Shown here: positions 1-64,000 of the stretch, in pieces
How positions within the stretch are numbered: the stretch's first letter is position 1
Layout of the letters: each line of letters opens with the position of its first letter
NCBI RefSeq assembly: GCF_041521385.1
Contig: NZ_CP168006.1
Span: 1 to 64,000 of the forward strand
Reading direction: 5' to 3'
Source: Alcaligenes faecalis
GTDB lineage: Bacteria; Pseudomonadota; Gammaproteobacteria; Burkholderiales; Burkholderiaceae_B
DNA: 64,000 nt
Notes under the pieces: generated by a model
Told to the model about the DNA's origin: nothing
What the model saw: the letters and a program-made list of their open reading frames with translations, nothing else
The model's database searches: none
Made by a program: the position numbers and the translations under genes

Positions 1-391
1 TCGAAATCAAAAAAGAAGTTTCTCGATTGCACTTGAACGACTCCAGACCTCGTCTTAGCCATACCGACCGTACCCCGCAAGGGGAAATGGAGACCCCGCA
101 TTTACGCAGCTCATTGGAGACACGAACTTGACCGAAAGCAGGTTGTTCCAAGGCTAAAAAGGCTACGGCCGCTTCCGTGGTCTCGTCCACGCGATTGCGT
201 AAGTCCAGTTTTTTGCGGTTGGCGTCGAGTAAAGCTTCGACGTCAACACCCTGTAAGGCTGACTAATAGCGGTAAAACGTATCTCGGAATAAACCGATCA
301 CCCTGCAGGCGCGCGGCACATTGACCAGTTCGGTGGCGAGATCGAGCAGGCCTACCTTGTGTTTGATCACGTTCGGAGGAACGCTGTTCAT
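1..391 (-). pseudogene. IS481-family transposase, decayed by an in-frame amber stop
   Basis: Read from the ATG at 391 on the minus strand, the protein starts MNSVPPNVIKHKVGLLDLA and continues through RDTFYRY, then hits a TAG at 263-265. After the stop the same frame stays open to the window edge (ALLDANRKKLDLRNRVDET, then AFGQVRVSNELRKCGVS), which is the helix-turn-helix N-terminal part of IS481-type transposases. From memory of the family, the stop sits where a Gln codon is usual, so a CAG to TAG change is the simplest explanation. The DDE catalytic domain would lie left of the window. Element ends were not resolved. Confidence 0.75.
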
Positions 392-591
392 GGGGCTGCT
401 CCTTGACACTTTCACGCCGGTTGATAAAGACTCGCTTCTCTATCAAACCGGGTAACCTCTCCTTTGGCAAGGCCCGACTGTCAGATCAAATCGAAACTAC
501 TTCAAGTAATGCCCGTATTTGCGGCTGGTTTGGAGCACAGCGGCAAACTAGTCCGACAACATGGTTTGTTAGGCATTCTCCGTCTCGAACT

Positions 592-1245
592 TTACAGAAA
601 GTGAATCCTGCTCTTGTCTATCCACGATTCCTCTTGGTACTCCTTTCCAGTTCTTTTTGCAAACTCATTTAGATAACGCGACCTAAAGCATAACCAAAAC
701 TCTTTCTCATTTTTCGCTTCCTTTCTGATACAAGAATAATATGGAGATATAGTGGACTTAATATCAAATTCAATTTTCGAATTACCATCTTGCTCCCTAT
801 ACTCCATAAGCCTTAATATTTTTTTCTTTTCATTTGTCATGTTGCAAAAATAATCATCTACGTTCTCTACAATCTCTTGATCCCATGTTATTTTTGCTAC
901 CTCATAAATTACAGGATTAATCCCAGCCAGATAATTTTTACTTGATATTTGTGATATTACATTGATAAATTTATTTTCAAGCAACGCTTTTAATGACATG
1001 TCTGAAAAATCGAGTTTTATATCGTTTAGTGTCATCTCACGGAACTTTTCTTTTTCCTCCCAGTCCAAATGAGAAAAGATTTTTTGTATTTCTGTAAAAC
1101 CCTTTCATTCTCTCTGGCTCTCCTTAGTTCATTGGTAGCTTTTTCTTCAAAGGCTTTTTTGGCAAGCTTCGCCACCTCAATTTTTTCATTTATAAAATCC
1201 CAGGATGATCAATCACAAGCAAACTTTTTAGTCAAACCTAAAAAT
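592..1245 (-). pseudogene. Low-GC truncated and frameshifted gene, possibly related to superinfection exclusion B (SieB)
   Basis: An open frame at 592-1068 encodes about 158 residues starting near LDWEEKEKFREM, but has only a TTG start and no ribosome binding site. Another minus-strand frame just upstream (to about 1212) encodes a charged helix ending ELRRARENERVLQ, which would run naturally into KIFSHLDWEEKEKF if one base changed at the run of six T at 1080-1085. That upstream frame has a TGA near 1212 and a TAG near 1250, where the low-GC tract ends abruptly. I read this as a gene that lost its 5' end and then frameshifted. The Leu-x-x-Glu-Glu-Lys pattern after a helix loosely recalls the C-terminal part of SieB proteins. 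That assignment is weak. Confidence 0.4.
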
Positions 1246-1259
1246 TTCTAGATTAATGC

Positions 1260-1775
1260 TTGTTGTAGGTAGCCCAAAGATCAATGAAAGCTTCTGGCCG
1301 ATGGTAGCCACAGCCACACGGCTGAAATCGACCCACTTCGGCCCGGGATGGGGATTCAACGCCAGCATCGAAGTGTATTGTGTCCGTCTGCTCGATTCGA
1401 TTGGTCGGCGGCCCTGTCGAGACCTGGTGGCACACGGTTATCGGGTCGCCGTCAGAAAATTCGGGCTCTCGGGTTGACCTACAAGCCGCTCGTGAACATC
1501 GGTTATCCTCGAAAGCGCCAATCTCCGGTCGATCACTCATACTTACAGTTCAATTGTGAACTGATGCAGCTCTAGCAAATAGATTAGGCTCCTATTGTGG
1601 CGGGTGGCGAGAAACTAGTCGAGGTCGTGTGGTTGTTATGGAGCAGAGCCGCTCCACCTTTGTAAACGTTGTTGGATGTGAACGTGGTGCGATCCGCCCG
1701 ATCGAAGGGATCGTGCGCACATATTCACAACTGGTTTAACCTAGGCAATGTCCAATCGTGTGCACATTAGTCGGC
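1260..1775. other. GC-rich stretch without a recognisable gene
   Basis: Open frames of 73-95 codons exist on both strands (for example 1253-1540 minus), but none has a good start signal or a family I recognise. The composition changes sharply from the low-GC remnant at 592-1250, suggesting a recombination junction near 1250. It lies 3' of the Gabija-like helicase gene. Confidence 0.4.
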
Positions 1776-3566
1776 CTAAAGCTCGTTTAGAAAGCGCAAC
1801 CGCCCAGAGTAATAGCGGCGACCGGTTCGTTTATTTTCATTCCAACCGGAGTAAAGCATGTAGATTTCGTCACGTGCGCGGGTAAGCCCAACGTAAAACA
1901 ACCGTTGACTCTCTCTCAATGCATCACCCTGCACGTTGCTCCAATGGAAGGAACCTTCATCCAGACCAAGCATGATAACAACGTCGTATTCGCACCCTTT
2001 GGCCGAGTGTAGTGTCAATAGGTTCAACTGGTTGGACGATCCGTCGCGACCGCCGAGGCGGGCCATATCGAGGTCTTGTAATACGCCGCCCGGCCGTAGA
2101 GCTGTGCTCATGAATCCCACCTGGACAGCCTGATCCGCCAAGCTTGGTTCGGATACCATTACGTCATCAAGTAGTGTTGACCTCAGTGCGGCGACAAAAT
2201 TTCCACCATCTCCGTTTTGTCGATGCGCCCAAAGAAACTCGGTTACCCGTCTTCGTTCGGCGCGCGCCTCTGCGTCTGATAGCCGCCGGTACCGGAACGC
2301 CAACCAACGCTCTAGAAGCCCACGTAACAAAGGCTTTCCCTCCATCCAACCACCAGCGCACCAGGCCGCACAATCCTCGATCCAGCTAGTAAGAGCGCAT
2401 TTCCGATACGGCGCCGCGTTGTCGATCCGAATAAAATTCAGTCCCGCCTCGATGACGGCTTCGGCCACGAGATCGCCGATGTCTGCCGTCCGATACAGAA
2501 TGGCGATGTCGCCGACTTGACGCCCCACCTTCGCCGCCAGTGCGGCGGGGATGACTTCCGTGACAGTGCGATGTGCCTGTTCGGCCAGACCTTCTGGGCA
2601 CTCGACCATTTCAATGCGGGCCGCACGGTCCCGATCCCACGCCCGGTAACCTCGCGCTTCTCCCAGTGCGCGCTCCGACGCCCGAATAATCTCGTCAGCA
2701 CATCGATAGTTCGTTTCCAAACGGACCAATTCCACGTCATCGCGATTGGCGAGTTCGTGTAATAGCCTGCCGTCGGCACCGTTGAAGCCGTACACCGATT
2801 GGTCGGCGTCGCCCACAGCAAAGAGGCGAACACCGCCATCGAACGCCAAACGCTTGACGATGCGATGCAAACCCAGACCGAGATCCTGATATTCATCCAC
2901 TGCCAGCACGGGAAAACGCGCACGCACGAGTGGAAGTACCCAGTCATGCTGGGACACGAGTCGCTCGCCGTAGATGACGAGGTCATCAAAGTCAACCAAG
3001 CCCTCCCGGTGTAGTGCTTCCTCGTAGGCTTCAGCTAATGCGGCAAGCTCCTCTTGCTCACGCCATGCAGACGTCGCTCGATCAAGGTGGACGCGGCGGT
3101 GCTTGTCCATGTCCATTTGCTTATATGGATGGCCTACACCGAAGAGTCGAGTGCCCTGTCGAGAGTACAGTTGGCGGCAGTGTTCGACAGTAGCAACCTT
3201 AATTGGCGCCGGAAGGCCGAGATTAGCCAGATGGGCGTACGGCATCAACAAGTGGCGAAGGCAAAAACCGTGAATTGTACCAATGAATAGACGGGACGAT
3301 TCCCGCAACCCGAGCTGCCCTAGGCGACGGGTCAACTCTCTTGCACATTCCTGGCTGTAGGTGATGCAGCTGACGCCGCGTGGCGCACGTACATCTTCCG
3401 CCAGAATGCGTGCTAGTTTGAGTACCAGGGTCTTGGTCTTGCCGCTCCCCGGTCCCGCGAGGACAACACAATGCCGTTCCGATTCGTAAGCGGCCCATTG
3501 TTGGTCATTGTCGCGCAGCTCCTCAGCCTGCAGGAGATAAGCGGTGCTTGAGCTACGCAACGGCAT
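1776..3566 (-). CDS. gajB: Gabija-like GajB: UvrD/Rep-type superfamily 1 DNA helicase
   Basis: Protein of 596 aa from the ATG at 3566, which overlaps the stop of the upstream nuclease gene by 14 bp, so the two are translationally coupled. Superfamily 1A motifs appear in order: Walker A GPGSGKTKT near residue 40, DEYQD (motif II), GDADQSVYGFNGA (III), LETNYR (IV), TLHSAKGCEYDVV (V) and QRLFYVGLTRARDE (VI). The usual GajB is nearer 500 aa. In Gabija systems the helicase works with the OLD-family nuclease GajA against phage DNA. A longer frame up to 3668 exists, but the overlap geometry and a GGAG 11 bases upstream favour 3566. The partner gene sets this apart from a housekeeping UvrD. Confidence 0.82.
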   Translation of the reverse strand: MPLRSSSTAYLLQAEELRDNDQQWAAYESERHCVVLAGPGSGKTKTLVLKLARILAEDVRAPRGVSCITYSQECARELTRRLGQLGLRESSRLFIGTIHGFCLRHLLMPYAHLANLGLPAPIKVATVEHCRQLYSRQGTRLFGVGHPYKQMDMDKHRRVHLDRATSAWREQEELAALAEAYEEALHREGLVDFDDLVIYGERLVSQHDWVLPLVRARFPVLAVDEYQDLGLGLHRIVKRLAFDGGVRLFAVGDADQSVYGFNGADGRLLHELANRDDVELVRLETNYRCADEIIRASERALGEARGYRAWDRDRAARIEMVECPEGLAEQAHRTVTEVIPAALAAKVGRQVGDIAILYRTADIGDLVAEAVIEAGLNFIRIDNAAPYRKCALTSWIEDCAAWCAGGWMEGKPLLRGLLERWLAFRYRRLSDAEARAERRRVTEFLWAHRQNGDGGNFVAALRSTLLDDVMVSEPSLADQAVQVGFMSTALRPGGVLQDLDMARLGGRDGSSNQLNLLTLHSAKGCEYDVVIMLGLDEGSFHWSNVQGDALRESQRLFYVGLTRARDEIYMLYSGWNENKRTGRRYYSGRLRFLNEL

Positions 3567-5337
3567 CGCGAATGTGCTCCAATGCATGCCGAATATATGC
3601 AGGGCAAGTGCCCGCCGTAGCAAAACCGGCAAGCGCTTGGGCAAAGCGTCCCTTTCCGATGCGCTCAATCAATTTCAACAATCTTTCGTTGTTGAGCGTT
3701 GCTGGATCATCCACCCAGCCGGCGAGAGCCTCACGGGTTTGCTCGCTTGTCGACAACTCGCTCTCGATAACATCCCGGATGCTACCGCCAAGGCCAGCTT
3801 GAAACAATTCGAGCTCAAGCGTGCTTTCGTTGACAAAGTACCCATACTCCTCGCCCAGATCCCAAGGTTCGTCTTCATCCAGCTCATCCCATTCATCCTC
3901 AGTGACAGCGAGTTCGAGTAGTTTAAGCAGTCGCTTGAGGGCCAAAGGGGGCCTATCGTTGATGGGATCTAAGTCGGTGAGTATCACATGCGGGATACTC
4001 AGGCCTGTCGGCCCCACCAGCTTGATGTAAGGCGCGAAATTGGTACCGCTAACGGAGCACACGGAGATGCCCAGGATGTCTAGGTGAATATCCAGTGCTT
4101 CCGCGAACGCCGGAATGAGGAAACGCTCTGCGTCCCCTTCGACAAAGATGATGCCGCGGGCGAAGAATAGTTCGCCTCGTGTGACGTCGATGTAACGTTG
4201 CAGGTCATCTTCATCGTCATCGCTCAGAGGTGCTGTCGCCGTAGAGGTCGCTGTCGTTGCACCGCTTGTGGGATCGTAGCGCAGCAGTACGACGGACCGG
4301 ATCGGTGCGACGCTGGCGATGTGGGGCGAATGCGTTGTCAGGATGGTCGTCATGTTGGATGGCCTGTCATCGCCAGGTGATTCACCAAGAAAGTACCGGT
4401 ACACCAAACGTTGAACGTGCGGGTGAAGATGTGCTTCGGGTTCTTCAATGGCAAAGAAGGTGTGATCGCGCTCTCCGTCGACGACGAGGCGATCGAGTTC
4501 CAGACTCTTCAGGGCGAGGAAAATCAGGTTGGCAGTGCCCAGGCTGGCATCACCGATGCCTCTAGCCCCGTTGTCGATGAGGATGCGCAGGCTGCGCAAC
4601 AAAGCGTCGACGCGAGCAGGTGCAAGCCCCAGTTTGATGGGAACGGTGTGCTTGTTCCCGACGATGGCCAGCAGGCGTGCACCGATCCTTTCTGCGGTGA
4701 TGACGACTTCGTCGCGGTCCGCTAGGTCTGTTTGCGCTTCGCTGACCATCTGTTGGATCTCTTCGCGCGCTTCCGGATCAAGGTCGGAGGTCAATTCCTC
4801 GATGAGCGGTCGAAGCGGCGACCGACGCCAACTGGAAAGGTCCTTCTCCGCGTCACGCAGGGCAGCCTGCACATCGAGCGGCAACTGTCGCCGTTGCATC
4901 GCGCCGATGGCGTTGTCTTCATCATCGCCACCAAAGATCACATATTCGTAGTCAGCCAAACTCTGGGGTGGCGTGCCGGCAAGGCTCGCTTTGGGTCGAA
5001 AGCGATAGTTGAGGCGAGCGACGGTCGGTGGACCAACGTCGACGAGGCAATCGGCCAAGCTTGCGACTAGGTTGGCGTCATTGTCGAAATCCGTTAGTTC
5101 TATTGCAATTTCTACGGTGGCGCCCAGTTTGTTATCTCCAAGGCCGTCCCAAAATTGCTCCAGTCCTAGTTGCCGATCCCGCTCGGACAGACCCGGGTCG
5201 AGCACTAACTGCAGTGCTTGGATGAAGTTGCTTTTGCCCGCCTTGTTCTCGCCCACGATCACAATGCTCTCGGTGGTTTCCACAGCTAGAGCCTCGAAAT
5301 TAGCGAAATTTCTGATACTGATCCTCGAAATGTGCAT
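3553..5337 (-). CDS. gajA: Gabija-like GajA: OLD-family ATPase with TOPRIM nuclease domain
   Basis: Protein of 594 aa, close to the family length. It begins MHISRISIRNFANFEAL with Walker A GENKAGKSNF at about residues 30-39. The ABC-type second half carries FFAIEEPEAHLHPHVQRL (Walker B) and TILTTHSPHIAS (switch). A TOPRIM domain follows with IIFVEGDAERFLIPA and LTDLDPI supplying the acidic metal ligands. The ATG is preceded by AAGGGG. OLD nucleases of class 2 are encoded next to UvrD-like helicases, as here; this pairing defines Gabija, in which GajA is a sequence-specific nicking endonuclease controlled by nucleotides. Its position in ICE cargo fits a defence role. Experimental function is inferred. 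Confidence 0.85.
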   Translation of the reverse strand: MHISRISIRNFANFEALAVETTESIVIVGENKAGKSNFIQALQLVLDPGLSERDRQLGLEQFWDGLGDNKLGATVEIAIELTDFDNDANLVASLADCLVDVGPPTVARLNYRFRPKASLAGTPPQSLADYEYVIFGGDDEDNAIGAMQRRQLPLDVQAALRDAEKDLSSWRRSPLRPLIEELTSDLDPEAREEIQQMVSEAQTDLADRDEVVITAERIGARLLAIVGNKHTVPIKLGLAPARVDALLRSLRILIDNGARGIGDASLGTANLIFLALKSLELDRLVVDGERDHTFFAIEEPEAHLHPHVQRLVYRYFLGESPGDDRPSNMTTILTTHSPHIASVAPIRSVVLLRYDPTSGATTATSTATAPLSDDDEDDLQRYIDVTRGELFFARGIIFVEGDAERFLIPAFAEALDIHLDILGISVCSVSGTNFAPYIKLVGPTGLSIPHVILTDLDPINDRPPLALKRLLKLLELAVTEDEWDELDEDEPWDLGEEYGYFVNESTLELELFQAGLGGSIRDVIESELSTSEQTREALAGWVDDPATLNNERLLKLIERIGKGRFAQALAGFATAGTCPAYIRHALEHIRDAVA

Positions 5338-5580
5338 GCTGTCCCCTTGACACGATCTGTATGGTCATCATGTTACCTCGGCGTAATTTGAAGCTCGCCG
5401 AAGACTGCATAGACTTCAGCGTGAAAACCCAGCTTCCTGCGGGCATTCGCCTAAGCAAGCACTCGGCTAAGGCTAAACGCTACTCGTATGTTCGTTACCA
5501 CGGCGAAGCTGGCCTTCCAGTGTCTATATAAAAGTACAGGCCAACGGCCGGAGGTGGTCGATTGCGGCTGAACCGAACTG
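5338..5580. other. Spacer between Gabija-like operon and DUF5677-like gene
   Basis: This 243-bp stretch should carry the gajA promoter, but no convincing -35/-10 pair was found. Short inverted sequences near 5,530-5,600 resemble half an integron attC site but do not complete one. Confidence 0.3.
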
Positions 5581-6492
5581 TTAGCGGTTTTCACGGATTC
5601 GAATTTTTTCACTAACTAGTTGAGGTCCATGTTTGGTAACCATAACTATGGAGTCAGCAACTACATTACTAATTTCAATTAATCGATCTGCCGTTATTTG
5701 GAATTTGGCTATATACATCGCCGTCGCCATAATGTGGTAATAGATGGCCATCAACAAAAAATAGAGAGAGAAATTATACTGCTCAACCCATTGTGCTTCT
5801 GCCATACTTTCAACATTTCCAATGGCGCGCAACATAATCTTATTTAACACATCTTCGGCATCGTTATGTGCTTGTGAACACAAGGCTGCGTATACCGTAC
5901 GATAACCAACTTCGTCGTCTATTTCTTTGAATCGATCAAATGTGCTCGGCCAAGGCAGCTCAACCGTATCGAAGTTCACTCCTGCCAAGGCAAGAGACTC
6001 ACGAAGCACATACTCATAATGATCTAATGCGGCGTATTTCCCTGCAATCCGCTGAAGGTGATGGCTTTTTAATTCCTGTGGATGTTTTGACCGCTGAACA
6101 CTTTCTTTCCAGTTTTTGTTTTGTTTCCGCTCTATCTTCAAGTGATCCTTGAAATAGGCGATTTGCTTTTCCATGGAATCGCCTAAGCTTACGTAGTGCA
6201 GGTTTACGGCCCCCTCTATAGCTGTTCTACATAGCGCTTCGCTTGATGGAAATTGGCCTAGAAGAAAAGTACTGGCAACACCACAACAATACTCATAGTT
6301 TCTTCTGTACATATCGTTCATACAAGGCCATGATACATTTCCTGATAATTCATTTTCATGCTCAATGCAAGCTTGGTGAACTAATTCATCTGTTTTTTCT
6401 AGGCAATAAATTGCATTGTGTAAAGGCGCATTAAGCTCCATGTCTGATGATAGTGTTCTTTTGTCTATAAAATTAGCAACGAGATTGTCCAC
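5581..6492 (-). CDS. DUF5677-like protein of unknown function
   Basis: Protein of 303 aa, predicted mostly helical. The central segment SEALCRTAIEGAVNLHYVSL and the later YAALCSQAHNDAEDV resemble the two conserved helices of DUF5677 proteins, where an acidic residue and a Ser-x-x-His lie across a helical bundle. A hydrophobic helix near residues 245-265 (LYFLLMAIYYHIMATAMYIA) could be buried or membrane-associated. DUF5677 genes are common in mobile-element cargo and some are suspected of toxin or defence roles; nothing here proves one. GC content is lower than in the ICE backbone. The gene stands alone between the Gabija-like pair and a small hypothetical gene. Confidence 0.6.
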   Translation of the reverse strand: MDNLVANFIDKRTLSSDMELNAPLHNAIYCLEKTDELVHQACIEHENELSGNVSWPCMNDMYRRNYEYCCGVASTFLLGQFPSSEALCRTAIEGAVNLHYVSLGDSMEKQIAYFKDHLKIERKQNKNWKESVQRSKHPQELKSHHLQRIAGKYAALDHYEYVLRESLALAGVNFDTVELPWPSTFDRFKEIDDEVGYRTVYAALCSQAHNDAEDVLNKIMLRAIGNVESMAEAQWVEQYNFSLYFLLMAIYYHIMATAMYIAKFQITADRLIEISNVVADSIVMVTKHGPQLVSEKIRIRENR

Positions 6493-6912
6493 GACGATTG
6501 ATTTACCTATAACTATTTATTTAAACAGGAACCTTGCTGTTTAACTCCAGGCGTTGCTGCATAAAACATCAGCGCAACTCTCATATAGAACGGCTTGCTG
6601 TTTGCATTTTCTTGAAATTCAGGTGCTTCCTAACCCTACTAGGTTTGATCAAAATGCGGCTAGCCGATTGATAAGAAAAAAGCAAGCACCAAGAGTGTTC
6701 GAATGGCTACTTTGCGCTCAATCGTTGGCCGACCGTTTCTGGCCGAACGCAGTCCTTCGCAGCATTCTCAAGTTGGGACAAAATATAGCAGGTATTGCCA
6801 AGTCAAATCTGCTCTACTATAAATGATTTCTAAATCCACCGCGCACTCCGAAAAGCTGGGTGATTAGCGGGTGTCCAGATTCAAATTCTCCGATCCGCCG
6901 CATTGTTTCCTT
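6493..6912. other. Intergenic stretch, no gene recognised
   Basis: A 90-codon plus-strand frame (6554-6826) has no ribosome binding site and no recognisable family. The sequence at 6551-6566 (GGCGTTGCTGCATAAA) recalls inverted-repeat ends of IS5/IS903-type elements, but no transposase or second end accompanies it. Confidence 0.3.
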
Positions 6913-7212
6913 TCATGCATTCAATGCTGCTGAAACCGGCTCGAATAGCTCTTTCGCCTTCTGCTCACCATATTTAGCCACTCGCTCTTCGTATCCAAGC
7001 CCATCCTGTGGTTGAGCGGCTTGTAAGCTTTCGTATGCAGCCTGATCTGCTTCTATCAAAGACTCGTACTTAGCTAAGAGCTTCTCTCGCTCGTCCTTTT
7101 TGTAAAACTCATCAGCGAGCTTGAGTATGGCAAAAATCCTCAATGGCTTCTGGATCTCGGCTAGCGCCTTCATGAGTTCCTGCACCTGGTCCGCCTCTTT
7201 GTTAAACGACAT
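6913..7212 (-). CDS. Small helical protein of unknown function
   Basis: Protein of 99 aa with a GGAG seven bases before the ATG at 7212, so the start is well supported. It begins MSFNKEADQVQELMKALAEI and is highly charged, with heptad-like Leu/Ala spacing consistent with a helical or coiled-coil fold (LAKYESLIEADQAAYESL). No membrane segment, signal peptide or known motif is seen. It lies just beyond the terminator that closes the ICE backbone operon and is therefore cargo or an end gene of the element. Confidence 0.6.
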   Translation of the reverse strand: MSFNKEADQVQELMKALAEIQKPLRIFAILKLADEFYKKDEREKLLAKYESLIEADQAAYESLQAAQPQDGLGYEERVAKYGEQKAKELFEPVSAALNA

Positions 7213-7325
7213 TCAAATCTCTCCAGTTTTCAATAAACAAACAATTGATTGGTCGAACAACATGCTTTTTTATTGCTAACCACTATAGCCAATATTCCTT
7301 CTAAAGATACATATCATCTGTTGAC

Positions 7326-7351
7326 AAAAAAATGCCCCTCATGCGAGGGGC
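7326..7351 (-). terminator. Intrinsic terminator closing the ICE backbone block
   Basis: On the minus strand GCCCCTCGCATGAGGGGC forms a 7-bp stem and is followed by ATTTTTTTG. It lies 21 bases after the stop of the SNF2-type helicase gene. Confidence 0.9.
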
Positions 7352-7372
7352 AAAGTAGGAGCTATGACAAGG

Positions 7373-9670
7373 TTAAGCGTTAGCTAACAACTGCTTTGCC
7401 AACTGGACCTCAATACTGTCACCGGCATCATTCAGAACATCCAAGCCACAATCAGGCATATCCCCTGACGTTGACTGCGTAACAGCGATCTTCTTGGCCA
7501 TCAGCCTTAAACACTCCACCTGGCTGGAACCTGAGTAGCCCAAGAACACGACCTTGACTGGATGCTTCTGGCCAATCCGCCATGACCGTCTGCCCGCCTG
7601 CATTAACGTGTAGACGTTAAAGCCAGACTGCATGAACACAATCGTAGGAAACTCCAGCAGATCCAGGCCAGTCTTGACCAGCTCTGGATTGGTGACAAGG
7701 ACGTCAATACCCCGCTCCACCTGGTCAGCAACCCAGTCTTCGCGTCGAGCTGCGTCAACAGAAGCACGCAACACAGCAACTTTGAAGCCGTTCATCTCAA
7801 GGTGGCTTTTGAGTCGAGCGGTGGTGTCACGTGTACCCGAGTAAATCGAGTACACCAGCACCTTTCTTCCTTGGGCCTTCTCCTGTTTACACAGATCCAA
7901 GAGCTGTTGCTCTTTGGGGGTAAGCTCTGACTCCTGAAAAACAGGCCCTTGCGAAAACAAGACTGCCTTACTTCGAGGGTGCCGGACGGTTTCTGGGCGA
8001 AAGCAGCACTCTGGCCAAGCCAGTAGCGTATTCATCACAACCCCAAGCAAGCTATTGTCCTTTTGGGCCAACGCCTTCTTGAGCTCATACACCAAGTGCT
8101 TTGCCATGCGCTGATAGGCCTCATCCTGCGCCTGGCTCATTGGTACGTTAATGAAGTGCTCGTCATAGTCAGGCAAGACGTTCTGGCCAATGTCGCGCAA
8201 CTTCAGGAAAACGGTGATCGGCACTACATACCGCATAATGCCAACCGGACCAAAGCCAGGAGCTTTACTGGTCCGTACCGTCATCTGCTTACCTTTAGCG
8301 GTGCGATGCGATGGGCCAGTGCTTTCCTTGTACACGTCTTTGAGCACGCCATGCTCACGCATGAACGCCATAGCTGCGCTTCCCATTGACCCAGTACGAG
8401 CAGGTTTGAAGCCATCTTGAATCATCTGTGTCGGATTTATTCTCCACAAAAGATGAAACAGGTCGCTCGCATAGCCCCCCATCAGTGTCCCTGTGAGCAG
8501 CAGTGTTTTTTGGCATTGGCTGGCCAGCACGCCCATGGCCTGGCCTTGGGCTGAGCCCTCATTTTTGTATTCATGGCCTTCATCTACAACCAAAAGACCG
8601 AAATACCCACGAGGAAGGTAGCGTTTAACAAATTCCGTTGCTTGATAGCCCCCCTCCCCTATACTGAACTCAAAGGACGCGAGGGATCGCTCCATACGCA
8701 TGGCCTGCCGATCGGAGAAAACAAGCTCGCCAGACTCATCCATGAGGTTGAGAAACTCATAGACGTTATCGTCGAGCATTCCCCCAAGCAGATCCTCCCC
8801 AAAGATCGAGAGCAATTTGCGAGCGGTTTTATCTCCGATCGTCGGCATTTGCTTCAAGGCACCCAATACTAGATCGTGCATGGAGTCGATACGCTTACCT
8901 GCACGAATCAACGTCCACAAGGTGCTATCGCAGTGGCTGCATTTACAATGTCTGTCTGCAAGCATGAGTGAGGCCGCCTCAGCCGAGAGCGGCATCATTT
9001 CACCATCCGCATTCTCACGTTCGATGGGTTCCATGCAATCAGGGCAGCAAGCAAACCTAAACCGTTGACCATCTTGCAATACCTGGCGAGTCAAAAATGC
9101 CGGTTTCCAGTGAAACCCCATGCGCATACGCACACGCCCAAGCACAAAGAACTCTGGCTTGCTGGTTTTCAAACTGAGGGCATTTCGTAACGCCAACAAT
9201 TTGCGTAACGTATCCGGCCCATTCAGAATCCAAACCTTAGCACCAGGGACGGTGGCCAGGATCTCACGTCGCCACTTATAGACCAAATGAGGCGGCGAAA
9301 CGATCAGGGTACGTGGATGCGTACTCTGCATTAAAGCCGCAACACATATGGCCATCATGGTTTTGCCCGTGCCCATATCCGCATTGAGTACCGCTGCCGG
9401 TTCATTGTGATCCAACAACAGCTTCACAACGGCGTGTACAGCATGGGCCTGGGCTTCAAATGGCTGACGGGTCAGATTGTCCAGAACGTGTTGCCGCGCA
9501 CGCCAAACGGGAGTTTGAGTATCCAGGTCCGGATCGTAAATAGGCGGGTTCTGGCGACGGACTTGCTCCAACAAGCCCTCACCAAACTGATCAATAAAAT
9601 TGGCCAGAGGCATATGCAGCTCATCGGCATCTTGCTCTGGGGTATCTAGCTGGGGATGTATAGCGCCCAT
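7373..9670 (-). CDS. Large SNF2-type DEAD/DEAH helicase of the ICE backbone
   Basis: Protein of 765 aa from the ATG at 9670, which has GGAG eight bases upstream; a frame extending to 9685 is less likely. Motifs: Walker A ADMGTGKTMMA at about residue 100, DEGHEYKNEG (motif II), LTGTLMGG (III) and AGRRSWRIGQ (VI). Between motifs I and II lie two Cys-rich pairs (CCPDC and CKCSHCD, about residues 210-245) that look like a zinc-binding insertion. Such helicases occur in ICE backbones near radC and are presumed to help element DNA processing; the precise role is unknown. The gene ends the operon before a strong terminator. Confidence 0.8.
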   Translation of the reverse strand: MGAIHPQLDTPEQDADELHMPLANFIDQFGEGLLEQVRRQNPPIYDPDLDTQTPVWRARQHVLDNLTRQPFEAQAHAVHAVVKLLLDHNEPAAVLNADMGTGKTMMAICVAALMQSTHPRTLIVSPPHLVYKWRREILATVPGAKVWILNGPDTLRKLLALRNALSLKTSKPEFFVLGRVRMRMGFHWKPAFLTRQVLQDGQRFRFACCPDCMEPIERENADGEMMPLSAEAASLMLADRHCKCSHCDSTLWTLIRAGKRIDSMHDLVLGALKQMPTIGDKTARKLLSIFGEDLLGGMLDDNVYEFLNLMDESGELVFSDRQAMRMERSLASFEFSIGEGGYQATEFVKRYLPRGYFGLLVVDEGHEYKNEGSAQGQAMGVLASQCQKTLLLTGTLMGGYASDLFHLLWRINPTQMIQDGFKPARTGSMGSAAMAFMREHGVLKDVYKESTGPSHRTAKGKQMTVRTSKAPGFGPVGIMRYVVPITVFLKLRDIGQNVLPDYDEHFINVPMSQAQDEAYQRMAKHLVYELKKALAQKDNSLLGVVMNTLLAWPECCFRPETVRHPRSKAVLFSQGPVFQESELTPKEQQLLDLCKQEKAQGRKVLVYSIYSGTRDTTARLKSHLEMNGFKVAVLRASVDAARREDWVADQVERGIDVLVTNPELVKTGLDLLEFPTIVFMQSGFNVYTLMQAGRRSWRIGQKHPVKVVFLGYSGSSQVECLRLMAKKIAVTQSTSGDMPDCGLDVLNDAGDSIEVQLAKQLLANA

Positions 9671-9690
9671 ACTGGCTCTCCACAAAAGGG

Positions 9691-9722
9691 ATACGGGGAG
9701 CCAGCGGGGCTGCTCCCCGCAT
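9691..9722 (-). promoter_or_regulatory. Leader hairpin before the SNF2-type helicase gene
   Basis: An 11-bp stem (ATGCGGGGAGC pairing with GCTCCCCGTAT, one G-U pair) lies 20 bases before the start and is followed by CCCTTTTG and then the Shine-Dalgarno GGAG. It could be an attenuator or an mRNA-processing or stability element. Confidence 0.6.
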
Positions 9723-9782
9723 GGGTTAGAAAAAAATGTAGAAAAGGCTGGATCCGTAAATCAGCCAATCAGCTTAGAAAAA

Positions 9783-10409
9783 CTACAACTGCAAACGTAG
9801 GCGCCCTACCCTGACCCCATCAGAGATGAAATCAAGAAAATGCTCACTTAGGCTCACCCGAACTGCCTTGACAGGGCCAAGCGTGGGATACAAATCGCTG
9901 CCCATTATCTGCACAGCTTGCTTATCACGGCACCACGCCAAAACCTCTGCACGCCAATGGTCCAGAAGGGCCACCGGCGACAAGCTTTTAATCAGTTGCC
10001 AGGCACGATCATCGAGATCATTCTCCTGAGCCTCGTTAAGGCTGACCAAGTCGCTCACTGCTGAGTAGTACAGAGCCCAACCGATTCGATTGGCACGGTC
10101 TGGCTCCTGTAGATTCTTGTCAAATACCCACAGTTGCCCCAGAGGACCAAACAGGTTTTGCTTAGGCAACCTGCCGGTGTGTTTGCCTAAGCGATCCACA
10201 CCGCCAACCTCCACTAAGTGGCGTTGGCCATCATCACCGCGCAAGTGAAAGCGTTGTATACCGCCTTCCTTATTGCCCAACTGCATCGCAGCCATGAATT
10301 GCATCAGCGATCCATCGCGTCCATACAGCGAAACGAACAAAAAGCGGCCGTCCGACTCTCGGATGCAGGCATCTGCCCAGACTTCAGGAAACTCCTCTAC
10401 TTGGTACAT
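9783..10409 (-). CDS. Conserved ICE protein of unknown function
   Basis: Protein of 208 aa from the ATG at 10409, seven bases after GGAG; a GTG three bases upstream is an alternative start. It begins MYQVEEFPEVWADACIRES. A Trp-rich middle part (NRIGWALYYSAVSDL) precedes DDRAWQLIKSLSPVALLDHW. No catalytic motif, signal peptide or membrane segment was recognised. It sits between the SNF2-type helicase and a 113-aa gene, in the same orientation, with its own leader hairpin, which marks it as part of the ICE backbone rather than cargo. Confidence 0.6.
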   Translation of the reverse strand: MYQVEEFPEVWADACIRESDGRFLFVSLYGRDGSLMQFMAAMQLGNKEGGIQRFHLRGDDGQRHLVEVGGVDRLGKHTGRLPKQNLFGPLGQLWVFDKNLQEPDRANRIGWALYYSAVSDLVSLNEAQENDLDDRAWQLIKSLSPVALLDHWRAEVLAWCRDKQAVQIMGSDLYPTLGPVKAVRVSLSEHFLDFISDGVRVGRLRLQL

Positions 10410-10434
10410 CACCGAGCTCCATAGTTATGCGACT

Positions 10435-10466
10435 AGCCCCTTCCTCGCAAAGAGGAGGAAGAGGCC
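10435..10466 (-). promoter_or_regulatory. Leader hairpin before the 208-aa ICE gene
   Basis: On the minus strand CTTCCTC pairs with GAGGAAG around an 8-base loop, extended by GGCC/GGCT with mismatches. It lies about 25 bases upstream of the start. Confidence 0.5.
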
Positions 10467-10490
10467 AGGCCGCGTCGTTTAGAGAGATGA

Positions 10491-10832
10491 TCAAGCCAAG
10501 CGCACGGCAAAGGAGCCGTTAGCTTTATGGGTGATGTCTCGATTCCCCACGTTGTTCCAGGAATCGCGTTCGACCTCAGTGAACATATTTGCTGGCACAG
10601 TGATTTTGAGCCGGTGCAACACCGCTTTAAAATACTCCAGGCTCAAACCAAATGGGTTGGACTCATAAAGATTGCTATACAGATACTGATCATCGAACTC
10701 GGTCACGTCCGGATCCACAAAATCCACTTGCTTTTCGATGACCAAAAAATAATGCCCCAAAGCCCTATCCCAACCTAACAGCACGGTAACGGGATGATCT
10801 TTATAGGTGGTTTCAAAGTAATGACGACTCAT
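10491..10832 (-). CDS. Small conserved ICE protein of unknown function
   Basis: Protein of 113 aa starting MSRHYFETTYKDHPVTVLLG. The ATG at 10832 has GGAG six bases upstream, while a longer frame to 10886 runs through the leader hairpin and is rejected. The N-terminal half looks like beta strands (VTVLLGWDRALGHYFLVIEK). No catalytic motif is apparent. The gene lies between the RadC-like gene and the 208-aa gene, all in one direction and each with its own leader. Confidence 0.55.
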   Translation of the reverse strand: MSRHYFETTYKDHPVTVLLGWDRALGHYFLVIEKQVDFVDPDVTEFDDQYLYSNLYESNPFGLSLEYFKAVLHRLKITVPANMFTEVERDSWNNVGNRDITHKANGSFAVRLA

Positions 10833-10851
10833 GACAAACTCCAGAAAATGA

Positions 10852-10881
10852 GTCGCAACGTCCCATAAGGGCCGCAGCGAC
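10852..10881 (-). promoter_or_regulatory. Leader hairpin before the 113-aa ICE gene
   Basis: On the minus strand GTCGC pairs with GCGAC, with a GC-rich loop, followed by TCATTTTCTGGAG, which contains the Shine-Dalgarno sequence. Confidence 0.45.
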
Positions 10882-10941
10882 CCCATGGGTACAGGTTAAA
10901 AACGCCCAAATGCGGGCTAAACAAACAAGAAATGACTCAAG

Positions 10942-11499
10942 TTACAGGTCGCCGTGCTCAGCGAACGAATAGCTAGTGGTGTCGGCTGAAGGCCCGACGA
11001 TCAAATGGTCCAGAACCCTTACATCGATCAGCTCCAATGCTTTTTTAAGCCGCTCAGTAAGTTGGCGGTCTACCTGGCTAGGCTCTAACTTTCCGCTTGG
11101 ATGGTTGTGAACCAAAATGACCGCGCCAGCATTGTTTTTGAGCACCTCTTTAACGACCTCACGAGGATAGACAGCCGTTTGATTCAGGGTGCCTTGGAAC
11201 AATTCCCGATACTGGATCAAGCGAAGCTGGTTGTCTAAAAAGAAGACAGCGAAAACCTCGTGTTCTAGGCCAGCCAAACGAGCGACGGCATAGCGTTCCG
11301 CAATGCTCGGCGTTGACATGGAAGTTCCCGAAGGCACTAAAGACACAATCGCCTCACGTGCGGCCTCCAATATCTGCCCTGGAGTCGCCAACACGTAGTG
11401 CCCATGCGCATCAGCAACATGCAATTGCGCGGGTTCAGGCGCTGCCTGAGCGTATACAGACGGCGCGATGGGTAAAATCGACGTATTGAAAGAAGACAT
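10942..11499 (-). CDS. RadC-like JAB-domain protein of the ICE backbone
   Basis: Protein of 185 aa. The ATG at 11499 lies six bases after GGAG; the frame extending to 11586 runs through the leader. The RadC signature appears as AVILVHNHPSGKLEPSQVD (about residues 130-148), holding the His-x-His-Pro-Ser-Gly of the JAMM/MPN metal site, followed by LIDVRVLDHLIVG with the Asp ligand. RadC-like proteins are frequent on ICEs and plasmids; their biochemical activity is unsettled, and the old repair function is disputed. The N-terminal 50 residues are poorly conserved. Upstream lies the structured leader at 11,600-11,720. Confidence 0.85.
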   Translation of the reverse strand: MSSFNTSILPIAPSVYAQAAPEPAQLHVADAHGHYVLATPGQILEAAREAIVSLVPSGTSMSTPSIAERYAVARLAGLEHEVFAVFFLDNQLRLIQYRELFQGTLNQTAVYPREVVKEVLKNNAGAVILVHNHPSGKLEPSQVDRQLTERLKKALELIDVRVLDHLIVGPSADTTSYSFAEHGDL

Positions 11500-11509
11500 G
11501 GGTATCTCC

Positions 11510-11552
11510 AAAAATCTGGAGACATCCGGCCCCTTGAGGACGGATGTCCCCA
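11510..11552 (-). promoter_or_regulatory. Terminator-like leader hairpin before radC
   Basis: On the minus strand GACATCCG pairs with CGGATGTC (8 bp), followed by TCCAGATTTTT and then the Shine-Dalgarno GGAG of radC. The stem plus T-run resembles an intrinsic terminator or attenuator inside the 5' leader. Confidence 0.6.
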
Positions 11553-11599
11553 AGGGATAAGGCGAGGCTACTGACATGCTATGCATGACTGCAGCAGAT

Positions 11600-11720
11600 A
11601 AGAAAAACTACCCAGGCAGTAAAAGACCACCTTGATGCGTTTACAGGGTTGAACGCACCTAAACAACCCCCTTTAGGTTTGATGAGAAGGTTTCCCCAAA
11701 TGACCTGGACCAGGCCCCTT
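11600..11720 (-). ncRNA. Structured leader motif, copy A (upstream of radC)
   Basis: The core at 11,637-11,656 on the minus strand is a 5-bp stem (GCGTT/AACGC) closing the loop CAACCCTGTA. A second, wobble-rich hairpin ending in CTGCCTGGGTA follows it. Further small hairpins precede it at about 11,660-11,745. Core and flank are almost identical to copy B at 14,605-14,750. It lies between the methyltransferase stop and radC, about 140 bases before the radC start. It may be the radC RNA motif class known from comparative genomics; this was not tested. Confidence 0.55.
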
Positions 11721-11779
11721 GAGGAACCCTTCTAATGAAGGGTGAATAGCGCCAACCATTGGCACTGAGGGGTAAAGCA

Positions 11780-12895
11780 TCAGCTGATCTTAACTATCTG
11801 ACCAAGCCGATGATCGGCAGTAAATTCAATTGCATTGATAGTAGGCACAAACTTATCCAGCATCGTGATGGTCTCTGAGACATTCCCTTTCTCATCCACC
11901 TCCAGGTTCTGGATACGTTCTTTCTTCTTAAAGGTATCCCCCTTTATCAGAAAAATCCGGCCGTCTTTCGATTCAATGCAGCCAGTCACCTGGCCGGCCG
12001 CCAGCGCAAGCGCCAGGTGCCATTGAGTCATCGTACGAAGCGGTCTTCTGTGATTGGTCCGCACCTGAGAGAAATGAACATCAAAGCCTTGCCATAATAG
12101 ACTCTGCTTCCATGTATTGAGCTCGTCTTTCAATTGAGCGGCATCGATTCGCACCGCATGAAAGTCAAGCTCCGTATCAGCTGCTGGCACCTGGTAGGGT
12201 TCATCATCCCAGACCTCTGGCAATACTTGATCTACGAACTCTCCGGCCTGAGCCTGCGCAAGCCAATCAAGAACGCTTTTACGTGGATGTGTACTCCGGA
12301 TTTTGGTCCCGAAGATCACACATTGTTTGAATTGCTGCTCGGGGGCCATAAAAAACCGCAAATTGTCGAAATTACGGGCCAAAAATGCCCGAATCTCAGC
12401 ATCTAAGGCGTAGTACGGAATGATGTAGATAAGCACCCCACCCTCAGCCAGAAATGATGCCGTTTTCTTTAAGAACGTACGCTCCAGACGCTCGGCTTTG
12501 TCAGCATCGGCGTTGGCCATGTTCGCCGCATCACTGATTCCAAACCCGTATGGAGGATTCAGAAACAGTAGGCCAATACTGCGAGCCTTAACCACAACGT
12601 CATGAAGGTCCGCGTGAATAACCCTATCCAAGAGGCTTTTCGCGTGCCAGGCACGTTCTTTATCAAACTCAACACCCAGAGCCTCAATGCTTACTGAAAC
12701 CTCACCAGCCCGCTCCTGTAGGCCAAGACGAATGTCAGCCAGCGCCGCACCTTCCCCACAACATGGGTCAAGCAATCGCATAGGTCTTGATGCTGGCATG
12801 AGGAAGTGTTGAATCCGCTGCAAAGTCTCATCATCGGTCGGGTAGTACCCGGCTTTGACGAAGTTGCGAGCCAAGCGGGTGAACAAAAGCGCCAT
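11780..12895 (-). CDS. N6-adenine DNA methyltransferase-like protein (DUF6094-like)
   Basis: Protein of 371 aa from the ATG at 12895, preceded by AGGAGGTGTGAA. Its start follows the stop of the upstream 101-aa gene by one base, so the two are coupled. Motif I is DPCCGEGAALADI near residue 45 and motif IV is LNPPYGFG near residue 115, the NPPY signature of adenine-N6 methyltransferases. The target recognition part would be in the C-terminal half. No restriction endonuclease gene accompanies it, so it is probably an orphan methyltransferase protecting or regulating the element, or an enzyme that has lost DNA methylation. The family is common in ICE backbones. Confidence 0.78.
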   Translation of the reverse strand: MALLFTRLARNFVKAGYYPTDDETLQRIQHFLMPASRPMRLLDPCCGEGAALADIRLGLQERAGEVSVSIEALGVEFDKERAWHAKSLLDRVIHADLHDVVVKARSIGLLFLNPPYGFGISDAANMANADADKAERLERTFLKKTASFLAEGGVLIYIIPYYALDAEIRAFLARNFDNLRFFMAPEQQFKQCVIFGTKIRSTHPRKSVLDWLAQAQAGEFVDQVLPEVWDDEPYQVPAADTELDFHAVRIDAAQLKDELNTWKQSLLWQGFDVHFSQVRTNHRRPLRTMTQWHLALALAAGQVTGCIESKDGRIFLIKGDTFKKKERIQNLEVDEKGNVSETITMLDKFVPTINAIEFTADHRLGQIVKIS

Positions 12896-12896
12896 T

Positions 12897-13202
12897 TCAC
12901 ACCTCCTGACCATCAATGAGCGCGATCTCACGGCCAAACACCAGGCCTGCTGTTTCAGGTGAAGGCTCGCCATTCTGAGAAATCCACCAACTGGGTGGTT
13001 GAAGGGGGTAAACAAGCAGCCCAAGGTACGGACCTTGTGAGGCAAAGCAAACGATTCTGCATTTACCAATATTGTTGAACCTGACCATCACAGTTTCGCC
13101 AATGGCTGGAACAGGCTCTGGCCCGGTCCAGATCAGTCGATCATCTGTACGGTTTCTGTCAGTGGTGTAAAGCGGTAAGGTGAAATAGCGGACAACGATC
13201 AT
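12897..13202 (-). CDS. Small ICE protein of unknown function, coupled to the methyltransferase
   Basis: Protein of 101 aa starting MIVVRYFTLPLYTTDRNRTD. The ATG at 13202 has GGAGACCCAA upstream; a frame to 13298 runs through two hairpins and is rejected. The sequence looks like a small beta-rich domain (GETVMVRFNNIGKCRIVCFA then QGPYLGLLVYPLQPP), which could be a PilZ- or SH3-like barrel, but no residue set confirms it. Its Shine-Dalgarno lies inside a 7-bp stem, suggesting translational control that would also affect the coupled methyltransferase. Confidence 0.55.
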   Translation of the reverse strand: MIVVRYFTLPLYTTDRNRTDDRLIWTGPEPVPAIGETVMVRFNNIGKCRIVCFASQGPYLGLLVYPLQPPSWWISQNGEPSPETAGLVFGREIALIDGQEV

Positions 13203-13204
13203 TT

Positions 13205-13235
13205 GGGTCTCCGAAAAATACACGACGAGAGACCC
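13205..13235 (-). promoter_or_regulatory. Stem that hides the Shine-Dalgarno of the 101-aa gene
   Basis: On the minus strand GGGTCTC pairs with GAGACCC (7 bp) around a 17-base loop. The second strand contains the GGAGA that should pair with 16S rRNA, three bases before the ATG region. Confidence 0.6.
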
Positions 13236-13270
13236 AGACGGATCATCCCGCCGGGAGAGTGATAGAGATA

Positions 13271-13298
13271 ATGCAAACCCATCCTGATGGGTTTGCAT
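13271..13298 (-). promoter_or_regulatory. Strong 12-13 bp leader hairpin
   Basis: ATGCAAACCCATC and GATGGGTTTGCAT are perfect complements separated by two bases. It lies between the stop of the 111-aa gene (13,310) and the start of the 101-aa gene. There is no T-run after it, so it is more likely a processing or stability element than a terminator. Confidence 0.65.
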
Positions 13299-13309
13299 GG
13301 GTTAGAGGA

Positions 13310-13645
13310 TCAGTACTCCGATGGCAACGTCAGTGTGGTACTGGATCGATCCCATTCTGTAACGATCCAGATTTTGAGATGGTCGTTGACGCGATACGAC
13401 GACATCAGTCGCCCTCCACACGCTAGAGACCGCTGGTTAAATCGCCAATCTTCGTGGCACAGATCCCCCCAATCACCAATAGCGTGACGAGCCAGGTACT
13501 CACAAGCGTTGATCGTGCCTTCTTGATCCAGCTTGGTAACACCTGGCGTAGCCACAACCACACCGAGCTCAAAGCGCGGCAGCACATCGGCAAGAGGCGA
13601 GAGATCGAAGGAATCTCTGCACACTGGTTGAGTCTGTTCAGTCAT
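13310..13645 (-). CDS. Conserved plasmid/ICE protein (often misnamed restriction subunit M)
   Basis: Protein of 111 aa starting MTEQTQPVCRDSFDLSPLAD at 13645; a longer frame to 13765 crosses the leader hairpin. The pattern ACEYLARHAIGDWGDLCHED, then SLACGGRLMSSYRV, then KIWIVTEWDRSSTTLTLP matches a small family widespread on plasmids and ICEs. Databases often label it type I restriction endonuclease subunit M without evidence. No nuclease or methyltransferase motif is present. Function is unknown; the compact acidic/aromatic sequence suggests a small globular cytoplasmic protein. Confidence 0.7.
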   Translation of the reverse strand: MTEQTQPVCRDSFDLSPLADVLPRFELGVVVATPGVTKLDQEGTINACEYLARHAIGDWGDLCHEDWRFNQRSLACGGRLMSSYRVNDHLKIWIVTEWDRSSTTLTLPSEY

Positions 13646-13658
13646 AGTCGGCCTCACT

Positions 13659-13699
13659 AAAAAATGCGCAGGCCATACCCATGCGGGTCTGTGCCCGCA
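13659..13699 (-). promoter_or_regulatory. Leader hairpin and T-run before the 111-aa gene
   Basis: On the minus strand TGCGGG pairs with CCCGCA around a 6-base loop, followed by GGCCTGCGCATTTTTT just before the start region. Confidence 0.5.
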
Positions 13700-13835
13700 G
13701 GGGTGAAAATGGAAAAACAAAAGAAAAGCGAATGTCACCAAGCCTATGAAAGACCTGGTATACATTCGCTAATTTGGAGGAGCGGACTCCTCATCGGGCA
13801 CACCGAGGTGTGCTGAAATGGTCGCGTGCTAAACG

Positions 13836-14150
13836 CTAGGACATGAACATCTTCATGCCGCTTAAGATCAGACCGGCAAAACCAGCCAGCATCAAGCCAA
13901 GACGGATGGTCATATCCCGCTTGGTCACCTCGATGTCTTTTCTGGTCACCTCAATGTCGTGCTTCAGTTCAGTGCGAAGCGCGGCAATGTCGTGTTCAAC
14001 CTTGGCTGTCCACTTCTCCAGCACTTGATCAAGTGTGAGTGCCATAGCCCCCTCCATTGCGATGGCCACCTTTTCGGCAACCTCTTGCTTCATACCGGCA
14101 TCAACCAGGCCCTGCCGCAGCAGGAACAAGTCAGATGGACTCATTGACAT
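13836..14150 (-). CDS. DUF1640-like coiled-coil protein with C-terminal membrane helix
   Basis: Protein of 104 aa; the ATG at 14150 has AAGGGG seven bases upstream, and a second ATG two codons in is an alternative. After an amphipathic N-terminus (SDLFLLRQGLVDAGMKQEVA), residues 30-80 are a charged coiled coil with a repeated VTRKDIEVTKRD segment. Residues 84-101 (LGLMLAGFAGLILSGMKM) form one membrane helix. This layout matches the DUF1640/CCDC90-like group, whose members are membrane-anchored coiled coils of unknown role. Phage and ICE versions are common. Confidence 0.72.
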   Translation of the reverse strand: MSMSPSDLFLLRQGLVDAGMKQEVAEKVAIAMEGAMALTLDQVLEKWTAKVEHDIAALRTELKHDIEVTRKDIEVTKRDMTIRLGLMLAGFAGLILSGMKMFMS

Positions 14151-14162
14151 ATAGTACCCCTT

Positions 14163-14206
14163 AAAAAAATCAAGAGGGCTATCAACCCGCGAGGGCCAAA
14201 GCCCCC
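14163..14206 (-). promoter_or_regulatory. Terminator-like leader before the DUF1640-like gene
   Basis: On the minus strand GGGGGCT can pair with AGCCCTC, followed by TTGATTTTTTT and then the Shine-Dalgarno AAGGGG. A GGGC/GCCC inner pairing is an alternative. Confidence 0.5.
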
Positions 14207-14223
14207 AAGGGTCAGTTAAAGAA

Positions 14224-14499
14224 TCAAGCGGCTACCGCTGTAGCGCCGAATCGCAGCCAATGAAGTGCTTGCAGACGCTGCTTGAGATCACCTGGCAAGC
14301 GTTGGGCCAAATCTTGTCGAACAGAGCAACCTTGGACCAGACGTACGAACGAGCACACCTGTGCGGGTGCCAACTCATGTCGAACAGCCAGAAACTGCTC
14401 AAATCCCTCTTCATTGGCCTGAGAAAGCCAGTCATTAAAGAGGGAATGCAAACTCTTGCGCTGAGCCGTCGTGATAGGGAAAAAATGCAGTTGAGCCAT
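14224..14499 (-). CDS. Small ICE protein of unknown function
   Basis: Protein of 91 aa starting MAQLHFFPITTAQRKSLHSL at 14499, after GGAAGACGATC. The frame extending to 14667 passes through the structured leader and is not used. The sequence is helical, with NDWLSQANEEGFEQFLAVRH and a Leu-rich C-terminus. There are no catalytic motifs, signal or membrane segments. It has the second copy of the structured leader motif upstream, tying it to the same control as radC. Confidence 0.5.
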   Translation of the reverse strand: MAQLHFFPITTAQRKSLHSLFNDWLSQANEEGFEQFLAVRHELAPAQVCSFVRLVQGCSVRQDLAQRLPGDLKQRLQALHWLRFGATAVAA

Positions 14500-14510
14500 G
14501 ATCGTCTTCC

Positions 14511-14552
14511 AAAAAATGGGGGCGACCAAGCCCCAGGGGACACGGTGTCCCC
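14511..14552 (-). promoter_or_regulatory. Terminator-like leader hairpins before the 91-aa gene
   Basis: On the minus strand GGGGACACCGTGTCCCC (an inverted repeat at 14,536-14,552) is followed by GGGGC-TTGGTC-GCCCC and ATTTTTT, then GGAAG and the ATG. The second hairpin plus T-run has the form of a Rho-independent terminator. Confidence 0.65.
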
Positions 14553-14604
14553 ACGGGGTTAGCAAGAAGCGCAGGTTAAATCTGCGTGAATGAATAAAAC
14601 GAGG

Positions 14605-14750
14605 TACCCAGGCAGCACTTACTGCCTTGGCGCGTTTACAGGGTTGAACGCACCTGATTGAAACCATCGTTGGTTTGCTTAAATGATTTCCCTTGCAGGC
14701 CGGGCCTGATTGTCCTGGCTCGCAAGGGAACCCATCTAGGTTCCGGGCTT
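14605..14750 (-). ncRNA. Structured leader motif, copy B
   Basis: The core at 14,632-14,651 is identical to copy A (stem GCGTT/AACGC, loop CAACCCTGTA). It is followed by GGCAG-TAAGTG-CTGCC and CTGGGTA. Three further hairpins precede it: GGAACC/GGTTCC, TTCCCTTGC/GCAAGGGAA with an inner stem, and AAACCA/TGGTTT. Five consecutive stems in about 150 bases suggest a folded RNA. The second stem differs from copy A in a way that keeps pairing with wobble pairs. Confidence 0.6.
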
Positions 14751-14994
14751 ACATAACAAATTAAAATTCATACCCCCTCACTCCCCTTGATGGACCCAAG
14801 GTGTGCGTCACCGAAATGGAGGTCCTGGTGACAAATGAAACGGCGCGCAAGTTACGTGGCTGATTTTGCTATCACCAGCTCCGGCTTAGCGCAAAAGCTG
14901 CGGGCGCATGGGGACGCCGCCTCCCAGATTCAACGATGCACCAATGCACTGTGCGGTCTGGCTTATGGTCTCGATCGCATCAAGAACATAAGTC
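14751..14994. other. Spacer between copy B leader and the DUF3275 gene
   Basis: No gene is seen. An AT-rich patch at 14,755-14,780 may carry the promoter for the 91-aa gene, but no clear -35/-10 pair is present. Confidence 0.3.
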
Positions 14995-15017
14995 AAACCG
15001 CCACCATTGGGCGGTTT
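14995..15017 (-). terminator. Likely terminator of the DUF3275 gene
   Basis: AAACCGCC and GGCGGTTT pair (8 bp) around a 7-base loop 13 bases after the stop. The T-run is short (TTTGACTT), so efficiency is uncertain. Confidence 0.6.
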
Positions 15018-15029
15018 AGAAATGAGGGT

Positions 15030-15629
15030 TTACTGGGCAAACCAGATTTGTTGCTTCGCATCGAAACGGTAGCCATGACATTGGCCAAGTTCAGCTGCTT
15101 GCCGTCGTAGCAGCGCACGTTCTACAGTCGCATCAAGTTTGATGGGATCGCGATTGGCAATGGCATGGAGCATTTCTGCGTCAAGCAACCCATCGTGCTC
15201 TCCCTGCGTAGAATCCAGAGACCCTGACTGAGGCTTCCCACCCTTATTAAAGTGGCTGAAGTCTTTTGCGGTAGATGGCGGGGGTACTGACTTTTTAGAT
15301 GCTGCAACCCGTACAGGCCGTTGCTCGTCAATAGGGTCAGGCTCAGCTTGCTCATGAGCAGTCGATAATTCGGCCTGGCTCTCCACTTGTAAATCATGCA
15401 AACGCGCACGAATCTCTGTCACACCTTTGCCAAACGCGATGTATTGCGACAGATAGATTTCACTAATCCACACAGTTGCCTGGTACTCACCTTCCTCAAA
15501 CTGATCCAGGAGTGGGTCTTTGACCTTGAACTCACCAAAAGCAGTTGAGAGGTCTGCAACGCAGAACGCACCATTTCGACTTTGTCGAATCCGCTTTACG
15601 CGCAGCTGCGCTCCATCTATACGGATCAT
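15030..15629 (-). CDS. DUF3275 family ICE protein
   Basis: Protein of 199 aa starting MIRIDGAQLRVKRIRQSRNG; the ATG at 15629 lies six bases after AAGGAG. The N-terminal 95 residues (FCVADLSTAFGEFKVKDP, then YQATVWISEIYLSQYI and VTEIRARLHDL) match the DUF3275 domain, a beta-rich fold reported only from ICEs and related islands. The middle is a low-complexity Pro/Ser/Gln linker, and the C-terminal 50 residues (DPIKLDATVERALLRRQ) form helices. Its role is unknown but probably lies in element replication or maintenance, since it accompanies DUF3577. It has the third copy of the leader stem-loop. Confidence 0.82.
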   Translation of the reverse strand: MIRIDGAQLRVKRIRQSRNGAFCVADLSTAFGEFKVKDPLLDQFEEGEYQATVWISEIYLSQYIAFGKGVTEIRARLHDLQVESQAELSTAHEQAEPDPIDEQRPVRVAASKKSVPPPSTAKDFSHFNKGGKPQSGSLDSTQGEHDGLLDAEMLHAIANRDPIKLDATVERALLRRQAAELGQCHGYRFDAKQQIWFAQ

Positions 15630-15652
15630 CGTGATCTCCTTCATAAAGATAG

Positions 15653-15732
15653 GGAGACCACGTCCAGCCGGAAGAGATCTCCCGGTGGGGTGTGAAATGA
15701 AAGTACCCGTGCAGCTTACGCCGGACGGGTAC
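15653..15732 (-). promoter_or_regulatory. Two leader hairpins before the DUF3275 gene
   Basis: GTACCCGT/ACGGGTAC (8 bp, 15,703-15,732) is followed by GGGAGA/TCTCCC (15,653-15,683), then the start region with AAGGAG. Confidence 0.55.
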
Positions 15733-15847
15733 AGGGGGGCTTAAATGGTGGCCATCCAACTTGCGATCGGATAGTACTTTAGAGCACGTGAGGTTCCAGT
15801 TTGAACGTGCAATTCAACGGACGTACTCGTGTGATATGTACCCCAAC

Positions 15848-15890
15848 TCTATACAGAGCGTTCACGTTTCAGGGGTTGACGTGTCGTGCC
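15848..15890 (-). ncRNA. Structured leader motif, copy C
   Basis: On the minus strand CACGT pairs with ACGTG around CAACCCCTGAA (15,863-15,883), followed by the small hairpin CTCT-GTAT-AGAG. The stem sequence differs completely from copies A and B while the loop is kept, which points to selection on structure plus loop. Confidence 0.5.
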
Positions 15891-15980
15891 CGAAGGCGAC
15901 CAGGTTATTCAAGTGACACCTGAAAACACTCGCAAAACCGAATTAGTTTAGTCGCTAATTTTTGCAGCATCAAGGAGAAG

Positions 15981-16024
15981 AAAACCCTCGCACAGCCCCC
16001 AGTGGGAACAGTAACGAGGGTTTT
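15981..16024 (-). terminator. Terminator after the DUF3577 gene
   Basis: AAAACCCTCG and CGAGGGTTTT form a 10-bp stem, with an inner pairing of ACTGTT/CAG type, 17 bases after the stop. A T-rich tail (TTCTTC) follows on the minus strand, and the A/T ends make it usable in both directions. Confidence 0.65.
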
Positions 16025-16040
16025 GATGAGGCATTAAAAG

Positions 16041-16739
16041 TTAAACGACGCTCTGATGGGCATAACTTGCAGCGTATCGAAGCGCACTACTTGCTCCATA
16101 TCCTGCTTGATATGCCGCAGCGCCTTGGTTCACGGGCACCGGAGTGCTGTTGAACTTTGGCGTTGCTGTACCTTGAGCGTTTTCCTGTGGTGCTTTATTT
16201 TCAGACTGACCTTGCTCAGGCATATCCTGAGAAGACTCATCATTGGTCGAGGAGTTCTGCAAAGGAGCTTCCTCCTGAAAAGGAATGTTATCCATGCTGG
16301 ACTCTTCTTGCAATTCACGTCGGAAAATATTAACGCCATCAACAGTGACACTGTTGATCAACAACAGACGTCCCTTGATCAGTGCGGCAGGTTCTTGCTC
16401 GCCAGTTGTACGCCCCTTCTCATCTCGAAGGTTGCGCATGTAAACGTGTGTGTAGATATCACCCACACGAAACGATACAAAAACCTTGCGTTTCGCCTCA
16501 ACATCACCCATGAGCTTTTCCACCATTTCGATGGCTTCGCTCCCAGAGACCCGAAGATCAAAGTAGGTGTAGTCAGGTTCATCCGTATTTCCGCGCACAG
16601 CGGAAATCGAGCAAGCAAGAAAGGGTTGTGCCTTGCGGCCAGAACCTTTGGTTTCAACCCAGCGTACGCGGTTCAGATAACCGAGACCGTTAACGTGAAG
16701 ATTGAAGTGGTTGGAAGTTTGAGTGGAAGCGGTAGTCAT
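16041..16739 (-). CDS. DUF3577 (STY4534 family) ICE replication protein
   Basis: Protein of 232 aa starting MTTASTQTSNHFNLHVNGLG; the ATG at 16739 is preceded by TGGAGTTCACCATC. Residues 10-120 (GYLNRVRWVETKGSGRKAQP, then YTYFDLRVSGSEAIEMVEKL and VFVSFRVGDIYTHVYMRN) form the single-strand-binding-like domain of DUF3577/STY4534 proteins. These accompany the replication block of SPI-7-type ICEs. The C-terminal 90 residues are low-complexity, rich in Gln/Asn/Ser/Pro, as in SSB-type tails. It has a strong promoter and a long leader containing a copy of the shared stem-loop and a stem that hides its Shine-Dalgarno. Confidence 0.88.
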   Translation of the reverse strand: MTTASTQTSNHFNLHVNGLGYLNRVRWVETKGSGRKAQPFLACSISAVRGNTDEPDYTYFDLRVSGSEAIEMVEKLMGDVEAKRKVFVSFRVGDIYTHVYMRNLRDEKGRTTGEQEPAALIKGRLLLINSVTVDGVNIFRRELQEESSMDNIPFQEEAPLQNSSTNDESSQDMPEQGQSENKAPQENAQGTATPKFNSTPVPVNQGAAAYQAGYGASSALRYAASYAHQSVV

Positions 16740-16748
16740 GATGGTGAA

Positions 16749-16830
16749 CTCCAGAAAAATGGACTGGAGGAACACGCACCCACCCAAGAGCCGAATGGCC
16801 CGGACAGGGAAAGCGGGTTCCCTGTCCGGG
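16749..16830 (-). promoter_or_regulatory. Leader of the DUF3577 gene: 13-bp hairpin and Shine-Dalgarno stem
   Basis: CCCGGACAGGGAA pairs with TTCCCTGTCCGGG at 16,799-16,830. Further down, CTCCAG pairs with CTGGAG (16,749-16,769), the second strand being the Shine-Dalgarno itself. Opening of this stem would be needed for translation. Confidence 0.65.
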
Positions 16831-16854
16831 TAGCAAAGAAGAAGATGTACTCTG

Positions 16855-16902
16855 GTACTGTCTTGGGGGATCAGTACGTGCGTCTTTCAAGAGTTGAGAC
16901 GC
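16855..16902 (-). ncRNA. Structured leader motif, copy D
   Basis: GCGTCT pairs with AGACGC around CAACTCTTGAA (16,880-16,902), then GTACTG pairs with CAGTAC in a second hairpin. The layout matches copies A-C: a loop of CAAC-Y-CT-GAA type followed by a short hairpin. It begins about 30 bases after the predicted transcription start. Confidence 0.55.
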
Positions 16903-16936
16903 CGCTGTGGGGTGCCTGATGGCGATTCACACGAAA

Positions 16937-16965
16937 ACATTATCAGTACGCAAGAGCCAAGTCAA
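16937..16965 (-). promoter_or_regulatory. Sigma-70-type promoter for the DUF3577 gene
   Basis: On the minus strand TTGACT (16,960-16,965) and TAATGT (16,937-16,942) are 17 bases apart. Transcription would start near 16,930, giving a leader of about 190 bases. Confidence 0.75.
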
Positions 16966-16969
16966 CAGG

Positions 16970-18445
16970 CGATATCATTTTCAGAGAGGGTGCCACGCTG
17001 CCATGAATAAGTTCAACACCCATCTACCTTACTCATATCAACTGAATGAGGTGATCGCTATATCTGAGCCATGTCTTTAACGCACTTTGACGAACCCCGT
17101 CTATGCCCCCTTTTCGGTGGGGGGCGTAGTCGTAACTATAAAATTGATTATTCTCTTTGGGATTCAGTAGTAACCTGGGCCCTCCCAATCCAACACTCAT
17201 TCTACGCATCTGTCAGCTCATTAGAAGCAGCGTCGAGAAGAGTAAGCGATTGACGCCGAGGTTTACAGTCGGCATAGCGCTTCACTATGAGCGTTTTTGT
17301 CCTCAAAAGCATTTCTACAATCTAAAACCTCTGAGCCACCAATCAACGGACATCCACCATAGTAGATGTCGTAAACCTCATTGCCCAGACGGTTTTTATG
17401 CTCGATAAATAACCAATCCTCTGGGTAAGGTCGGATGGTTAACAACTTTTGATGACCGCGTCGAGAAAAAATGTGGTAGAGGTCAATCGTTGCAATAAAG
17501 ATCCCAGCTCACGATGAAGGTCAATAGGCATAGCCTTTGCTGGACACCAGCGTGACGGATTGCCGGTTTGCCCCCCATACGACATCGCTCCATTACGCTC
17601 CCTATAGGATAGACTTGGACGGGGCCGCCATTGCTTTGCATTTTCTTATGCGCTTGAGGCTAACGAAATCATCGTCGCATTTCCCCATCTCGTACGGCCA
17701 AGGCTCTGGCTGAGCAATAACTGTACTCTCGGACAGCGCATCAGCCGCCCGCTGCAGCGCTCCATCAGAACTAGTTAGGAATGGAATACACTCGCCGACG
17801 TAGTAAATGCCCTATCAACCTCACAGCGTTACCATCTTCAAAGCATTACGCACAACCTAAAGCCGCCAATCAAATAGATGGCGTTCAACTACAGCCTTAT
17901 AAGGCTCTTCGAGGCGCACTAGCTTTCAGTTACTGGATTAAACCAATCTGACATGTGATCTCGGCCAGGGAGCTCCTGCAGCTTTTGAGCTATGACGCTG
18001 TACCAGTTTATCTAGACCGGCTACAAGCCAGTCGACCCCATCAAGCAGAGGCTCTACACCACCGAAAGTAACAGCGATCTTGCCGAGATCTGCCTATCCA
18101 CATTTGTACAATATTTTAAACAGCCTTCGTATTTCATTCAAAACCATGAACCCCAGATCCATGTTAATGATTTAATTTTTTTGAGTAAATCATTTTTATT
18201 TTTTATTTATAATTAATAAAAAATCACCAAATAATAAATTGAGGATCAATTTGACATTAAGCGCAAAAAAATATAATATTAAAATAAGCTCATGAATTCC
18301 CTCAGCACAATAATTTAGCGCCGAATTAAATAAAATTAAGAGAAAAATAGCACAGAAAAAAATAAAATTAATTTACAATTAATACAGCAGTAGAAAGGTT
18401 GCTTGCTACCTAAAAAATAAGATTACACTTTAGAGCAAATGAATT
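16970..18445. other. Gene-poor 1.5-kb stretch with decayed coding traces
   Basis: No intact gene is seen. On the minus strand a 60-codon frame (17,263-17,445) reads LTIRPYPEDWLFIEHKNRLG and EVYDIYYGGCPLIGG, which looks like real protein. The same strand has coding-like stretches upstream to about 17,790 (ALQRAADALSESTVIAQPEP) broken by several stops, so this is probably an old pseudogene of unknown family. From about 18,120 to 18,445 the DNA becomes very AT-rich, marking the edge of the cargo with the caspase-like gene. Confidence 0.45.
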
Positions 18446-19303
18446 ATGAAAATCAATATATCACGATGCACTACCGCCCCAACCAACCGCGCTTTTTTTA
18501 TTGACGCCCTTGGAACGGAAGACCTTCAAACTGCAAAAAGCAAGCATGAAAAAATGCTTGATGAAGTATTGTCTTTATCACCTGATTTGCAGCCTTGCAT
18601 TTCAGAGAAAAACTCTCTTTTCAAATGCACCACGTTAAAAGAAATCAATCAAATATTTGACGCAATTGAGCAGCTCTGTAATGAATCTATATCTCCACTA
18701 ATTTTTATTGATGGACACGGTGACCAGCAACAAGGGCTCTCTTTGCCATCTGGTGAATACCTTAATTGGAATGATTTGAATCTCACGCTGGAGAGAATCA
18801 CTAGGGCCGCATTGGGGCAATCAATGGTGGTAGCTTCATTCTGCCACTCCATGTCTGCTATAGATAAAATTCCTAGTGGAAATCTTTTGCCCACACCATT
18901 CTACTTCGGGTATGAACACAGGGTTCAGGCAGGGGTTGTCGAAGAGGAGTCCAAACAAATTATTGAAGAACTTCTTCGATCTGGTAGGTTTATAAAATCA
19001 GGAAAAGAAATACAGCTTTACTCTGAGTATGATCATGCCATACCAGCAGTCTGCTTAGTGCTTAAAAAATTTCTATACCCTCAAGAGAATGCTGAGATAT
19101 ATACGGAACTATCAAAGAATAATCTTCGGAAAACCCTCCACAAACAGCTTGGCAATGAATTAGGCACTACAAAAGGGCTAAGCAAAGCAATATCAAAAGC
19201 ACTCAATCCTAAAGATTTTTTGGGGAATTTCTTAGAATCATATATGTATAACACAGAAAGGAGAAGAAAACTTTTGGATGAAATATTAACGAGTTTAAAC
19301 TAA
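18446..19303 (+). CDS. Caspase/CHAT-like peptidase-domain protein, function unknown
   Basis: Protein of 285 aa on the plus strand, against the direction of the ICE backbone and AT-rich. Residues 84-140 hold the pattern of caspase-fold peptidases: strand IFIDGHGD with His91, then GLSLPSGEYLNWNDLNLTL, strand SMVVASFCHS with Cys133. The His-Gly and strand-Cys pair is the dyad of CHAT and caspase-like enzymes. The remaining 150 residues are helical with no known module. Such peptidases act in several bacterial immune systems, usually with a sensor or a protein target encoded nearby. Here the only neighbour is a convergent 288-aa gene. Activity is inferred from the dyad only. Confidence 0.6.
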   Translation: MKINISRCTTAPTNRAFFIDALGTEDLQTAKSKHEKMLDEVLSLSPDLQPCISEKNSLFKCTTLKEINQIFDAIEQLCNESISPLIFIDGHGDQQQGLSLPSGEYLNWNDLNLTLERITRAALGQSMVVASFCHSMSAIDKIPSGNLLPTPFYFGYEHRVQAGVVEEESKQIIEELLRSGRFIKSGKEIQLYSEYDHAIPAVCLVLKKFLYPQENAEIYTELSKNNLRKTLHKQLGNELGTTKGLSKAISKALNPKDFLGNFLESYMYNTERRRKLLDEILTSLN

Positions 19304-19578
19304 AAAAATAAACCAGATAGCCATTACAATAAATAAACCTATAACTATAACTAAAATCCAATTTTAATTAAGCCTTATTTTTTACGAAAACAAATGAATA
19401 TGATTGATTTCATGTAGCATAGCTAATAAATACCAGTTGAATAATTTCGCTTAAAGTCGGTAGAATCGCATTGCAAGCGACTCAAAGCGGTAAGTTAGAA
19501 ACCCACAAAAGACCATCTAAGCCACTTAGATATAAGTCCCATAGATAAAAAACAAATTGGAAATACAAATTACTGCCA
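19304..19578. other. AT-rich spacer between convergent cargo genes
   Basis: No frame with a start signal is seen. No clear terminator hairpin with a T-run was found either. Confidence 0.3.
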
Positions 19579-20445
19579 CTATTTAATATTCATAGCTACA
19601 AAATCACGAATAGCAGTATAGGCACCTGGATTTGATTGTTTAATTGTTCGATCTATCTCCAAACTAAATGACTGCTCAAAATCACCATTTTTCATGGTAA
19701 TTGAAGCACTATCGATCCTAATAAGCAGCATCCAAATCGAATCTTGGGCTTTCGGATCTAGTGGGTAATGAGAAAAACAGGTTGCATGAGAAATATCGAT
19801 TTTGAGGCAACTAAACCCATTTCCAACACTATTTGCGAAAGCCTTAGAAGCCTTTCCAGAAGTTAAATCTATACATATAGATGCACTTTTCTTTGGATCA
19901 GCAAAGGTCGAGTGAAGATCTTTTAGATATTGATTTATGAAAATTTCGGGAGAATAATCGGAAAGACATAAAAAATATCGAGCCGAAGAGGTTTTTGATT
20001 TTGCCTCGTTTAGTTGTGCTTCAGGCTCTGGCACCAAGGCAATTAACCGGATAAGGTCAGCTACTGTCTCTGCGGAATTAGCCGATGCACGAGAATCTTG
20101 ACCAGTTTTAGTTTGCCTGTATGACTTGAAAAACTTTCCTTCAACGAAGTTCCTGTAGCGCCAGCCGTAGTTGGCAAGTCTTGCTGTTCCTAGTTTTGAG
20201 CCTCCGTAGTCTAGGAAAATATCACAACTTCTATTCGCCCCGCCCACAGGTAGCGGAACCACTTTGGTTGCGTAACTATTCTCCAGTTGAATTCTTTGTA
20301 TTGGATCAAGGATATTTTTTGCGTGAAGTGCGTTAAGCAGCGAAAATGCAAAACTCCCAACGGCATTTGCCTCCCTCCGCACTCGCTGAAACCCATATCC
20401 AGCGATTGACTCCGGCAGCATCGAAAATGCACTTTCAATGAGCAT
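19579..20445 (-). CDS. Unknown protein, possibly nuclease-like
   Basis: Protein of 288 aa beginning MLIESAFSMLPESIAGYGFQ. Residues 70-112 contain CDIFLDYGGSKLGTARL followed by WRYRNFVEGKFFKSY. An Asp on a strand followed about 30 residues later by Glu-Gly-Lys resembles a PD-(D/E)xK nuclease core, but the fold is not proven. The C-terminal half (ARYFLCLSDYSPEIFI, then SASICIDLTSGKAS) looks like alternating strands and helices. The gene is convergent with the caspase-like gene and lies between it and the SNF2-type helicase. It may form a two-gene cargo unit with that gene, or be unrelated. Codon use is AT-rich compared with the backbone. Confidence 0.45.
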   Translation of the reverse strand: MLIESAFSMLPESIAGYGFQRVRREANAVGSFAFSLLNALHAKNILDPIQRIQLENSYATKVVPLPVGGANRSCDIFLDYGGSKLGTARLANYGWRYRNFVEGKFFKSYRQTKTGQDSRASANSAETVADLIRLIALVPEPEAQLNEAKSKTSSARYFLCLSDYSPEIFINQYLKDLHSTFADPKKSASICIDLTSGKASKAFANSVGNGFSCLKIDISHATCFSHYPLDPKAQDSIWMLLIRIDSASITMKNGDFEQSFSLEIDRTIKQSNPGAYTAIRDFVAMNIK

Positions 20446-20608
20446 AAATCTTCCCTATATGGCTGATAACAATAGGCTGTATCATTTATTTCTCCGAAAG
20501 CAAGAACAACCGCTTTGAAGCTCCTTGGATTTGATCAGCCATTGACTGTTAAGTCAATTCTGAATCAACAAATTTTATAGTAATTCAAACCCGCCCAAAC
20601 ACTTAAGC

Positions 20609-22621
20609 TCAAGCATAATTTAGTGCGGCTGACTCTCCGTGCATCCACTTATGCAAGGTGGTATTCGTTATCGCCGCGGCATTATTTTCGTGCAGCACTG
20701 TTACTGCCTCAACGACATCCATTTCTGTCTCACGCTTAGCTTCGAGGATATTCCACACAGCCTCATCAATTGTGTCGGGTATGAGCGGCACGATGACAAT
20801 CACATCCCGCTGCTGGCCCAGTCTGTACGCCCTATCTTCGGCTTGGCGCATGAGCGCCGGGGTCCAGGGCATAGAAGCAAAGGCCACGTAGTTAGCAGCG
20901 GTTAGAGTAATACCGACACCAGCTGCCATCGTGGTGCCGATAAACACCCGGACCTCGGGATCATCCTGGAATGTGTCGATAGCCTTTTGCCGCTTGATAG
21001 CAGAGTCAGCTCCGACCAGACACACAGCCTTGATACCAGCGGCCGTGAAGGCATCATGCATGGCATTGACAGTGCTCATGTATTCACAAAAGATGATGAT
21101 CTTGTCTTCAGCCTGCAGACCTTCCACTGTTTCGATCAGGAACGGTGTCTTGAGCGTTTCCAGGCATTGGCGTAGCTTAGTGATCTTGGGCATGGCCATC
21201 TGGCTCATGTCATCGTAAATCTCTTTGTAAGCCGCCAAGCCTTCGCTGGGCGAGATAAAGCGCACAGAGTGGCTTTTAGAGCCCAGGTCGAGTACATCCT
21301 TGCGCCTACGTAGCATCCAACCGCCCAAGGCGCGAGCTAATGCGGCACGACGTTCTCGCGAACCCGTAAAGGACTTGCGGAACTCCTTGAGCTCCATACG
21401 GCCAAGTGAGTGGCCCGTCAGACGCAATAGCGTGTGGAGCTCAATTTCACGATTCAGAAGCGGTGTACCGGTTACCACATAGCGCTTCGGAATACGCGTG
21501 GCCATCACAAAGGCATTGCGTGTACGCCCGGATTTATGCTCCTTCAGGTAATGCGCTTCATCAATAGCCATGGCCCCGAACGCCAACCCGACTTCTCGTA
21601 CCAGGCCACCCAATCGTTCGTAGTTCGCAATGACCCACTGACAGCCGTATAACGTCGAGATTCGATCATCCCCGGCAAAGCCGACGATAGCATCGGGATA
21701 CACTGCGTGGATCTCGCGTTCCCAGTTGATACGCAAAGAGGCGGGACAGACAATAAGCACTCTACCCTGCCCCGCAGCTAGACGAGCACCTACAACAGTC
21801 TGACGTGTCTTACCCAGGCCCATATCATCGCCCAAGCACGCACCCGTTTGACCGGCCAAGTGACGGACGCCATCGACTTGATAGCCCCGTAAACCTGCGC
21901 CCACAGCGATCGCAGCCAGCACAGCTTCATCAATGTCGACTGCGTTGCTTTGCTCCAGGTCGGCAGACAAAAAACCCGCTCCATCCACATCCTGGGCAGG
22001 GCCGCTTTCCCCTTGCTCAGGAGTCGCGGCAGGCACTTGAATGGGCGATTCGTCCGCGTTTGCGGATACCAGCTCTTCGAGTACGACGGGCTGCTCATGC
22101 ACGAACGTATACTCAGGCGCCACGCCTGCCAGGTCACGAAGCACGTGCTGGATGTGAACTACGCCACCGCGCACTTGCCACGCCGCAGCGGGCTTATGAA
22201 ATCTCCCCTGTAGCGCACGCATGGCACGCACGCACAGCCCATCGTAAGTAAAGCTGACGGCATGTTGGCCATGGTTGAGCTCGCCTCTGGCCAGCTCAAA
22301 AATTTGAACGTCGAGCAGTTGAGTAAAGTAATCAGGTTCGGGGGCCCGTATAGCCGCTTTTAATAGCGCAGCAGCCCCATCAAAATCAACATGCTCACGC
22401 AGATAGAGCGCCTGCAACCAGGCTAAGGCATGGTCTGCACTGCCCTGCCCCAATACCCACATCCGCCGTCCAGGACACCACCATGCCCCAGCTTTAGACA
22501 ACCGGGCCGCCATTCCTGAGATATTGAATAGCTGTAACCCAAGCCTACGACCGTCAAAAACAGCTTGAATTAATAACTCAGGAGCCTTAAGCGAGATTGG
22601 GACAATATTCAACGGCAGCAC
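20609..22621 (-). CDS. SNF2-family helicase (HARP/SMARCAL1-like layout) of the ICE
   Basis: Protein of 670 aa with a GTG start at 22621. An N-terminal 180-residue region (WWCPGRRMWVLGQG) precedes a variable linker and then the helicase core: GDDMGLGKTRQT (motif I, about residue 265), AIDEAHYLKE (II), VVTGTPLLNRE (III), IIIFCEYMSTVNAM, VRVFIGTTMAAGVGITLT and QAEDRAYRLGQ (VI). This is the Snf2 family, closest in layout to annealing-type helicases with a DNA-binding N-terminus. In related ICEs a topoisomerase III gene (topB) usually follows ssb; here this helicase takes that place. An ssDNA-annealing or remodelling role in element replication is inferred. Confidence 0.82.
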   Translation of the reverse strand: MLPLNIVPISLKAPELLIQAVFDGRRLGLQLFNISGMAARLSKAGAWWCPGRRMWVLGQGSADHALAWLQALYLREHVDFDGAAALLKAAIRAPEPDYFTQLLDVQIFELARGELNHGQHAVSFTYDGLCVRAMRALQGRFHKPAAAWQVRGGVVHIQHVLRDLAGVAPEYTFVHEQPVVLEELVSANADESPIQVPAATPEQGESGPAQDVDGAGFLSADLEQSNAVDIDEAVLAAIAVGAGLRGYQVDGVRHLAGQTGACLGDDMGLGKTRQTVVGARLAAGQGRVLIVCPASLRINWEREIHAVYPDAIVGFAGDDRISTLYGCQWVIANYERLGGLVREVGLAFGAMAIDEAHYLKEHKSGRTRNAFVMATRIPKRYVVTGTPLLNREIELHTLLRLTGHSLGRMELKEFRKSFTGSRERRAALARALGGWMLRRRKDVLDLGSKSHSVRFISPSEGLAAYKEIYDDMSQMAMPKITKLRQCLETLKTPFLIETVEGLQAEDKIIIFCEYMSTVNAMHDAFTAAGIKAVCLVGADSAIKRQKAIDTFQDDPEVRVFIGTTMAAGVGITLTAANYVAFASMPWTPALMRQAEDRAYRLGQQRDVIVIVPLIPDTIDEAVWNILEAKRETEMDVVEAVTVLHENNAAAITNTTLHKWMHGESAALNYA

Positions 22622-22622
22622 C

Positions 22623-22655
22623 TTACTTCCATAAATCCTCCATATCCATGAACAT
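22623..22655 (-). CDS. Possible 10-codon leader peptide before the SNF2-type helicase gene
   Basis: ATG to TAA encodes MFMDMEDLWK. An AGGGG lies two bases before the ATG, which is a short spacing. The TAA ends one base before the helicase GTG, so ribosomes could pass from one to the other. It may simply be chance. Confidence 0.25.
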   Translation of the reverse strand: MFMDMEDLWK

Positions 22656-22672
22656 TGCCCCTATCTTGTTAA

Positions 22673-23110
22673 CTAAGCTGGAACATCCTCATCCGATGGG
22701 ATGTCTTGATCACGAGCTGCCGCAGGCCGGTTTGCTTGTTTGTAGGTGATCGACTCAATGCGTGTGAGCTGCAGGGCTACATCCTCAGCGACAATCTTGA
22801 TGACTTGTACCTCAGCATTCGTAGTCTCATCTTTGGCAAAGAAATCCCGCTCCTCACCAATGACCAGCACGCGAGCTCCCTTGCGCAAAAACTGTGCGCA
22901 CGCCTCGGCCTTGCTGCCGTAGATCTCAACCTCACGCCAGAAGCCTCCAATCTGCCCCACTTCGCCGGTGGCCTGGTCCACCCCATAGCGCCCAAAGTAC
23001 ACACGCATACTGCACACACTAAACTCTTCCCCCGAATTGTTCTTACGAGGAATACGTTTCAAGGTGGGTGAGTCGCCCAGGTTGCCCTTACCAATAAACA
23101 AGTTCTGCAT
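22673..23110 (-). CDS. ssb: ICE-encoded single-stranded DNA-binding protein
   Basis: Protein of 145 aa with AAGGAG seven bases before the ATG. It begins MQNLFIGKGNLGDSPTLKRI. The OB-fold signature is present: RVYFGRYGVD, GGFWREVEIYGSKAEACAQF, LRKGARVLVIGEERDFFA. The chromosomal type has a long acidic C-terminal tip; here the tail is short and ends DIPSDEDVPA, acidic but lacking the usual PF tip, so contact with host SSB partners may be weak. SSBs of this type sit next to DUF3158 and PFL_4669 genes in ICE replication modules. Confidence 0.88.
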   Translation of the reverse strand: MQNLFIGKGNLGDSPTLKRIPRKNNSGEEFSVCSMRVYFGRYGVDQATGEVGQIGGFWREVEIYGSKAEACAQFLRKGARVLVIGEERDFFAKDETTNAEVQVIKIVAEDVALQLTRIESITYKQANRPAAARDQDIPSDEDVPA

Positions 23111-23140
23111 ATCAACTCCTTTCGGTGAAAAACAAACGAC

Positions 23141-23156
23141 TTGACCGTATGGTCAA
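23141..23156 (-). promoter_or_regulatory. Small hairpin upstream of ssb
   Basis: TTGACC pairs with GGTCAA around a 4-base loop, followed by TTTGTTTTTC before the Shine-Dalgarno. It may be a weak attenuator, or an operator overlapping a -35-like TTGACC. Confidence 0.4.
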
Positions 23157-23176
23157 ACTGCCCTGCATTAACTGGA

Positions 23177-23671
23177 TCACGTCCCACTTCGGCTCGGAAT
23201 TGGCCTGGCAAAAGTGTGGACTTTGCGTTGCTGACTCAGTAACTTCAGTTCACGTACGAGCCCACGCAATTTGAGGTGTTGCGAATTGAATTCTTGTGCC
23301 TGGGCATTGGCGTGTTCGTACCACTGCCGCAACACGGTCGGTAGGACCGCATATCTTGAGTGCGCCTCTTCCCATGACAGATGCTTTCTTGTGCCAATCT
23401 CTCGCCAACGCAGCGCCATATAGCCGTCCGCTTTACGACGGTGCTCGGCCAGATACATGGAATAGCCAGCCACTTTCTTTGTTGCAGCACAGAGAGCGAC
23501 CATGTGTGCTTCAACCTGGTCAACTTGCATGAGATGGTGGCGCAGCGACTGGGCGGTGCCCCTACCCGTAAAGGGCTTTGTGTCAATCACGCTCTGACAC
23601 GTTTCGTTCTCCAAGGTCTTTCTTGCCCACTCAACCACATTGACACGTAGACTTCGAGTTCGCTTCGTCAT
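23177..23671 (-). CDS. DUF3158 family ICE protein
   Basis: Protein of 164 aa from the ATG at 23671; longer frames to 23776 run into the upstream gene. It begins MTKRTRSLRVNVVEWARKTL. The segment RRKADGYMALRWREIGTRKH, followed by helices to RGLVRELKLLSQQ, fits DUF3158, a helical family found between PFL_4669 and ssb in SPI-7/PFGI-1-type ICEs. Its function is unknown, presumably in element replication or stability. The gene begins 31 bases after the PFL_4669 stop. Confidence 0.75.
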   Translation of the reverse strand: MTKRTRSLRVNVVEWARKTLENETCQSVIDTKPFTGRGTAQSLRHHLMQVDQVEAHMVALCAATKKVAGYSMYLAEHRRKADGYMALRWREIGTRKHLSWEEAHSRYAVLPTVLRQWYEHANAQAQEFNSQHLKLRGLVRELKLLSQQRKVHTFARPIPSRSGT

Positions 23672-23702
23672 CCTTTCGCCCTTTCCTCGCAAAATCCTTT
23701 CT

Positions 23703-24821
23703 TCACACCAAACCCGAACCGGCATCCTGAAACTCGCCGGCTTCGCGCTGTGCTTCAGCTTCGGCCAGTTGCACACCGACCGACTGCAACAGGCTCCTTT
23801 CCTTCTCAGTTAATGTGTACCGTCGCCGAGAATGTCGTGGTTGCAGCTTGGCGGTAAAGACGTCGGCAGGCACCATGCCGAATACTTCGCGCACGAATTC
23901 CACACGCTGCTTGCCCTCTTCTGAAGCATGCTCCGTGATGAAGTCCAGCCGGGACAGCGCATTGATGTCTGGCTGCATGAGCCAACGTGAAAACCTGGCG
24001 ACCTCATTGAATACGCGACGGATAAAGCGAGTCATTTCTGTGATCGAGCGGCGCATTTGCTGATCGCTTAAGAGCGTCTTGCGACCCAGGGTCTTTTGCA
24101 AACGGATGAAGTAGTCATAATCAACAATCAAGCGGCTGATGCTGTATCCGTAGGGGGATCGGAATCCCAACTGCAAAGACTGCGGTTGGGCAGACTTCAG
24201 CACGGAATAGCTCAGCCCTCGTTGCTGCTGGCTGGAAAGCAAAGTCTCGGCAGCCTTGATCTCCTCTTGCAGCCGCTCATTCACTTCTTCCATGGATTGT
24301 TCATGACGCAGCAAAGACCAATCGGCATAGGGATTGTCATTGCCCGTCAACAGCCATAAGCTGCGCAACGAACTGGCGACACGGCGACCACCCACAATAG
24401 GTGCCACATCCGAGCCAGGCTCACGAACACGCCCCATAAACAGCCTGAATGCCTCCTTGGTATGCAGGGTCATCAGATCGTCTTCTGAATCGACCAGAGA
24501 GCCCAGGTCATCCATGGCAAAGAACTCGGCTGGTTTGACGTCAGGATCAGAACCCTTGCGCGTATGGAACTTGGTCTGCATACGAACCAGTTGATCTTTG
24601 CGATCTTCCAGTTCGATATACCGCTCGTAGAGCGGGTCATCTTCACGCATCGGCCCTGCCATATACGAGGCCAACAAGGCTTCTTCGCCGGTGATCGAAT
24701 ATCCATCGGCGAAGGGGGAATTCTCCTCCGTAGAGAACCCAATAAGAGACTTGGGTGCGGGAATGGCAGCGGGCTTATCGCTGGACTTGAGACGTGGCTG
24801 CTTATCAGTCGAAGTAGGCAT
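23703..24821 (-). CDS. PFL_4669 family (DUF1845) integrating conjugative element protein
   Basis: Protein of 372 aa. The diagnostic part is residues 115-175: DLMTLHTKEAFRLFMGRVRE, then IVGGRRVASSLRSLW and GNDNPYADWSLLRHEQ. This matches TIGR03761/DUF1845, an ICE-specific family of unknown biochemistry. A long helix with NERLQEEIKAAETLLSSQQQ follows, then a C-terminal helical domain. The family always lies in the replication block near ssb. The ATG has only a weak Shine-Dalgarno, so start choice is less certain; MAGPMREDD further in is unlikely because the N-terminal LIGFSTEENSPF is well formed. Confidence 0.85.
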   Translation of the reverse strand: MPTSTDKQPRLKSSDKPAAIPAPKSLIGFSTEENSPFADGYSITGEEALLASYMAGPMREDDPLYERYIELEDRKDQLVRMQTKFHTRKGSDPDVKPAEFFAMDDLGSLVDSEDDLMTLHTKEAFRLFMGRVREPGSDVAPIVGGRRVASSLRSLWLLTGNDNPYADWSLLRHEQSMEEVNERLQEEIKAAETLLSSQQQRGLSYSVLKSAQPQSLQLGFRSPYGYSISRLIVDYDYFIRLQKTLGRKTLLSDQQMRRSITEMTRFIRRVFNEVARFSRWLMQPDINALSRLDFITEHASEEGKQRVEFVREVFGMVPADVFTAKLQPRHSRRRYTLTEKERSLLQSVGVQLAEAEAQREAGEFQDAGSGLV

Positions 24822-24866
24822 AGGTAGTCACTGAGAAGAAAAATGAATAGGAGGTGACGGACATCA

Positions 24867-25256
24867 TCAGATCGTCGACCCCTTGAAATCTGCCAGCGGT
24901 GTTGCGTTGACAGCATCCAGAAACGGGAACGTATTGGCACGGAACCCAGGCAACATGCCGCTCAAAGGGTCTTGATTGAGGAATTCCAACAAGGCGTCAC
25001 TGTTGACTGTGATCAAGGTGCGGTAATTGGGCTGAGGCATCACGTTAATAAGCCCCATAGACTCCAATCTTTTTAATGATCGCTGCACCTGCTTGGGTGA
25101 CACTTGCCCACGCAATGAATCCAGGGCCATCTTGACCGCTGAAGTTTTTACTTGACGTTTGTCGCCATGATCTTGCAAGACGGTATGTAAAACTAAGGCA
25201 TCGCTGTATTTGCAGATGCGGTGCAAAAGATGAACAAACAACTGTTCGTTAGTCAT
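24867..25256 (-). CDS. Winged-helix DNA-binding protein next to iteron array
   Basis: Protein of 129 aa from the ATG at 25256, with GGAG eight bases upstream. It begins MTNEQLFVHLLHRICKYSDA. The segment TSAVKMALDSLRGQVSPKQVQRSLKRLESMGLI is a helix-turn-helix with a recognition helix, followed by a wing (YRTLITVN). The gene starts 29 bases after the tandem 36-bp repeats, so it is a good candidate for the protein that binds them, either as an autoregulator or as a replication accessory factor. No enzymatic motif is present. Confidence 0.65.
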   Translation of the reverse strand: MTNEQLFVHLLHRICKYSDALVLHTVLQDHGDKRQVKTSAVKMALDSLRGQVSPKQVQRSLKRLESMGLINVMPQPNYRTLITVNSDALLEFLNQDPLSGMLPGFRANTFPFLDAVNATPLADFKGSTI

Positions 25257-25284
25257 AGAAACGATCTCCTGATTCTGTTGATGG

Positions 25285-25414
25285 CATTGAGACAAAACGT
25301 CCTACCTCCCAACCGTTGGGCATTGAGACAAAACGTCTCACCTCCCACCCGGTGGGGATTGAGACAGAATGTCTTACCTCCCAACTGTTGGGGATTAAGA
25401 CAAAATGTCCTACC
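25285..25414. repeat. Iteron-like array: 36-bp tandem repeats, 3.6 copies
   Basis: Units begin at 25,285, 25,321, 25,357 and 25,393 (the last cut to 22 bp). Each carries GAGACAAAACGTCTC-type dyad symmetry followed by CTCCC and a second dyad (CCCAACCGTTGGG); differences between units often keep the second dyad intact (CCCACCCGGTGGG, CCCAACTGTTGGG). The array lies between the STY4528-like replication gene and the winged-helix gene. I read it as an origin or an operator array. Because 36 is a multiple of three, coding repeats are possible, but no gene uses it. Confidence 0.75.
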
Positions 25415-25439
25415 GAATGGGTACGAATGAGTCCGGCGG

Positions 25440-27080
25440 TCATGGCAGCTTCCTCATGGTCTGCACCTGCTGACGCAACTGAGCAAAGGCCTCCTCTTTC
25501 GTCATTGGAGGCAGAGTTGTCGTCAGGTTTGTATTGAGAGCTTTGATGTGCTCTTGGACGGCGTCTTGAGCATGTCGATTTTGTTCACGCTGGCTCGCAA
25601 TGCTTTGCGCATATGCCAGTTGCACACGACCGGATTCCAAACCGACGCGCAGCGAATGCAAGTAGCCAGGAGGATTTGCGATGTGCTTGCCTGGATTGCG
25701 CAACTGGCCTTCCAACTCATCAAGCAAACTCTGACGATGCTCTGGCTTGGCAATGGACAGCACCTTGCGCACAGCCTCATGCCATTGCTTGCCAAGCACG
25801 CTGGGCAAAGTGATATCAACCTCGTCGTTTTGAACATTCAAATCATCACGACGACACCCCGCTATCTCGGCCAGTGCTTTAGATTTATCCCCTGCAGACG
25901 CCGTGGTAATAGCGGGTCTTGTAGTTGTTTGAAGAAATATTGTTGTATTGTTGTTTCGCGGTTTGGGCAGCTTAGTTTCGCGTTTTGGGCAAGTTAGTTT
26001 TGCGGTTTGGGCAGCAAGTTTCGCGTTTTGGGCAACAGGGCCAGTTGTGAGATCGCTTGTTTTTGTGAGTTGTCCACAAGCTGCACCAGGACTCACTGAG
26101 GTCTGAGCAAAGAGACGTCCAGGATTCATGCTGGCGGGGTCACGCAACGCGTGCTGGACGGTTGCATTCGCCCGTGCTGCGCCAGCACTATCCAAATCAA
26201 ACAGTGGCCTTTGTGACTGTGTGCCTGCTCCAAATAATTTGCTTGATCGTGATGGCGCAGGCTTCTGCCCATTCACAGGAACAGGTTTGGATACCGATGT
26301 CAGTTTCGGTGCATCAGCAATGGGTGGCTGATCGGTAGACTCAGACTTGAGGGGGAACTGCTCCTGTCCATGTAATAAAGGGCATAAAGCCAGCAGGTTA
26401 ATGCGTATACGATTGCCTGCTTCCTGGAGTAGACCCATCTGTTTCAGGCGATCACGGGCATTGCGTTGTGTTTTGCTGGTCAAGCAGAGGGCGTTACGAA
26501 TAGCCTGCTGAGACAGCGTAAATTCACCCTCGATGCTTCGGCTGTAAGTGAGAACATGACGTTGCTGAATCAGCAGATACGATAGGTACAAGCCAGAGGC
26601 CACATTGCCCGCAATATCCGCCAAGGGCCGGTAGAAGCTCACATAGCGCTTCAGCAATGGTGCGAGCTGCGCCCAGCTTGCTTTCTGATCAACAACCGAG
26701 ATCCCCAGGCAAGAAGCGAGACGATCCAGGTTGATACGGTAATGGAGCTTGGCCGGTCTACCAGCCAGTTTTTCTTGGATCAGCGAATGTTGAACAAGTA
26801 AGAGACGAGCACTCTCCTGCTCTCGGGTACTCAATCCCGTTGCTTGCGTACACTGTTTTGCCGTCAGAAAGAACCAGCCGTCACGATTTTTATAGTGAAC
26901 GGCAGTATGCCGAGCCCAATAGAGCGCGTGCCCCAAAAACAAAGCAGCTTTGAAATTACCCAGCGTTTCAGCCAGGTTTGGGTAGTACTGCACAAACCCT
27001 TGGCTGGTGAGCAACTGCATAGCCTCATCAATTAGAGACGCCGTCGTTGTATCGGTGATTAATGCGGCACCCATAGCCAT
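25440..27080 (-). CDS. STY4528-like ICE/pathogenicity-island replication protein
   Basis: Protein of 546 aa from the ATG at 27080, one base after the upstream stop; an ATG two codons later is an alternative. It has two related winged-helix modules: residues about 35-120 (FKAALFLGHALYWARHTAVH, then FFLTAKQCTQATGLSTREQE) and about 155-240 (GNVASGLYLSYLLIQQRHVL, then TSKTQRNARDRLKQMGLLQE). A disordered Pro/Ser/Gln linker follows, then a C-terminal helical domain (KQWHEAVRKVLSIAKPEHRQ). This fits the STY4528 family of SPI-7-type ICEs, presumed replication initiators. The iteron-like array lies directly downstream of its 3' end. Confidence 0.8.
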   Translation of the reverse strand: MAMGAALITDTTTASLIDEAMQLLTSQGFVQYYPNLAETLGNFKAALFLGHALYWARHTAVHYKNRDGWFFLTAKQCTQATGLSTREQESARLLLVQHSLIQEKLAGRPAKLHYRINLDRLASCLGISVVDQKASWAQLAPLLKRYVSFYRPLADIAGNVASGLYLSYLLIQQRHVLTYSRSIEGEFTLSQQAIRNALCLTSKTQRNARDRLKQMGLLQEAGNRIRINLLALCPLLHGQEQFPLKSESTDQPPIADAPKLTSVSKPVPVNGQKPAPSRSSKLFGAGTQSQRPLFDLDSAGAARANATVQHALRDPASMNPGRLFAQTSVSPGAACGQLTKTSDLTTGPVAQNAKLAAQTAKLTCPKRETKLPKPRNNNTTIFLQTTTRPAITTASAGDKSKALAEIAGCRRDDLNVQNDEVDITLPSVLGKQWHEAVRKVLSIAKPEHRQSLLDELEGQLRNPGKHIANPPGYLHSLRVGLESGRVQLAYAQSIASQREQNRHAQDAVQEHIKALNTNLTTTLPPMTKEEAFAQLRQQVQTMRKLP

Positions 27081-27081
27081 C

Positions 27082-27678
27082 TCATCCGTAGCGCTTGGAA
27101 AGAACGGGTTGTGACGACGATGAGCCTTGTTGTTGATGAACCTCTTCGAGCGAGTTAGCCAATGAAGCGGATGCTTGGAGAATGGCATCCGCGACAACAT
27201 TCAGATGCAAGCGGTATTCCGGTACACGGCCCGGCCCCGACTGTTCACTTAACATGCCCAATGCGATCAAATCTCGTCGGCATGTCCGCTGCTGAGAGGC
27301 AGTAATCCCGGTGACCTGATGACATTGAGTCGCCGATAGGCGAAACACATAATCATCCTCCTGGAACTCCTCGGGCATTGCTTGAGCAACCCGTTCCAGC
27401 ACAGACGAAAGCCATAATCCCGTGATGACATTGCCCGTGATATCGACATATAGGCGATGGAAGCTGATTGGCGTTTGCCCCATCAAATTCAACAGCGCCG
27501 CCTGCGCTAAAAAGTCTTCCCTTGGTGCGTCTTTATGATTCTGGGAGCCATCGGCATGAGAGGACGGTAAGGCCCACCCTCCCTGTGTCTGGCCATCACA
27601 ATCACGTTCTGACGGAGGCAGAGTCGAAGGACGCGGCGCAGTTGTAGAAGTGCTTGGCATAGTCATAATTTCGTCCAT
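27082..27678 (-). CDS. Winged-helix protein paralogous to the STY4528-like modules
   Basis: Protein of 198 aa. After a disordered N-terminus of about 55 residues comes GNVITGLWLSSVLERVAQAM, FRLSATQCHQVTGITASQQR and CRRDLIALGMLSEQ, the same pattern as both modules of the next gene (GNV-x-x-GL-x-LS, then a helix-turn-helix with QR-x-x-R). It is therefore a third copy of the module, as a separate protein. Its stop overlaps the ribosome binding region of the STY4528-like gene by design (TGAGATG), so the two are co-translated. It may form a mixed complex on the origin; this is inference. Confidence 0.65.
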   Translation of the reverse strand: MDEIMTMPSTSTTAPRPSTLPPSERDCDGQTQGGWALPSSHADGSQNHKDAPREDFLAQAALLNLMGQTPISFHRLYVDITGNVITGLWLSSVLERVAQAMPEEFQEDDYVFRLSATQCHQVTGITASQQRTCRRDLIALGMLSEQSGPGRVPEYRLHLNVVADAILQASASLANSLEEVHQQQGSSSSQPVLSKRYG

Positions 27679-27684
27679 GTGGCT

Positions 27685-28290
27685 TTATCCTTGCAGTGGT
27701 GGTGTCGTCGGTTTTATTTCCAAACCAAGCTCATCATCTTCAGCAAACTCGACAATGGTTTGCTGGAGGACACTGATTCGCAGCTCAGGAAACTGTTGGT
27801 GTAAGGCGTAGATTCGGTCTCGGCAGGGTTGCTCAGACATCGATTGCTGAATATCGAACCAGGCTCGATGGATGGCATCACGCACAGCGACTGGAGGCAG
27901 GGCCGTACGGCCGCCAGGCTCCCCTCCCGGCCTGAGCTGTGCGCGCAAGTCCCGGTACTCCTCGTGGGACAGCTTGAAATACGCACACACCATCCGACGC
28001 GAAGCGCCATGAATCACAAAGTATTCGCGTAACTTGGCGTGCTCACGCCGCATATCAAGCAGATGTAGCCCCTTGCTGATGACTTGTTCAGACAGTGAGA
28101 ACCACATTTCCTGCGGAGAGTTGGCCAGATTCGTGATGTCCCGAGTGGTTCGGTAACGCAAATCATCGAGAAACTCGGGTGAGTAGCCCGCACGCAGTAG
28201 AGAGTCCATGTGACCACCATCGATTTGCTCAATAATGTGGGCCAGCAACATGCGCCGTAGAACAGGACATTGAATGGGAATTTTGTTCAT
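27685..28290 (-). CDS. DUF2857 family ICE protein
   Basis: Protein of 201 aa whose ATG overlaps the parB stop (ATGA), with GAGGAG upstream. It begins MNKIPIQCPVLRRMLLAHII. DUF2857 features are visible: YSPEFLDDLRYRTTRDITNL, the helix-turn-helix-like MVCAYFKLSHEEYRDLRAQL, and a C-terminal ELRISVLQQTIVEFAEDDEL. The family lies between parB and the replication genes in PFGI-1/SPI-7-type ICEs and in related elements is linked to transcriptional control of the excision state. A regulatory role here is inferred from family and position. Confidence 0.82.
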   Translation of the reverse strand: MNKIPIQCPVLRRMLLAHIIEQIDGGHMDSLLRAGYSPEFLDDLRYRTTRDITNLANSPQEMWFSLSEQVISKGLHLLDMRREHAKLREYFVIHGASRRMVCAYFKLSHEEYRDLRAQLRPGGEPGGRTALPPVAVRDAIHRAWFDIQQSMSEQPCRDRIYALHQQFPELRISVLQQTIVEFAEDDELGLEIKPTTPPLQG

Positions 28291-30020
28291 GAAATCTCCT
28301 CCGTCACATCCGGCGTGAACAAGGACATAAACCCGCCCAGTTGACGCTCTGGGTAACGAGTCCGAACCCGTTCCATTTCTGAGAGCAGACGTGTGACCAA
28401 CGGCCCCAATTGCTCATGCCGCAATACCAGGCTCACGTTTTGGAGCGAGACATGGTCAAATGCCTCGCCCAGTAACTCCTGTGCTCCTTCCTGAAACTGT
28501 TCCTCGCCCTGCTCCCAAAGCTGTTTCCAAGCAATGGTGAAGCCATCGGCTTCGTGTGGGATGAGCTGCGTAAATCGACGATCAAGCTGACCGGTGAGAC
28601 TGACCAGGATTTTCCACAGGGCTCTGCGGTAAATGACCAATTCTGGTTCCAGCTCAATCCCATCCACATACCCAATACCTTGTGAAGGAAAGTCCAGGTA
28701 AAAGCCAAAGATGTGGTGTGGCTGATCGCTTTTAAAAAGCACATCCGACATGTCGATCAAGCTCTGAAACTCGCCTAACACCGTAAATATCGGCTGTGGA
28801 TCGAACCCTTCCCCCCCTCCGCTCAAGACCACGTTCTGGGAGACCGATGGGGAAGCTGGAAGAAAAGCACCGCCAGAACTATCGGGCTTACTCTTAGGCG
28901 TAGGTACACTGGCCAACATTCGACCGAGTGGAGGCTGAATAGGTGGTTGAATTGCTAGCGGCTTGGGGTCCACTGGCGCCATAGGAGTGGCTTCGATCAG
29001 CCTCAGGGTCTCAACCTCCAGGCGCGGGTTCGCCTCTAGAGCCTGGGCCATGGCCAGCAGTTTCTCAGGGGTCACACCCAAAGTTTCAGCGATGGCTACG
29101 TGGACCTCATCAAGCAACTGCGAGACGTCTAAAACCTGCTGAGCACTCTGATTTGCCGTGACAGATTGTTGACTCATCACAGCGGCGTACTTGTGCAGGA
29201 TTGTCTGCAGCGCAGTTTCAGCGACTGCTTGCTGGCCAAATTTGTCAGCTAGTTTTAGCCACTGTGAGATCTGCGGCTTAATGGTCTGATTCACATCGCG
29301 TGCTTGCAACCAACGACCGATCGGGGCCAGATACTCAACCGCAAAAAGGAAGTTTTGCAGCATGCTCATGCCGAAATTCAGGCCGCTGGCCTGACGCAAC
29401 TCCCGGTTCAATTCCGTGGTTGAAAGCGATTTGCCCGATTCTTTCTCAAAATGCTCCTTAAACGACAGCACTCCCTGGGCTTTCTCCCAGAACGAAATCT
29501 CGCCACGCTGCTCGTTTTCCGCCAGGTGCGCCGCAATGGTCGGCGCGTCCCCTTTCCAGACCTTGACGATGACCGTCAGCCGCGCAAAGCGTTGGTCACC
29601 CTCTTCGTACAGCTCTCTCGCAATACGCAGCCGTGTATTCCCGCCACCGTAGACCATATAACGCGGCTGACCAGGACGTCTGGTAACGCTGATATGGTTC
29701 AGTATCCCATTGGCCCGAATCGACGCCTTGATCTCGTCATAGAGTGGGTTTATTTCGGTACGCGGGTCAAATTCGTACCGATCAATATCAGTGACTGCCA
29801 GATTTGAAACACTCCCATCCACCACATCCATGGGTGTCATCGCACCCATAGCATTCAACGGTGGCGGCGTGCCCATCAGGGAGCGTTTGGCGATGTCTTC
29901 GTAATTCGATTTTTTTGAGGACACGGGACTGGTCTCTCTTAATGTTGAGCTCAACTCAGCGTTCATGCGCAACTGCGCGGCACGCTGACTGGCGGTCAGC
30001 AATTCCGGAGTTTTAGACAT
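28287..30020 (-). CDS. parB: ParB family protein, ICE PFGI-1 class
   Basis: Protein of 577 aa, much longer than chromosomal ParB (about 300 aa), as expected for TIGR03764. The CTPase/ParB-Srx fold starts near residue 75: LAVTDIDRYEFDPRTEINP, then ASIRANGILNHISVT, YMVYGGGNTRLRIARELY (GxxRxxA-like motif) and AAHLAENEQRGEISFWEKAQ. The helix-turn-helix part follows (residues 180-260). A disordered linker and a C-terminal domain of about 170 residues (QSLIDMSDVLFKSDQPHHIF) are specific to this class. It pairs with parA eight bases upstream to partition or stabilise the excised element. Confidence 0.9.
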   Translation of the reverse strand: MSKTPELLTASQRAAQLRMNAELSSTLRETSPVSSKKSNYEDIAKRSLMGTPPPLNAMGAMTPMDVVDGSVSNLAVTDIDRYEFDPRTEINPLYDEIKASIRANGILNHISVTRRPGQPRYMVYGGGNTRLRIARELYEEGDQRFARLTVIVKVWKGDAPTIAAHLAENEQRGEISFWEKAQGVLSFKEHFEKESGKSLSTTELNRELRQASGLNFGMSMLQNFLFAVEYLAPIGRWLQARDVNQTIKPQISQWLKLADKFGQQAVAETALQTILHKYAAVMSQQSVTANQSAQQVLDVSQLLDEVHVAIAETLGVTPEKLLAMAQALEANPRLEVETLRLIEATPMAPVDPKPLAIQPPIQPPLGRMLASVPTPKSKPDSSGGAFLPASPSVSQNVVLSGGGEGFDPQPIFTVLGEFQSLIDMSDVLFKSDQPHHIFGFYLDFPSQGIGYVDGIELEPELVIYRRALWKILVSLTGQLDRRFTQLIPHEADGFTIAWKQLWEQGEEQFQEGAQELLGEAFDHVSLQNVSLVLRHEQLGPLVTRLLSEMERVRTRYPERQLGGFMSLFTPDVTEEIS

Positions 30021-30028
30021 GGCGCGCT

Positions 30029-30973
30029 CTACGAGTTAGTCGTGAGCGGGCTGTCTGGCTCGTCTGACGCGGAGATAGGGACATGCAATGCCGCTAGCGC
30101 GGGAGCTAACTCATTGCGGTGATTGGGAGTGAATTTATTGCTCAGATTGGGGATCAATTCCCACAGCAAACTGTGCATGTGATCGCCCGCTCTGACCGGA
30201 TCAATCCAGTGAGCAGGGACTTGGGCGGTAGCGGCTTTTTTGTAGGCGACCGCTTGGGGAATCTGGGTGGCCAGCACGGTCACACGCCCGCTCATTTCAA
30301 TGAACTGATTGCGGATTAGGCTGGACATGGTGCGACTGTCGACCGTGTTCTCGCTACGGTTAATCACGCACTGGATTGCGGGCACTTTGTAGCCCAGGTT
30401 GGAGGCAGATTCGTGGCGGGCGACCAGTTTGATCGTACCGTCAACAAACTCACGGGCCGACAAAACATCAGGGGCTACAGGAGCGAGAAGCACATCCGCC
30501 GCATTGACGGCGGCGTCTTGTAAGTGGCCCACTGCCCCTTGGGTATCGATGATGCAGACGTCGTACTGAGCACGGATATCCGGGTTACTCAGGGCCATCC
30601 GAATACGTACCAGGCGATCAAGCTGATTGGACAACCAGATTTGAAGGGGGCTGTCGTCACGCTGAGTGTCGGAGCAAACAATATGCAAGAAACCGCCCTG
30701 CACATTCAAACTTGAACGGTCGCCCTCGAATTCGGCAGGTGGAAATTCGACGTGACTAATGCAGTCCGTGGTGAGTGCTCCAGACATCACCATTTGCGTT
30801 AAGCCATAAGGGGCTTGATGGGCAAGTTTGTAATAGCGAGTCAGAGATGGCTGAATATCCGCATCAATTAAAAGAACGCGATATCCGAAATCAGCAAGCA
30901 ATCCACCTAAATTGGCAGTTAATGTGGTTTTGCCAACACCACCTTTAGTGGCAACAGTTGTGAACGTAAGCAT
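30029..30973 (-). CDS. parA: ParA family partition ATPase of the ICE
   Basis: Protein of 314 aa starting MLTFTTVATKGGVGKTTLTA, holding the deviant Walker A (KGGVGKTT) at residues 10-17. Motif A' LLIDADIQPSLTRYY and Walker B CIIDTQGAVGHLQD follow. The C-terminal 40 residues are acidic and disordered. In relatives a dnaB-type helicase gene lies between parA and parB; here only eight bases separate them, so dnaB is missing. parA is the outermost backbone gene at this end, the usual position in the SPI-7/PAPI-1 group, and supports stability of the excised circle. Confidence 0.9.
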   Translation of the reverse strand: MLTFTTVATKGGVGKTTLTANLGGLLADFGYRVLLIDADIQPSLTRYYKLAHQAPYGLTQMVMSGALTTDCISHVEFPPAEFEGDRSSLNVQGGFLHIVCSDTQRDDSPLQIWLSNQLDRLVRIRMALSNPDIRAQYDVCIIDTQGAVGHLQDAAVNAADVLLAPVAPDVLSAREFVDGTIKLVARHESASNLGYKVPAIQCVINRSENTVDSRTMSSLIRNQFIEMSGRVTVLATQIPQAVAYKKAATAQVPAHWIDPVRAGDHMHSLLWELIPNLSNKFTPNHRNELAPALAALHVPISASDEPDSPLTTNS

Positions 30974-30982
30974 TTTAAAAAC

Positions 30983-31002
30983 CTCGTTGAAAAAGCAACG
31001 AG
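30983..31002 (-). promoter_or_regulatory. Terminator-like hairpin overlapping the parA Shine-Dalgarno
   Basis: CTCGTTG pairs with CAACGAG (7 bp) around a 6-base loop and is followed by GTTTTTAAAATG. The second strand supplies the GAGG that would act as ribosome binding site, so the same stem could both end incoming transcription and limit parA translation. Confidence 0.6.
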
Positions 31003-31133
31003 TTTTCTGCTTAAATTACTGTATAAAAAATACTAATAAACAGGTGGACTTAACATAAAGCGACATTATGCGATGTTTATAAAGATCCAGCCTAGCATAT
31101 TCCCAGGCCTCGGACCTTGATCCCTCCCAATGA
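31003..31133. other. ICE-chromosome border region and parA promoter area
   Basis: AT-rich DNA (31,003-31,090) with TATACAG-like -10 candidates on the minus strand gives way to GC-rich chromosome before the SDR stop at 31,134. No tRNA or tRNA 3' end is visible. The attachment site should lie here, but its sequence cannot be set without the other end of the element. Confidence 0.4.
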
Positions 31134-31895
31134 CTACTTGCCGCCTGTTGCGTCCAGGAATGTCCCTGTTACAAAGGACGCCTCAGAGCTGGCTAGCCAT
31201 AAAATAGCACGCGCTACTTCCTCTGCCTGGCCACCACGTCCCATAGGAATGCTGTCCTTTAAGCGGTCTACACGATCTGGTTCGCCACCACTGGCATGCA
31301 TCTCGGTATAAATATGCCCAGGCCGAACGCAATTAACACGAATTCCTTCTCGGGCAACCTCTTTAGCAAAGCCTGTTGTGAAAGTCTCCAATGCCCCCTT
31401 GGAAGCGGCGTAATCCACGTATTCGTTTGGACTGCCAAGCTTGGCTGCGATGGAGGAAACATTGATCACAGAGCCGCCTTGCCCACCATGGCGATAGGCC
31501 ATGCGTTTGGCCGCCTGTTGCGCACAAAGCATGGGACCAATCGTGTTGACTGCAAACGTGCGTTGCATACGCTCGAAGCTAAGATCCTCCAGACGAGACT
31601 GTGTAAACAGCACGCCTGCGTTATTAACTAAAACATCAATTCGGCCAAACCTTTGGTCGACCTGCTCAAAGAGCTGGGTAATCTGCTCTGGGTCCGCACT
31701 ATCTGCCTTGGAAGCAAAAGCTTGACGACCTGCCGCCTCTACTTCAGCGATCACCGCCAAGGCATCAGATTCGCTGGTGACATAGCTAAGAACGACGTTA
31801 TAGCCCTGTTTTGCAGCCAGGCGCGCTGTTGCTGCACCTATCCCTCGGCTCCCGCCGGTAATCAATATGACTGGATAGTCTGACGCCAAACCCAT
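31134..31895 (-). CDS. Short-chain dehydrogenase/reductase
   Basis: Protein of 253 aa; the ATG at 31895 follows GGAGATAGACAA. Classical SDR motifs: TGGSRGIGAATA (cofactor binding), NNAG, and the catalytic Ser-Tyr-Lys as NVSSIAAKLG and YVDYAASKGA. After the glycine motif lies LSYVTSESDALA, lacking an acidic residue at the end of beta-2, so NADP(H) use is plausible. The C-terminus ends FLDATGGK, typical of SDRs of the FabG/glucose dehydrogenase type. The substrate is unknown. It is the first chromosomal gene next to the ICE. Confidence 0.88.
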   Translation of the reverse strand: MGLASDYPVILITGGSRGIGAATARLAAKQGYNVVLSYVTSESDALAVIAEVEAAGRQAFASKADSADPEQITQLFEQVDQRFGRIDVLVNNAGVLFTQSRLEDLSFERMQRTFAVNTIGPMLCAQQAAKRMAYRHGGQGGSVINVSSIAAKLGSPNEYVDYAASKGALETFTTGFAKEVAREGIRVNCVRPGHIYTEMHASGGEPDRVDRLKDSIPMGRGGQAEEVARAILWLASSEASFVTGTFLDATGGK

Positions 31896-32151
31896 TTGTC
31901 TATCTCCAAGGTACCGTTTGAAGGCATCATAAGGTGAAAAACAAAGCCCGGGCCACAAAAATAGTATGAGCCTGCGAGCTCTCGCTTAAGAGTACGTCTC
32001 CACTGCAGCCAAATCCTGGCGCAAGCAAAAAACTCGACAGCTAGCTTCCAAGCACCGAAGCACGGAGCACGGAGCACGGCATTCAGCCTATGCGGCTTTT
32101 ATCGTTATTGTTCGCACCGCGTCAGGGCTGATTGCTCAAGAGAACACCGCC

Positions 32152-32613
32152 TTACAAACTGAGCTTGAAACCCTTATGGCTAGCCGTAAAGCCCAACTGC
32201 TCATAAAACCGATGGGCATCGGTTCTCGCCATATCCGAGGTCAATTGAACAATGCGACATTGGCGTTGACGGCATTGCTCGACCGCCCACTGAATCATCA
32301 AACGGCCTAATCCCGAGCCTCGGGCCGAGCTGGCGATACGGACGGATTCGATTTCTCCGCGCCATGCACCTTGGTGCGACAGGCCCGGCATATAGGTGAT
32401 CTGCAAGGTTCCGACAACGGCGCCGTTGAGCTCTACAACAGCCAAATACTGGTTCGGATCCGCTTCTATCGCCGCAAAAGCATCCAGATAGGATTGAGCC
32501 AGGGGCAGGCTGGTATTTTCACGCTGTTGACCCAGCATATCGTCTGCCAACATGGCCACAATCGCTTCCAGATCCGCTTCCACCGCAGGACGAAAAACAG
32601 GTGTAGACGTCAA
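32152..32613 (-). CDS. GNAT family N-acetyltransferase
   Basis: Protein of 153 aa, full length for a single GNAT domain. Motif A is ESVRIASSARGSGLGRLMIQ, with the acetyl-CoA pyrophosphate loop Arg-Gly-Ser-Gly-Leu-Gly. Motif B follows as LTSDMARTDAHRFYEQLGF. The N-terminal part (RPAVEADLEAIVAMLADD) is the usual first strand-helix. The substrate cannot be read. The arrangement with LQITYMPGLSHQGAWRGEIE resembles small-molecule or aminoalkyl acetyltransferases. It appears monocistronic between the SDR and the recombinase-like gene. Confidence 0.88.
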   Translation of the reverse strand: MTSTPVFRPAVEADLEAIVAMLADDMLGQQRENTSLPLAQSYLDAFAAIEADPNQYLAVVELNGAVVGTLQITYMPGLSHQGAWRGEIESVRIASSARGSGLGRLMIQWAVEQCRQRQCRIVQLTSDMARTDAHRFYEQLGFTASHKGFKLSL

Positions 32614-32691
32614 CTCACACTCCTCAACAAAAATAGACGAAACAGACCAGGAATTATGCCTGCTGGAGCTGCCTGATCGGTGACTAGCCCT

Positions 32692-33816
32692 TCATTCTGA
32701 CTGCATATTCTCTGTAATGGCAGGACTGTCGGGGACTTTCTGCGCATCCAGCCACGCCAACCACGAGGCTTGCAGACGCCAGGCACTGGCCGCACCGGGG
32801 GCGTAGCCCATGATCTCCTCGATTTCAGGTAGAGAGAAACCGCGTTCGATCAAACCCGCGGCAAAGGTATTACGCAGCCGTTGTGGCGTCATTAACAGAT
32901 CCATGTGTTTGATCCCCCATTTGCTGACAATACGGGCGAGCGTCGCGGGATTCATCTGTGCCTGTGGACGAGCAGCACTGATCTGGCGACTCCCTGGAAA
33001 GACACGGCTGTTTTGCGTCCAGACTGCAACGTCTTCGGCTCCGCTCAAGCTGAGCCAACTACGCAAAATGCCTTCGCACCAGATGGGCACAAACACATCG
33101 CGCTTTGCCGCGCCTGGCAGCTTCAGCCAAATAGTGCCAGCCCGCCAGAGGGCCGTTTGTTCGTCATCGGCATCATCCGGTTCTGCGGATTCTGCCGTAC
33201 GCTGGACGACGCTTATCGCACGAGGATGCAACTGCCCCAACTCCACTGGGCGCAAGCCGGTGCCCAGCATCACCGCCACAATTGCCATATCCCGATATTC
33301 GCGCCAACGGGCAGCAAGGGTCATGTCGCTGGCCAACTCCAGAACGCGCAGTCGGGTATGCAATGCTTTGATGGCGGCAAAGCATTGCTCCAAAGAAAGA
33401 AACTGGGTGGTTTGGTTGTCGGGGGCTTGGCGCCAGCTTTCCTTGAAGGGGTCATTGATAGCGGGGGCTGATGCGGGGTTTTCCGAGCGGCCATCCTGCC
33501 GGCAAAGCTCTTCGTATGCGCGGGCGATAACGTGTTGATACCGTTCGCGTTGTGGTCGGCGTACGTCGTCCAGACTGCTCAAAAAATCCCGGATATCCAC
33601 AGGTTTGATCTGGGTATACTGCTTTTTGTGATCCTGCAACGCTTGCAAGAAGCGCCGCCACAAAGTGCGATAAACCCGCTGCGTGCTAGGCGCCATGGGC
33701 GGACGTTGATGTTGCAACCACGTATCAAACAACGCTTCCGCCGAAATGTCTGCTGCCTGCGAGCCCAAAATGGGCAGGTCAATCTGCCCTCCTTCCCGTG
33801 TAGACCGTGTTTTCAT
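32692..33816 (-). CDS. Tyrosine-recombinase-like protein lacking the catalytic tyrosine
   Basis: Protein of 374 aa from the ATG at 33816. The N-terminal SAM-like core-binding domain (STQRVYRTLWRRFLQALQDH) and the catalytic fold are intact: box I GTGLRPVELGQL and box II TPQRLRNTFAAGLIERG, MGYAPGAASAWR. Compared with XerD, the box II His is Gln, the second His is Tyr, and the nucleophile position holds Trp/Arg, so only the two Arg remain. It is probably a DNA-binding relic or regulator, not an active integrase. It lies 1.6 kb from the ICE end but looks chromosomal in composition. Confidence 0.75.
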   Translation of the reverse strand: MKTRSTREGGQIDLPILGSQAADISAEALFDTWLQHQRPPMAPSTQRVYRTLWRRFLQALQDHKKQYTQIKPVDIRDFLSSLDDVRRPQRERYQHVIARAYEELCRQDGRSENPASAPAINDPFKESWRQAPDNQTTQFLSLEQCFAAIKALHTRLRVLELASDMTLAARWREYRDMAIVAVMLGTGLRPVELGQLHPRAISVVQRTAESAEPDDADDEQTALWRAGTIWLKLPGAAKRDVFVPIWCEGILRSWLSLSGAEDVAVWTQNSRVFPGSRQISAARPQAQMNPATLARIVSKWGIKHMDLLMTPQRLRNTFAAGLIERGFSLPEIEEIMGYAPGAASAWRLQASWLAWLDAQKVPDSPAITENMQSE

Positions 33817-34004
33817 CGTGTGTCTTTCATTTCCGTTAATTGCATTTAATTGTCTTTTAGATAGATAAGTAGAGCAAGGGCTGGGCACCATGGAATAAAG
33901 CCAATCAGAACGAAACAAGCAAAAACGTAGAATGCGCACCAAAACACATGTATGTACGTACAGTATAATACAAGCCCTTAACGAACCTTACGAACGACGC
34001 CATC

Positions 34005-34370
34005 ATGCAGTACTTGGTCACTACCCCACATCGCTCTGAATATCCGAACCCCTTAATCCTGAAACAGGGAGATCTTCTGAGCATCGGAGAACGGTATCAA
34101 GGCCCGGAAAACTGGGATAACTGGATTTACTGCTCTACCGATGCGCACGCCGGGGGATGGGTGCCAGAACAAATTATTGAACGCCTGCCCGACGCTGGAG
34201 CAGGTCGTGCGCTGCAAGACTACAGCGCACTGGAAATGAATGTGCATGAGGGCGACCTTGTTCAAGGAGAGAAAATCCTGAATGGCTGGTGCTGGTGCCT
34301 GCGCCCCCAGGATAGTGCCCAGGGCTGGGTGCCCATCAGTCATCTCTCCCCCCTGCCTTCTGAACACTGA
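34005..34370 (+). CDS. SH3-like domain protein
   Basis: Protein of 121 aa with two SH3-like repeats: residues 8-62 (LILKQGDLLSIGERYQGPEN, then WIYCSTDAHAGGWVPEQII) and 68-118 (DYSALEMNVHEGDLVQGEKI, then WCWCLRPQDSAQGWVPISHL). Each has the ALYDY-like strand, the Trp and the GWVP motif. No signal peptide is seen, so it should be cytoplasmic. Bacterial proteins of this size occur next to acetyltransferases and are of unknown role. The gene is divergent from the recombinase-like gene and convergent with a lipoprotein gene. Confidence 0.7.
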   Translation: MQYLVTTPHRSEYPNPLILKQGDLLSIGERYQGPENWDNWIYCSTDAHAGGWVPEQIIERLPDAGAGRALQDYSALEMNVHEGDLVQGEKILNGWCWCLRPQDSAQGWVPISHLSPLPSEH

Positions 34371-34500
34371 TCTCTTGCAGCACGGATTGACCATCACAAC
34401 GGCCTCGGCACACGAGAAACCATTTGCCTCAACAAGCTGGCAAGTCGTCATGAAGCTCGGCTTATTATCAAGCGCAGATCGTTCCCCCCAGCCGTTCAAT

Positions 34501-34529
34501 CAGCCCAAGCGCAACGCTTGCTTGGGCTG
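34501..34529. terminator. Hairpin between convergent genes
   Basis: CAGCCCAAGC and CTTGGGCTG pair (9 bp) directly after the lipoprotein stop. No T-run follows, so it may be a bidirectional terminator of modest strength. Confidence 0.5.
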
Positions 34530-34531
34530 GA

Positions 34532-35116
34532 CTACCTATACAGATTCTGATGCACCCAACCTTTATTGGTCAGAATCATTCTTGCCTGCCCTTGTACTTG
34601 CGCAGCCGTCAACGCACGTAAGTCCTCGTAGCTATCCTGAACCGCGCTATCTTTGATCCAGCCCGCTGCGTCGGCCAGGTGATACACATAGTTCACCTGA
34701 CTGACGGTAAACCCACCTGCACTGGCCGGCTCGGTGAAATCACTGATGCGATCCAAAACCAGGCGACCTGTACAAAAAGCGTCACGTTCACCTTGGGACT
34801 GTTCAGCATTGGAGCGACGCAAATAGGTATCCGCATTGGCATCCAGCTCGTAACGTGGTGCATCTTCTTTCCCGACCTGACGCAACAAACCCGCCTTGGC
34901 CAAGGCGGCCAGACGAGCCCGATCTTCTACGATCAAAGGAGAGTCATGCTCGGCCTGATAGGGATATACACGTCCGGGCACGCCTACACACAAGCCATCC
35001 CGCGTATCCAGATAGGCCTGAATTGCCATACTGAAATTTTCCTCATTGGCCTTTTTTACATCCTGGCACCCTGCCACCAAACCGGCTACCACGACAACCA
35101 ACGCGACTTTCCACAT
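34532..35116 (-). CDS. Lipoprotein of unknown function
   Basis: Protein of 194 aa; the ATG at 35116 follows AAGGAAGTCTCT. The signal MWKVALVVVVAGLVAGCQD ends with a lipobox (LVAGC), so Cys17 is expected to be lipidated. The mature part is two halves of mixed helix and strand: QAYLDTRDGLCVGVPGRVYP, a winged-helix-like ARLAALAKAGLLRQV, and VSQVNYVYHLADAAGWIKD. It is probably anchored to the outer membrane facing the periplasm, since Gln at +2 avoids inner-membrane retention. No family is recognised with confidence. Confidence 0.75.
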   Translation of the reverse strand: MWKVALVVVVAGLVAGCQDVKKANEENFSMAIQAYLDTRDGLCVGVPGRVYPYQAEHDSPLIVEDRARLAALAKAGLLRQVGKEDAPRYELDANADTYLRRSNAEQSQGERDAFCTGRLVLDRISDFTEPASAGGFTVSQVNYVYHLADAAGWIKDSAVQDSYEDLRALTAAQVQGQARMILTNKGWVHQNLYR

Positions 35117-35331
35117 AGAGACTTCCTTGCTTGCGACCTGAAAGAGCGAGTTTAGCCCGCTCCCACCTTGCACTAAAAGCCTTGTCACACGCGGATAAAA
35201 AAACATTCCAATCGCCGCGTCACAAGACCCATACCCTTCAATATTGCATTACTGCGTTGCAAAATAGGGTCTTTTACGATGCTTACAAACAGGTTAAAGT
35301 GCCTTGGCTTCGTAAATGAAAGGCATTATCA

Positions 35332-35901
35332 ATGAGCATCACCCCTGCGCCAGTGGACCATCCACGCTACACCCGGGTAGCACGCCTCTTGCATTGGCTG
35401 ATGGCACTGGCTCTGACCGCCTTGGTGACCGTGGGCTACACCATGAAAACCTTGCCCCTGTCCCCTTTGAAACTGCAAGTCTATTCCTGGCACAAATGGG
35501 CTGGTATTTCCCTGCTGGTACTGGTGCTGCTGCGCCTGCTCTGGCGTTTGCTGAACCGCCCCCCTGCTTTGCCCGCCGGCATGTCGTCTTTCAGCCGGGC
35601 TCTGGCCCACTGTGGTCATGCCGCTTTGTACCTGCTGATGATTGGCATCCCCCTGACGGGCTGGCTGATGAGTTCGGCCAAAGGTTTCCAGACAGTGTGG
35701 TTTGGCGTGATCCCCCTGCCCGATCTGGTCTCCAAAGATAAACCGTTAGGCGAGCTACTGGTCCAAGTTCACATCTTTTTGAATTACGCCCTGATTGCCA
35801 TGGTCAGCCTGCATATTCTGGCGGCCTTGAAGCATCAGTTCATCGACCGTGACGGCTTGCTTAGCCGCATCACCTTTACCTTAGGCAAAGCCAAATCATG
35901 A
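35332..35901 (+). CDS. Cytochrome b561 family protein (YceJ-like)
   Basis: Protein of 189 aa with four membrane helices, including LLHWLMALALTALVTVGY, ISLLVLVLLRLLWRL and AALYLLMIGIPLTGWLM. Haem-ligand candidates are His21 in the first helix, His in WHKWAG, His in ALAHCGHAAL, and His in VSLHILAALKH near the C-terminus. This is the di-haem b561 fold that moves electrons between quinol and periplasmic acceptors. Its stop overlaps the start of the first yceI gene (ATGA), the usual yceJ-yceI pairing in proteobacteria. Confidence 0.9.
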   Translation: MSITPAPVDHPRYTRVARLLHWLMALALTALVTVGYTMKTLPLSPLKLQVYSWHKWAGISLLVLVLLRLLWRLLNRPPALPAGMSSFSRALAHCGHAALYLLMIGIPLTGWLMSSAKGFQTVWFGVIPLPDLVSKDKPLGELLVQVHIFLNYALIAMVSLHILAALKHQFIDRDGLLSRITFTLGKAKS

Positions 35902-36461
35902 AAAAATCTGTCTTCGTGCCCCTGCTGATCAGCGCCCTGGGCCTGAGCACCAGCCTGTCGGCCAACGCCAAGAACTACCAGACCCTGGACACCCAAAATA
36001 GCGAAATCGGCTTTCAATATTCCCAAATGGGCGTGAAACTGGACGGCCAGTTCCGAAAATTTGAAGGCGAGCTGAACTTCAACCCCGATGCCCTGGATCA
36101 GTCCAAGGTGGTCTTGACGGTCGCCCTGGATAGCGTTGATACCGGCTCCGAAGAAGCCGATGACGAATTGCAGGACGTGCGCTGGTTCGACATCGACGCG
36201 CATCCCCAGGCTGTTTTCAGCTCCAAGCGTTTCCGCGCTGTCAGCGACCGGCAATATGAAGTGCAAGGCACGCTGCAGATCAAAGGCCGTGAACAGCCGC
36301 TGACTGTCATGGCGACCATGTCCCCCGAAGGCGGCAAAGCGAGCTTTAGCGGTGCCTTTGACATCAAGCGTGGCGACTTTTCCATCGGTGAAGGCTCCTG
36401 GTCCAGCTATGACATCGTGGCCAACGAAATCACCGTCAACTTCAAGATTGATGTGAAGTAA
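35898..36461 (+). CDS. YceI family periplasmic lipid-binding protein (first of two)
   Basis: Protein of 187 aa with signal peptide MKKSVFVPLLISALGLSTSL, cleaved after SANA. The YceI beta-barrel pattern is clear: NSEIGFQYSQMGVKLDGQFR, LNFNPDALDQSKVVLTVALD, DVRWFDIDAHPQAVFSS and ITVNFKIDVK. YceI proteins bind polyisoprenoids such as quinones in a lipocalin-like barrel and often work beside a b561 cytochrome. It is coupled to the b561 gene by an ATGA overlap and followed after 46 bases by a second yceI. Confidence 0.92.
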   Translation: MKKSVFVPLLISALGLSTSLSANAKNYQTLDTQNSEIGFQYSQMGVKLDGQFRKFEGELNFNPDALDQSKVVLTVALDSVDTGSEEADDELQDVRWFDIDAHPQAVFSSKRFRAVSDRQYEVQGTLQIKGREQPLTVMATMSPEGGKASFSGAFDIKRGDFSIGEGSWSSYDIVANEITVNFKIDVK

Positions 36462-36507
36462 GCAGACGCATCAACGCCCCCTACTCGTATAAAAGGATTG
36501 CACCCTT

Positions 36508-37080
36508 ATGATCAAGCCCATGATTGCCCTGTCCGCCAGCTTTCTGTTTGCCTTTACCGCTCAGGCCGCGCCGGTCACTTACCAGGTTGAACCCAGCCAC
36601 ACCTTCGTCCACTTCAGTTACAAGCATTTGGGCCTGAGCACCCAAAGTCAACGGTTTAACAAATCACAAGGCACCGTCACCCTGGATCAGGAAGCCAAAA
36701 CCGGTAGTATCGACATGACAGTCGACACCCGTTCGGTCAGCACCGGCTTTCCCCTGTTTGACGAACACATCCAGGGCAAGGATTACTTTGATACCGCGCA
36801 GTTCCCCGAGGCCACGTTCGTGTCCAAAGACATTCAGTTTGACGGGGACAAGCCCGTCTCGGCCCAAGGCAATCTAACCATCAAGGGGATTAGCAAACCT
36901 GTGACCATGACTATTGAGTCCTTCATGACCATGCCCCAACACCCAATGTTGAAAAAACCTGCTCTGGGCGCAGACGGCAAGATCACGGTCAAGCGCAGCG
37001 ACTTTGGCATGCCGGCTAACGTGCCCCACGTCGGTGACGAGGTCACCATTCGTATTGCACTGGAAGCCATCGCCCCCTAA
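36508..37080 (+). CDS. YceI family periplasmic lipid-binding protein (second of two)
   Basis: Protein of 190 aa with signal peptide ending TAQAAP. Family features: EPSHTFVHFSYKHLGLSTQS, SIDMTVDTRSVSTGFPLFDE, DYFDTAQFPEATFVS and RSDFGMPANVPHVGDEVTI. It is nearer to E. coli YceI than its upstream paralogue, which has a shorter FDIDAHP version of the motif. The tandem pair with cytochrome b561 suggests a periplasmic quinone or isoprenoid module. Confidence 0.93.
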   Translation: MIKPMIALSASFLFAFTAQAAPVTYQVEPSHTFVHFSYKHLGLSTQSQRFNKSQGTVTLDQEAKTGSIDMTVDTRSVSTGFPLFDEHIQGKDYFDTAQFPEATFVSKDIQFDGDKPVSAQGNLTIKGISKPVTMTIESFMTMPQHPMLKKPALGADGKITVKRSDFGMPANVPHVGDEVTIRIALEAIAP

Positions 37081-37111
37081 TCCAGACTTGCCCATCGGCA
37101 TGGAAATCTGA

Positions 37112-37456
37112 TTACAGAATTTCCTGCACCACCTCCAAGGGACGCGCCAGACGCGTCCCTTTTTCTGTCACCACGATAGGACGGTTCAACAAGATAGGAT
37201 TGGCTTCAATGGATGCCAGCAAGTCCTCATCGCTTAAATCAGGATTGCCCAGATTGAGCTCGCTGTAAATGGCTTCTTTGCTACGCATAGCCTCACGTAC
37301 CGTCAGGCCCGTTGCCGCAATCAGCGTCTTGAGTTCACTACGTGACAAAGGTGTTTTCAGATACTCGATAATCTCGGGTTCCAGACCTTTTTCACGCATC
37401 AGGGCCAGGGCATTACGCGAAGTGCTGCAGCGCGGATTATGATAGATTTTGCTCAT
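37112..37456 (-). CDS. arsC: ArsC family arsenate reductase-like protein (glutaredoxin type)
   Basis: Protein of 114 aa, full length for the glutaredoxin-coupled ArsC group. It begins MSKIYHNPRCSTSRNALAL with the catalytic Cys in NPRCSTS, and later has PILLNRPIVV, which provides the Arg near the active site, and ARPLEVVQEIL. The gene stands alone without arsR, arsB or acr3, so it may act in general thiol metabolism or as a minor arsenate reductase. It is distinguished from Spx/YffB by the NPRCSTS motif. Confidence 0.88.
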   Translation of the reverse strand: MSKIYHNPRCSTSRNALALMREKGLEPEIIEYLKTPLSRSELKTLIAATGLTVREAMRSKEAIYSELNLGNPDLSDEDLLASIEANPILLNRPIVVTEKGTRLARPLEVVQEIL

Positions 37457-37578
37457 GACAGTCTTTGACTTCCTATAAACCGTATTCAGGCAAACAATAG
37501 TAGCCCAGCGCCGCCGGATACGTCATCTGGGTAGCTTGCCGCAGCCAGGCCAGCGTCTGCATTTAGCCAGGAGAACGC

Positions 37579-38277
37579 ATGATCGACCTGTATTACTGGA
37601 CGACCCCCAACGGACATAAAGTCACTCTGTTTCTGGAAGAGTCCGGTCTGCCCTACACCGTCCACCCCATCAATATTGGCCAGGGCGATCAATTCAACCC
37701 CGAATTCTTGCGTATCGCTCCCAATAACCGCATTCCCGCCATTGTCGATCAGGCCCCGCAAGACGGCGGCGAGCCCATCTCCCTGTTCGAGTCCGGCGCC
37801 ATCCTGCAATATCTGGCAGAGAAAACCGGCCAATTCCTGTCTGCTGATTTACGAGTCCGCACCGAAACCTTGCAGTGGCTGTACTGGCAAATGGGCGGCC
37901 TGGGCCCCATGGCAGGCCAGAATCACCACTTCAATGTCTATGCACCCGTCAAAATCGAGTACGCCATCGACCGCTATGTGCGTGAGACTGGCCGTCTCTA
38001 CGGCGTGCTGAACAAACATCTGGAGCAGCGCGACTTTATTGCTGGGGACTACTCCATTGCCGATATGGCCAGCTACCCCTGGATTGTCTCCCACCAGCGT
38101 CAACGCCAGAATCTGGACGACTTCCCGCATCTGAAGCGTTGGTTTGAGCGTATTAGCGCGCGTCCCGCAACTGAGCGTGCCTATGCCTTGGTCGAACAGA
38201 TCAACCCCGGCTCGCCCGTCCATGACGACAAGGCCCGTCAAATCCTCTTTGGCCAAGATTCCAAAACCATCCGATAG
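37579..38277 (+). CDS. Glutathione S-transferase, nu class (YfcG/YghU-like)
   Basis: Protein of 232 aa. The start MIDLYYWTTPNGHKVTLFLE is the nu-class signature, with Thr-Pro-Asn at the glutathione thiol instead of Tyr, Ser or Cys. FLRIAPNNRIPAIVD gives the cis-Pro loop and LFESGAILQYLAEKTG the Glu-Ser site. The C-terminal helical domain ends with DYSIADMASYPWIV, the usual hydrophobic staple. E. coli relatives YfcG and YghU reduce disulfides using two glutathiones. A role in thiol-disulfide balance is likely. Confidence 0.92.
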   Translation: MIDLYYWTTPNGHKVTLFLEESGLPYTVHPINIGQGDQFNPEFLRIAPNNRIPAIVDQAPQDGGEPISLFESGAILQYLAEKTGQFLSADLRVRTETLQWLYWQMGGLGPMAGQNHHFNVYAPVKIEYAIDRYVRETGRLYGVLNKHLEQRDFIAGDYSIADMASYPWIVSHQRQRQNLDDFPHLKRWFERISARPATERAYALVEQINPGSPVHDDKARQILFGQDSKTIR

Positions 38278-38289
38278 GACTACGACTCC

Positions 38290-39081
38290 ATGACCTTACA
38301 GCGCCCCTCTCAGTTGCTGCTTATTGGCCTGACAGCCATGGCTCTGTCGGCGTGTTCCAGCACGCCCAGCAATATCTCCCTGATTCCGACGCAAACCCAG
38401 GATCAGACGGAAAAAGATGGCATCTTTACCCAGCCTCTGGACTACAAGCACGTCAAACCGGGCTGTACCGGTGAATGCCCTCGTCTGGAGGTGAAGTCCC
38501 TGATTTTCCCCGGCAACTCCGAACTGACCCGCTTGGTTGATGAAAGCCTGGCACATATGACGGTCATCACAGATCGCCATCCTGGCTACCGTGGCCTGAA
38601 GGAGTTCGAGAACTATTACTGGGCTACCGCCAATAATCGTGACGAAGTGCATTTGTCCGCCCGTACGCGTTACCGCAACCGGGATCTCACCGTGATCGAG
38701 CTCAGTTCGGGTATTTATATGACAGGTGCCGCCCACGGTATTACCGCCACCCAGTTCATCAACTGGGACAATCGCCTGAAGACCGCTTTGCCTCTGGACC
38801 GCATTATTGCCCCCGGCAAGATCAAGCCTTTCCAGGAACTGGTACGCCAGGCGCACAACAACTGGGTTTCCAGCCTGAGTGAGGCACGTGAAGACCGAGC
38901 CGGTTGGGACAGAATGTGGCCCTTCCAGCCCGCCCAGAACATTGCTCTGACCGATCAGGGCTTGCTGGTGAAATACAACCCCTATGAGATCGCCCCCTAT
39001 TCCTTTGGTCAACCCGAATTCCTGCTGCCTTATTCAGAACTGCGCGGCATTCTGCGTCCTGCCTATCTGCCCGCCAATTAG
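38290..39081 (+). CDS. DUF3298-containing lipoprotein
   Basis: Protein of 263 aa starting 13 bases after the GST gene. Signal LLLIGLTAMALSACSS ends in a lipobox (LSAC), so Cys22 is lipidated; Ser at +2 predicts outer-membrane location. The mature part has the DUF4163/DUF3298 pattern of RsiV and PdaC relatives: MTGAAHGITATQFINWD and then YNPYEIAPYSFGQPEFLLPY. In RsiV this domain binds lysozyme, while other members have unknown periplasmic roles. Possible co-transcription with the GST gene is suggested by the short gap. Confidence 0.85.
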   Translation: MTLQRPSQLLLIGLTAMALSACSSTPSNISLIPTQTQDQTEKDGIFTQPLDYKHVKPGCTGECPRLEVKSLIFPGNSELTRLVDESLAHMTVITDRHPGYRGLKEFENYYWATANNRDEVHLSARTRYRNRDLTVIELSSGIYMTGAAHGITATQFINWDNRLKTALPLDRIIAPGKIKPFQELVRQAHNNWVSSLSEAREDRAGWDRMWPFQPAQNIALTDQGLLVKYNPYEIAPYSFGQPEFLLPYSELRGILRPAYLPAN

Positions 39082-39249
39082 ATATTCGGCTCATCTACAG
39101 CACACAGGCAGCGCGTTTCCGGCTGCCTGTTAATAAACACAGTGTTTTTACACGCGATGCAAAGCCCGGAATCTTCAGCCTTCGCAAGCCGGAACCGGGC
39201 CTGCCTTTTTAGCGTCCGACCCCCCCTCTTTCGAGCTCCCAATATCATC

Positions 39250-40089
39250 ATGTCTGATAACCTGTTCCGCTTTCACGACCTGTTTGCTCAACTGGGTCTA
39301 CCCAATACCCCTGAGGCGATTGCCAGCTTTCTGGAAAAACACCGCCCCTTGCCCAATGACGTGCTGCTGGCTGACGCACCCTTCTGGAGTGCGTCTCAAG
39401 CCGAGTTCATTCGGGAAAAACGACTGCAGGACTCTCCAGAATGGATCCAGATCATTGACCAGCTAAGTGAAGCCCTGCGTCAAACGACAGGCGTGCTGAA
39501 CCTGTCCAGCCCTTGCCGCGTTCTGGCCTTGTCAGGCAGTTTGCGCCAAAGCTCCTTCAACACCGCCTTGGCACACGCCGCTCAAGCTCTGGCTCCTCAC
39601 GGCATGAGCATTGAAGTTGCTACCTTGCACGGCATCCCCCTGTATGACGGCGATCTCGAGAGCAAGGACGGTATTCCAGAAGCCGTGCTGAACTTGAAGG
39701 AAAAGATCCTGAACGCCAACGCCTTGCTGCTGGTCACCCCGGAATACAATAACGGCGTTCCCGGTGTGTTCAAAAACGGGATCGACTGGTTATCCCGCAC
39801 AGACATGAAAGCCATCTTCTCGGGCCGCATGACAGGGCTGATCGGTGCCTCCATGGGTGGCTTTGGCACGATTTCCTCCCAAGCAGCCTGGTTGCCTACG
39901 CTGAAAATGCTGGGGGTATCCCTGTACAGCGGTGGCTCTTTGCTGGTATCGCGCGCACAGAACTCCTTTGATGCGGAAGGCAAGCTGCAAGATGAGCATA
40001 TTCAGAAAATGCTGAGCAGCTACCTCCAGGGCTTCCAGACCTTTGTACATGCTTCGCAGATGGCCAAGGCGCAAGAAAAAGCCAATTAA
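39250..40089 (+). CDS. Fusion of DUF2789 domain and NADPH-dependent FMN reductase
   Basis: Protein of 279 aa from the ATG at 39250; a longer frame to 39142 lacks a start signal. Residues 1-78 match DUF2789: LFRFHDLFAQLGLPNTPEAI, then HRPLPNDVLLADAPFWSASQ. Residues 92-275 are a flavodoxin-like NADPH-dependent FMN reductase: ALSGSLRQSSFNTALA (FMN phosphate loop), LLVTPEYNNGVPGVFKNGID (isoalloxazine loop) and GASMGGFGT. DUF2789 normally occurs as a stand-alone protein of about 75 aa. Members of the reductase family act as quinone or chromate reductases. The effect of the fusion is unknown. Confidence 0.85.
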   Translation: MSDNLFRFHDLFAQLGLPNTPEAIASFLEKHRPLPNDVLLADAPFWSASQAEFIREKRLQDSPEWIQIIDQLSEALRQTTGVLNLSSPCRVLALSGSLRQSSFNTALAHAAQALAPHGMSIEVATLHGIPLYDGDLESKDGIPEAVLNLKEKILNANALLLVTPEYNNGVPGVFKNGIDWLSRTDMKAIFSGRMTGLIGASMGGFGTISSQAAWLPTLKMLGVSLYSGGSLLVSRAQNSFDAEGKLQDEHIQKMLSSYLQGFQTFVHASQMAKAQEKAN

Positions 40090-40210
40090 GCCGTAGCCGA
40101 TCAACAGGCTTGTAGGACTTTGCCTATAGAGCTGCTAAAACCTGAGCCGATAAGTGGGGCTGTGTCGTAGAAAGCCCGTATCGCTATACACCCTCAGAAC
40201 CGCAGCGACA

Positions 40211-40237
40211 AAAAAGGAGCCTGGAGGGCTCCTTTTT
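40211..40237. terminator. Bidirectional intrinsic terminator
   Basis: AAAAAGGAGCC and GGCTCCTTTTT form an 11-bp stem around a 5-base loop. It serves the FMN reductase gene on the plus strand and the ankyrin gene on the minus strand. Confidence 0.92.
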
Positions 40238-40252
40238 CCATCCTGTCATGGA

Positions 40253-41155
40253 TCAAGGCTGTACAGGCTTGTCGAAACGGTCCAGGTCAAAATAACGACT
40301 GGTACTGCCCGACGAAGCGGGCTTGGAGCGTGAGCTATCCGCTGCAGGAGCGGGTTCAGGTTCTACCGTCACCGTTTGCACCCGATTCAGATCGGGCTGT
40401 TCGACCCGCTCTGGTACGCCGTATGTCTGTACCGCTCCCCCTGAATAAGTCCCCGCTGCAGCAGGCGCAGAGGCTGCTTTGCGTGCGACGGCCTGATCCA
40501 GGTAGCTGGCCAATTGTTCATGATTCGCCGAACGAGCCCAGTCTGCCGGACTCAAACCTTGGGCATTTTGCATGCTTGGGTCTGCACCCGCTGCCAATAA
40601 CACATCGACTACGGCCCGTTTGCCCGACAAGGCAGCCATCATCAAAGGACTGGTCCCATCAGGTGCAGGTGCATTCACAATCGCTTTCTGAGACAGCAGA
40701 TAGCGTACCGTCTCCTCGTGCCCCTTGGAGGCGGCGTAGTGCAAAGGCGACCAGCCCACCCGATTCACCTGCCCACCTCGCGCTTGCAGATCACGCAAAC
40801 GAGCCGTTTCCCCCATCAGGGCCAGATACATCATGGGAGTTTCGTGAACCTCGTTTTCGATGTTCACATTGGTTTGGCGATTGGCCAGCAAGGTGTCCAC
40901 CACTTTCCAGGACTTGTTGCGGATCGCCAGCATCAAAGAGGGATTGCCCTTGGCATCCACCGCATTGGGGTTCGCCCCCTTGATGAACTCTTGTTCAATG
41001 ATAGTGGGACGGTCATTTTCCAGAGCCAAATACCAGTTCCGGCTTTCCAGCTCCTGTTCCTGTTCCTGCGCCGACACGGAGCCTGGCAGCAGAAAGGCCA
41101 AGGAAAGCGCCATGGAAAGGATGCTTTTATTATTTATTTTTCTGTTAAAAATCAT
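40253..41155 (-). CDS. Periplasmic ankyrin-repeat protein
   Basis: Protein of 300 aa with AAGGA before the ATG. Signal peptide: a basic start MIFNRKINNKS, a hydrophobic core MALSLAFLLPG, and cleavage after VSA. Ankyrin repeats run from about residue 60 to 215, best seen in NRVGWSPLHYAASKGHEETV, DGTSPLMMAALSGKRAVVDV and LAAGADPSMQNAQGLSPADW. The C-terminal 80 residues are Pro/Ala/Ser-rich and probably disordered. Exported ankyrin proteins of this size occur across the Burkholderiales; some protect against catalase- or toxin-related stress, but no partner is seen here. Confidence 0.88.
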   Translation of the reverse strand: MIFNRKINNKSILSMALSLAFLLPGSVSAQEQEQELESRNWYLALENDRPTIIEQEFIKGANPNAVDAKGNPSLMLAIRNKSWKVVDTLLANRQTNVNIENEVHETPMMYLALMGETARLRDLQARGGQVNRVGWSPLHYAASKGHEETVRYLLSQKAIVNAPAPDGTSPLMMAALSGKRAVVDVLLAAGADPSMQNAQGLSPADWARSANHEQLASYLDQAVARKAASAPAAAGTYSGGAVQTYGVPERVEQPDLNRVQTVTVEPEPAPAADSSRSKPASSGSTSRYFDLDRFDKPVQP

Positions 41156-41503
41156 ACCATTAAATCCTTTTCATAAGGTACTTTATGAGATCATGAAAGT
41201 ACAAATAGGCGCATCTTCAAGCCGTGCTCGTCCCTATTCAGGCAGGAAGAGAATTCACTATAAACAGGTTTAAAAATCGTCCATAAGCGTTTGATTATTA
41301 ATAAAAAGTAACTACTTATAGTCGATTTTCATCAGACCAAAAACAGAATCGCTTATGGAAATTTCTATTTCTATGTTTAAAATCAATAAGATAAAGGCAA
41401 AAACTAAAGTAGTAAATCAACTTTATATCACTTGTCAGCAAGACCCTGAACCTGGGTCTAAACAGCGGCTACGCCCCCAAAAAAATCGCTAAACAAGATT
41501 AAA
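41156..41503. other. AT-rich intergenic stretch
   Basis: No gene was found. It should hold the ankyrin gene promoter (minus strand) and the end of the tatD transcript. No clear terminator or repeat was recognised. Confidence 0.4.
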
Positions 41504-42274
41504 TTAAAGCCGTACCTTACTGAATAATCTGAAAAAATTATCCGTACTCGCTTCTTCTACTTCCTTGACCGAGATCCCTCGCAACTCCGCAATCTTCTCG
41601 GCCACATGAATGACCAGGGACGGATTATTGGTTTTGCCTCGATATGGCACAGGCGCCAGAAACGGCGAATCTGTTTCGATCAGCAGACGATCCAGCGGCA
41701 CGCGTTGCGCCACATCCTGCAGTTGGATGGCGTTCTTGAAAGTCACAATCCCGGAAAAAGAAATGTAGAAATTCAGATCCAAGGCCGCTTGTGCCACTTC
41801 CCAGGTTTCCGTGAAACAGTGCATCACGCCCCCGGCAATCTGCGCCTGCTCTTCGCGCATGATGGCAATGGTGTCCTCACTGGCCGAGCGGGTATGGATG
41901 ATCAAGGGCAAGCCCGACTCGCGACTGGCACGGATATGGGTGCGGAAACGCTCACGCTGCCAATCCAAGGGCTCTTGCAAGCGGTAATAGTCCAGACCTG
42001 TCTCGCCAATCGCCACGACTTTGGGATCTTGCGCATGTTTGATCAGCTCCTGGACGGTAGGTTCAGTGACTTTCTCATAATCCGGGTGCACCCCCACCGA
42101 GGCAAACAAATGGCTGTGGGGACGCACCAGATCCATCAAACCGGGCCAATCGTCCATATCCACGCTGACCACCAGCGCACAGCCCACCTGGTTCTGGCGC
42201 ATCCTATCCAGGATGTCGTCCAGATTTTCAGCAAGTTCAGGGAAATTAAGATGGCAATGCGAATCAACAAACAT
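41504..42274 (-). CDS. tatD: TatD family metal-dependent DNase
   Basis: Protein of 256 aa starting MFVDSHCHLNFPELAENLDD; a longer frame to 42352 overlaps holB and lacks the family start. Metal ligands are visible: DSHCH at the N-terminus, the Glu in AIGETGLDYY, the His in LPLIIHTRS, the His in GGVMHCFTE, and the Asp in LLIETDSPFLAP. TatD enzymes are 3'-5' exonucleases or DNases of the amidohydrolase fold, used in DNA repair and degradation. It lies 16 bases after holB, the common holB-tatD order. Confidence 0.93.
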   Translation of the reverse strand: MFVDSHCHLNFPELAENLDDILDRMRQNQVGCALVVSVDMDDWPGLMDLVRPHSHLFASVGVHPDYEKVTEPTVQELIKHAQDPKVVAIGETGLDYYRLQEPLDWQRERFRTHIRASRESGLPLIIHTRSASEDTIAIMREEQAQIAGGVMHCFTETWEVAQAALDLNFYISFSGIVTFKNAIQLQDVAQRVPLDRLLIETDSPFLAPVPYRGKTNNPSLVIHVAEKIAELRGISVKEVEEASTDNFFRLFSKVRL

Positions 42275-42290
42275 GGTTAGACAATACTTT

Positions 42291-43340
42291 TTAAATACAA
42301 CGACATGCCTGGTGCAATCGGTCCAGGGCATGATGAATAAACAATTTAGCATTGAGCGGATGATTGCCCAGGGCCTTTTGCTGTGCCAGCCACTTCAAGG
42401 CTTCTGTCACCGCCGTGGTGTTGGATTGGGCGGCCAAGGCATCAATGCGTTTTTGCAAAGAAGGATAGTAACGCGCTGGTTGGGCAAAGCTACCCAGTTG
42501 AATATCGACAAACAAGCGCTGCCAATGATCGATCCACTCTTGGGCGGGCAGTTTTTCCAGCGTATCGGCCAAGGACAGGTCCGCCTCTCGACCCGCTTTC
42601 AGCACCCCGTCCATCCAGGCGCTAAGCCAATTGGGACACGGAGCATTCATGTCCTGGCTGGCAGTCAACGCTTTGAGCGGTGCCCCCCCCCAGGCAGCCA
42701 ACCAGTCCGAGGCCTGATCCACTCCTTGTTGCTCCAGCCATTGAACCGATTGCTGAGCATCGGGCGCGGGTAAAGGCAAACGGCGGCAACGCGACACCAG
42801 CGTGGGCAGCAGCCGATCTGGCGCATCCGCAACCAGCAGAAAGACAGTACGATCTGCGGGCTCTTCCAGAACCTTCAGCAAGGCATTGGCAGAAACCAGA
42901 TTCAGAGCCTGGGCTGGATATAGCACCGCTACGCGCCAGCCCCCTCTATGGGTGGCGGTATTGAACCAATGTTGCAACTGACGCAATTGCTCCACCCGAA
43001 TTTCCCGAGAGGGATTTTTGCGGGCGGCTGTATCTTTGGCCACGCCCCCTTCCTGGATATCCGGCCCCTGCTCTTCAAAAGCAAGGGCATCCGGGCGCAG
43101 CAGACGCAAGTCGGGGTGATTCCCCCCTCGCACCCACTGACAAGCCTGACATTGGCCACAAGCCAGACCCTGCACCGGCTGGTCGCACAATAAACTGGCC
43201 GCGGCCACACGGGCGAATTGCGTCTTGCCAATGCCAGGTAGACCGTGAATCAGCCAGGCATGGGCAAAACGCTCCCGATGACCCAGCCAGCGTTGGGCGG
43301 TCTCGATTTGCCAAGGTAGAAAAGTCAAACTATCAGACAC
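42291..43340 (-). CDS. holB: DNA polymerase III delta-prime subunit
   Basis: Protein of 349 aa starting MSDSLTFLPWQIETAQRWLG. The degenerate Walker A GLPGIGKTQFA, the zinc module CGQCQACQW with its upstream Cys (LACGQCQAC), NALLKVLEEP and LVSRCRRLPLP (the SRC motif) identify a clamp-loader AAA+ subunit. The C-terminal collar domain covers residues 220-340. Delta-prime is the stator of the clamp loader placing the beta clamp on DNA. Usual neighbours are tmk upstream and tatD downstream; here tatD is present but tmk is not. Confidence 0.93.
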   Translation of the reverse strand: MSDSLTFLPWQIETAQRWLGHRERFAHAWLIHGLPGIGKTQFARVAAASLLCDQPVQGLACGQCQACQWVRGGNHPDLRLLRPDALAFEEQGPDIQEGGVAKDTAARKNPSREIRVEQLRQLQHWFNTATHRGGWRVAVLYPAQALNLVSANALLKVLEEPADRTVFLLVADAPDRLLPTLVSRCRRLPLPAPDAQQSVQWLEQQGVDQASDWLAAWGGAPLKALTASQDMNAPCPNWLSAWMDGVLKAGREADLSLADTLEKLPAQEWIDHWQRLFVDIQLGSFAQPARYYPSLQKRIDALAAQSNTTAVTEALKWLAQQKALGNHPLNAKLFIHHALDRLHQACRCI

Positions 43341-43476
43341 CGTATTGCCTCAAGGTTGCACATCACAAGGCCGGATTCACGCAAGACAGACCAGGCAATC
43401 GCCCCTGCTTGAACAGCCCAGCACACATTGTAATATGAACCGGTAAAATGCCTGCTCCACTACCAAGGATAATGAA

Positions 43477-44286
43477 GTGAGCTTATTGATCGGGCTGGCC
43501 GCCAAAGCGCGCTCAGGCAAAGACACCGTCGCCAATCTGCTACTGGCACACAACCCTTTATTGGCGGCCTATGCCTTGGCTGACCCCGTAAAAATGGGTT
43601 GCGAAGTGCTGTTTGGCTTAAGTCCCGCTCAGGCCTGGACCGACGACAGCGTAAAAGAAGTGCCGATTGCCCTGTGGCAACGATCCCCCAGACAGTGCTT
43701 TCAGCTACTAGGGACCGACTGGATGCGCCAGCGCGATCCCGATCACTGGCTTCGCCGTGCCCAGCACGTACTGGACTTTGGCCCTGGCGCCCCCCTTGCC
43801 AGAGACGTTCAGGATTACTCGGTCTGGGCACTGGCCTTGGCCGCGATTTACGGCATGGCGCCCGAACACCTGGATGACGAGCGGGCGGATCATGTGGATG
43901 CCTTTTGGGGGTTGAGCCCCCGTCAAGCAGTCGACCATCTGCGCCATCAGGTGCTGGCCGAGTACCCGGATTACGAACAACGTCGCCAAACCTTGCCCCT
44001 GCTCCTGCCCAGCCACCAACTTCCTGATATGAGTCAGGCCCGCTGTTTGCTGATTAAAGACATTCGTTACGAAAACGAGGCCAACTTCATCCGTGAACAT
44101 GGCGGGGAGATCTGGCACATTGAACGCCCAGGCAACCCGGTAATCAGTCAACACTCCTCTGAATGGGGTGTAGAACGCGCCCCCCAGGACTATCTGATTC
44201 GCAATGACGCCGGCCTGGAACAGCTTGCCAGCAAAGTTCATGATGTGTGGATGGCGTTCGCGCAACGGCACGGTTTAGAGCCTTGA
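43477..44286 (+). CDS. Deoxynucleoside monophosphate kinase-like protein
   Basis: Protein of 269 aa. The N-terminus MSLLIGLAAKARSGKDTVAN holds a P-loop of the (A/G)-x4-GK-(D/T) type used by phage T4-like dNMP kinases. RSPRQCFQLLGTDWMRQRDP and DHWLRRAQHVL resemble the substrate part, and LLIKDIRYENEANFIREHGG matches the conserved nucleotide-kinase C-terminal motif. It probably phosphorylates dTMP, dGMP or similar. It lies on the plus strand, divergent from holB, precisely where thymidylate kinase (tmk) usually lies between mltG and holB. Whether it replaces tmk or works beside a tmk elsewhere cannot be read here. Confidence 0.75.
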   Translation: MSLLIGLAAKARSGKDTVANLLLAHNPLLAAYALADPVKMGCEVLFGLSPAQAWTDDSVKEVPIALWQRSPRQCFQLLGTDWMRQRDPDHWLRRAQHVLDFGPGAPLARDVQDYSVWALALAAIYGMAPEHLDDERADHVDAFWGLSPRQAVDHLRHQVLAEYPDYEQRRQTLPLLLPSHQLPDMSQARCLLIKDIRYENEANFIREHGGEIWHIERPGNPVISQHSSEWGVERAPQDYLIRNDAGLEQLASKVHDVWMAFAQRHGLEP

Positions 44287-44377
44287 CTACGATTCGCCAG
44301 AATGGTGGTCAGCCCTAACAGCACCCGCAGGTATGCTGCCAAAACCATTCAGGCCCCTGATGGGGCCTGAACTGTAC

Positions 44378-45385
44378 TTACCGCTTCAAAATATATTTGG
44401 CAACCGCCCGATTGTGTGCGGCCAGATTCGGCGAGAACTCGCTGGTTCCATCCCCGCGCGACACGAAATAATAGAAATTGTGCTTTTCGGGATGCAAGGT
44501 CGCTATCAAGGAAGCCTTGCCGGGACTGGCAATTGGCGTCGGTGGCAGTCCATTGCGCGTGTAGGTATTCCAGGGCGTATCGGTCGTCAAATCACGCTTG
44601 CGAATACGGCCATCATAGGCCGAACCCATACCGTAAATAACCGTCGGATCTGTCTGCAAAGGCATGCCAACACGCAAACGGTTCATGAATACGCCCGCCA
44701 CGCGTGCTCGATCCTGGCTATGGCCGGTCTCACGCTCCACGATAGAGGCCATGATCAAGGCTTCGTAGGGGGTTTTCAAGGGCAAATCCGCGTCCCGGTC
44801 TGCCCATAGCTGCTCCAGCAGTTCCTGCTGAGCCTGAAAACCACGGCGCAAAATGTCAACATCGGCCGTCCCCGGCACAAAGACATAGGTGTCAGGATAG
44901 AACAAACCTTCGGGATGGGTCGCCTCTGCACCAAAACGCTTCAGCAAGTCAGCATCGCTTACCTCATTCAAGGTCTGTCGAACCTGAGGATTGCTTGCCA
45001 GCGTGTCGCGTATACGTTGGTAGGTCCAGCCCTCGGGAATGGTCAAACGAGTCTGCAACATATTGCCGCTGGACATGCGTTCCATGACCACCCATGGGGT
45101 ATCGCCGCGCACAGCCTCATAAGCCCCTGCTTGCAAGGAGGTATCCAGACCAGAGAGACGCGCCATCCAGACAAAGGCATCTTCCTGAATATCGATCCCA
45201 GCCTGCTGCATGCTGCGTGCAATCGCACGGGGCCCTGAGCCTGCAGGAACCACATAGTCGATGCGTTCAGCACTCATCACCACGGGCTGTTTCTTGGCCC
45301 AATACCACGCACCACCCGCTATCACACAGGCGGCGACCACAAAAAGGCCCACGAGGGCAGAGAAGATCTTGACAGTTTTTTTCAT
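44378..45385 (-). CDS. mltG: Endolytic murein transglycosylase MltG
   Basis: Protein of 335 aa; the ATG at 45385 has GAGG five bases upstream. One membrane helix (IFSALVGLFVVAACVIAGGA) anchors it in the inner membrane. The LysM-like region lies near residues 40-110. The YceG domain contains the catalytic Glu in ASIVERETG and then RVAGVFMNRLRVGMPLQTDP and TVIYG, with PTPIASPGKASL near the end. MltG cuts nascent glycan strands and ends their extension. It is divergent from ygfZ, as in most beta- and gammaproteobacteria. Confidence 0.93.
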   Translation of the reverse strand: MKKTVKIFSALVGLFVVAACVIAGGAWYWAKKQPVVMSAERIDYVVPAGSGPRAIARSMQQAGIDIQEDAFVWMARLSGLDTSLQAGAYEAVRGDTPWVVMERMSSGNMLQTRLTIPEGWTYQRIRDTLASNPQVRQTLNEVSDADLLKRFGAEATHPEGLFYPDTYVFVPGTADVDILRRGFQAQQELLEQLWADRDADLPLKTPYEALIMASIVERETGHSQDRARVAGVFMNRLRVGMPLQTDPTVIYGMGSAYDGRIRKRDLTTDTPWNTYTRNGLPPTPIASPGKASLIATLHPEKHNFYYFVSRGDGTSEFSPNLAAHNRAVAKYILKR

Positions 45386-45580
45386 GCGAGCCTCATTGTA
45401 AACAGAATAAGGCGGCATATTTCTGAATATGTGTCACAGCCCAACACAAAAAACGGCCCCCTTCAGTCCCGCCTCATTCCTCACTATTCCGCCCATGCCC
45501 TTATCCCAGCGGGGATATGGCCCTGAAACTGGCCTCACCCACGGTATCATTGATGTTTAAATTTCTTTTTTCGTTCAGCC

Positions 45581-46507
45581 ATGACCGGAATGCCTGCCCC
45601 CTCCTCTTTCGCCCTGCCTGATTGGTGCGTCCTCCAGTTTCAAGGCGCCGATGCCGTGTCCTTTCTCCATGCTCAGGTCAGTAATGATGTGGAGCACCTG
45701 ACTGCCGAGCGCGCCTGCCTCGCGGCCTATTGCACCGCCAAAGGCCGCAGCCTGGCAACCATGGTGTTGTGGCGCGAGCTGGACGAAACAGTCTTTGCCC
45801 TGGTGCGCCGTGATCTCAGCGAAGCCCTGATCAAGCGCCTGCGCATGTTCGTGCTGCGCAGCAAAGTGACGATCAGCCTGGCTGAGCGGCAGGTGTACGG
45901 GGTGGCGGAGCAATCCGCTGCCCAAGCGGTCTGGAATTTGCAGCGTGATGGTGACGACACCTTAATCCAAGCCCCCGGCGAGCTGGACGGCTTGAATCGC
46001 TACTGGCGGATTTCTCCCCAGCAAGATGCAAACGCTCTAGCGTCTGAGGGTCGTTGGGAAGCAGCGGATATTTTGGCGGGCTTACCCTGGATCAGTGCTG
46101 ACACGCAGGATCTGTTCATTCCCCAGACTCTGAACCTGGACCTGATCGACGGTATCAACTTCAAGAAAGGCTGTTATCCAGGCCAGGAAGTCGTGGCACG
46201 CAGCCACTATCGAGGCACGATCAAGCGCCGCATGATGGCCGCCCGCAGCTCCATTCTGGACACGGCACCACAGGTGCAAGAAGCCGCCGATGTGTTCCTG
46301 GTCTCGCAAGGTGCAGAGCCGGTTGCCGCTGCGCGCATTATCAACCGCGCCTGGCAAGCCGAGCAGCAGCGTTTGTATGTCTTGATGGAAGTGGTACTGG
46401 CGGACCTGGGACAAGGCCAGTTTCAACTGGAGCAAGGACAGGCGCTAGAATGGCAGCCCCTGCCCTACGCGCTGCCAGAACTTAGCTCTTCTGACGGTAC
46501 AAATTAA
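45581..46507 (+). CDS. ygfZ: YgfZ folate-binding Fe-S cluster maintenance protein
   Basis: Protein of 308 aa. The family signature KGCYPGQEVVARSHYRG (about residues 195-211) carries the conserved Cys in K-G-C-x-x-G-Q-E, and the GcvT-like fold begins with VLQFQGADAVSFLHAQVSND. YgfZ uses tetrahydrofolate in the maturation or repair of certain Fe-S enzymes such as MiaB. Two start codons lie three codons apart (MTGMPAPSS); either is possible. Its 3' end overlaps the end of the convergent mmsB by 26 bases. Confidence 0.92.
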   Translation: MTGMPAPSSFALPDWCVLQFQGADAVSFLHAQVSNDVEHLTAERACLAAYCTAKGRSLATMVLWRELDETVFALVRRDLSEALIKRLRMFVLRSKVTISLAERQVYGVAEQSAAQAVWNLQRDGDDTLIQAPGELDGLNRYWRISPQQDANALASEGRWEAADILAGLPWISADTQDLFIPQTLNLDLIDGINFKKGCYPGQEVVARSHYRGTIKRRMMAARSSILDTAPQVQEAADVFLVSQGAEPVAAARIINRAWQAEQQRLYVLMEVVLADLGQGQFQLEQGQALEWQPLPYALPELSSSDGTN

Positions 46508-47378
46508 GAATGCTGGAGAAATCCAGCCCTGCATTCTGACCTTGTGCGGCATGCAAGGCGAACAGGTTACGGGCCAGTTCGCCTAACGGTGTCGCACTGT
46601 TTTGGCTCACGGCTGCATCGGCCGCCAAACCCAGGTCTTTCAGCATCAAACCTGTCGCAAAACCACCCTGATAATCACGCGAAGCCGGTACATCCGGCAT
46701 CACGCCCGGCCAGGGGTTGTACAGTTCGGTCGCCCAGTTACGGCCAGAGCTACGCGCCATGATAGACGAGAGCACCGCTGGGTCCAGACCGTGAGCAACG
46801 CCCAGAGCCAGGGCCTCGGCGGTACCCGCCATCAAAATCCCCAAGAGCATATTGTTGCAAATCTTAGCAACCTGACCCGCACCGGCGTGACCAGCGTGAA
46901 AAATGTTCTTGCCCATGGCCTCCAAATACGGACGCGCCTTTTCCAGCGCCTGATCCTCGCCCCCGACCATAAAGGTCAAGGTGCCGGCAATGGCGCCACC
47001 GGTACCCCCGGAGACCGGCGCATCCAGCATCAACAGACCCAGCTTGGCCGCCTTGGCCGCCAGATCCTGGCTGGTCTGGGCATCAATCGTGCTGCAATCG
47101 ACCAGCACGGTGCCGGGGGCCACGGCCTGCAACAAGCCGTTCTCACCCTCGTAAACCTGACGAACATGGCGGCCAGCCGGCAGCATGGTAAAGACCATCT
47201 GCGCCTCTTTGGCGATCTGCACTGCTGATTCGCCCACCTGCGCCCCCGCCGCCTGCAGTTCCTTCATGGCTTCCGCATTCAGGTCAAAGACTTTCAAACC
47301 ATGACCGGCTTTGAGCAGATTCAGTGCCATGGGCTTGCCCATATGGCCCAGCCCGATAAATGCAATCGTGTTACTCAT
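46482..47378 (-). CDS. mmsB: 3-hydroxyisobutyrate dehydrogenase
   Basis: Protein of 298 aa starting MSNTIAFIGLGHMGKPMALN, with the Rossmann motif GLGHMG. The signature DAPVSGGTGGAIAGTLTFMV and the catalytic Lys in GQVAKICNNMLLG identify the beta-hydroxyacid dehydrogenase family. Catalysis converts 3-hydroxyisobutyrate to methylmalonate semialdehyde with NAD+ in valine breakdown. Upstream on the same strand are the hydrolase and acyl-CoA dehydrogenase of the same pathway. A terminator-like hairpin lies in the 58-base gap, so expression may be uncoupled. Confidence 0.92.
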   Translation of the reverse strand: MSNTIAFIGLGHMGKPMALNLLKAGHGLKVFDLNAEAMKELQAAGAQVGESAVQIAKEAQMVFTMLPAGRHVRQVYEGENGLLQAVAPGTVLVDCSTIDAQTSQDLAAKAAKLGLLMLDAPVSGGTGGAIAGTLTFMVGGEDQALEKARPYLEAMGKNIFHAGHAGAGQVAKICNNMLLGILMAGTAEALALGVAHGLDPAVLSSIMARSSGRNWATELYNPWPGVMPDVPASRDYQGGFATGLMLKDLGLAADAAVSQNSATPLGELARNLFALHAAQGQNAGLDFSSILNLYRQKS

Positions 47379-47396
47379 TTTGTCTCCTCGTCATTA

Positions 47397-47420
47397 TGAA
47401 AACGGCGCCATCAGGCGCCG
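47397..47420 (-). terminator. Hairpin between 3-hydroxyisobutyryl-CoA hydrolase gene and mmsB
   Basis: CGGCGCC pairs with GGCGCCG around TGAT, followed by TTTTC. It lies in the mmsB leader and could reduce readthrough from the upstream genes. Confidence 0.6.
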
Positions 47421-47436
47421 CAGTGGTCTGCCTGAA

Positions 47437-48564
47437 TTACAGGTCAGCCAAGGGATGTGTCGTTTCTGCAGGCCAGGCCGGAACAAAAAAGCGTTCTACC
47501 CAGCGGGCATCAGCCTGTTCCAGCGACGCCGGATTCCAGCGTGGTTGTTTATCTTTATCTATCAAGAGTGCACGAATACCCTCCTGGAAGTCGCCTTGCA
47601 CACCACATTGCAACGACACAATGTATTCCAGACGGAAGACATCGGCCAAAGACAGGTGGTGAACACGCTCCAGCAGCTCAAAGGACAGACGGGCTGAACC
47701 TGGAGCACCTTTGGCAAAGGTTTGCGCGGCACGAGAGAGCCAAGGGTCGGCACTGTCCTGCCACTGTTGCAGAGCCTGTGTAATGCGTTCAAATTCGCGG
47801 CTGGCGCAGACATCACGCAGCATGGCGTAATGTTGCTCCAGCGGGCCGCTATCGGGGCGAGCGCCATCTGCCAGACTGCGCAGGACCTGATGCACGCTGC
47901 TGTCACACGCGGCGCGTTCACCAGACCAGTGCGTGGCTTGCAGGGCCGTGAGCAAGGCATCAAAATGCACCCGTGGCAAGTAAGCATCTGCCAAGCCCAG
48001 GAACAAGCAGTCCGAGGCATTGATTTGCGCGCCGCTCAGTGCCAGGAAATGGCCGATACCCGCAGGCAGATGTGACAGCATCCAGGTGCCACCCACATCA
48101 GGGAACAGGCCAATGGAAATCTCCGGCATGGCAAAACGCGTGGTATCCGTCACCACACGATGGCTGGCGCCGTTGAACAAGCCCACGCCTCCGCCCATCA
48201 CAATACCGTCACCCCAACACAGAATGGGTTTTGGGAAGGTATGAATCAGATAGTCCAGGCGATATTCCACATCGAAAAATTCGCGGGCGTACTCGTTATT
48301 CCAGGCCGAACCACCCTGGTTCTTTTGCATGGAAGCGTACAAGGAGTGCAAATCGCCGCCAGCGCACAGGGCCTTTTCTCCGGCGCCATGCAACACGATC
48401 ATGGCAATACTGGAATCCTGCGCCCAGTCCTGAAACTGCTTGAACAGCAACTGGCACATTTCCAGATTAAGCCCATTCAGGGCTTGCGGGCGGTTCAGCG
48501 TCGCAACACCAATCGCCTTCCCGTTCTGGCCGGGCAGGCGATCAAACAAAACAGAATCCGTCAT
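47437..48564 (-). CDS. 3-hydroxyisobutyryl-CoA hydrolase (enoyl-CoA hydratase family)
   Basis: Protein of 375 aa, longer than ordinary enoyl-CoA hydratases (about 260) and typical for the hydrolase. The oxyanion loop is LCAGGDLHSLYA and then WGDGIVMGGGVGLFNGASH. FAMPEISIGLFPDVGGTWML supplies the catalytic Glu and Asp of the HIBYL-CoA hydrolase type. It releases 3-hydroxyisobutyrate for MmsB in valine breakdown. Its ATG overlaps the stop of the acyl-CoA dehydrogenase gene (ATGA). Confidence 0.88.
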   Translation of the reverse strand: MTDSVLFDRLPGQNGKAIGVATLNRPQALNGLNLEMCQLLFKQFQDWAQDSSIAMIVLHGAGEKALCAGGDLHSLYASMQKNQGGSAWNNEYAREFFDVEYRLDYLIHTFPKPILCWGDGIVMGGGVGLFNGASHRVVTDTTRFAMPEISIGLFPDVGGTWMLSHLPAGIGHFLALSGAQINASDCLFLGLADAYLPRVHFDALLTALQATHWSGERAACDSSVHQVLRSLADGARPDSGPLEQHYAMLRDVCASREFERITQALQQWQDSADPWLSRAAQTFAKGAPGSARLSFELLERVHHLSLADVFRLEYIVSLQCGVQGDFQEGIRALLIDKDKQPRWNPASLEQADARWVERFFVPAWPAETTHPLADL

Positions 48565-49709
48565 CGAATATCAGCTCCAAGATCAATGATTTGTCGTGCG
48601 ATGATGACACGCATGATCTCGTTTGTGCCTTCCAGAATCTGGTGCACCCGAGTATCGCGCACCAGTCGCTCCACAGGATAATCCTTCAGGTAACCATAAC
48701 CACCAAAGAGCTGCTGTGCATCCACGCAGGCCTGAAAACCCAGATCCGTGGCCATACGTTTGGCCATGGCGCAGTAGGTGCTGGCCTGGCTGCTGCCAGC
48801 GTCCAGGTGGGAAGCGGCCAGACGCACCATTTGGCGGGCAGCGACCACATTGGTCAGGATATCGGACAGTTTGAACTGCAGGGCCTGGAACTGGTCCAGA
48901 TGCTTGCCAAACTGGCGGCGCTCCTGCATGTATTGGCGGGCGGCATCATACGCGCCCTGGGCGGCTCCTACCGAGCAGCAGGCAATATTGATACGCCCAC
49001 CGTCCAGGCCCTTCATGGCCAGCTTGAAGCCTTCACCTTCCTGACCCAGCATGGCCGATGCAGGCACACGCACGCGCTCAAACGTAATGCCCCGTGTGGA
49101 CTGGCTGTTCCAGCCCATCTTCAATTCTTTGCGGCCATAGGTGATACCGGCGGCATCGGCAGGAACGGCAAAGGCGGAAATCCCCTTGGGACCATCACCA
49201 CCGGTACGAGCCATGACCACCAGCAAATCCGTGTCCCCGGCACCGGAGATAAAGGCTTTGCTACCGCTGATCAGATAATCGTCGCCATCACGCTCGGCGC
49301 GGGTGCGCAGCGAGGCGGCGTCCGAGCCTGCGCCCGGTTCGGTCAAACAGTAAGAGCCCAGTTTCTGCCCACTGCTCAGCAGCTCGCCCCATTGGGATTT
49401 GACTTCGTCCGTCCCCCAGGTGCCGACCATCCAGGTCACCATATTATGGATCGTCAGAAATGCGGTAGTCGACGGGTCAACCGCCGCCATTTCCTCAAAC
49501 ACCAGGCTGGACTCCAGACGCCCCAGGCCCAGGCCACCAATGGATTCCGGGGCGTACAAGCCGCAAAAACCCAATTCGCCGGCTTTACGGAACGCCTCGA
49601 TCGGGAAAATCTGCTCCTCGTCCCAACGCGCCGCATGCGGTGCCAGTTCCCCTTGTGCAAACTCGCGAGCCGCTTGCGCAAAAGCGTTCTGATCGTCTGT
49701 CAGTATCAT
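48561..49709 (-). CDS. Acyl-CoA dehydrogenase, probably isobutyryl-CoA dehydrogenase
   Basis: Protein of 382 aa; AAGGAG lies six bases before the ATG at 49709. FAD-binding and substrate motifs: YCLTEPGAGSDAASLRTRAE, GDDYLISGSKAFISGAGDTD, and the C-terminal DAQQLFGGYGYLKDYPVERL followed by HQILEGTNEIMR with the catalytic Glu. Family alone cannot fix the chain length, but coupling with the hydrolase and mmsB makes the valine pathway (isobutyryl-CoA to methacrylyl-CoA) most likely. The methacrylyl-CoA hydratase and mmsA are not in the window. Confidence 0.85.
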   Translation of the reverse strand: MILTDDQNAFAQAAREFAQGELAPHAARWDEEQIFPIEAFRKAGELGFCGLYAPESIGGLGLGRLESSLVFEEMAAVDPSTTAFLTIHNMVTWMVGTWGTDEVKSQWGELLSSGQKLGSYCLTEPGAGSDAASLRTRAERDGDDYLISGSKAFISGAGDTDLLVVMARTGGDGPKGISAFAVPADAAGITYGRKELKMGWNSQSTRGITFERVRVPASAMLGQEGEGFKLAMKGLDGGRINIACCSVGAAQGAYDAARQYMQERRQFGKHLDQFQALQFKLSDILTNVVAARQMVRLAASHLDAGSSQASTYCAMAKRMATDLGFQACVDAQQLFGGYGYLKDYPVERLVRDTRVHQILEGTNEIMRVIIARQIIDLGADIR

Positions 49710-49858
49710 GTCTGTCTCCTTATTTTTACCCACCATAATGCGAGCCGCCCCCTTTAGTTGTCGTGCTGATGACAATCAGCCGTTTCATAGGGGGCAGTGC
49801 CAGGCAGGAGGCGACAGTCTAGCTGAAAGTAGCGACTTGAAGATCAGACGCGGAGGAA

Positions 49859-50212
49859 CTAGGCGCGGGCAGGTTTGCGGCGGGGTCTGGCGGCAGCGCG
49901 GGCCGCCAGCTTGTGTGCATAACGACGACGGCGGGAGTCCATGGGGTCAAAGACCAGTTCACGGTAGACTTCCACCCGGTCCTGATCCTGCAAGAGCTGG
50001 TCCAGTTGGCAGCGTTGGCCGTAGACGCCGACATGCAAGGCGTCCAACCCCTGTTCATCATCGAGCGGCGGCAGGCGGCATTCACGCAGCCCTTCGGAAA
50101 TCCCGGCTTGTACCAGGGCATCACGGACACAACTGCCCGCAGGCAAACGCAAGGCGACTTTCCAGACCTGAGCCTGGGTCGCCACCATCACGCTGACGGA
50201 TAACTCAGTCAC
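49859..50212 (-). CDS. rnfH: RnfH/RatB family ubiquitin-like protein
   Basis: Protein of 117 aa with a GTG start at 50212 preceded by AAGAGG, overlapping the ratA stop by eight bases. Its sequence VSVMVATQAQVWKVALRLPA, CVRDALVQAGI and DRVEVYRELVFDPMDSRRRR matches the RnfH family (beta-grasp fold), including the conserved Tyr-Arg-Pro/Glu-Leu strand end. The basic tail (ARAAARPRRKPARA) is typical. Its role is poorly defined; it is nearly always next to ratA and smpB, as here. Claims that RatA-RatB is a toxin-antitoxin pair rest on E. coli work and may not hold. Confidence 0.88.
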   Translation of the reverse strand: MTELSVSVMVATQAQVWKVALRLPAGSCVRDALVQAGISEGLRECRLPPLDDEQGLDALHVGVYGQRCQLDQLLQDQDRVEVYRELVFDPMDSRRRRYAHKLAARAAARPRRKPARA

Positions 50213-50639
50213 CGTAAACCTCTTGAGCGCGGCGCGTGAAGGAGTCGATGAAGCTGTTGGCAACGCGGTTGAAAATGGGGCCCACCACCATTTCCAGCGC
50301 GCGGCTGGAGAACTCGTATTCCATGGTGAACACGATCTTGCAACCGTCTTCGCCCAAAGGAGTAAACTGCCAATCTCCTGTCAAGGCCGAGAATGGCCCT
50401 TTGACCAGACGCAAGACAATACGGTTGGGATAATCGTGTTCGTTGCGCGTGGTGAAGGTTTGACGAATACCCGCAATGCTGATGGTCACCGAGGCTTCCA
50501 TCCCCTGTTCATCGCGCTGATTGACGGTCGCGCCACCACACCAGGGCATGAATTCAGGGTATTTTTCCACCTCTGCAACCAGATCAAACATCTGTTCGCA
50601 GCTATAAGGAAGAAGGACGGAGCGTTTTACTGTATGCAT
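50205..50639 (-). CDS. ratA: RatA/COQ10-like START-domain protein
   Basis: Protein of 144 aa starting MHTVKRSVLLPYSCEQMFDL. The START/SRPBCC fold is visible in VEKYPEFMPWCGGATV, VTISIAGIRQTFTTRN, LVKGPFSALTGDWQFTPL and NRVANSFIDSFTRRAQEVYG. This family includes mitochondrial Coq10, a ubiquinone-binding protein, and E. coli RatA, described as an inhibitor of 70S ribosome assembly. Divergent from smpB with 59 bases between them, and coupled to rnfH. Confidence 0.92.
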   Translation of the reverse strand: MHTVKRSVLLPYSCEQMFDLVAEVEKYPEFMPWCGGATVNQRDEQGMEASVTISIAGIRQTFTTRNEHDYPNRIVLRLVKGPFSALTGDWQFTPLGEDGCKIVFTMEYEFSSRALEMVVGPIFNRVANSFIDSFTRRAQEVYGD

Positions 50640-50698
50640 CAGGTCTGGTTAATAGATAGAATGTTCTGATTTTACAATCTATGGTTGGCAATTAATTC

Positions 50699-51163
50699 AT
50701 GAGTATTGTTGATAATCGCAAGGCTACCCACGAATACTTTATCGAAGAACGCTTTGAGGCCGGTTTGGTCTTGGAGGGTTGGGAGGTCAAGGCGATCCGA
50801 GCTGGGCATGTTCAGCTCAAAGAAAGCTATGTCATCGTGCGCGAGGGCGAGCTGTTTATTTTAGGGATGCACGTCAGCGCCTTGCCGACGGCCTCCACCC
50901 ATATCCGGCCCGATGCCACGCGTACACGTAAACTGCTGCTCAAAGCCGAAGAAATCAGCAAGCTGATCGGCAAGGTTGAACAACGCGGCTACGCCCTGGT
51001 TCCCCTGAACCTCCACTACAAGAAAGGTCGTATCAAGCTGGACTTCGGCCTGGGACGCGGTAAAAAACTGCACGATAAACGTGATGTTTCCCGCGACAAA
51101 GACTGGAAGCGCGAACAAGAACGCTTGATGAAACACGACACCCGCCGCAAGACGAATGAATAA
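50699..51163 (+). CDS. smpB: SsrA-binding protein SmpB
   Basis: Protein of 154 aa. Conserved segments: [40 protein letters not shown], then [20 protein letters not shown] and [19 protein letters not shown]. The C-terminal tail is basic ([11 protein letters not shown]). SmpB binds tmRNA and brings it to stalled ribosomes for trans-translation. The tmRNA gene itself was not seen nearby. Confidence 0.95.
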
Positions 51164-51187
51164 AACGGGCTAAAAAGCCCGTTTTGT
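51162..51187. terminator. Bidirectional intrinsic terminator after smpB and ndh
   Basis: AAAACGGGC and GCCCGTTTT form a 9-bp stem around TAAAAA, with T-rich tails on both strands. Confidence 0.92.
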
Positions 51188-51195
51188 TCCAAATC

Positions 51196-52506
51196 TCAAT
51201 GTAATTTAACACGAGGGGCGGCCCGTTTGCTGAGCAAGCGGCCCAAAGCCAAGGTTGCCGTTCGCGCAACCCCCAAAATCGCCATGTAGTGCATCAGGTG
51301 CAGGCTCATGTACATGATACGAGCCAGCAAACCTTCCACAAACCAGCTCTTGCCGGACAGTACCCCCATCAGGCTCCCGACCCCGCGACTATGCCCCACG
51401 GAGACCAGTGAGCCGTAGTCCTTGTAGACAAAGGGGGCTTCATCCACCGGCTTGCCCTGAATGCGAGCGGCCAGACGTTTGCGCAAATAACTGGCTTGCT
51501 GATGCGCGACCTGGGCACGTGCTGGCAGAAACTGGCCTTCTTTGTCCCAAGGCACTTGAGCACAGTCGCCCAAGGCCCAGATATAGGGATCGGGCGTAGC
51601 CAAACAGGAGTCCAGCACCAACTGATTGATGCGATTGACGGGCAAGCCCAGTTGGCCCAAAAAGGCAGGGGCTTCGATTCCCGCCGCCCAGACGCATAAA
51701 TCGTTGGGATATTGCCCACCGTTCACATCCTCGATGTAATCCGCAGCCAGACGGCTGACCCGCACGGAGGTCCGAACGGCCACGCCACGCTGCTCCAGCA
51801 AACTTTGGGCGGTGGCGGATAGCTTGGGCGGCAAGGCAGACAGAATGCGATCTGCCCCTTCCAGCAAGGTAATACGCACTTCGCGCTCCGAACTGCTGCC
51901 CGGAATGCTGTAGATGCTTAAATCGGCACGGGCTTCCAGCAACTCCGCTGCCAGCTCCACCCCGGTCGCCCCGCCCCCGACAATATTGATATACAACGGC
52001 GCGCCCGGCTCACGCTGTGCGCGGCGAGTCACACTGATCAGTTCATTGAGCAATTTCAAACGGAAACGCTCGGCCTGATGGGTTGAATCCAAGGCCAGCG
52101 CGTGCTCATGCGTGCCGGGCGTATTGAAGAAATTGGATTTGCTGCCCACAGCCATCACCAGCGTGCCATAGGACAGGCTGCGTTCCGGGAAAACTTCTTC
52201 ATGATCAGGCCCCAGGACTGGAGCCAACGTAATGACGCGCTGCTCCCGGTCTATGCCGGTCATTTCACCTTGAATAAAGGTGAAGCCACAGTCACGCGCC
52301 AACATGAAATACGACAGCCCTTCGCGGTGAATATCCAGGGTGCCGGCGGCAACCTCGTGCAAGGACGGTTTCCAGATATGGTCACTGTCTTTGTCGACCA
52401 GAAAGATATGCTGACGCCCGAATTGACGCCCTAATTTGGCAGCCAGCTCCAGGCCGCCTGCCCCGCCCCCAACAATCACCACTTGATACGACTGCGTAGT
52501 AGACAT
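51196..52506 (-). CDS. ndh: Type II NADH:quinone oxidoreductase
   Basis: Protein of 436 aa; the ATG at 52506 has AAGGAG seven bases upstream. Two nucleotide-binding motifs are seen: VVIVGGGAGGLELAAKLG for FAD, and NIVGGGATGVELAAELLEAR for NADH. WALGDCAQVPWDKEGQFLPA and AQVAHQQASYLRKRL form the usual second FAD contact and quinone region. A C-terminal amphipathic helix (LLARIMYMSLHLMHYMAILG) attaches it to the membrane. It oxidises NADH without pumping protons. It is divergent from a TetR regulator gene. Confidence 0.9.
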   Translation of the reverse strand: MSTTQSYQVVIVGGGAGGLELAAKLGRQFGRQHIFLVDKDSDHIWKPSLHEVAAGTLDIHREGLSYFMLARDCGFTFIQGEMTGIDREQRVITLAPVLGPDHEEVFPERSLSYGTLVMAVGSKSNFFNTPGTHEHALALDSTHQAERFRLKLLNELISVTRRAQREPGAPLYINIVGGGATGVELAAELLEARADLSIYSIPGSSSEREVRITLLEGADRILSALPPKLSATAQSLLEQRGVAVRTSVRVSRLAADYIEDVNGGQYPNDLCVWAAGIEAPAFLGQLGLPVNRINQLVLDSCLATPDPYIWALGDCAQVPWDKEGQFLPARAQVAHQQASYLRKRLAARIQGKPVDEAPFVYKDYGSLVSVGHSRGVGSLMGVLSGKSWFVEGLLARIMYMSLHLMHYMAILGVARTATLALGRLLSKRAAPRVKLH

Positions 52507-52850
52507 CCAGAACTCCTTGGGCCTTGTCTTAAGCAAAGAGAGTATCAGAACCGCCGCCTTATACTTTAAATGAAAACAGATAAGGACTATAGCGGTGATC
52601 TGTAAACGCTCGCAGGTGGGCCCCGTCACGCTAGCCTGTGCCACCACTCGACGATGTGGCTCTTTTGCGCGTAAATAGGCCTTAGATCAAAGACTGGGGC
52701 AAACCAAATAGGCCCCACAGCAGTGCATGGCGTAAAATAAAGGGGTTTGGTCTTGCTTACCCTTAACGATCGACATAGAGCAGCAGCACAGCAGCGATTG
52801 ATACGGTATGATGCTGGCTTTGTCCTATTCACTTAATTTTGCCTGCCATT
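52507..52850. other. Intergenic region between ndh and the TetR regulator
   Basis: This 344-bp stretch should hold both divergent promoters. A palindromic operator for the TetR regulator was looked for, but no clear one was found. Confidence 0.4.
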
Positions 52851-53492
52851 ATGCACGACGATGTTCCCCGAAAATCTCAACGAGCGACTCGAAAGGGGCG
52901 TGAACGCCGCGACAAAATCCTGGAAGTCGCTTCTGAGGTTTTTCGCGAGAATGGTTTTGAGGCCACATCCATGTCCCAAATCGCCGCGCTGGCAGGCGGC
53001 TCCAAGGGCACGCTCTACAATTACTTCCCGTCCAAAGAAGATCTGTTGCTGGCCGTCCTGCTCACTGGTGCTCACGAATTTACCGAACAGGTACTGACCA
53101 AGTTAGACTGCGAAGGCAATATACGTGAAGAACTGCAGCGTTTCCTGCAACCGATGCTGCGTAACCTGTACTCCAGGCAAACCGCCCAGCTCTTGCGTAT
53201 TGTGGTCTCTGTGGGCGGACACAGCGATATCGGCAAACGCTTCATGGAGATGTTGGACGACCAGATCTGGGATGGTGTGCAGTGCTTCTTTGCCCACCAT
53301 ATCGAGCGTGGCACCTTACGCAGACTGGACCCGGCCTTGATGGTGGAACACTTCCGCTGCCTGAGCGAAGGCGAAATCGTCTTGTTGCTCATGGGGGCGA
53401 TGGAGCCTTGGACGGAAGAGCGTATTCAAACTGAAACAGAACATATTCTGGATATGTTCTTGCATGTTTATCAAAGCGACGCCGCAAACTAA
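52851..53492 (+). CDS. TetR family transcriptional regulator
   Basis: Protein of 213 aa from the ATG at 52851; an in-frame TTG four codons earlier is less likely. The N-terminal DNA-binding domain ILEVASEVFRENGFEATSMS, then IAALAGGSKGTLYNYFPSKE and DLLLAV is a canonical TetR helix-turn-helix. The C-terminal ligand domain (FLQPMLRNLYSRQTAQLLRI) resembles the TetR_C/AefR type. It is divergent from ndh, with about 340 bases between, so it could control itself or ndh. The ligand is unknown. Confidence 0.88.
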   Translation: MHDDVPRKSQRATRKGRERRDKILEVASEVFRENGFEATSMSQIAALAGGSKGTLYNYFPSKEDLLLAVLLTGAHEFTEQVLTKLDCEGNIREELQRFLQPMLRNLYSRQTAQLLRIVVSVGGHSDIGKRFMEMLDDQIWDGVQCFFAHHIERGTLRRLDPALMVEHFRCLSEGEIVLLLMGAMEPWTEERIQTETEHILDMFLHVYQSDAAN

Positions 53493-53862
53493 GGCTGCAT
53501 CAATCGGCGGCAACCGCTGATTGCCATCTCCATACGGCTCCCTGCTTGACGCTCTGCAACTGCCAGCGAACCCTTCAAGATATGCTGAATCCATGCTGCC
53601 CGATCCAGGGCGGCGACAGCCCCTCTTCCCCCATCACGACCTTTCATCAACACCCTACCCCTGCTCCGATCGTCAGGGTTGAAGCTGTACTGCTCCTTGC
53701 CGTACACCACAAGCACTCGACAATACCTGTTCAAGTTTGCACACCGACTCCAGCTTGCCAATACGGCACCATAGACACGCTCTTAGGCTAAAAGAACCGC
53801 AAAATGAAATCGCCTAAGCACGGGCAAAAGCAAGAACAGAAATGCTGGCAAAAGATAAGCCC
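53493..53862. other. Region without a convincing gene
   Basis: A 90-codon minus-strand frame (53,489-53,761, with VYGKEQYSFNPDDRSRGRV) has no ribosome binding site and no recognised family. It may be a remnant. Confidence 0.35.
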
Positions 53863-53908
53863 CAAAAACAACAACACCCCAACATGGACGCTCCATGTCG
53901 GGGTGTTG
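53863..53908 (-). terminator. Intrinsic terminator of ppsA
   Basis: CAACACCCCGACATGGA pairs with TCCATGTTGGGGTGTTG (17-bp stem with one G-U pair), followed by TTGTTTTTGG on the minus strand. Confidence 0.92.
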
Positions 53909-53961
53909 AGTCTTGACTGGCTTGAGCAGCGTACTGCCAGAGAAGCTTCCCTGGTCGTGGC

Positions 53962-56328
53962 TTAGGCCTTGGCCAGACGCTGCCAGGTGTCCACAACCGT
54001 ATCCGGGTTCAGCGACAGCGAAATAATGCCTTCTTCGCTCAGCCACTTGGCCAGATCAGGGTGGTCGCTGGGGCCTTGGCCACAAATACCCACGTACTTG
54101 TTTTGTGCCAGACATGCCTTGATGGCACGGCTCAGCATGAACTTCACCGCTTCGTCGCGCTCGTCAAAATCGGCAGCCAGCAGTTCCATACCGGAGTCAC
54201 GATCCAAGCCCAGAGTCAACTGAGTCATGTCGTTGGAACCGATGGAGAAACCGTCAAAGTACTGCAAGAACTGCTCAGCCAAAATAGCGTTGGAAGGCAC
54301 TTCGCACATCATGATCAGGCGCAGGCCGTTTTCGCCACGAGCCAGACCATGAGATGCCAGCAGTTCAACCACACGTTCTGCCTGACCCAGGGTACGCACG
54401 AAGGGCACCATGATTTCGACGTTGGTCAGACCCATTTCGTCACGCACTTTCTTCAGGGCTTCACATTCCATCTTGAAGCATTCTGCGAAGTCGTCGGACA
54501 GGTAGCGAGCGACACCGCGGAAGCCCAGCATGGGGTTCTCTTCCTCGGGCTCGTAGCGCGAACCACCCACCAGCTTGCGGTATTCGTTGGACTTGAAGTC
54601 CGACAGACGCACAATGACGGGTTTGGGGTAGAAGGAGGCGGCCAGCGTCGCAATACCTTCGGCCAGTTTTTCCACAAAGAAGGCACGTGGGCTGGCATAG
54701 CCACGAGCCGCCGATTCCACCGCCTTTTTCAGGTCGCTATCCACATTGGGGTAGTCCAGAACGGCTTTGGGGTGAATCGCAATATTGTTGTTGATGATGA
54801 ATTCCAGACGAGCCAGACCCACACCATCGTTCGGGATTTGCGAGAAGTCGAAAGCCAGTTGTGGGTTACCCACGTTCATCATGACTTTCAGGCCAATCTC
54901 GGGCATTTGGCCCCAGCTGACTTCTTCAATCTCGGTTTCCAGCAGACCGTCGTAAATACGGCCTTCGTCGCCTTCGGCACACGACACCGTCACTTCCTGG
55001 CCTTCTTTCAGCACGTCTGTGGCGTTGTTGCAACCGACCACGGCAGGGATGCCCAGTTCGCGAGCAATAATCGCCGCGTGGCAGGTACGGCCACCACGGT
55101 TGGTGACAATAGCCGAAGCCAGCTTCATGATGGGCTCCCAGTTAGGGTCCGTCATGTCGGTCACCAGCACGTCGCCGGGTTTGACCAGATCCATCTCGGA
55201 AGCATCAGCCACGATACGGACTTTGCCCGAACCGATCTTCTGACCAATGGCACGGCCCGTAACCAGCACATCACCCGTGGCTTTCAGGCGGTAGCGTTCT
55301 TGCACATCGTTGCTGCCTTGCTGGGATTTGACGGTCTCAGGACGGGCTTGCAGGATGTAGATCTTGCCGTCGATACCATCACGGCCCCACTCAATGTCCA
55401 TAGGACGCTGGTAGTGCTTTTCAATGATGGTGGCGTAACGGGCCAGTTCGATCACTTCTTCGTCGCTCAGGGAGTAACGGTTGCGCTCGGACACCGGCAC
55501 GTCCACGGTACGCACCGCGTGATCAGTGGTACGACCTTCGTCAAATTCCATCTTGATCAGCTTGGAGCCGATACGGCGGCTGATGATGGGGTAGTGACCG
55601 GAAGCCAGCGTGGGCTTGTACACGTAAAACTCGTCCGGATTGACCGAACCTTGAACCACGGTTTCACCCAGGCCGTAGGAAGAAGTCAGGAAAACCACGT
55701 CCTTGAAACCCGATTCGGTGTCCAGGGTGAACATCACACCGGCGCTGCCCTTGTCGGAACGCACCATACGCTGAATACCGGCAGACAAAGCCACTTCAGC
55801 GTGGGCGTAGCCCTTGTGCACGCGGTAGGAAATGGCACGGTCGTTGTACAGGGAGGCAAACACGTGGTGAATCTTGCTCAGCACCTCGTCAATGCCCACC
55901 ACGTTCAGGTAGGTTTCTTGCTGCCCGGCAAAGGAGGCGTCAGGCAAGTCTTCCGCGGTGGCGGACGAACGCACGGCAAAGGAACCCTTGCCATCCGCGT
56001 CCAATTCGGCAAACGCGTCGCGTACGGCTTTTTCAAATTCGGCCGGGAACGGCGTATCGATGATCCACTGACGGATTTCGGCACCGGCAGCCGCCAGTTC
56101 ACGAACGTCGTCGGCGTCCAGCGTGTCCAGACGCTGCTGAATGCGCTTGTCCAGATCGTTGTTTTTCAGGAAAACGCGGAATGCTTCGGCTGTTGTGGCA
56201 AAACCACCTGGCACGCGCACACCGGCGTCGGCCAACTGGCTGATCATTTCGCCCAGCGACGCGTTTTTACCGCCCACTGTATCGACGTCCGTCATGCGGA
56301 GCTTGTCGAAACTCATTACGTAAGACAT
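53962..56328 (-). CDS. ppsA: Phosphoenolpyruvate synthase
   Basis: Protein of 788 aa, family length. It begins with the N-terminal ATP-grasp part: [20 protein letters not shown] and [20 protein letters not shown]. The swivelling phosphohistidine domain has [20 protein letters not shown] with the catalytic His. The C-terminal PEP/pyruvate barrel has [31 protein letters not shown] and [15 protein letters not shown]. It converts pyruvate and ATP to PEP, AMP and phosphate for gluconeogenesis. It is divergent from its regulator ppsR, with about 170 bases between, the standard arrangement in betaproteobacteria. Confidence 0.96.
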
Positions 56329-56497
56329 AAGTCACCTTGAATAGAAAAAAAAGCGTGTTTGCTTAAGGCAGTGATCTCAGTGGCGCTGTCTATAAGATCT
56401 GTCCTAAGCAAACCAGCCTTTCCATACCCCGATTCGAGCGGTAAATGGTAATCTTGCAAATTGTACCGTTTCCCGAGCATTGTGCACGACTTATTCC

Positions 56498-57331
56498 ATG
56501 TCTTCTTCTCCTATTGAGCGCACCGTCTTTGTCGTTTCCGACAGCACGGGCATTACCGCCGAAACTTTCAGCAATTCCGTCCTGTCGCAATTCGCTCAAT
56601 TCGAATTTCAGGCTGTCCGGATTCCCTTCATTGATACCATCGAAAAAGCGCAGTCTGTCGCTGATCGCATCAACCAGTGCGCCCAGGAACAAGGCCAGCA
56701 ACCGCTGGTATTTAGTACCTTGGTTGACCCCAAGATGGCGAACATCATTGGCGCGGCCAACTGCACGTTTCTAGATCTGTTTGGTGCCTTTGTACGACAC
56801 ATTGAACGCGCACTGGGAGTGAAATCCAGCCGTTCCGTGGGCCGTTCGCACTCCGGTGGCATGTCCAAGCGTTATAACAGCCGCATTGAAGCCATCAACT
56901 TCAGCCTGGCGCACGATGATGGTCAGTACGTGAACGGTCTGGAACAAGCCGACGTGATTCTGGTGGGGGTGTCCCGCTGCGGAAAAACGCCTACCAGCTT
57001 GTACTTGGCAATGCAGTATGCCGTCAAGGCCGCCAACTACCCCATCATTCCCGAAGATTTCCAGCGCGGCACCCTGCCCGCCACGCTGGCTCCCTACCGG
57101 AAAAAGATTTTTGGTCTGTCCATTCATCCAGACCGTCTGTCTGAAGTGCGCAATGAACGCCGCCCGGGAAGCAAATACGCCACCATCGAGCAGTGCCGCA
57201 TGGAAGTGGCCGAAGCGGAACGTTTAATGCGCATGGAAGGCATTCCCTGGCTGTCCACCACCACCAAATCCATTGAGGAAATCTCCACCAAGATTCTGGA
57301 TGATGTGGGCTTGGACCGCCGCTCTTACTAA
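56498..57331 (+). CDS. ppsR: PEP synthase regulatory protein (bifunctional kinase/pyrophosphorylase)
   Basis: Protein of 277 aa starting MSSSPIERTVFVVSDSTGIT; a frame six codons longer is less likely. The family (DUF299) P-loop-like VGVSRCGKTPTSLYLAMQYA is at about residues 155-174, and SVGRSHSGGMSKRYNSRIEA is also conserved. It inactivates PpsA by ADP-dependent phosphorylation of a Thr and reactivates it by phosphate-dependent dephosphorylation. It is encoded back to back with its target ppsA. Confidence 0.93.
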   Translation: MSSSPIERTVFVVSDSTGITAETFSNSVLSQFAQFEFQAVRIPFIDTIEKAQSVADRINQCAQEQGQQPLVFSTLVDPKMANIIGAANCTFLDLFGAFVRHIERALGVKSSRSVGRSHSGGMSKRYNSRIEAINFSLAHDDGQYVNGLEQADVILVGVSRCGKTPTSLYLAMQYAVKAANYPIIPEDFQRGTLPATLAPYRKKIFGLSIHPDRLSEVRNERRPGSKYATIEQCRMEVAEAERLMRMEGIPWLSTTTKSIEEISTKILDDVGLDRRSY

Positions 57332-57458
57332 GCCGCCCCCGCCGGGCTAATCTCGGACAGCCAGAGCATCGTCAAAGCCGATCCTCCTGTACCCGGCTGT
57401 TGGCTGTCCTCCCCCACCCTCATGGGCACCGTGAGTGCAGTGGAGGGCAGCAAGAAGA

Positions 57459-58241
57459 CTAACGGCTGTGCTGACGACGTTGCTCGTACAGACACAGCGC
57501 GGTGGCAATGGCTACATTCAAGGACTCGACGCCAGGGGCCTGGGGGATAAACAAGCGTTGATTCGCCTTGGACAGCAAGGCCGGACTGACACCCTGCCCC
57601 TCATTGCCAAACACCCAAATCCCTTGATCCGGCAGGCTGGATTCGTACAAGTCCTGGGTATCCGGGCCCAAAGAAGCTACCAACACCGGCAAGGCGGCTT
57701 TTTCAAGCAGCGCCACGCCATCGACCTGCTCATGGATTTGAATGGAGAAATGGGCACCCTGTGCGCTACGCAGCACTTTTTGCGACCAAACGCTGGCACA
57801 GCCCGGTGTCAAATACACTGCTTCCAGACCCACTGCCACTGCGGTCCGCAAGACCGTCCCCACATTGCCCGGATCCTGAACCTGATCCAGCAAGATGGCC
57901 CGTTTCGTGGGAACTGTCCAGGCCTGCCCACGAGGCACGCGAACAATAAAGCCGATGCCCTGCCCCTGACCGACCTGAGAGACGGCATTCATCAAAGTGG
58001 CATTGAAGGTGACGCTGCTATGGCCGGGCAAGAAGCGAGCCAGTTCCAACAGCTCATCCGAATGGCGGTCCATCTCAAAAACAGCCAATTCCGGTAAGCC
58101 ACGGCGTTCCAGCCACATTTGGCACAGATGAATGCCTTCCAACCAAATCAACTGATCACCCCCGTCCAGCTCGCGTTTATCGTGAGCCAGACGCTGCACT
58201 CGTTTGAACAGTGCATTATCTTTGGATTCAATCAGCCTCAT
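57459..58241 (-). CDS. TrmH/SpoU family RNA 2'-O-ribose methyltransferase
   Basis: Protein of 260 aa. The SPOUT knot motifs are ILLDQVQDPGNVGTVLRTAV (motif 1, with Asn), WVFGNEGQGVSPALL (motif 2, Gly-Asn-Glu-Gly) and IPQAPGVESLNVAIATALCL (motif 3, Ser-Leu-Asn-Val). The N-terminal substrate-binding part starts IESKDNALFKRVQRLAHDKR. The target RNA, rRNA or tRNA, cannot be deduced; the length and order fit the TsnR/AviRb-like or RlmB-like groups. It is the last gene of the bamA-lpx-rnhB run, eight bases after rnhB. Confidence 0.88.
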   Translation of the reverse strand: MRLIESKDNALFKRVQRLAHDKRELDGGDQLIWLEGIHLCQMWLERRGLPELAVFEMDRHSDELLELARFLPGHSSVTFNATLMNAVSQVGQGQGIGFIVRVPRGQAWTVPTKRAILLDQVQDPGNVGTVLRTAVAVGLEAVYLTPGCASVWSQKVLRSAQGAHFSIQIHEQVDGVALLEKAALPVLVASLGPDTQDLYESSLPDQGIWVFGNEGQGVSPALLSKANQRLFIPQAPGVESLNVAIATALCLYEQRRQHSR

Positions 58242-58249
58242 TATTCAAC

Positions 58250-58855
58250 TTACCTACTTAGAGATGCGCGTACCGGCGCGAAACTACGACGATGCTCGGG
58301 GCAAGGCCCGTACTGGGACAAACGTTCCAGATGCAAGGCCGTCCCGTAGCCTTTGTGCTGGTCAAAACCGTATTCGGGATAGTCTCGATGCAATTCCAGA
58401 CAGACTGCATCCCGCGCTGTTTTGGCCAAAATCGAGGCCGCCGCAATGGCGGCATGACTGGCGTCACCTTTGATGATGGCTTTTGCCGGACAACACAGGC
58501 CGGTTGGAATGCGATTGCCATCCACCAAGGCTTGTTCGGGTTTGACGCTCAGGCCATTACAGGCTCGTTGCATCGCCAACATGGCAGCATGCAAGATATT
58601 GATGTCATCAATTTCTGCCACACTGGCGCTGGCAATTTCCCAGGCTAACGCTCTGTCCTTGATCAACACAGCCAAGGCTTCACGTCGCTTGGCGCTCAGT
58701 TTCTTGGAGTCGTTCAGACCGTCAATGGGATTGTTCGGGTCTAAAATGACGGCTGCGGCAAAAACAGGGCCGGCCAAGGGGCCACGCCCGGCTTCGTCCA
58801 GCCCCGCTACCAAACCTGCCGAGACATCACTGACTACTAAATCAAGCTGCTTCAT
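58250..58855 (-). CDS. rnhB: Ribonuclease HII
   Basis: Protein of 201 aa. The catalytic carboxylates are in [20 protein letters not shown] (Asp-Glu), LVDGNRIP (Asp, near residue 115) and the late Asp in [39 protein letters not shown] is the usual signature. RNase HII removes RNA-DNA hybrids, including single ribonucleotides. Its ATG overlaps the lpxB stop (ATGA). Confidence 0.95.
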
Positions 58856-60114
58856 GCGCGCGCCATATTCAAAATGACCTCAGCCGCCAAGGAGGGTGTG
58901 TCCCGACGCAAGGTCAAATGCATCTCGGTAAAGACCTGCTCGATATGAGCCACATAGCTCTGATCGCTCAAGGCTTTCCAGCATTCCTGCGCCAGCTTCT
59001 GAGGTTCGGCATCTTCTTGCAGCAGTTCGGGCACGACAAAGTCGCGTGCCAGCACATTGGGCAAGCCGACCCAGGGCACATAAGGCCGATCCTGGCCAGA
59101 CTTCCAACGTATGATGCGCTCCATCATGGGGCTAAGCACATACGAAATAACCATAGGACGCTTGTACAAGGCCGTTTCCAGACTAGCAGTACCACTGGCA
59201 ACCAAAACCGCGTCACTGGCTTCCATGACCGTCCAGGCGGGTGGACGGACCACCCCTTCCGAGTCCGGCTGACGAATACCCGCTGTATTGGCATCAATAA
59301 TGTGCAAATTACGGATGGGATGCTGAGCCAGCGCCTCTTCAAACTCCTGACGGCGCTTGGGATTGACCATGGGCACCAGAATCATCAGAGCCGGATCCTG
59401 GTCCTGCAAGATCTGTACGGCCTGCAAGAAGCGCGGCGACAGCATCTTGACCTCGGAGGAGCGGCTACCTGGCAACACGCCCAAAATACGGCCACTCTCG
59501 GGCAAACCCAGGCGACGACGCGCGTCAACCTTATCCGGCTGCAAGGGAATATTCGCCGCCAAGGGGTGACCCACATAGGTCACTGGAATACCTTCCTTTT
59601 CGTAGATCTCGGTCTCGAAAGGAAACAGTACCAGCATATGGGACACCGCTTCGCGGATTTTATGGATGCGCTCGTAGCGCCACGCCCAGATCGAGGGCCC
59701 CACAAAATGTACCGTGGGCACACCGGCCTGACGCAAACGATGCTCCAGGCGCAAATTGAAGTCCGGGGCGTCAATGCCCACAAACACATCGGGACGCTGC
59801 CGCAACCATTGATTGCGCATGCCCAAATAGGTGGAGACCAGACCCGGAATGCGTTTGAGCGCCTCGACGTAACCAAATACCGTCAAGGCGTCCATGGGAT
59901 AGTATTGGTGAAATTGCTGGGCGGCCATCTCGGGGCCGCCTATGCCTTCTACCTGCACGCCAGGATTGCCCTGACGCAGCCCTTGAATAATGCGAGCCGC
60001 CAGCAAATCGCCCGACGGCTCACCCGCTACCATTCCTATACGCAGATCCCGCTTGGCCCCTGTTTGCCCCGACCCGTCTACACGTGCCGCTAATGGGCTG
60101 GAGGCGCTGCTCAT
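58852..60114 (-). CDS. lpxB: Lipid-A-disaccharide synthase
   Basis: Protein of 420 aa from the ATG at 60114, overlapping the lpxA stop (ATGA). The N-terminal 28 residues ([20 protein letters not shown]) are longer than usual. Motifs: [20 protein letters not shown], the [15 protein letters not shown] region, [32 protein letters not shown] GSRSSE, and [19 protein letters not shown]. It condenses UDP-diacylglucosamine and lipid X into the lipid A disaccharide at the inner membrane. Confidence 0.95.
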
Positions 60115-60899
60115 GGTCGGCAAATACCCCGGCTGGAGTCATTCAGAAAGTCGATCATGACCTGAACCGCTGCACGGCATTCAGGCTGCGTTTGCTGCAA
60201 GGCTTGCATTTGCTCTACCGCCTGCTCCACCGTCAGTTTGCGACGATACAGCAACTTGTAGCTTTCCTTCACAGCCGAAATCGCTTCAGCCGAGAAGTTG
60301 CGACGGCCCAGACCTTCGCTATTCACACCGACAGGACGGAAAGGATCGCCTGCGCCGATGACGTAAGGCGGAATGTCCTGACGCACCGAGCTGGTACCAC
60401 CAATCATGCTGTGCGCACCGATACGACCGAACTGGTGTACAGCCGTCAAACCGCCCAGAATCGCCCAGTCGCCAATATGCACATGGCCGCCCAACTGAAC
60501 GCTATTGGCAATAATCGTGTGATTGCCGATCTGGCAATCGTGAGCAATATGGGTATAGGCCATGATCCAGTTGTCATTGCCCACACGGGTCACGCCCACA
60601 TCTTGCACCGTGCCAGTGTTGATGGTGACGTATTCACGAACCATATTGCCATCGCCGATTTCCAGACGAGTCGGTTCATCAGCGTATTTTTTATCTTGCG
60701 GCATACCCCCGATGGAGCAGAAACGGTAGAAATGGTTGTTGCGACCAATCGTGGTCACGCCATCAATCACACAGTGAGGGCCCACTTTGGTACCCGCACC
60801 GATCGTGACATTGGGTCCGATGATGCTGTACGGCCCAACCTCAACATCATCGGCAAGCTGGGCGCCTGCTTCGATGATGGCCGTTTCATGAATACGCAT
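60111..60899 (-). CDS. lpxA: UDP-N-acetylglucosamine acyltransferase
   Basis: Protein of 262 aa. Left-handed beta-helix hexapeptide repeats fill residues 4-190 (YSIIGPNVTIGAGTKVGPHC), with the catalytic His in IAHDCQIGNHTIIANSVQL and the C-terminal helical domain after EGLGRRNFSAEAISAVKESY. It transfers the 3-hydroxyacyl chain to UDP-GlcNAc, the first step of lipid A synthesis. The gene starts three bases after fabZ. Confidence 0.96.
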   Translation of the reverse strand: MRIHETAIIEAGAQLADDVEVGPYSIIGPNVTIGAGTKVGPHCVIDGVTTIGRNNHFYRFCSIGGMPQDKKYADEPTRLEIGDGNMVREYVTINTGTVQDVGVTRVGNDNWIMAYTHIAHDCQIGNHTIIANSVQLGGHVHIGDWAILGGLTAVHQFGRIGAHSMIGGTSSVRQDIPPYVIGAGDPFRPVGVNSEGLGRRNFSAEAISAVKESYKLLYRRKLTVEQAVEQMQALQQTQPECRAAVQVMIDFLNDSSRGICRP

Positions 60900-60902
60900 A
60901 AA

Positions 60903-61358
60903 CTATTCTTCCAATTGACGGATAGCACACATGATTTTGGCTTCGGCAACCACTTGGCCATCAACCAAGGCGCGACCTGTGTACTTGCACAAAGCGCGGC
61001 TGATGCGGTCAGCCGTCACTTCCAGACGCAATTGGTCGCCTGGCATGACGGGTTTGCGAAAACGCGCTCCGTCCACACCGACTAGGTAATAGGCCAGCTT
61101 GTTGTCCACTTTGGCGTACGGATCCTCGGGATCGGTAAAAGAGAACAGCGCGGCTGCCTGAGCCATGGCTTCAATGATCAAGACCCCAGGCATCACCGGC
61201 ATGTGCGGAAAGTGGCCCGTAAAAAAGGGTTCATTCATCGACACGTTCTTGATGGCAACGATGCTCTTGCCGGGCACCAGTTCCAAGACGCGATCGACCA
61301 GCAACATCGGGTAACGATGAGGGAGGCGATCCATAATTTGTCGAATGTCGAGTTCCAT
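60903..61358 (-). CDS. fabZ: 3-hydroxyacyl-ACP dehydratase
   Basis: Protein of 151 aa. Hot-dog fold motifs: [40 protein letters not shown] with the catalytic His, and [13 protein letters not shown] with the Glu. It makes trans-2-enoyl-ACP in fatty acid elongation; in this operon it balances use of 3-hydroxyacyl-ACP between phospholipid and lipid A synthesis. It is followed by lpxA. Confidence 0.96.
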
Positions 61359-61370
61359 GTCCTGTCCTGC

Positions 61371-62504
61371 TTATTTTTGTTTATTGATATGTTCAGATGA
61401 TTCATTTGCCCCATCCACCTGCTGACGTTCCAAAGAACGCAGGCGACGGCGCAAACCGCTCAATTGGCCCAACACGGCAGCATTTTTCTGCCAGTCCTGG
61501 TGTCCAGCAAAGGGATAAACCCCGGTATAACGTCCAGGCTGGCTAATGTTGGAGGTGACAGCCGTACCGCCGGAGACGTGTACATCATCGCCCAGAACCA
61601 GATGGCCCGAGAGCATCGCTGCCCCCGCAATCGTACAACGTGCCCCGATCTGGGTAGAACCAGCCACCCCCACACATGCCGCCATGGCCGTATGTTCGCC
61701 GACCTGTACGTTGTGCCCAATCATGATCTGGTTGTCCAGCTTGACACCATTAGCCAACACCGTGTCATCCAATGCACCCCGATCCACCGTGGTATTGGCG
61801 CCGATCTCAACGTCGTCACCAATACGTACGTGCCCGATTTGCGCAATCTTGGCCCATGCCCCCTTCCCTTTTACCGGGTCCGGCGCGAAACCAAAACCGT
61901 CAGCGCCCAGCACCACCCCTGAATGCAGAATGGCGCGAGCACCAATATGCACCTGGTGGTACAGAGTGACACGCGCATGCAGCAGACAGTCTGGCCCCAG
62001 GGTAGAACCTGCACCAATCACGCAATGCGCGCCCAAACGGGTGCCACGTCCGATCTTGACGCCGGCCTCGACCACACAAAATGGCCCAATCGACACGCCC
62101 TCGCCCAATTGAGCGCCCGGATCAATCACCGCACTTGGATGAATACCCGTAGGCAACTCGGCCATGCGCACCTGATCAAAACGCTGCGCCAGCAGCGCAT
62201 ACATTAGATAAGGCTGTGAGCACAAAACCGGGATAAAGGACGGTGCAAAGCCCAGACCTTCGTAGACTTGCGGCGTCAGAATCACCACCGCCGCACCGGT
62301 CTGCTCCAGCAAATCCTGCATCTTGGGATTGGATAGAAAGCTGATTTCCTCCGGGCCTGCAGAAAGCAAAGAGCCTAGGCCCCGAATCCGGAGCATAGGC
62401 TCTTTAATGCCTTCTGGCAGCTTGCAATCCAGTCCGGTCTTGTTGATGGCGTCTATGAGTTCAGACAGCTGTACAGCCTGATCAACGTTCAGCAATACCG
62501 GCAT
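61371..62504 (-). CDS. lpxD: UDP-3-O-acylglucosamine N-acyltransferase
   Basis: Protein of 377 aa. The N-terminal uridine-binding domain (residues 1-105, [20 protein letters not shown]) is followed by hexapeptide repeats ([40 protein letters not shown]) and the catalytic His in [19 protein letters not shown]. The C-terminal helix includes [20 protein letters not shown]. The protein is about 20 residues longer at the C-terminus than E. coli LpxD. It adds the second 3-hydroxyacyl chain in lipid A synthesis. Confidence 0.95.
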
Positions 62505-62510
62505 AGTGCA

Positions 62511-63065
62511 TCAACCGCCCAGTGCTTTCAGAACTTCCTCGGTGATGTCCACACGTGGGCTGACCGTAACGGCATCCTGAATGATCAGGTCGTAGCCTTG
62601 AGAGTCAGCAATACGTTTGATGGCGGCATCAGCCTGCTCAACAATGGCCGAGAACTCTTCGTTGCGGCGACGGTTGAAGTCTTCCTGGAATTCACGACGC
62701 TTGCGCTGCAGATCGGAATCCAGATCAGCCAGTTGACGCTGACGCTTCACACGATCGGACTCGGACAGCACAGGCGCATCCTTGTCGAACTTTTGAGCCT
62801 GCGAACGCAGGTTGTTGGCCATGCGCTCCAGCTCTTCGTCACGACGCTTGAATTCTGCTTCGATTTTGGTTTGGGCCGCTTTGGCTGGCTTGGAATCACG
62901 CAAAATGCGCTCTGTGCTGACAAAACCAATTTTGGTCTGGGCCTGAACAACAGGAGCAGCGGTCATGGCGCCGACACCCAGCGCGGCAGCCAGAACGAGC
63001 GCGTTATTGCCACGCGACAAGCTGCGGGCGATGTTTGTAAGTTTTAATGCGATGTTTGACTTCAT
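62511..63065 (-). CDS. skp: OmpH/Skp family periplasmic chaperone
   Basis: Protein of 184 aa with a signal peptide ending APVVQAQT. The mature part is a long coiled coil rich in charged residues: KPAKAAQTKIEAEFKRRDEE, LERMANNLRSQAQKF and QRKRREFQEDFNRRRNEEFS. The C-terminal DLIIQDAVTVSPRVDITEEV closes the trimer core. Skp holds unfolded outer-membrane proteins for BamA, which is encoded just upstream. Confidence 0.94.
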   Translation of the reverse strand: MKSNIALKLTNIARSLSRGNNALVLAAALGVGAMTAAPVVQAQTKIGFVSTERILRDSKPAKAAQTKIEAEFKRRDEELERMANNLRSQAQKFDKDAPVLSESDRVKRQRQLADLDSDLQRKRREFQEDFNRRRNEEFSAIVEQADAAIKRIADSQGYDLIIQDAVTVSPRVDITEEVLKALGG

Positions 63066-63126
63066 GAAAAATCTACCTTGCTAATTAGGCTGCAGAATAG
63101 TGCAATTGTGCCACTAAACACGAACA

Positions 63127-64000
63127 TCAGAAAGCGGTACCAATCTGGAACTGGAAGGCTTGTTTATCGTCGCCTTCCTTGGCGCGCAAGGCGCGACCGT
63201 AGGACAACTGCAGCGGACCGAGCGGGGATTCCCACGACAAGCCCAGACCTGCGGCGTACTTCCAACCGCATGGATCCTCCGACAGACGGTCAGGACGACC
63301 CATTGGGCAACCACCGCTGGTGTTGTCCACTTTACCGGCATCGGCAAAGACGAACCAACGCAGCGTACGGTCACGCGTGGCGCCGGGGAATGGCAGGTAC
63401 AACTGAGCGTTGGCGATCATTCGACGCGAACCACCCAGGTAGTCACCCGTCAGGATATCGCGACCACCCAGGGACGCGCCTTCATAGCCGCGTACCGAAC
63501 CGATACCGCCGGCATACACATTCTTGATCACCGGGAAGCTCTTGCCACCAATGCTACGCCCATAATCAATCGCGCCATTCAAGGCCAGCGTATAGGCACG
63601 GCCCAATGGAATGTAATGCTGGTGGCTGGCGCGCAGCATGTAGTAGCGCAAGTCCATCGTACCCAGATCGGCCGACAAGCTCGTCAAGCTACCCTTGTTG
63701 GGAGCAATCGCGCTGTCGCGGGTATCTTTGGACCACCCCAGATTGAAAATAAAGGTGTTGGTGCCTTCGCCGTACTCTTTTACGTAATCTTGGTAGGCTT
63801 GGGGTGTGTACTGCGGGCTCAAGCGCGAGAGCTTGTTGTGCTCGAAGTTCACACCCATGAATACACGGTCGTACTCGGAAATAGGCACACCGAAGTTCAG
63901 GCCAGCACCGATGGCGGTGTTCTGGTAATCACCCCAACCATCATTGGACTGATAAGGCGTGGTACGACGGTAGTAAATCGAGGTGGTTTTGCTGATGCCG
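63127..64000 (-). CDS. bamA: BamA, outer-membrane assembly barrel (C-terminal part, cut by window edge)
   Basis: The frame is open from the stop at 63,127 to the window edge, 291 codons, so only the C-terminal barrel is present; the POTRA domains lie outside. Barrel features: GGIGSVRGYEGASLGGRDIL with the VRGYE loop motif conserved in Omp85 proteins, strand WFVFADAGKVDNT, and the final LGPLQLSYGRALRAKEGDDK ending in QFQIGTAF with C-terminal Phe, the barrel-end signal. BamA inserts beta-barrel proteins into the outer membrane. It heads the skp-lpxD-fabZ-lpxA-lpxB run. Confidence 0.95.
   Translation of the reverse strand, partial: GISKTTSIYYRRTTPYQSNDGWGDYQNTAIGAGLNFGVPISEYDRVFMGVNFEHNKLSRLSPQYTPQAYQDYVKEYGEGTNTFIFNLGWSKDTRDSAIAPNKGSLTSLSADLGTMDLRYYMLRASHQHYIPLGRAYTLALNGAIDYGRSIGGKSFPVIKNVYAGGIGSVRGYEGASLGGRDILTGDYLGGSRRMIANAQLYLPFPGATRDRTLRWFVFADAGKVDNTSGGCPMGRPDRLSEDPCGWKYAAGLGLSWESPLGPLQLSYGRALRAKEGDDKQAFQFQIGTAF

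Follow-up and report, generated by a model that had tools for sequence, protein, structure and literature searches.

The gap downstream of the gene for an O-like replication initiator, in the stretch of Alcaligenes faecalis DNA considered here (the window, 64,000 nucleotides in full), holds a tandem array of 36-bp units with two dyads each at 25283..25414, no strand being assigned to it, and this array is probably a centromere-like partition site bound by the ParB protein of the ICE in which it lies. The array is real and, as its counterparts in related elements show, general. From the comparison of sequences we infer its binding by ParB, the validity of this reading in Alcaligenes and the role in segregation: ParB dimers would read the palindromes through their helix-turn-helix (HTH), ParA would act on the complex of ParB with the array, and the excised, replicating circle of the ICE would thereby be kept or segregated. 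On balance, centromere appears to be the better name for the array, with an operator ranking next and oriV being a reasonable but second-best name. As a better position for the oriV we propose the interior of the O-like initiator gene, at 25920-26078, about 0.5 kb from the array.

Scanning the 64-kb window with TRF returned the interval as a repeat of period 36 with 3.7 copies, 85% matches, no indels and a score of 180, the top score of six rows, and a separate repeat search found the same register, with spacings of 36 and 36. This confirms the three full and one partial units, each with two dyads, of the original prediction. The four dyads of the first kind (A) are centred at 25296, 25332, 25368 and 25404, the three of the second kind (B) at 25314, 25350 and 25386; the two kinds alternate, and every step between neighbouring centres measures 18 bp. 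With up to three mismatches allowed, the A pattern has four matches in the window, three of them inside the array, against 1.13 expected, while the B pattern by itself is not rare (eight matches vs. 6.6 expected). At gathering thresholds Rfam gives no match at the array; far from it, at window positions 393-585, there is a match to psRNA2 (81.2 bits).

The genes around the array lie on the minus strand in the order parA (30029..30973), parB (28287..30020), a DUF2857 gene (27685..28290), a gene for a 198-aa protein with a weak O-like match (27082..27678), the gene for the 586-aa O-like initiator (25440..27200; PHROG 9773, "replication initiation O-like", E 5.7e-25), the array, a gene for a 129-aa winged-helix-type protein with weak PHROG matches only (24867..25256), a PFL_4669/AcaB-family gene (23703..24821), a gene for a 199-aa protein and ssb. 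Annotation and profile results thus agree with the setting first proposed, between a winged-helix gene and an STY4528-like replication gene. A relative of the initiator with 96% identity is found in A. faecalis AU14. The ParB-family protein, the proposed binder of the array, scores above the TIGR03764 cut-off; its residues ~199-240, encoded at 29301..29426 on the minus strand, align with the HTH of E. coli ParB, and no PDB chain matched the protein by sequence. As in ParABS systems, ParA and ParB are encoded in cis with the array, and as in sopC of F, the array is made of tandem units each with an inverted repeat. The likeness to the sopC (parS-F)/SopA/SopB system extends to both features: sopC is described in the available part of PMC9178275 as a set of twelve repeats of 43 bp, in each of which a ParB dimer binds a 16-bp inverted repeat. 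The units here differ in measuring 36 bp and, in betaproteobacteria, in interleaving two dyads; also unlike F sopC, the ParB is of the TIGR03764 type and the array lies 2.9 kb from parB, with the DUF2857, 198-aa and initiator genes in between.

The relatives of the initiator gene compared here came from E. coli records, plasmids, named contigs and species genomes. In 23 loci, other betaproteobacteria included, the gap after the O-like gene has A and B dyads in alternation; of these loci, the window, L002 and L003 are close kin, as are L036 and L079. When dyads were picked without guidance inside the array spans of these 23 loci, 79 of 87 successive pairs stood exactly 18 bp apart, the exceptions falling in L003 (two), L039 (five) and L047 (one); L031 and L033, which have a degenerate gap, were excluded from the lattice counts. 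The position of the array is conserved, between the upstream genes parA-parB-DUF2857-initiator and the PFL_4669 gene downstream, and the sequences of the arms vary among relatives in paired fashion while the 18/36-bp geometry holds; the expectation that an array would be found at the same place in related ICEs was therefore borne out for both place and geometry. Arms also vary inside the single arrays of L002 and L027. The gaps of L036 and L079 are near-identical, their B-dyad centres differing by a palindrome-preserving change of three bases (ACGGT to AGCCT). In L048 and L049 the O-like gene overlaps the next small gene, leaving no gap and no array, with a linker that is built differently. 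Viral contigs yielded one remote locus only.

Beyond the lattice set, a dyad with at least 7 of 8 pairs lies within 59 positions after the stop codon of the O-like or STY4528 gene in 25 of 53 loci, some of them close kin, vs. 8.1% of random windows from the same genes. E. coli elements of the SPI-7 type have an exact 36-bp series of palindromes in the gap in eight of the first ten records (L117-L123 and L125), with palindromes that differ from those of the window; L124 has single dyads only and L126 has no array in its gap. No clear counterpart of the A dyad was seen by eye in the E. coli arrays. In the Citrobacter plasmid L094 there are two dyads, at a distance of 36 bp from each other, and four of 20 class-level loci (L100, L104, L107 and L109) use other steps, of 33, 37 or 47-50 bp. 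Among the plasmids L091, L092, L095 and L096 no such array was found, including in the gap of L092, the gap of L095 having one perfect dyad. In the gap of L118, the array has 19 units of 36 bp with two arm types, and four units, counted by eye, are hybrids with mismatched halves that look as if they were products of unequal exchange. Other sets of palindromes, such as TGTGACCAGTGGTCACA, occupy the same gap in L062, L065 and L069, from genomes of 2.5-2.6 Mb; their arms differ and no 36-bp rule is seen by eye. Four loci, L045, L048, L049 and the plasmid L091, encode ParB and have no array in the stretch examined, which lowers the case for membership in the sopC type without settling it; their ParB site may possibly lie elsewhere or have another form.

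Which protein reads the array? The arms of the E. coli arrays follow the DNA-reading helix of ParB, and therefore point to a partition site. The comparison covered 14 elements, 13 from E. coli plus one Citrobacter plasmid, L139 being left out for sharing the ParB accession of L094; the predictors were confined to the ParB HTH, the rest of ParB, STY4528 and DUF2857. Distances between arms follow those of the 40-aa HTH (r 0.52, p 0.001; partial r 0.52, Mantel p 0.0004), whereas the rest of ParB, STY4528 and DUF2857 (p 0.11 each) carry no partial signal; an earlier run with ten elements had given a partial Mantel p of 0.012 for the HTH. Among the 12 closer elements, ParB windows covering residues 121-220 have r of 0.33-0.54 and the remaining windows -0.17 to 0.06. 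The strongest evidence is provided by what appear to be recombinational swaps, in which the array sides with the helix against the rest of ParB. The ParB of L122 is 95% like that of L118 overall, but its HTH is nearer to L123 (86% vs. 80%), and its arms, TGGTGGC, are the same as in L123; conversely, the ParB of L119 is nearer to L123 overall (82% vs. 71%), but its HTH is nearer to L118 (87% vs. 80%), and its arms are of the L118 type, TGTTGGC. Taken together, the arms of the E. coli arrays come in the types TGTTGSC, TGGTGGC and TGYTGCC. L119, L138 and L140 share an identical DUF2857 accession, yet their helices and arms differ in step. Five elements, fetched after the pattern had been noticed and picked among 60 listed of 146 records, have the arm type expected from the helix in five of five cases as judged by eye, one of them being L139, with the ParB accession of L094. 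In L136-L140 the 7-base core of the arm also occurs 4-9 times outside the gap per 17-kb stretch.

In the lineage of the window the picture is less sharp. Among 17 betaproteobacterial elements, array distances correlate best with ParB for both kinds of dyad, at 0.45 for the B dyads and at 0.38 for the A dyads, vs. 0.36 for the A dyads with the 129-aa protein and AcaB; the betaproteobacterial correlation peaks at ParB residues 211-270. The B-dyad result, partial on the winged-helix protein, has p 0.0005, and p 0.14 once the window, L026 and L046 are dropped, so that it hangs on a few divergent elements, and in a run with seven predictors the unique B-dyad signal falls in ParB outside the HTH. 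Since this test is fragile, the step from the E. coli elements to the window is one of analogy: for Alcaligenes, the centromere reading draws on synteny, geometry and the E. coli arrays. ParB alone leaves the A dyads unexplained.

The reading of the array as an operator, by which the 129-aa winged-helix protein and/or the PFL_4669/AcaB-family regulator would bind it and control the operon just downstream, is unlikely, if the best placed of the alternatives. The start codon of the 129-aa gene lies 40 bp from the centre of the last A dyad, AcaB is described as a transcription activator in IncC plasmids (PMC10954446, in the part available), and the two-dyad 18-bp lattice is present in 22 of the 27 loci whose O-like gene is followed downstream by a match to the 129-aa family, the near-identical L082-L085 not being counted among these; the five loci of this family that have no lattice are L031, L033, L045, L048 and L049, the last two with doubtful matches. 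Strict coupling of the array to the 129-aa gene is nevertheless broken: L045 has the gene but no array, the reverse is true of L054, whose 36-bp array is of single dyads, and E. coli arrays reach 27 counted dyads with no gene named winged-helix, the genes between STY4528 and PFL_4669 in these elements being annotated, by name only, as hypothetical, MipA/OmpV or ClbS. In the seven-predictor run, with the six other predictors held, A-dyad distances did follow residues 30-90 of the 129-aa protein (partial r 0.39, p 0.004), but the link was gone when whole proteins and narrower arms were used (partial r 0.07, p 0.25), and the assignment of the A dyad to this protein was set aside as not robust on re-test. 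Nor was any promoter-like site found in 24850-26100.

Turning to replication, the O-like gene itself contains the candidate origin. Four iterons of ~22 bp, in frames 2, 2, 0 and 1, lie at 25953..26034 (minus strand) as the proposed oriV iterons, and the last overlaps an AT-rich stretch at 25920..25964 (minus strand), the proposed unwinding region, with a GC of 0.311 vs. 0.518 for the whole gene; a weak DnaA-box-like site, TTGTCCACA, lies at 26070..26078 on the plus strand, 44 nt upstream of the first iteron, such sites being present within 50 nt upstream of the iterons in only 7 of 35 loci. Helically phased iterons within an O-like gene and an adjoining AT-rich stretch, as found at 25920-26078, characterise lambda-type origins; in the available part of PMC7466680, lambda ori is likewise described with iterons and an AT-rich stretch in the middle of gene O. 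The O-like gene product would open the iterons and AT-rich stretch as lambda O opens ori-lambda. The candidate differs from lambda ori in its mostly 22-23-bp spacing, its 2-6 copies, its location in an ICE and iterons that vary with lineage.

This layout is kept in many relatives from the betaproteobacteria and in some from other proteobacteria, which have 2-6 short direct repeats in the middle to third quarter of the O-like gene. Of 42 genes, 35 have a repeat score above that of every one of six shuffles with synonymous codons; the seven others are L004, L005, L040, L047, L048, L050 and L058, and L008 and L090 have in-gene repeats of another kind. In 35 loci chosen for clear iterons, with positions partly adjusted by hand (for example in L043) and loci that had no clear iterons left out, a spacing of 22 or 23 bp predominates (63 of 88), and in 71 of the 88 cases the spacing is not a multiple of three; iterons that shift the reading frame must be maintained at the level of DNA. 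A 45-bp stretch near the last iteron belongs to the 1.3% richest in AT in 34 of these 35 genes, a result which the choice of the best offset favours. The STY4528 genes of L094 and of E. coli L117-L125 have in-gene repeats that are themselves palindromes (GTTCGGAAACCGAAC and the like), mostly with 44/45-bp spacing, in contrast to the 22-23 bp seen in betaproteobacteria.

That the gap array itself would be the oriV, an iteron origin bound by the O-like/STY4528 initiator, is improbable on this evidence. Precedent exists in the literature, at least in the parts available: the putative oriV of PFGI-1, with palindromic repeats, sits immediately upstream of PFL_4669 (PMC2647930), the replication module of ICEHin1056 is also credited with a putative oriV (PMC2258188), and the A dyads are shaped like the iterons of lambda, described as imperfect inverted repeats of 19 bp (PMC7466680). 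The putative oriV of PFGI-1/pKLC102 and ICEHin1056 occupies the same gap, with palindromic direct repeats; those of PFGI-1, read as an origin, measure 46 bp with a 21-bp inverted repeat (PMC2647930), vs. the 36-bp units here. The same text, in its available part, has PFGI-1 encoding no Rep protein, and the words parS and centromere have counts of 0 in it. The array has no AT-rich stretch beside it (its GC is 0.508, and the lowest 45-mer in the gap has 0.40), and in the E. coli and Citrobacter elements the arms do not follow STY4528. Shared recognition of the array and the in-gene iterons, tried as a possibility, was rejected, there being no excess of likeness within the same element (p 0.85 for 21 loci, p 0.82 for the 15 less related). 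Moreover, L055, L056, L059, L061 and L063 have in-gene iterons and no lattice seen in their gaps, where the best dyad near the stop has 4-6 of 8 pairs. Hence, of the earlier suggestion that the array is an oriV or operator, the placing in a replication and maintenance module stands, but as oriV the array lacks an AT-rich stretch and likeness to iterons, and the gene next to it offers a better candidate.

The way in which the arms vary bears on the two remaining alternatives. In the 41 distinct B dyads, Watson-Crick pairs fill 160 of the 164 cells at positions 3-6, with neither G:T nor A:C among the rest, and position 4 varies nevertheless (C:G in 20, T:A in 20); the A arms are looser, with 207 of 240 cells at positions 3-6 paired, 5 G:T and 6 A:C. 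When right arms were shuffled between dyads within each array and pairing was recounted, real arms paired better, at A positions 3-6 (242 observed vs. a mean of 220.3, p 0.0002) and at B positions 1-6 (206 vs. 192.5, p 0.0006), and therefore both halves of a dyad change together; flanking positions 7-9 had no such excess (p 0.98 and 0.94). For L039, the permutation and distance tests used the first seven dyads only. The proposal that changes between units keep dyad symmetry consequently holds across related arrays, the A dyads of the window alone being uninformative (14 observed, 14.0 expected). Covarying arms would also be expected if the mRNA formed hairpins between the initiator gene and its downstream neighbour, both strands fold better than shuffled sequences do (z of -2.6 for the sense and -3.5 for the antisense strand), and the failure to find an internal promoter suits this possibility too. 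Yet RNA helices usually tolerate G:U, and the near absence of wobble pairs in B favours either a dimer reading duplex DNA or the correction of palindromes over an RNA helix; of the two strands the antisense one folds better, and hairpins do not require an exact 18-bp spacing. With both strands folded and wobble pairs counted, the RNA reading was disfavoured, and we regard it as very improbable. Least credible of all is mutation with no function, template switching perfecting the palindromes and unequal crossing-over keeping the period. The range from single dyads to 27 and the close likeness of units within arrays would fit it, but mutation alone would not be expected to yield the place, the 18/36-bp geometry or the link with the ParB helix.

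In wider terms, these results bear on how ICEs of the PFGI-1/SPI-7/ICEclc type replicate and persist after excision. ICEclc, from the related superfamily, is described as replicating after excision in dependence on the relaxase TraI and oriT1 (PMC6561031, in its available part), unlike what is proposed here, and the word oriV is absent from that text. In the available parts of published accounts no binding site is named for the ParB of these ICEs, and none was noticed among the matches listed in our survey of mostly open-access literature, the pKLC102 paper lying outside its scope. Tentatively, the ICE superfamily may have a bipartite maintenance core: the initiator gene would contain a lambda-type origin, and just downstream would lie a centromere phased at 18/36 bp, the two dyads of which would in betaproteobacteria be read one by ParB and the other by the winged-helix protein of the adjacent gene. 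If so, two interleaved dyads would join partition to control of the replication operon, and stretches published as putative oriV would be origin plus centromere, which is how we read the stretch of PFGI-1 from its published description. Palindrome arrays beside initiator genes should consequently not be named oriV from their repeats alone. With a candidate initiator, an in-gene origin and a separate centromere, each part of this proposed core becomes testable through small, separable deletions.
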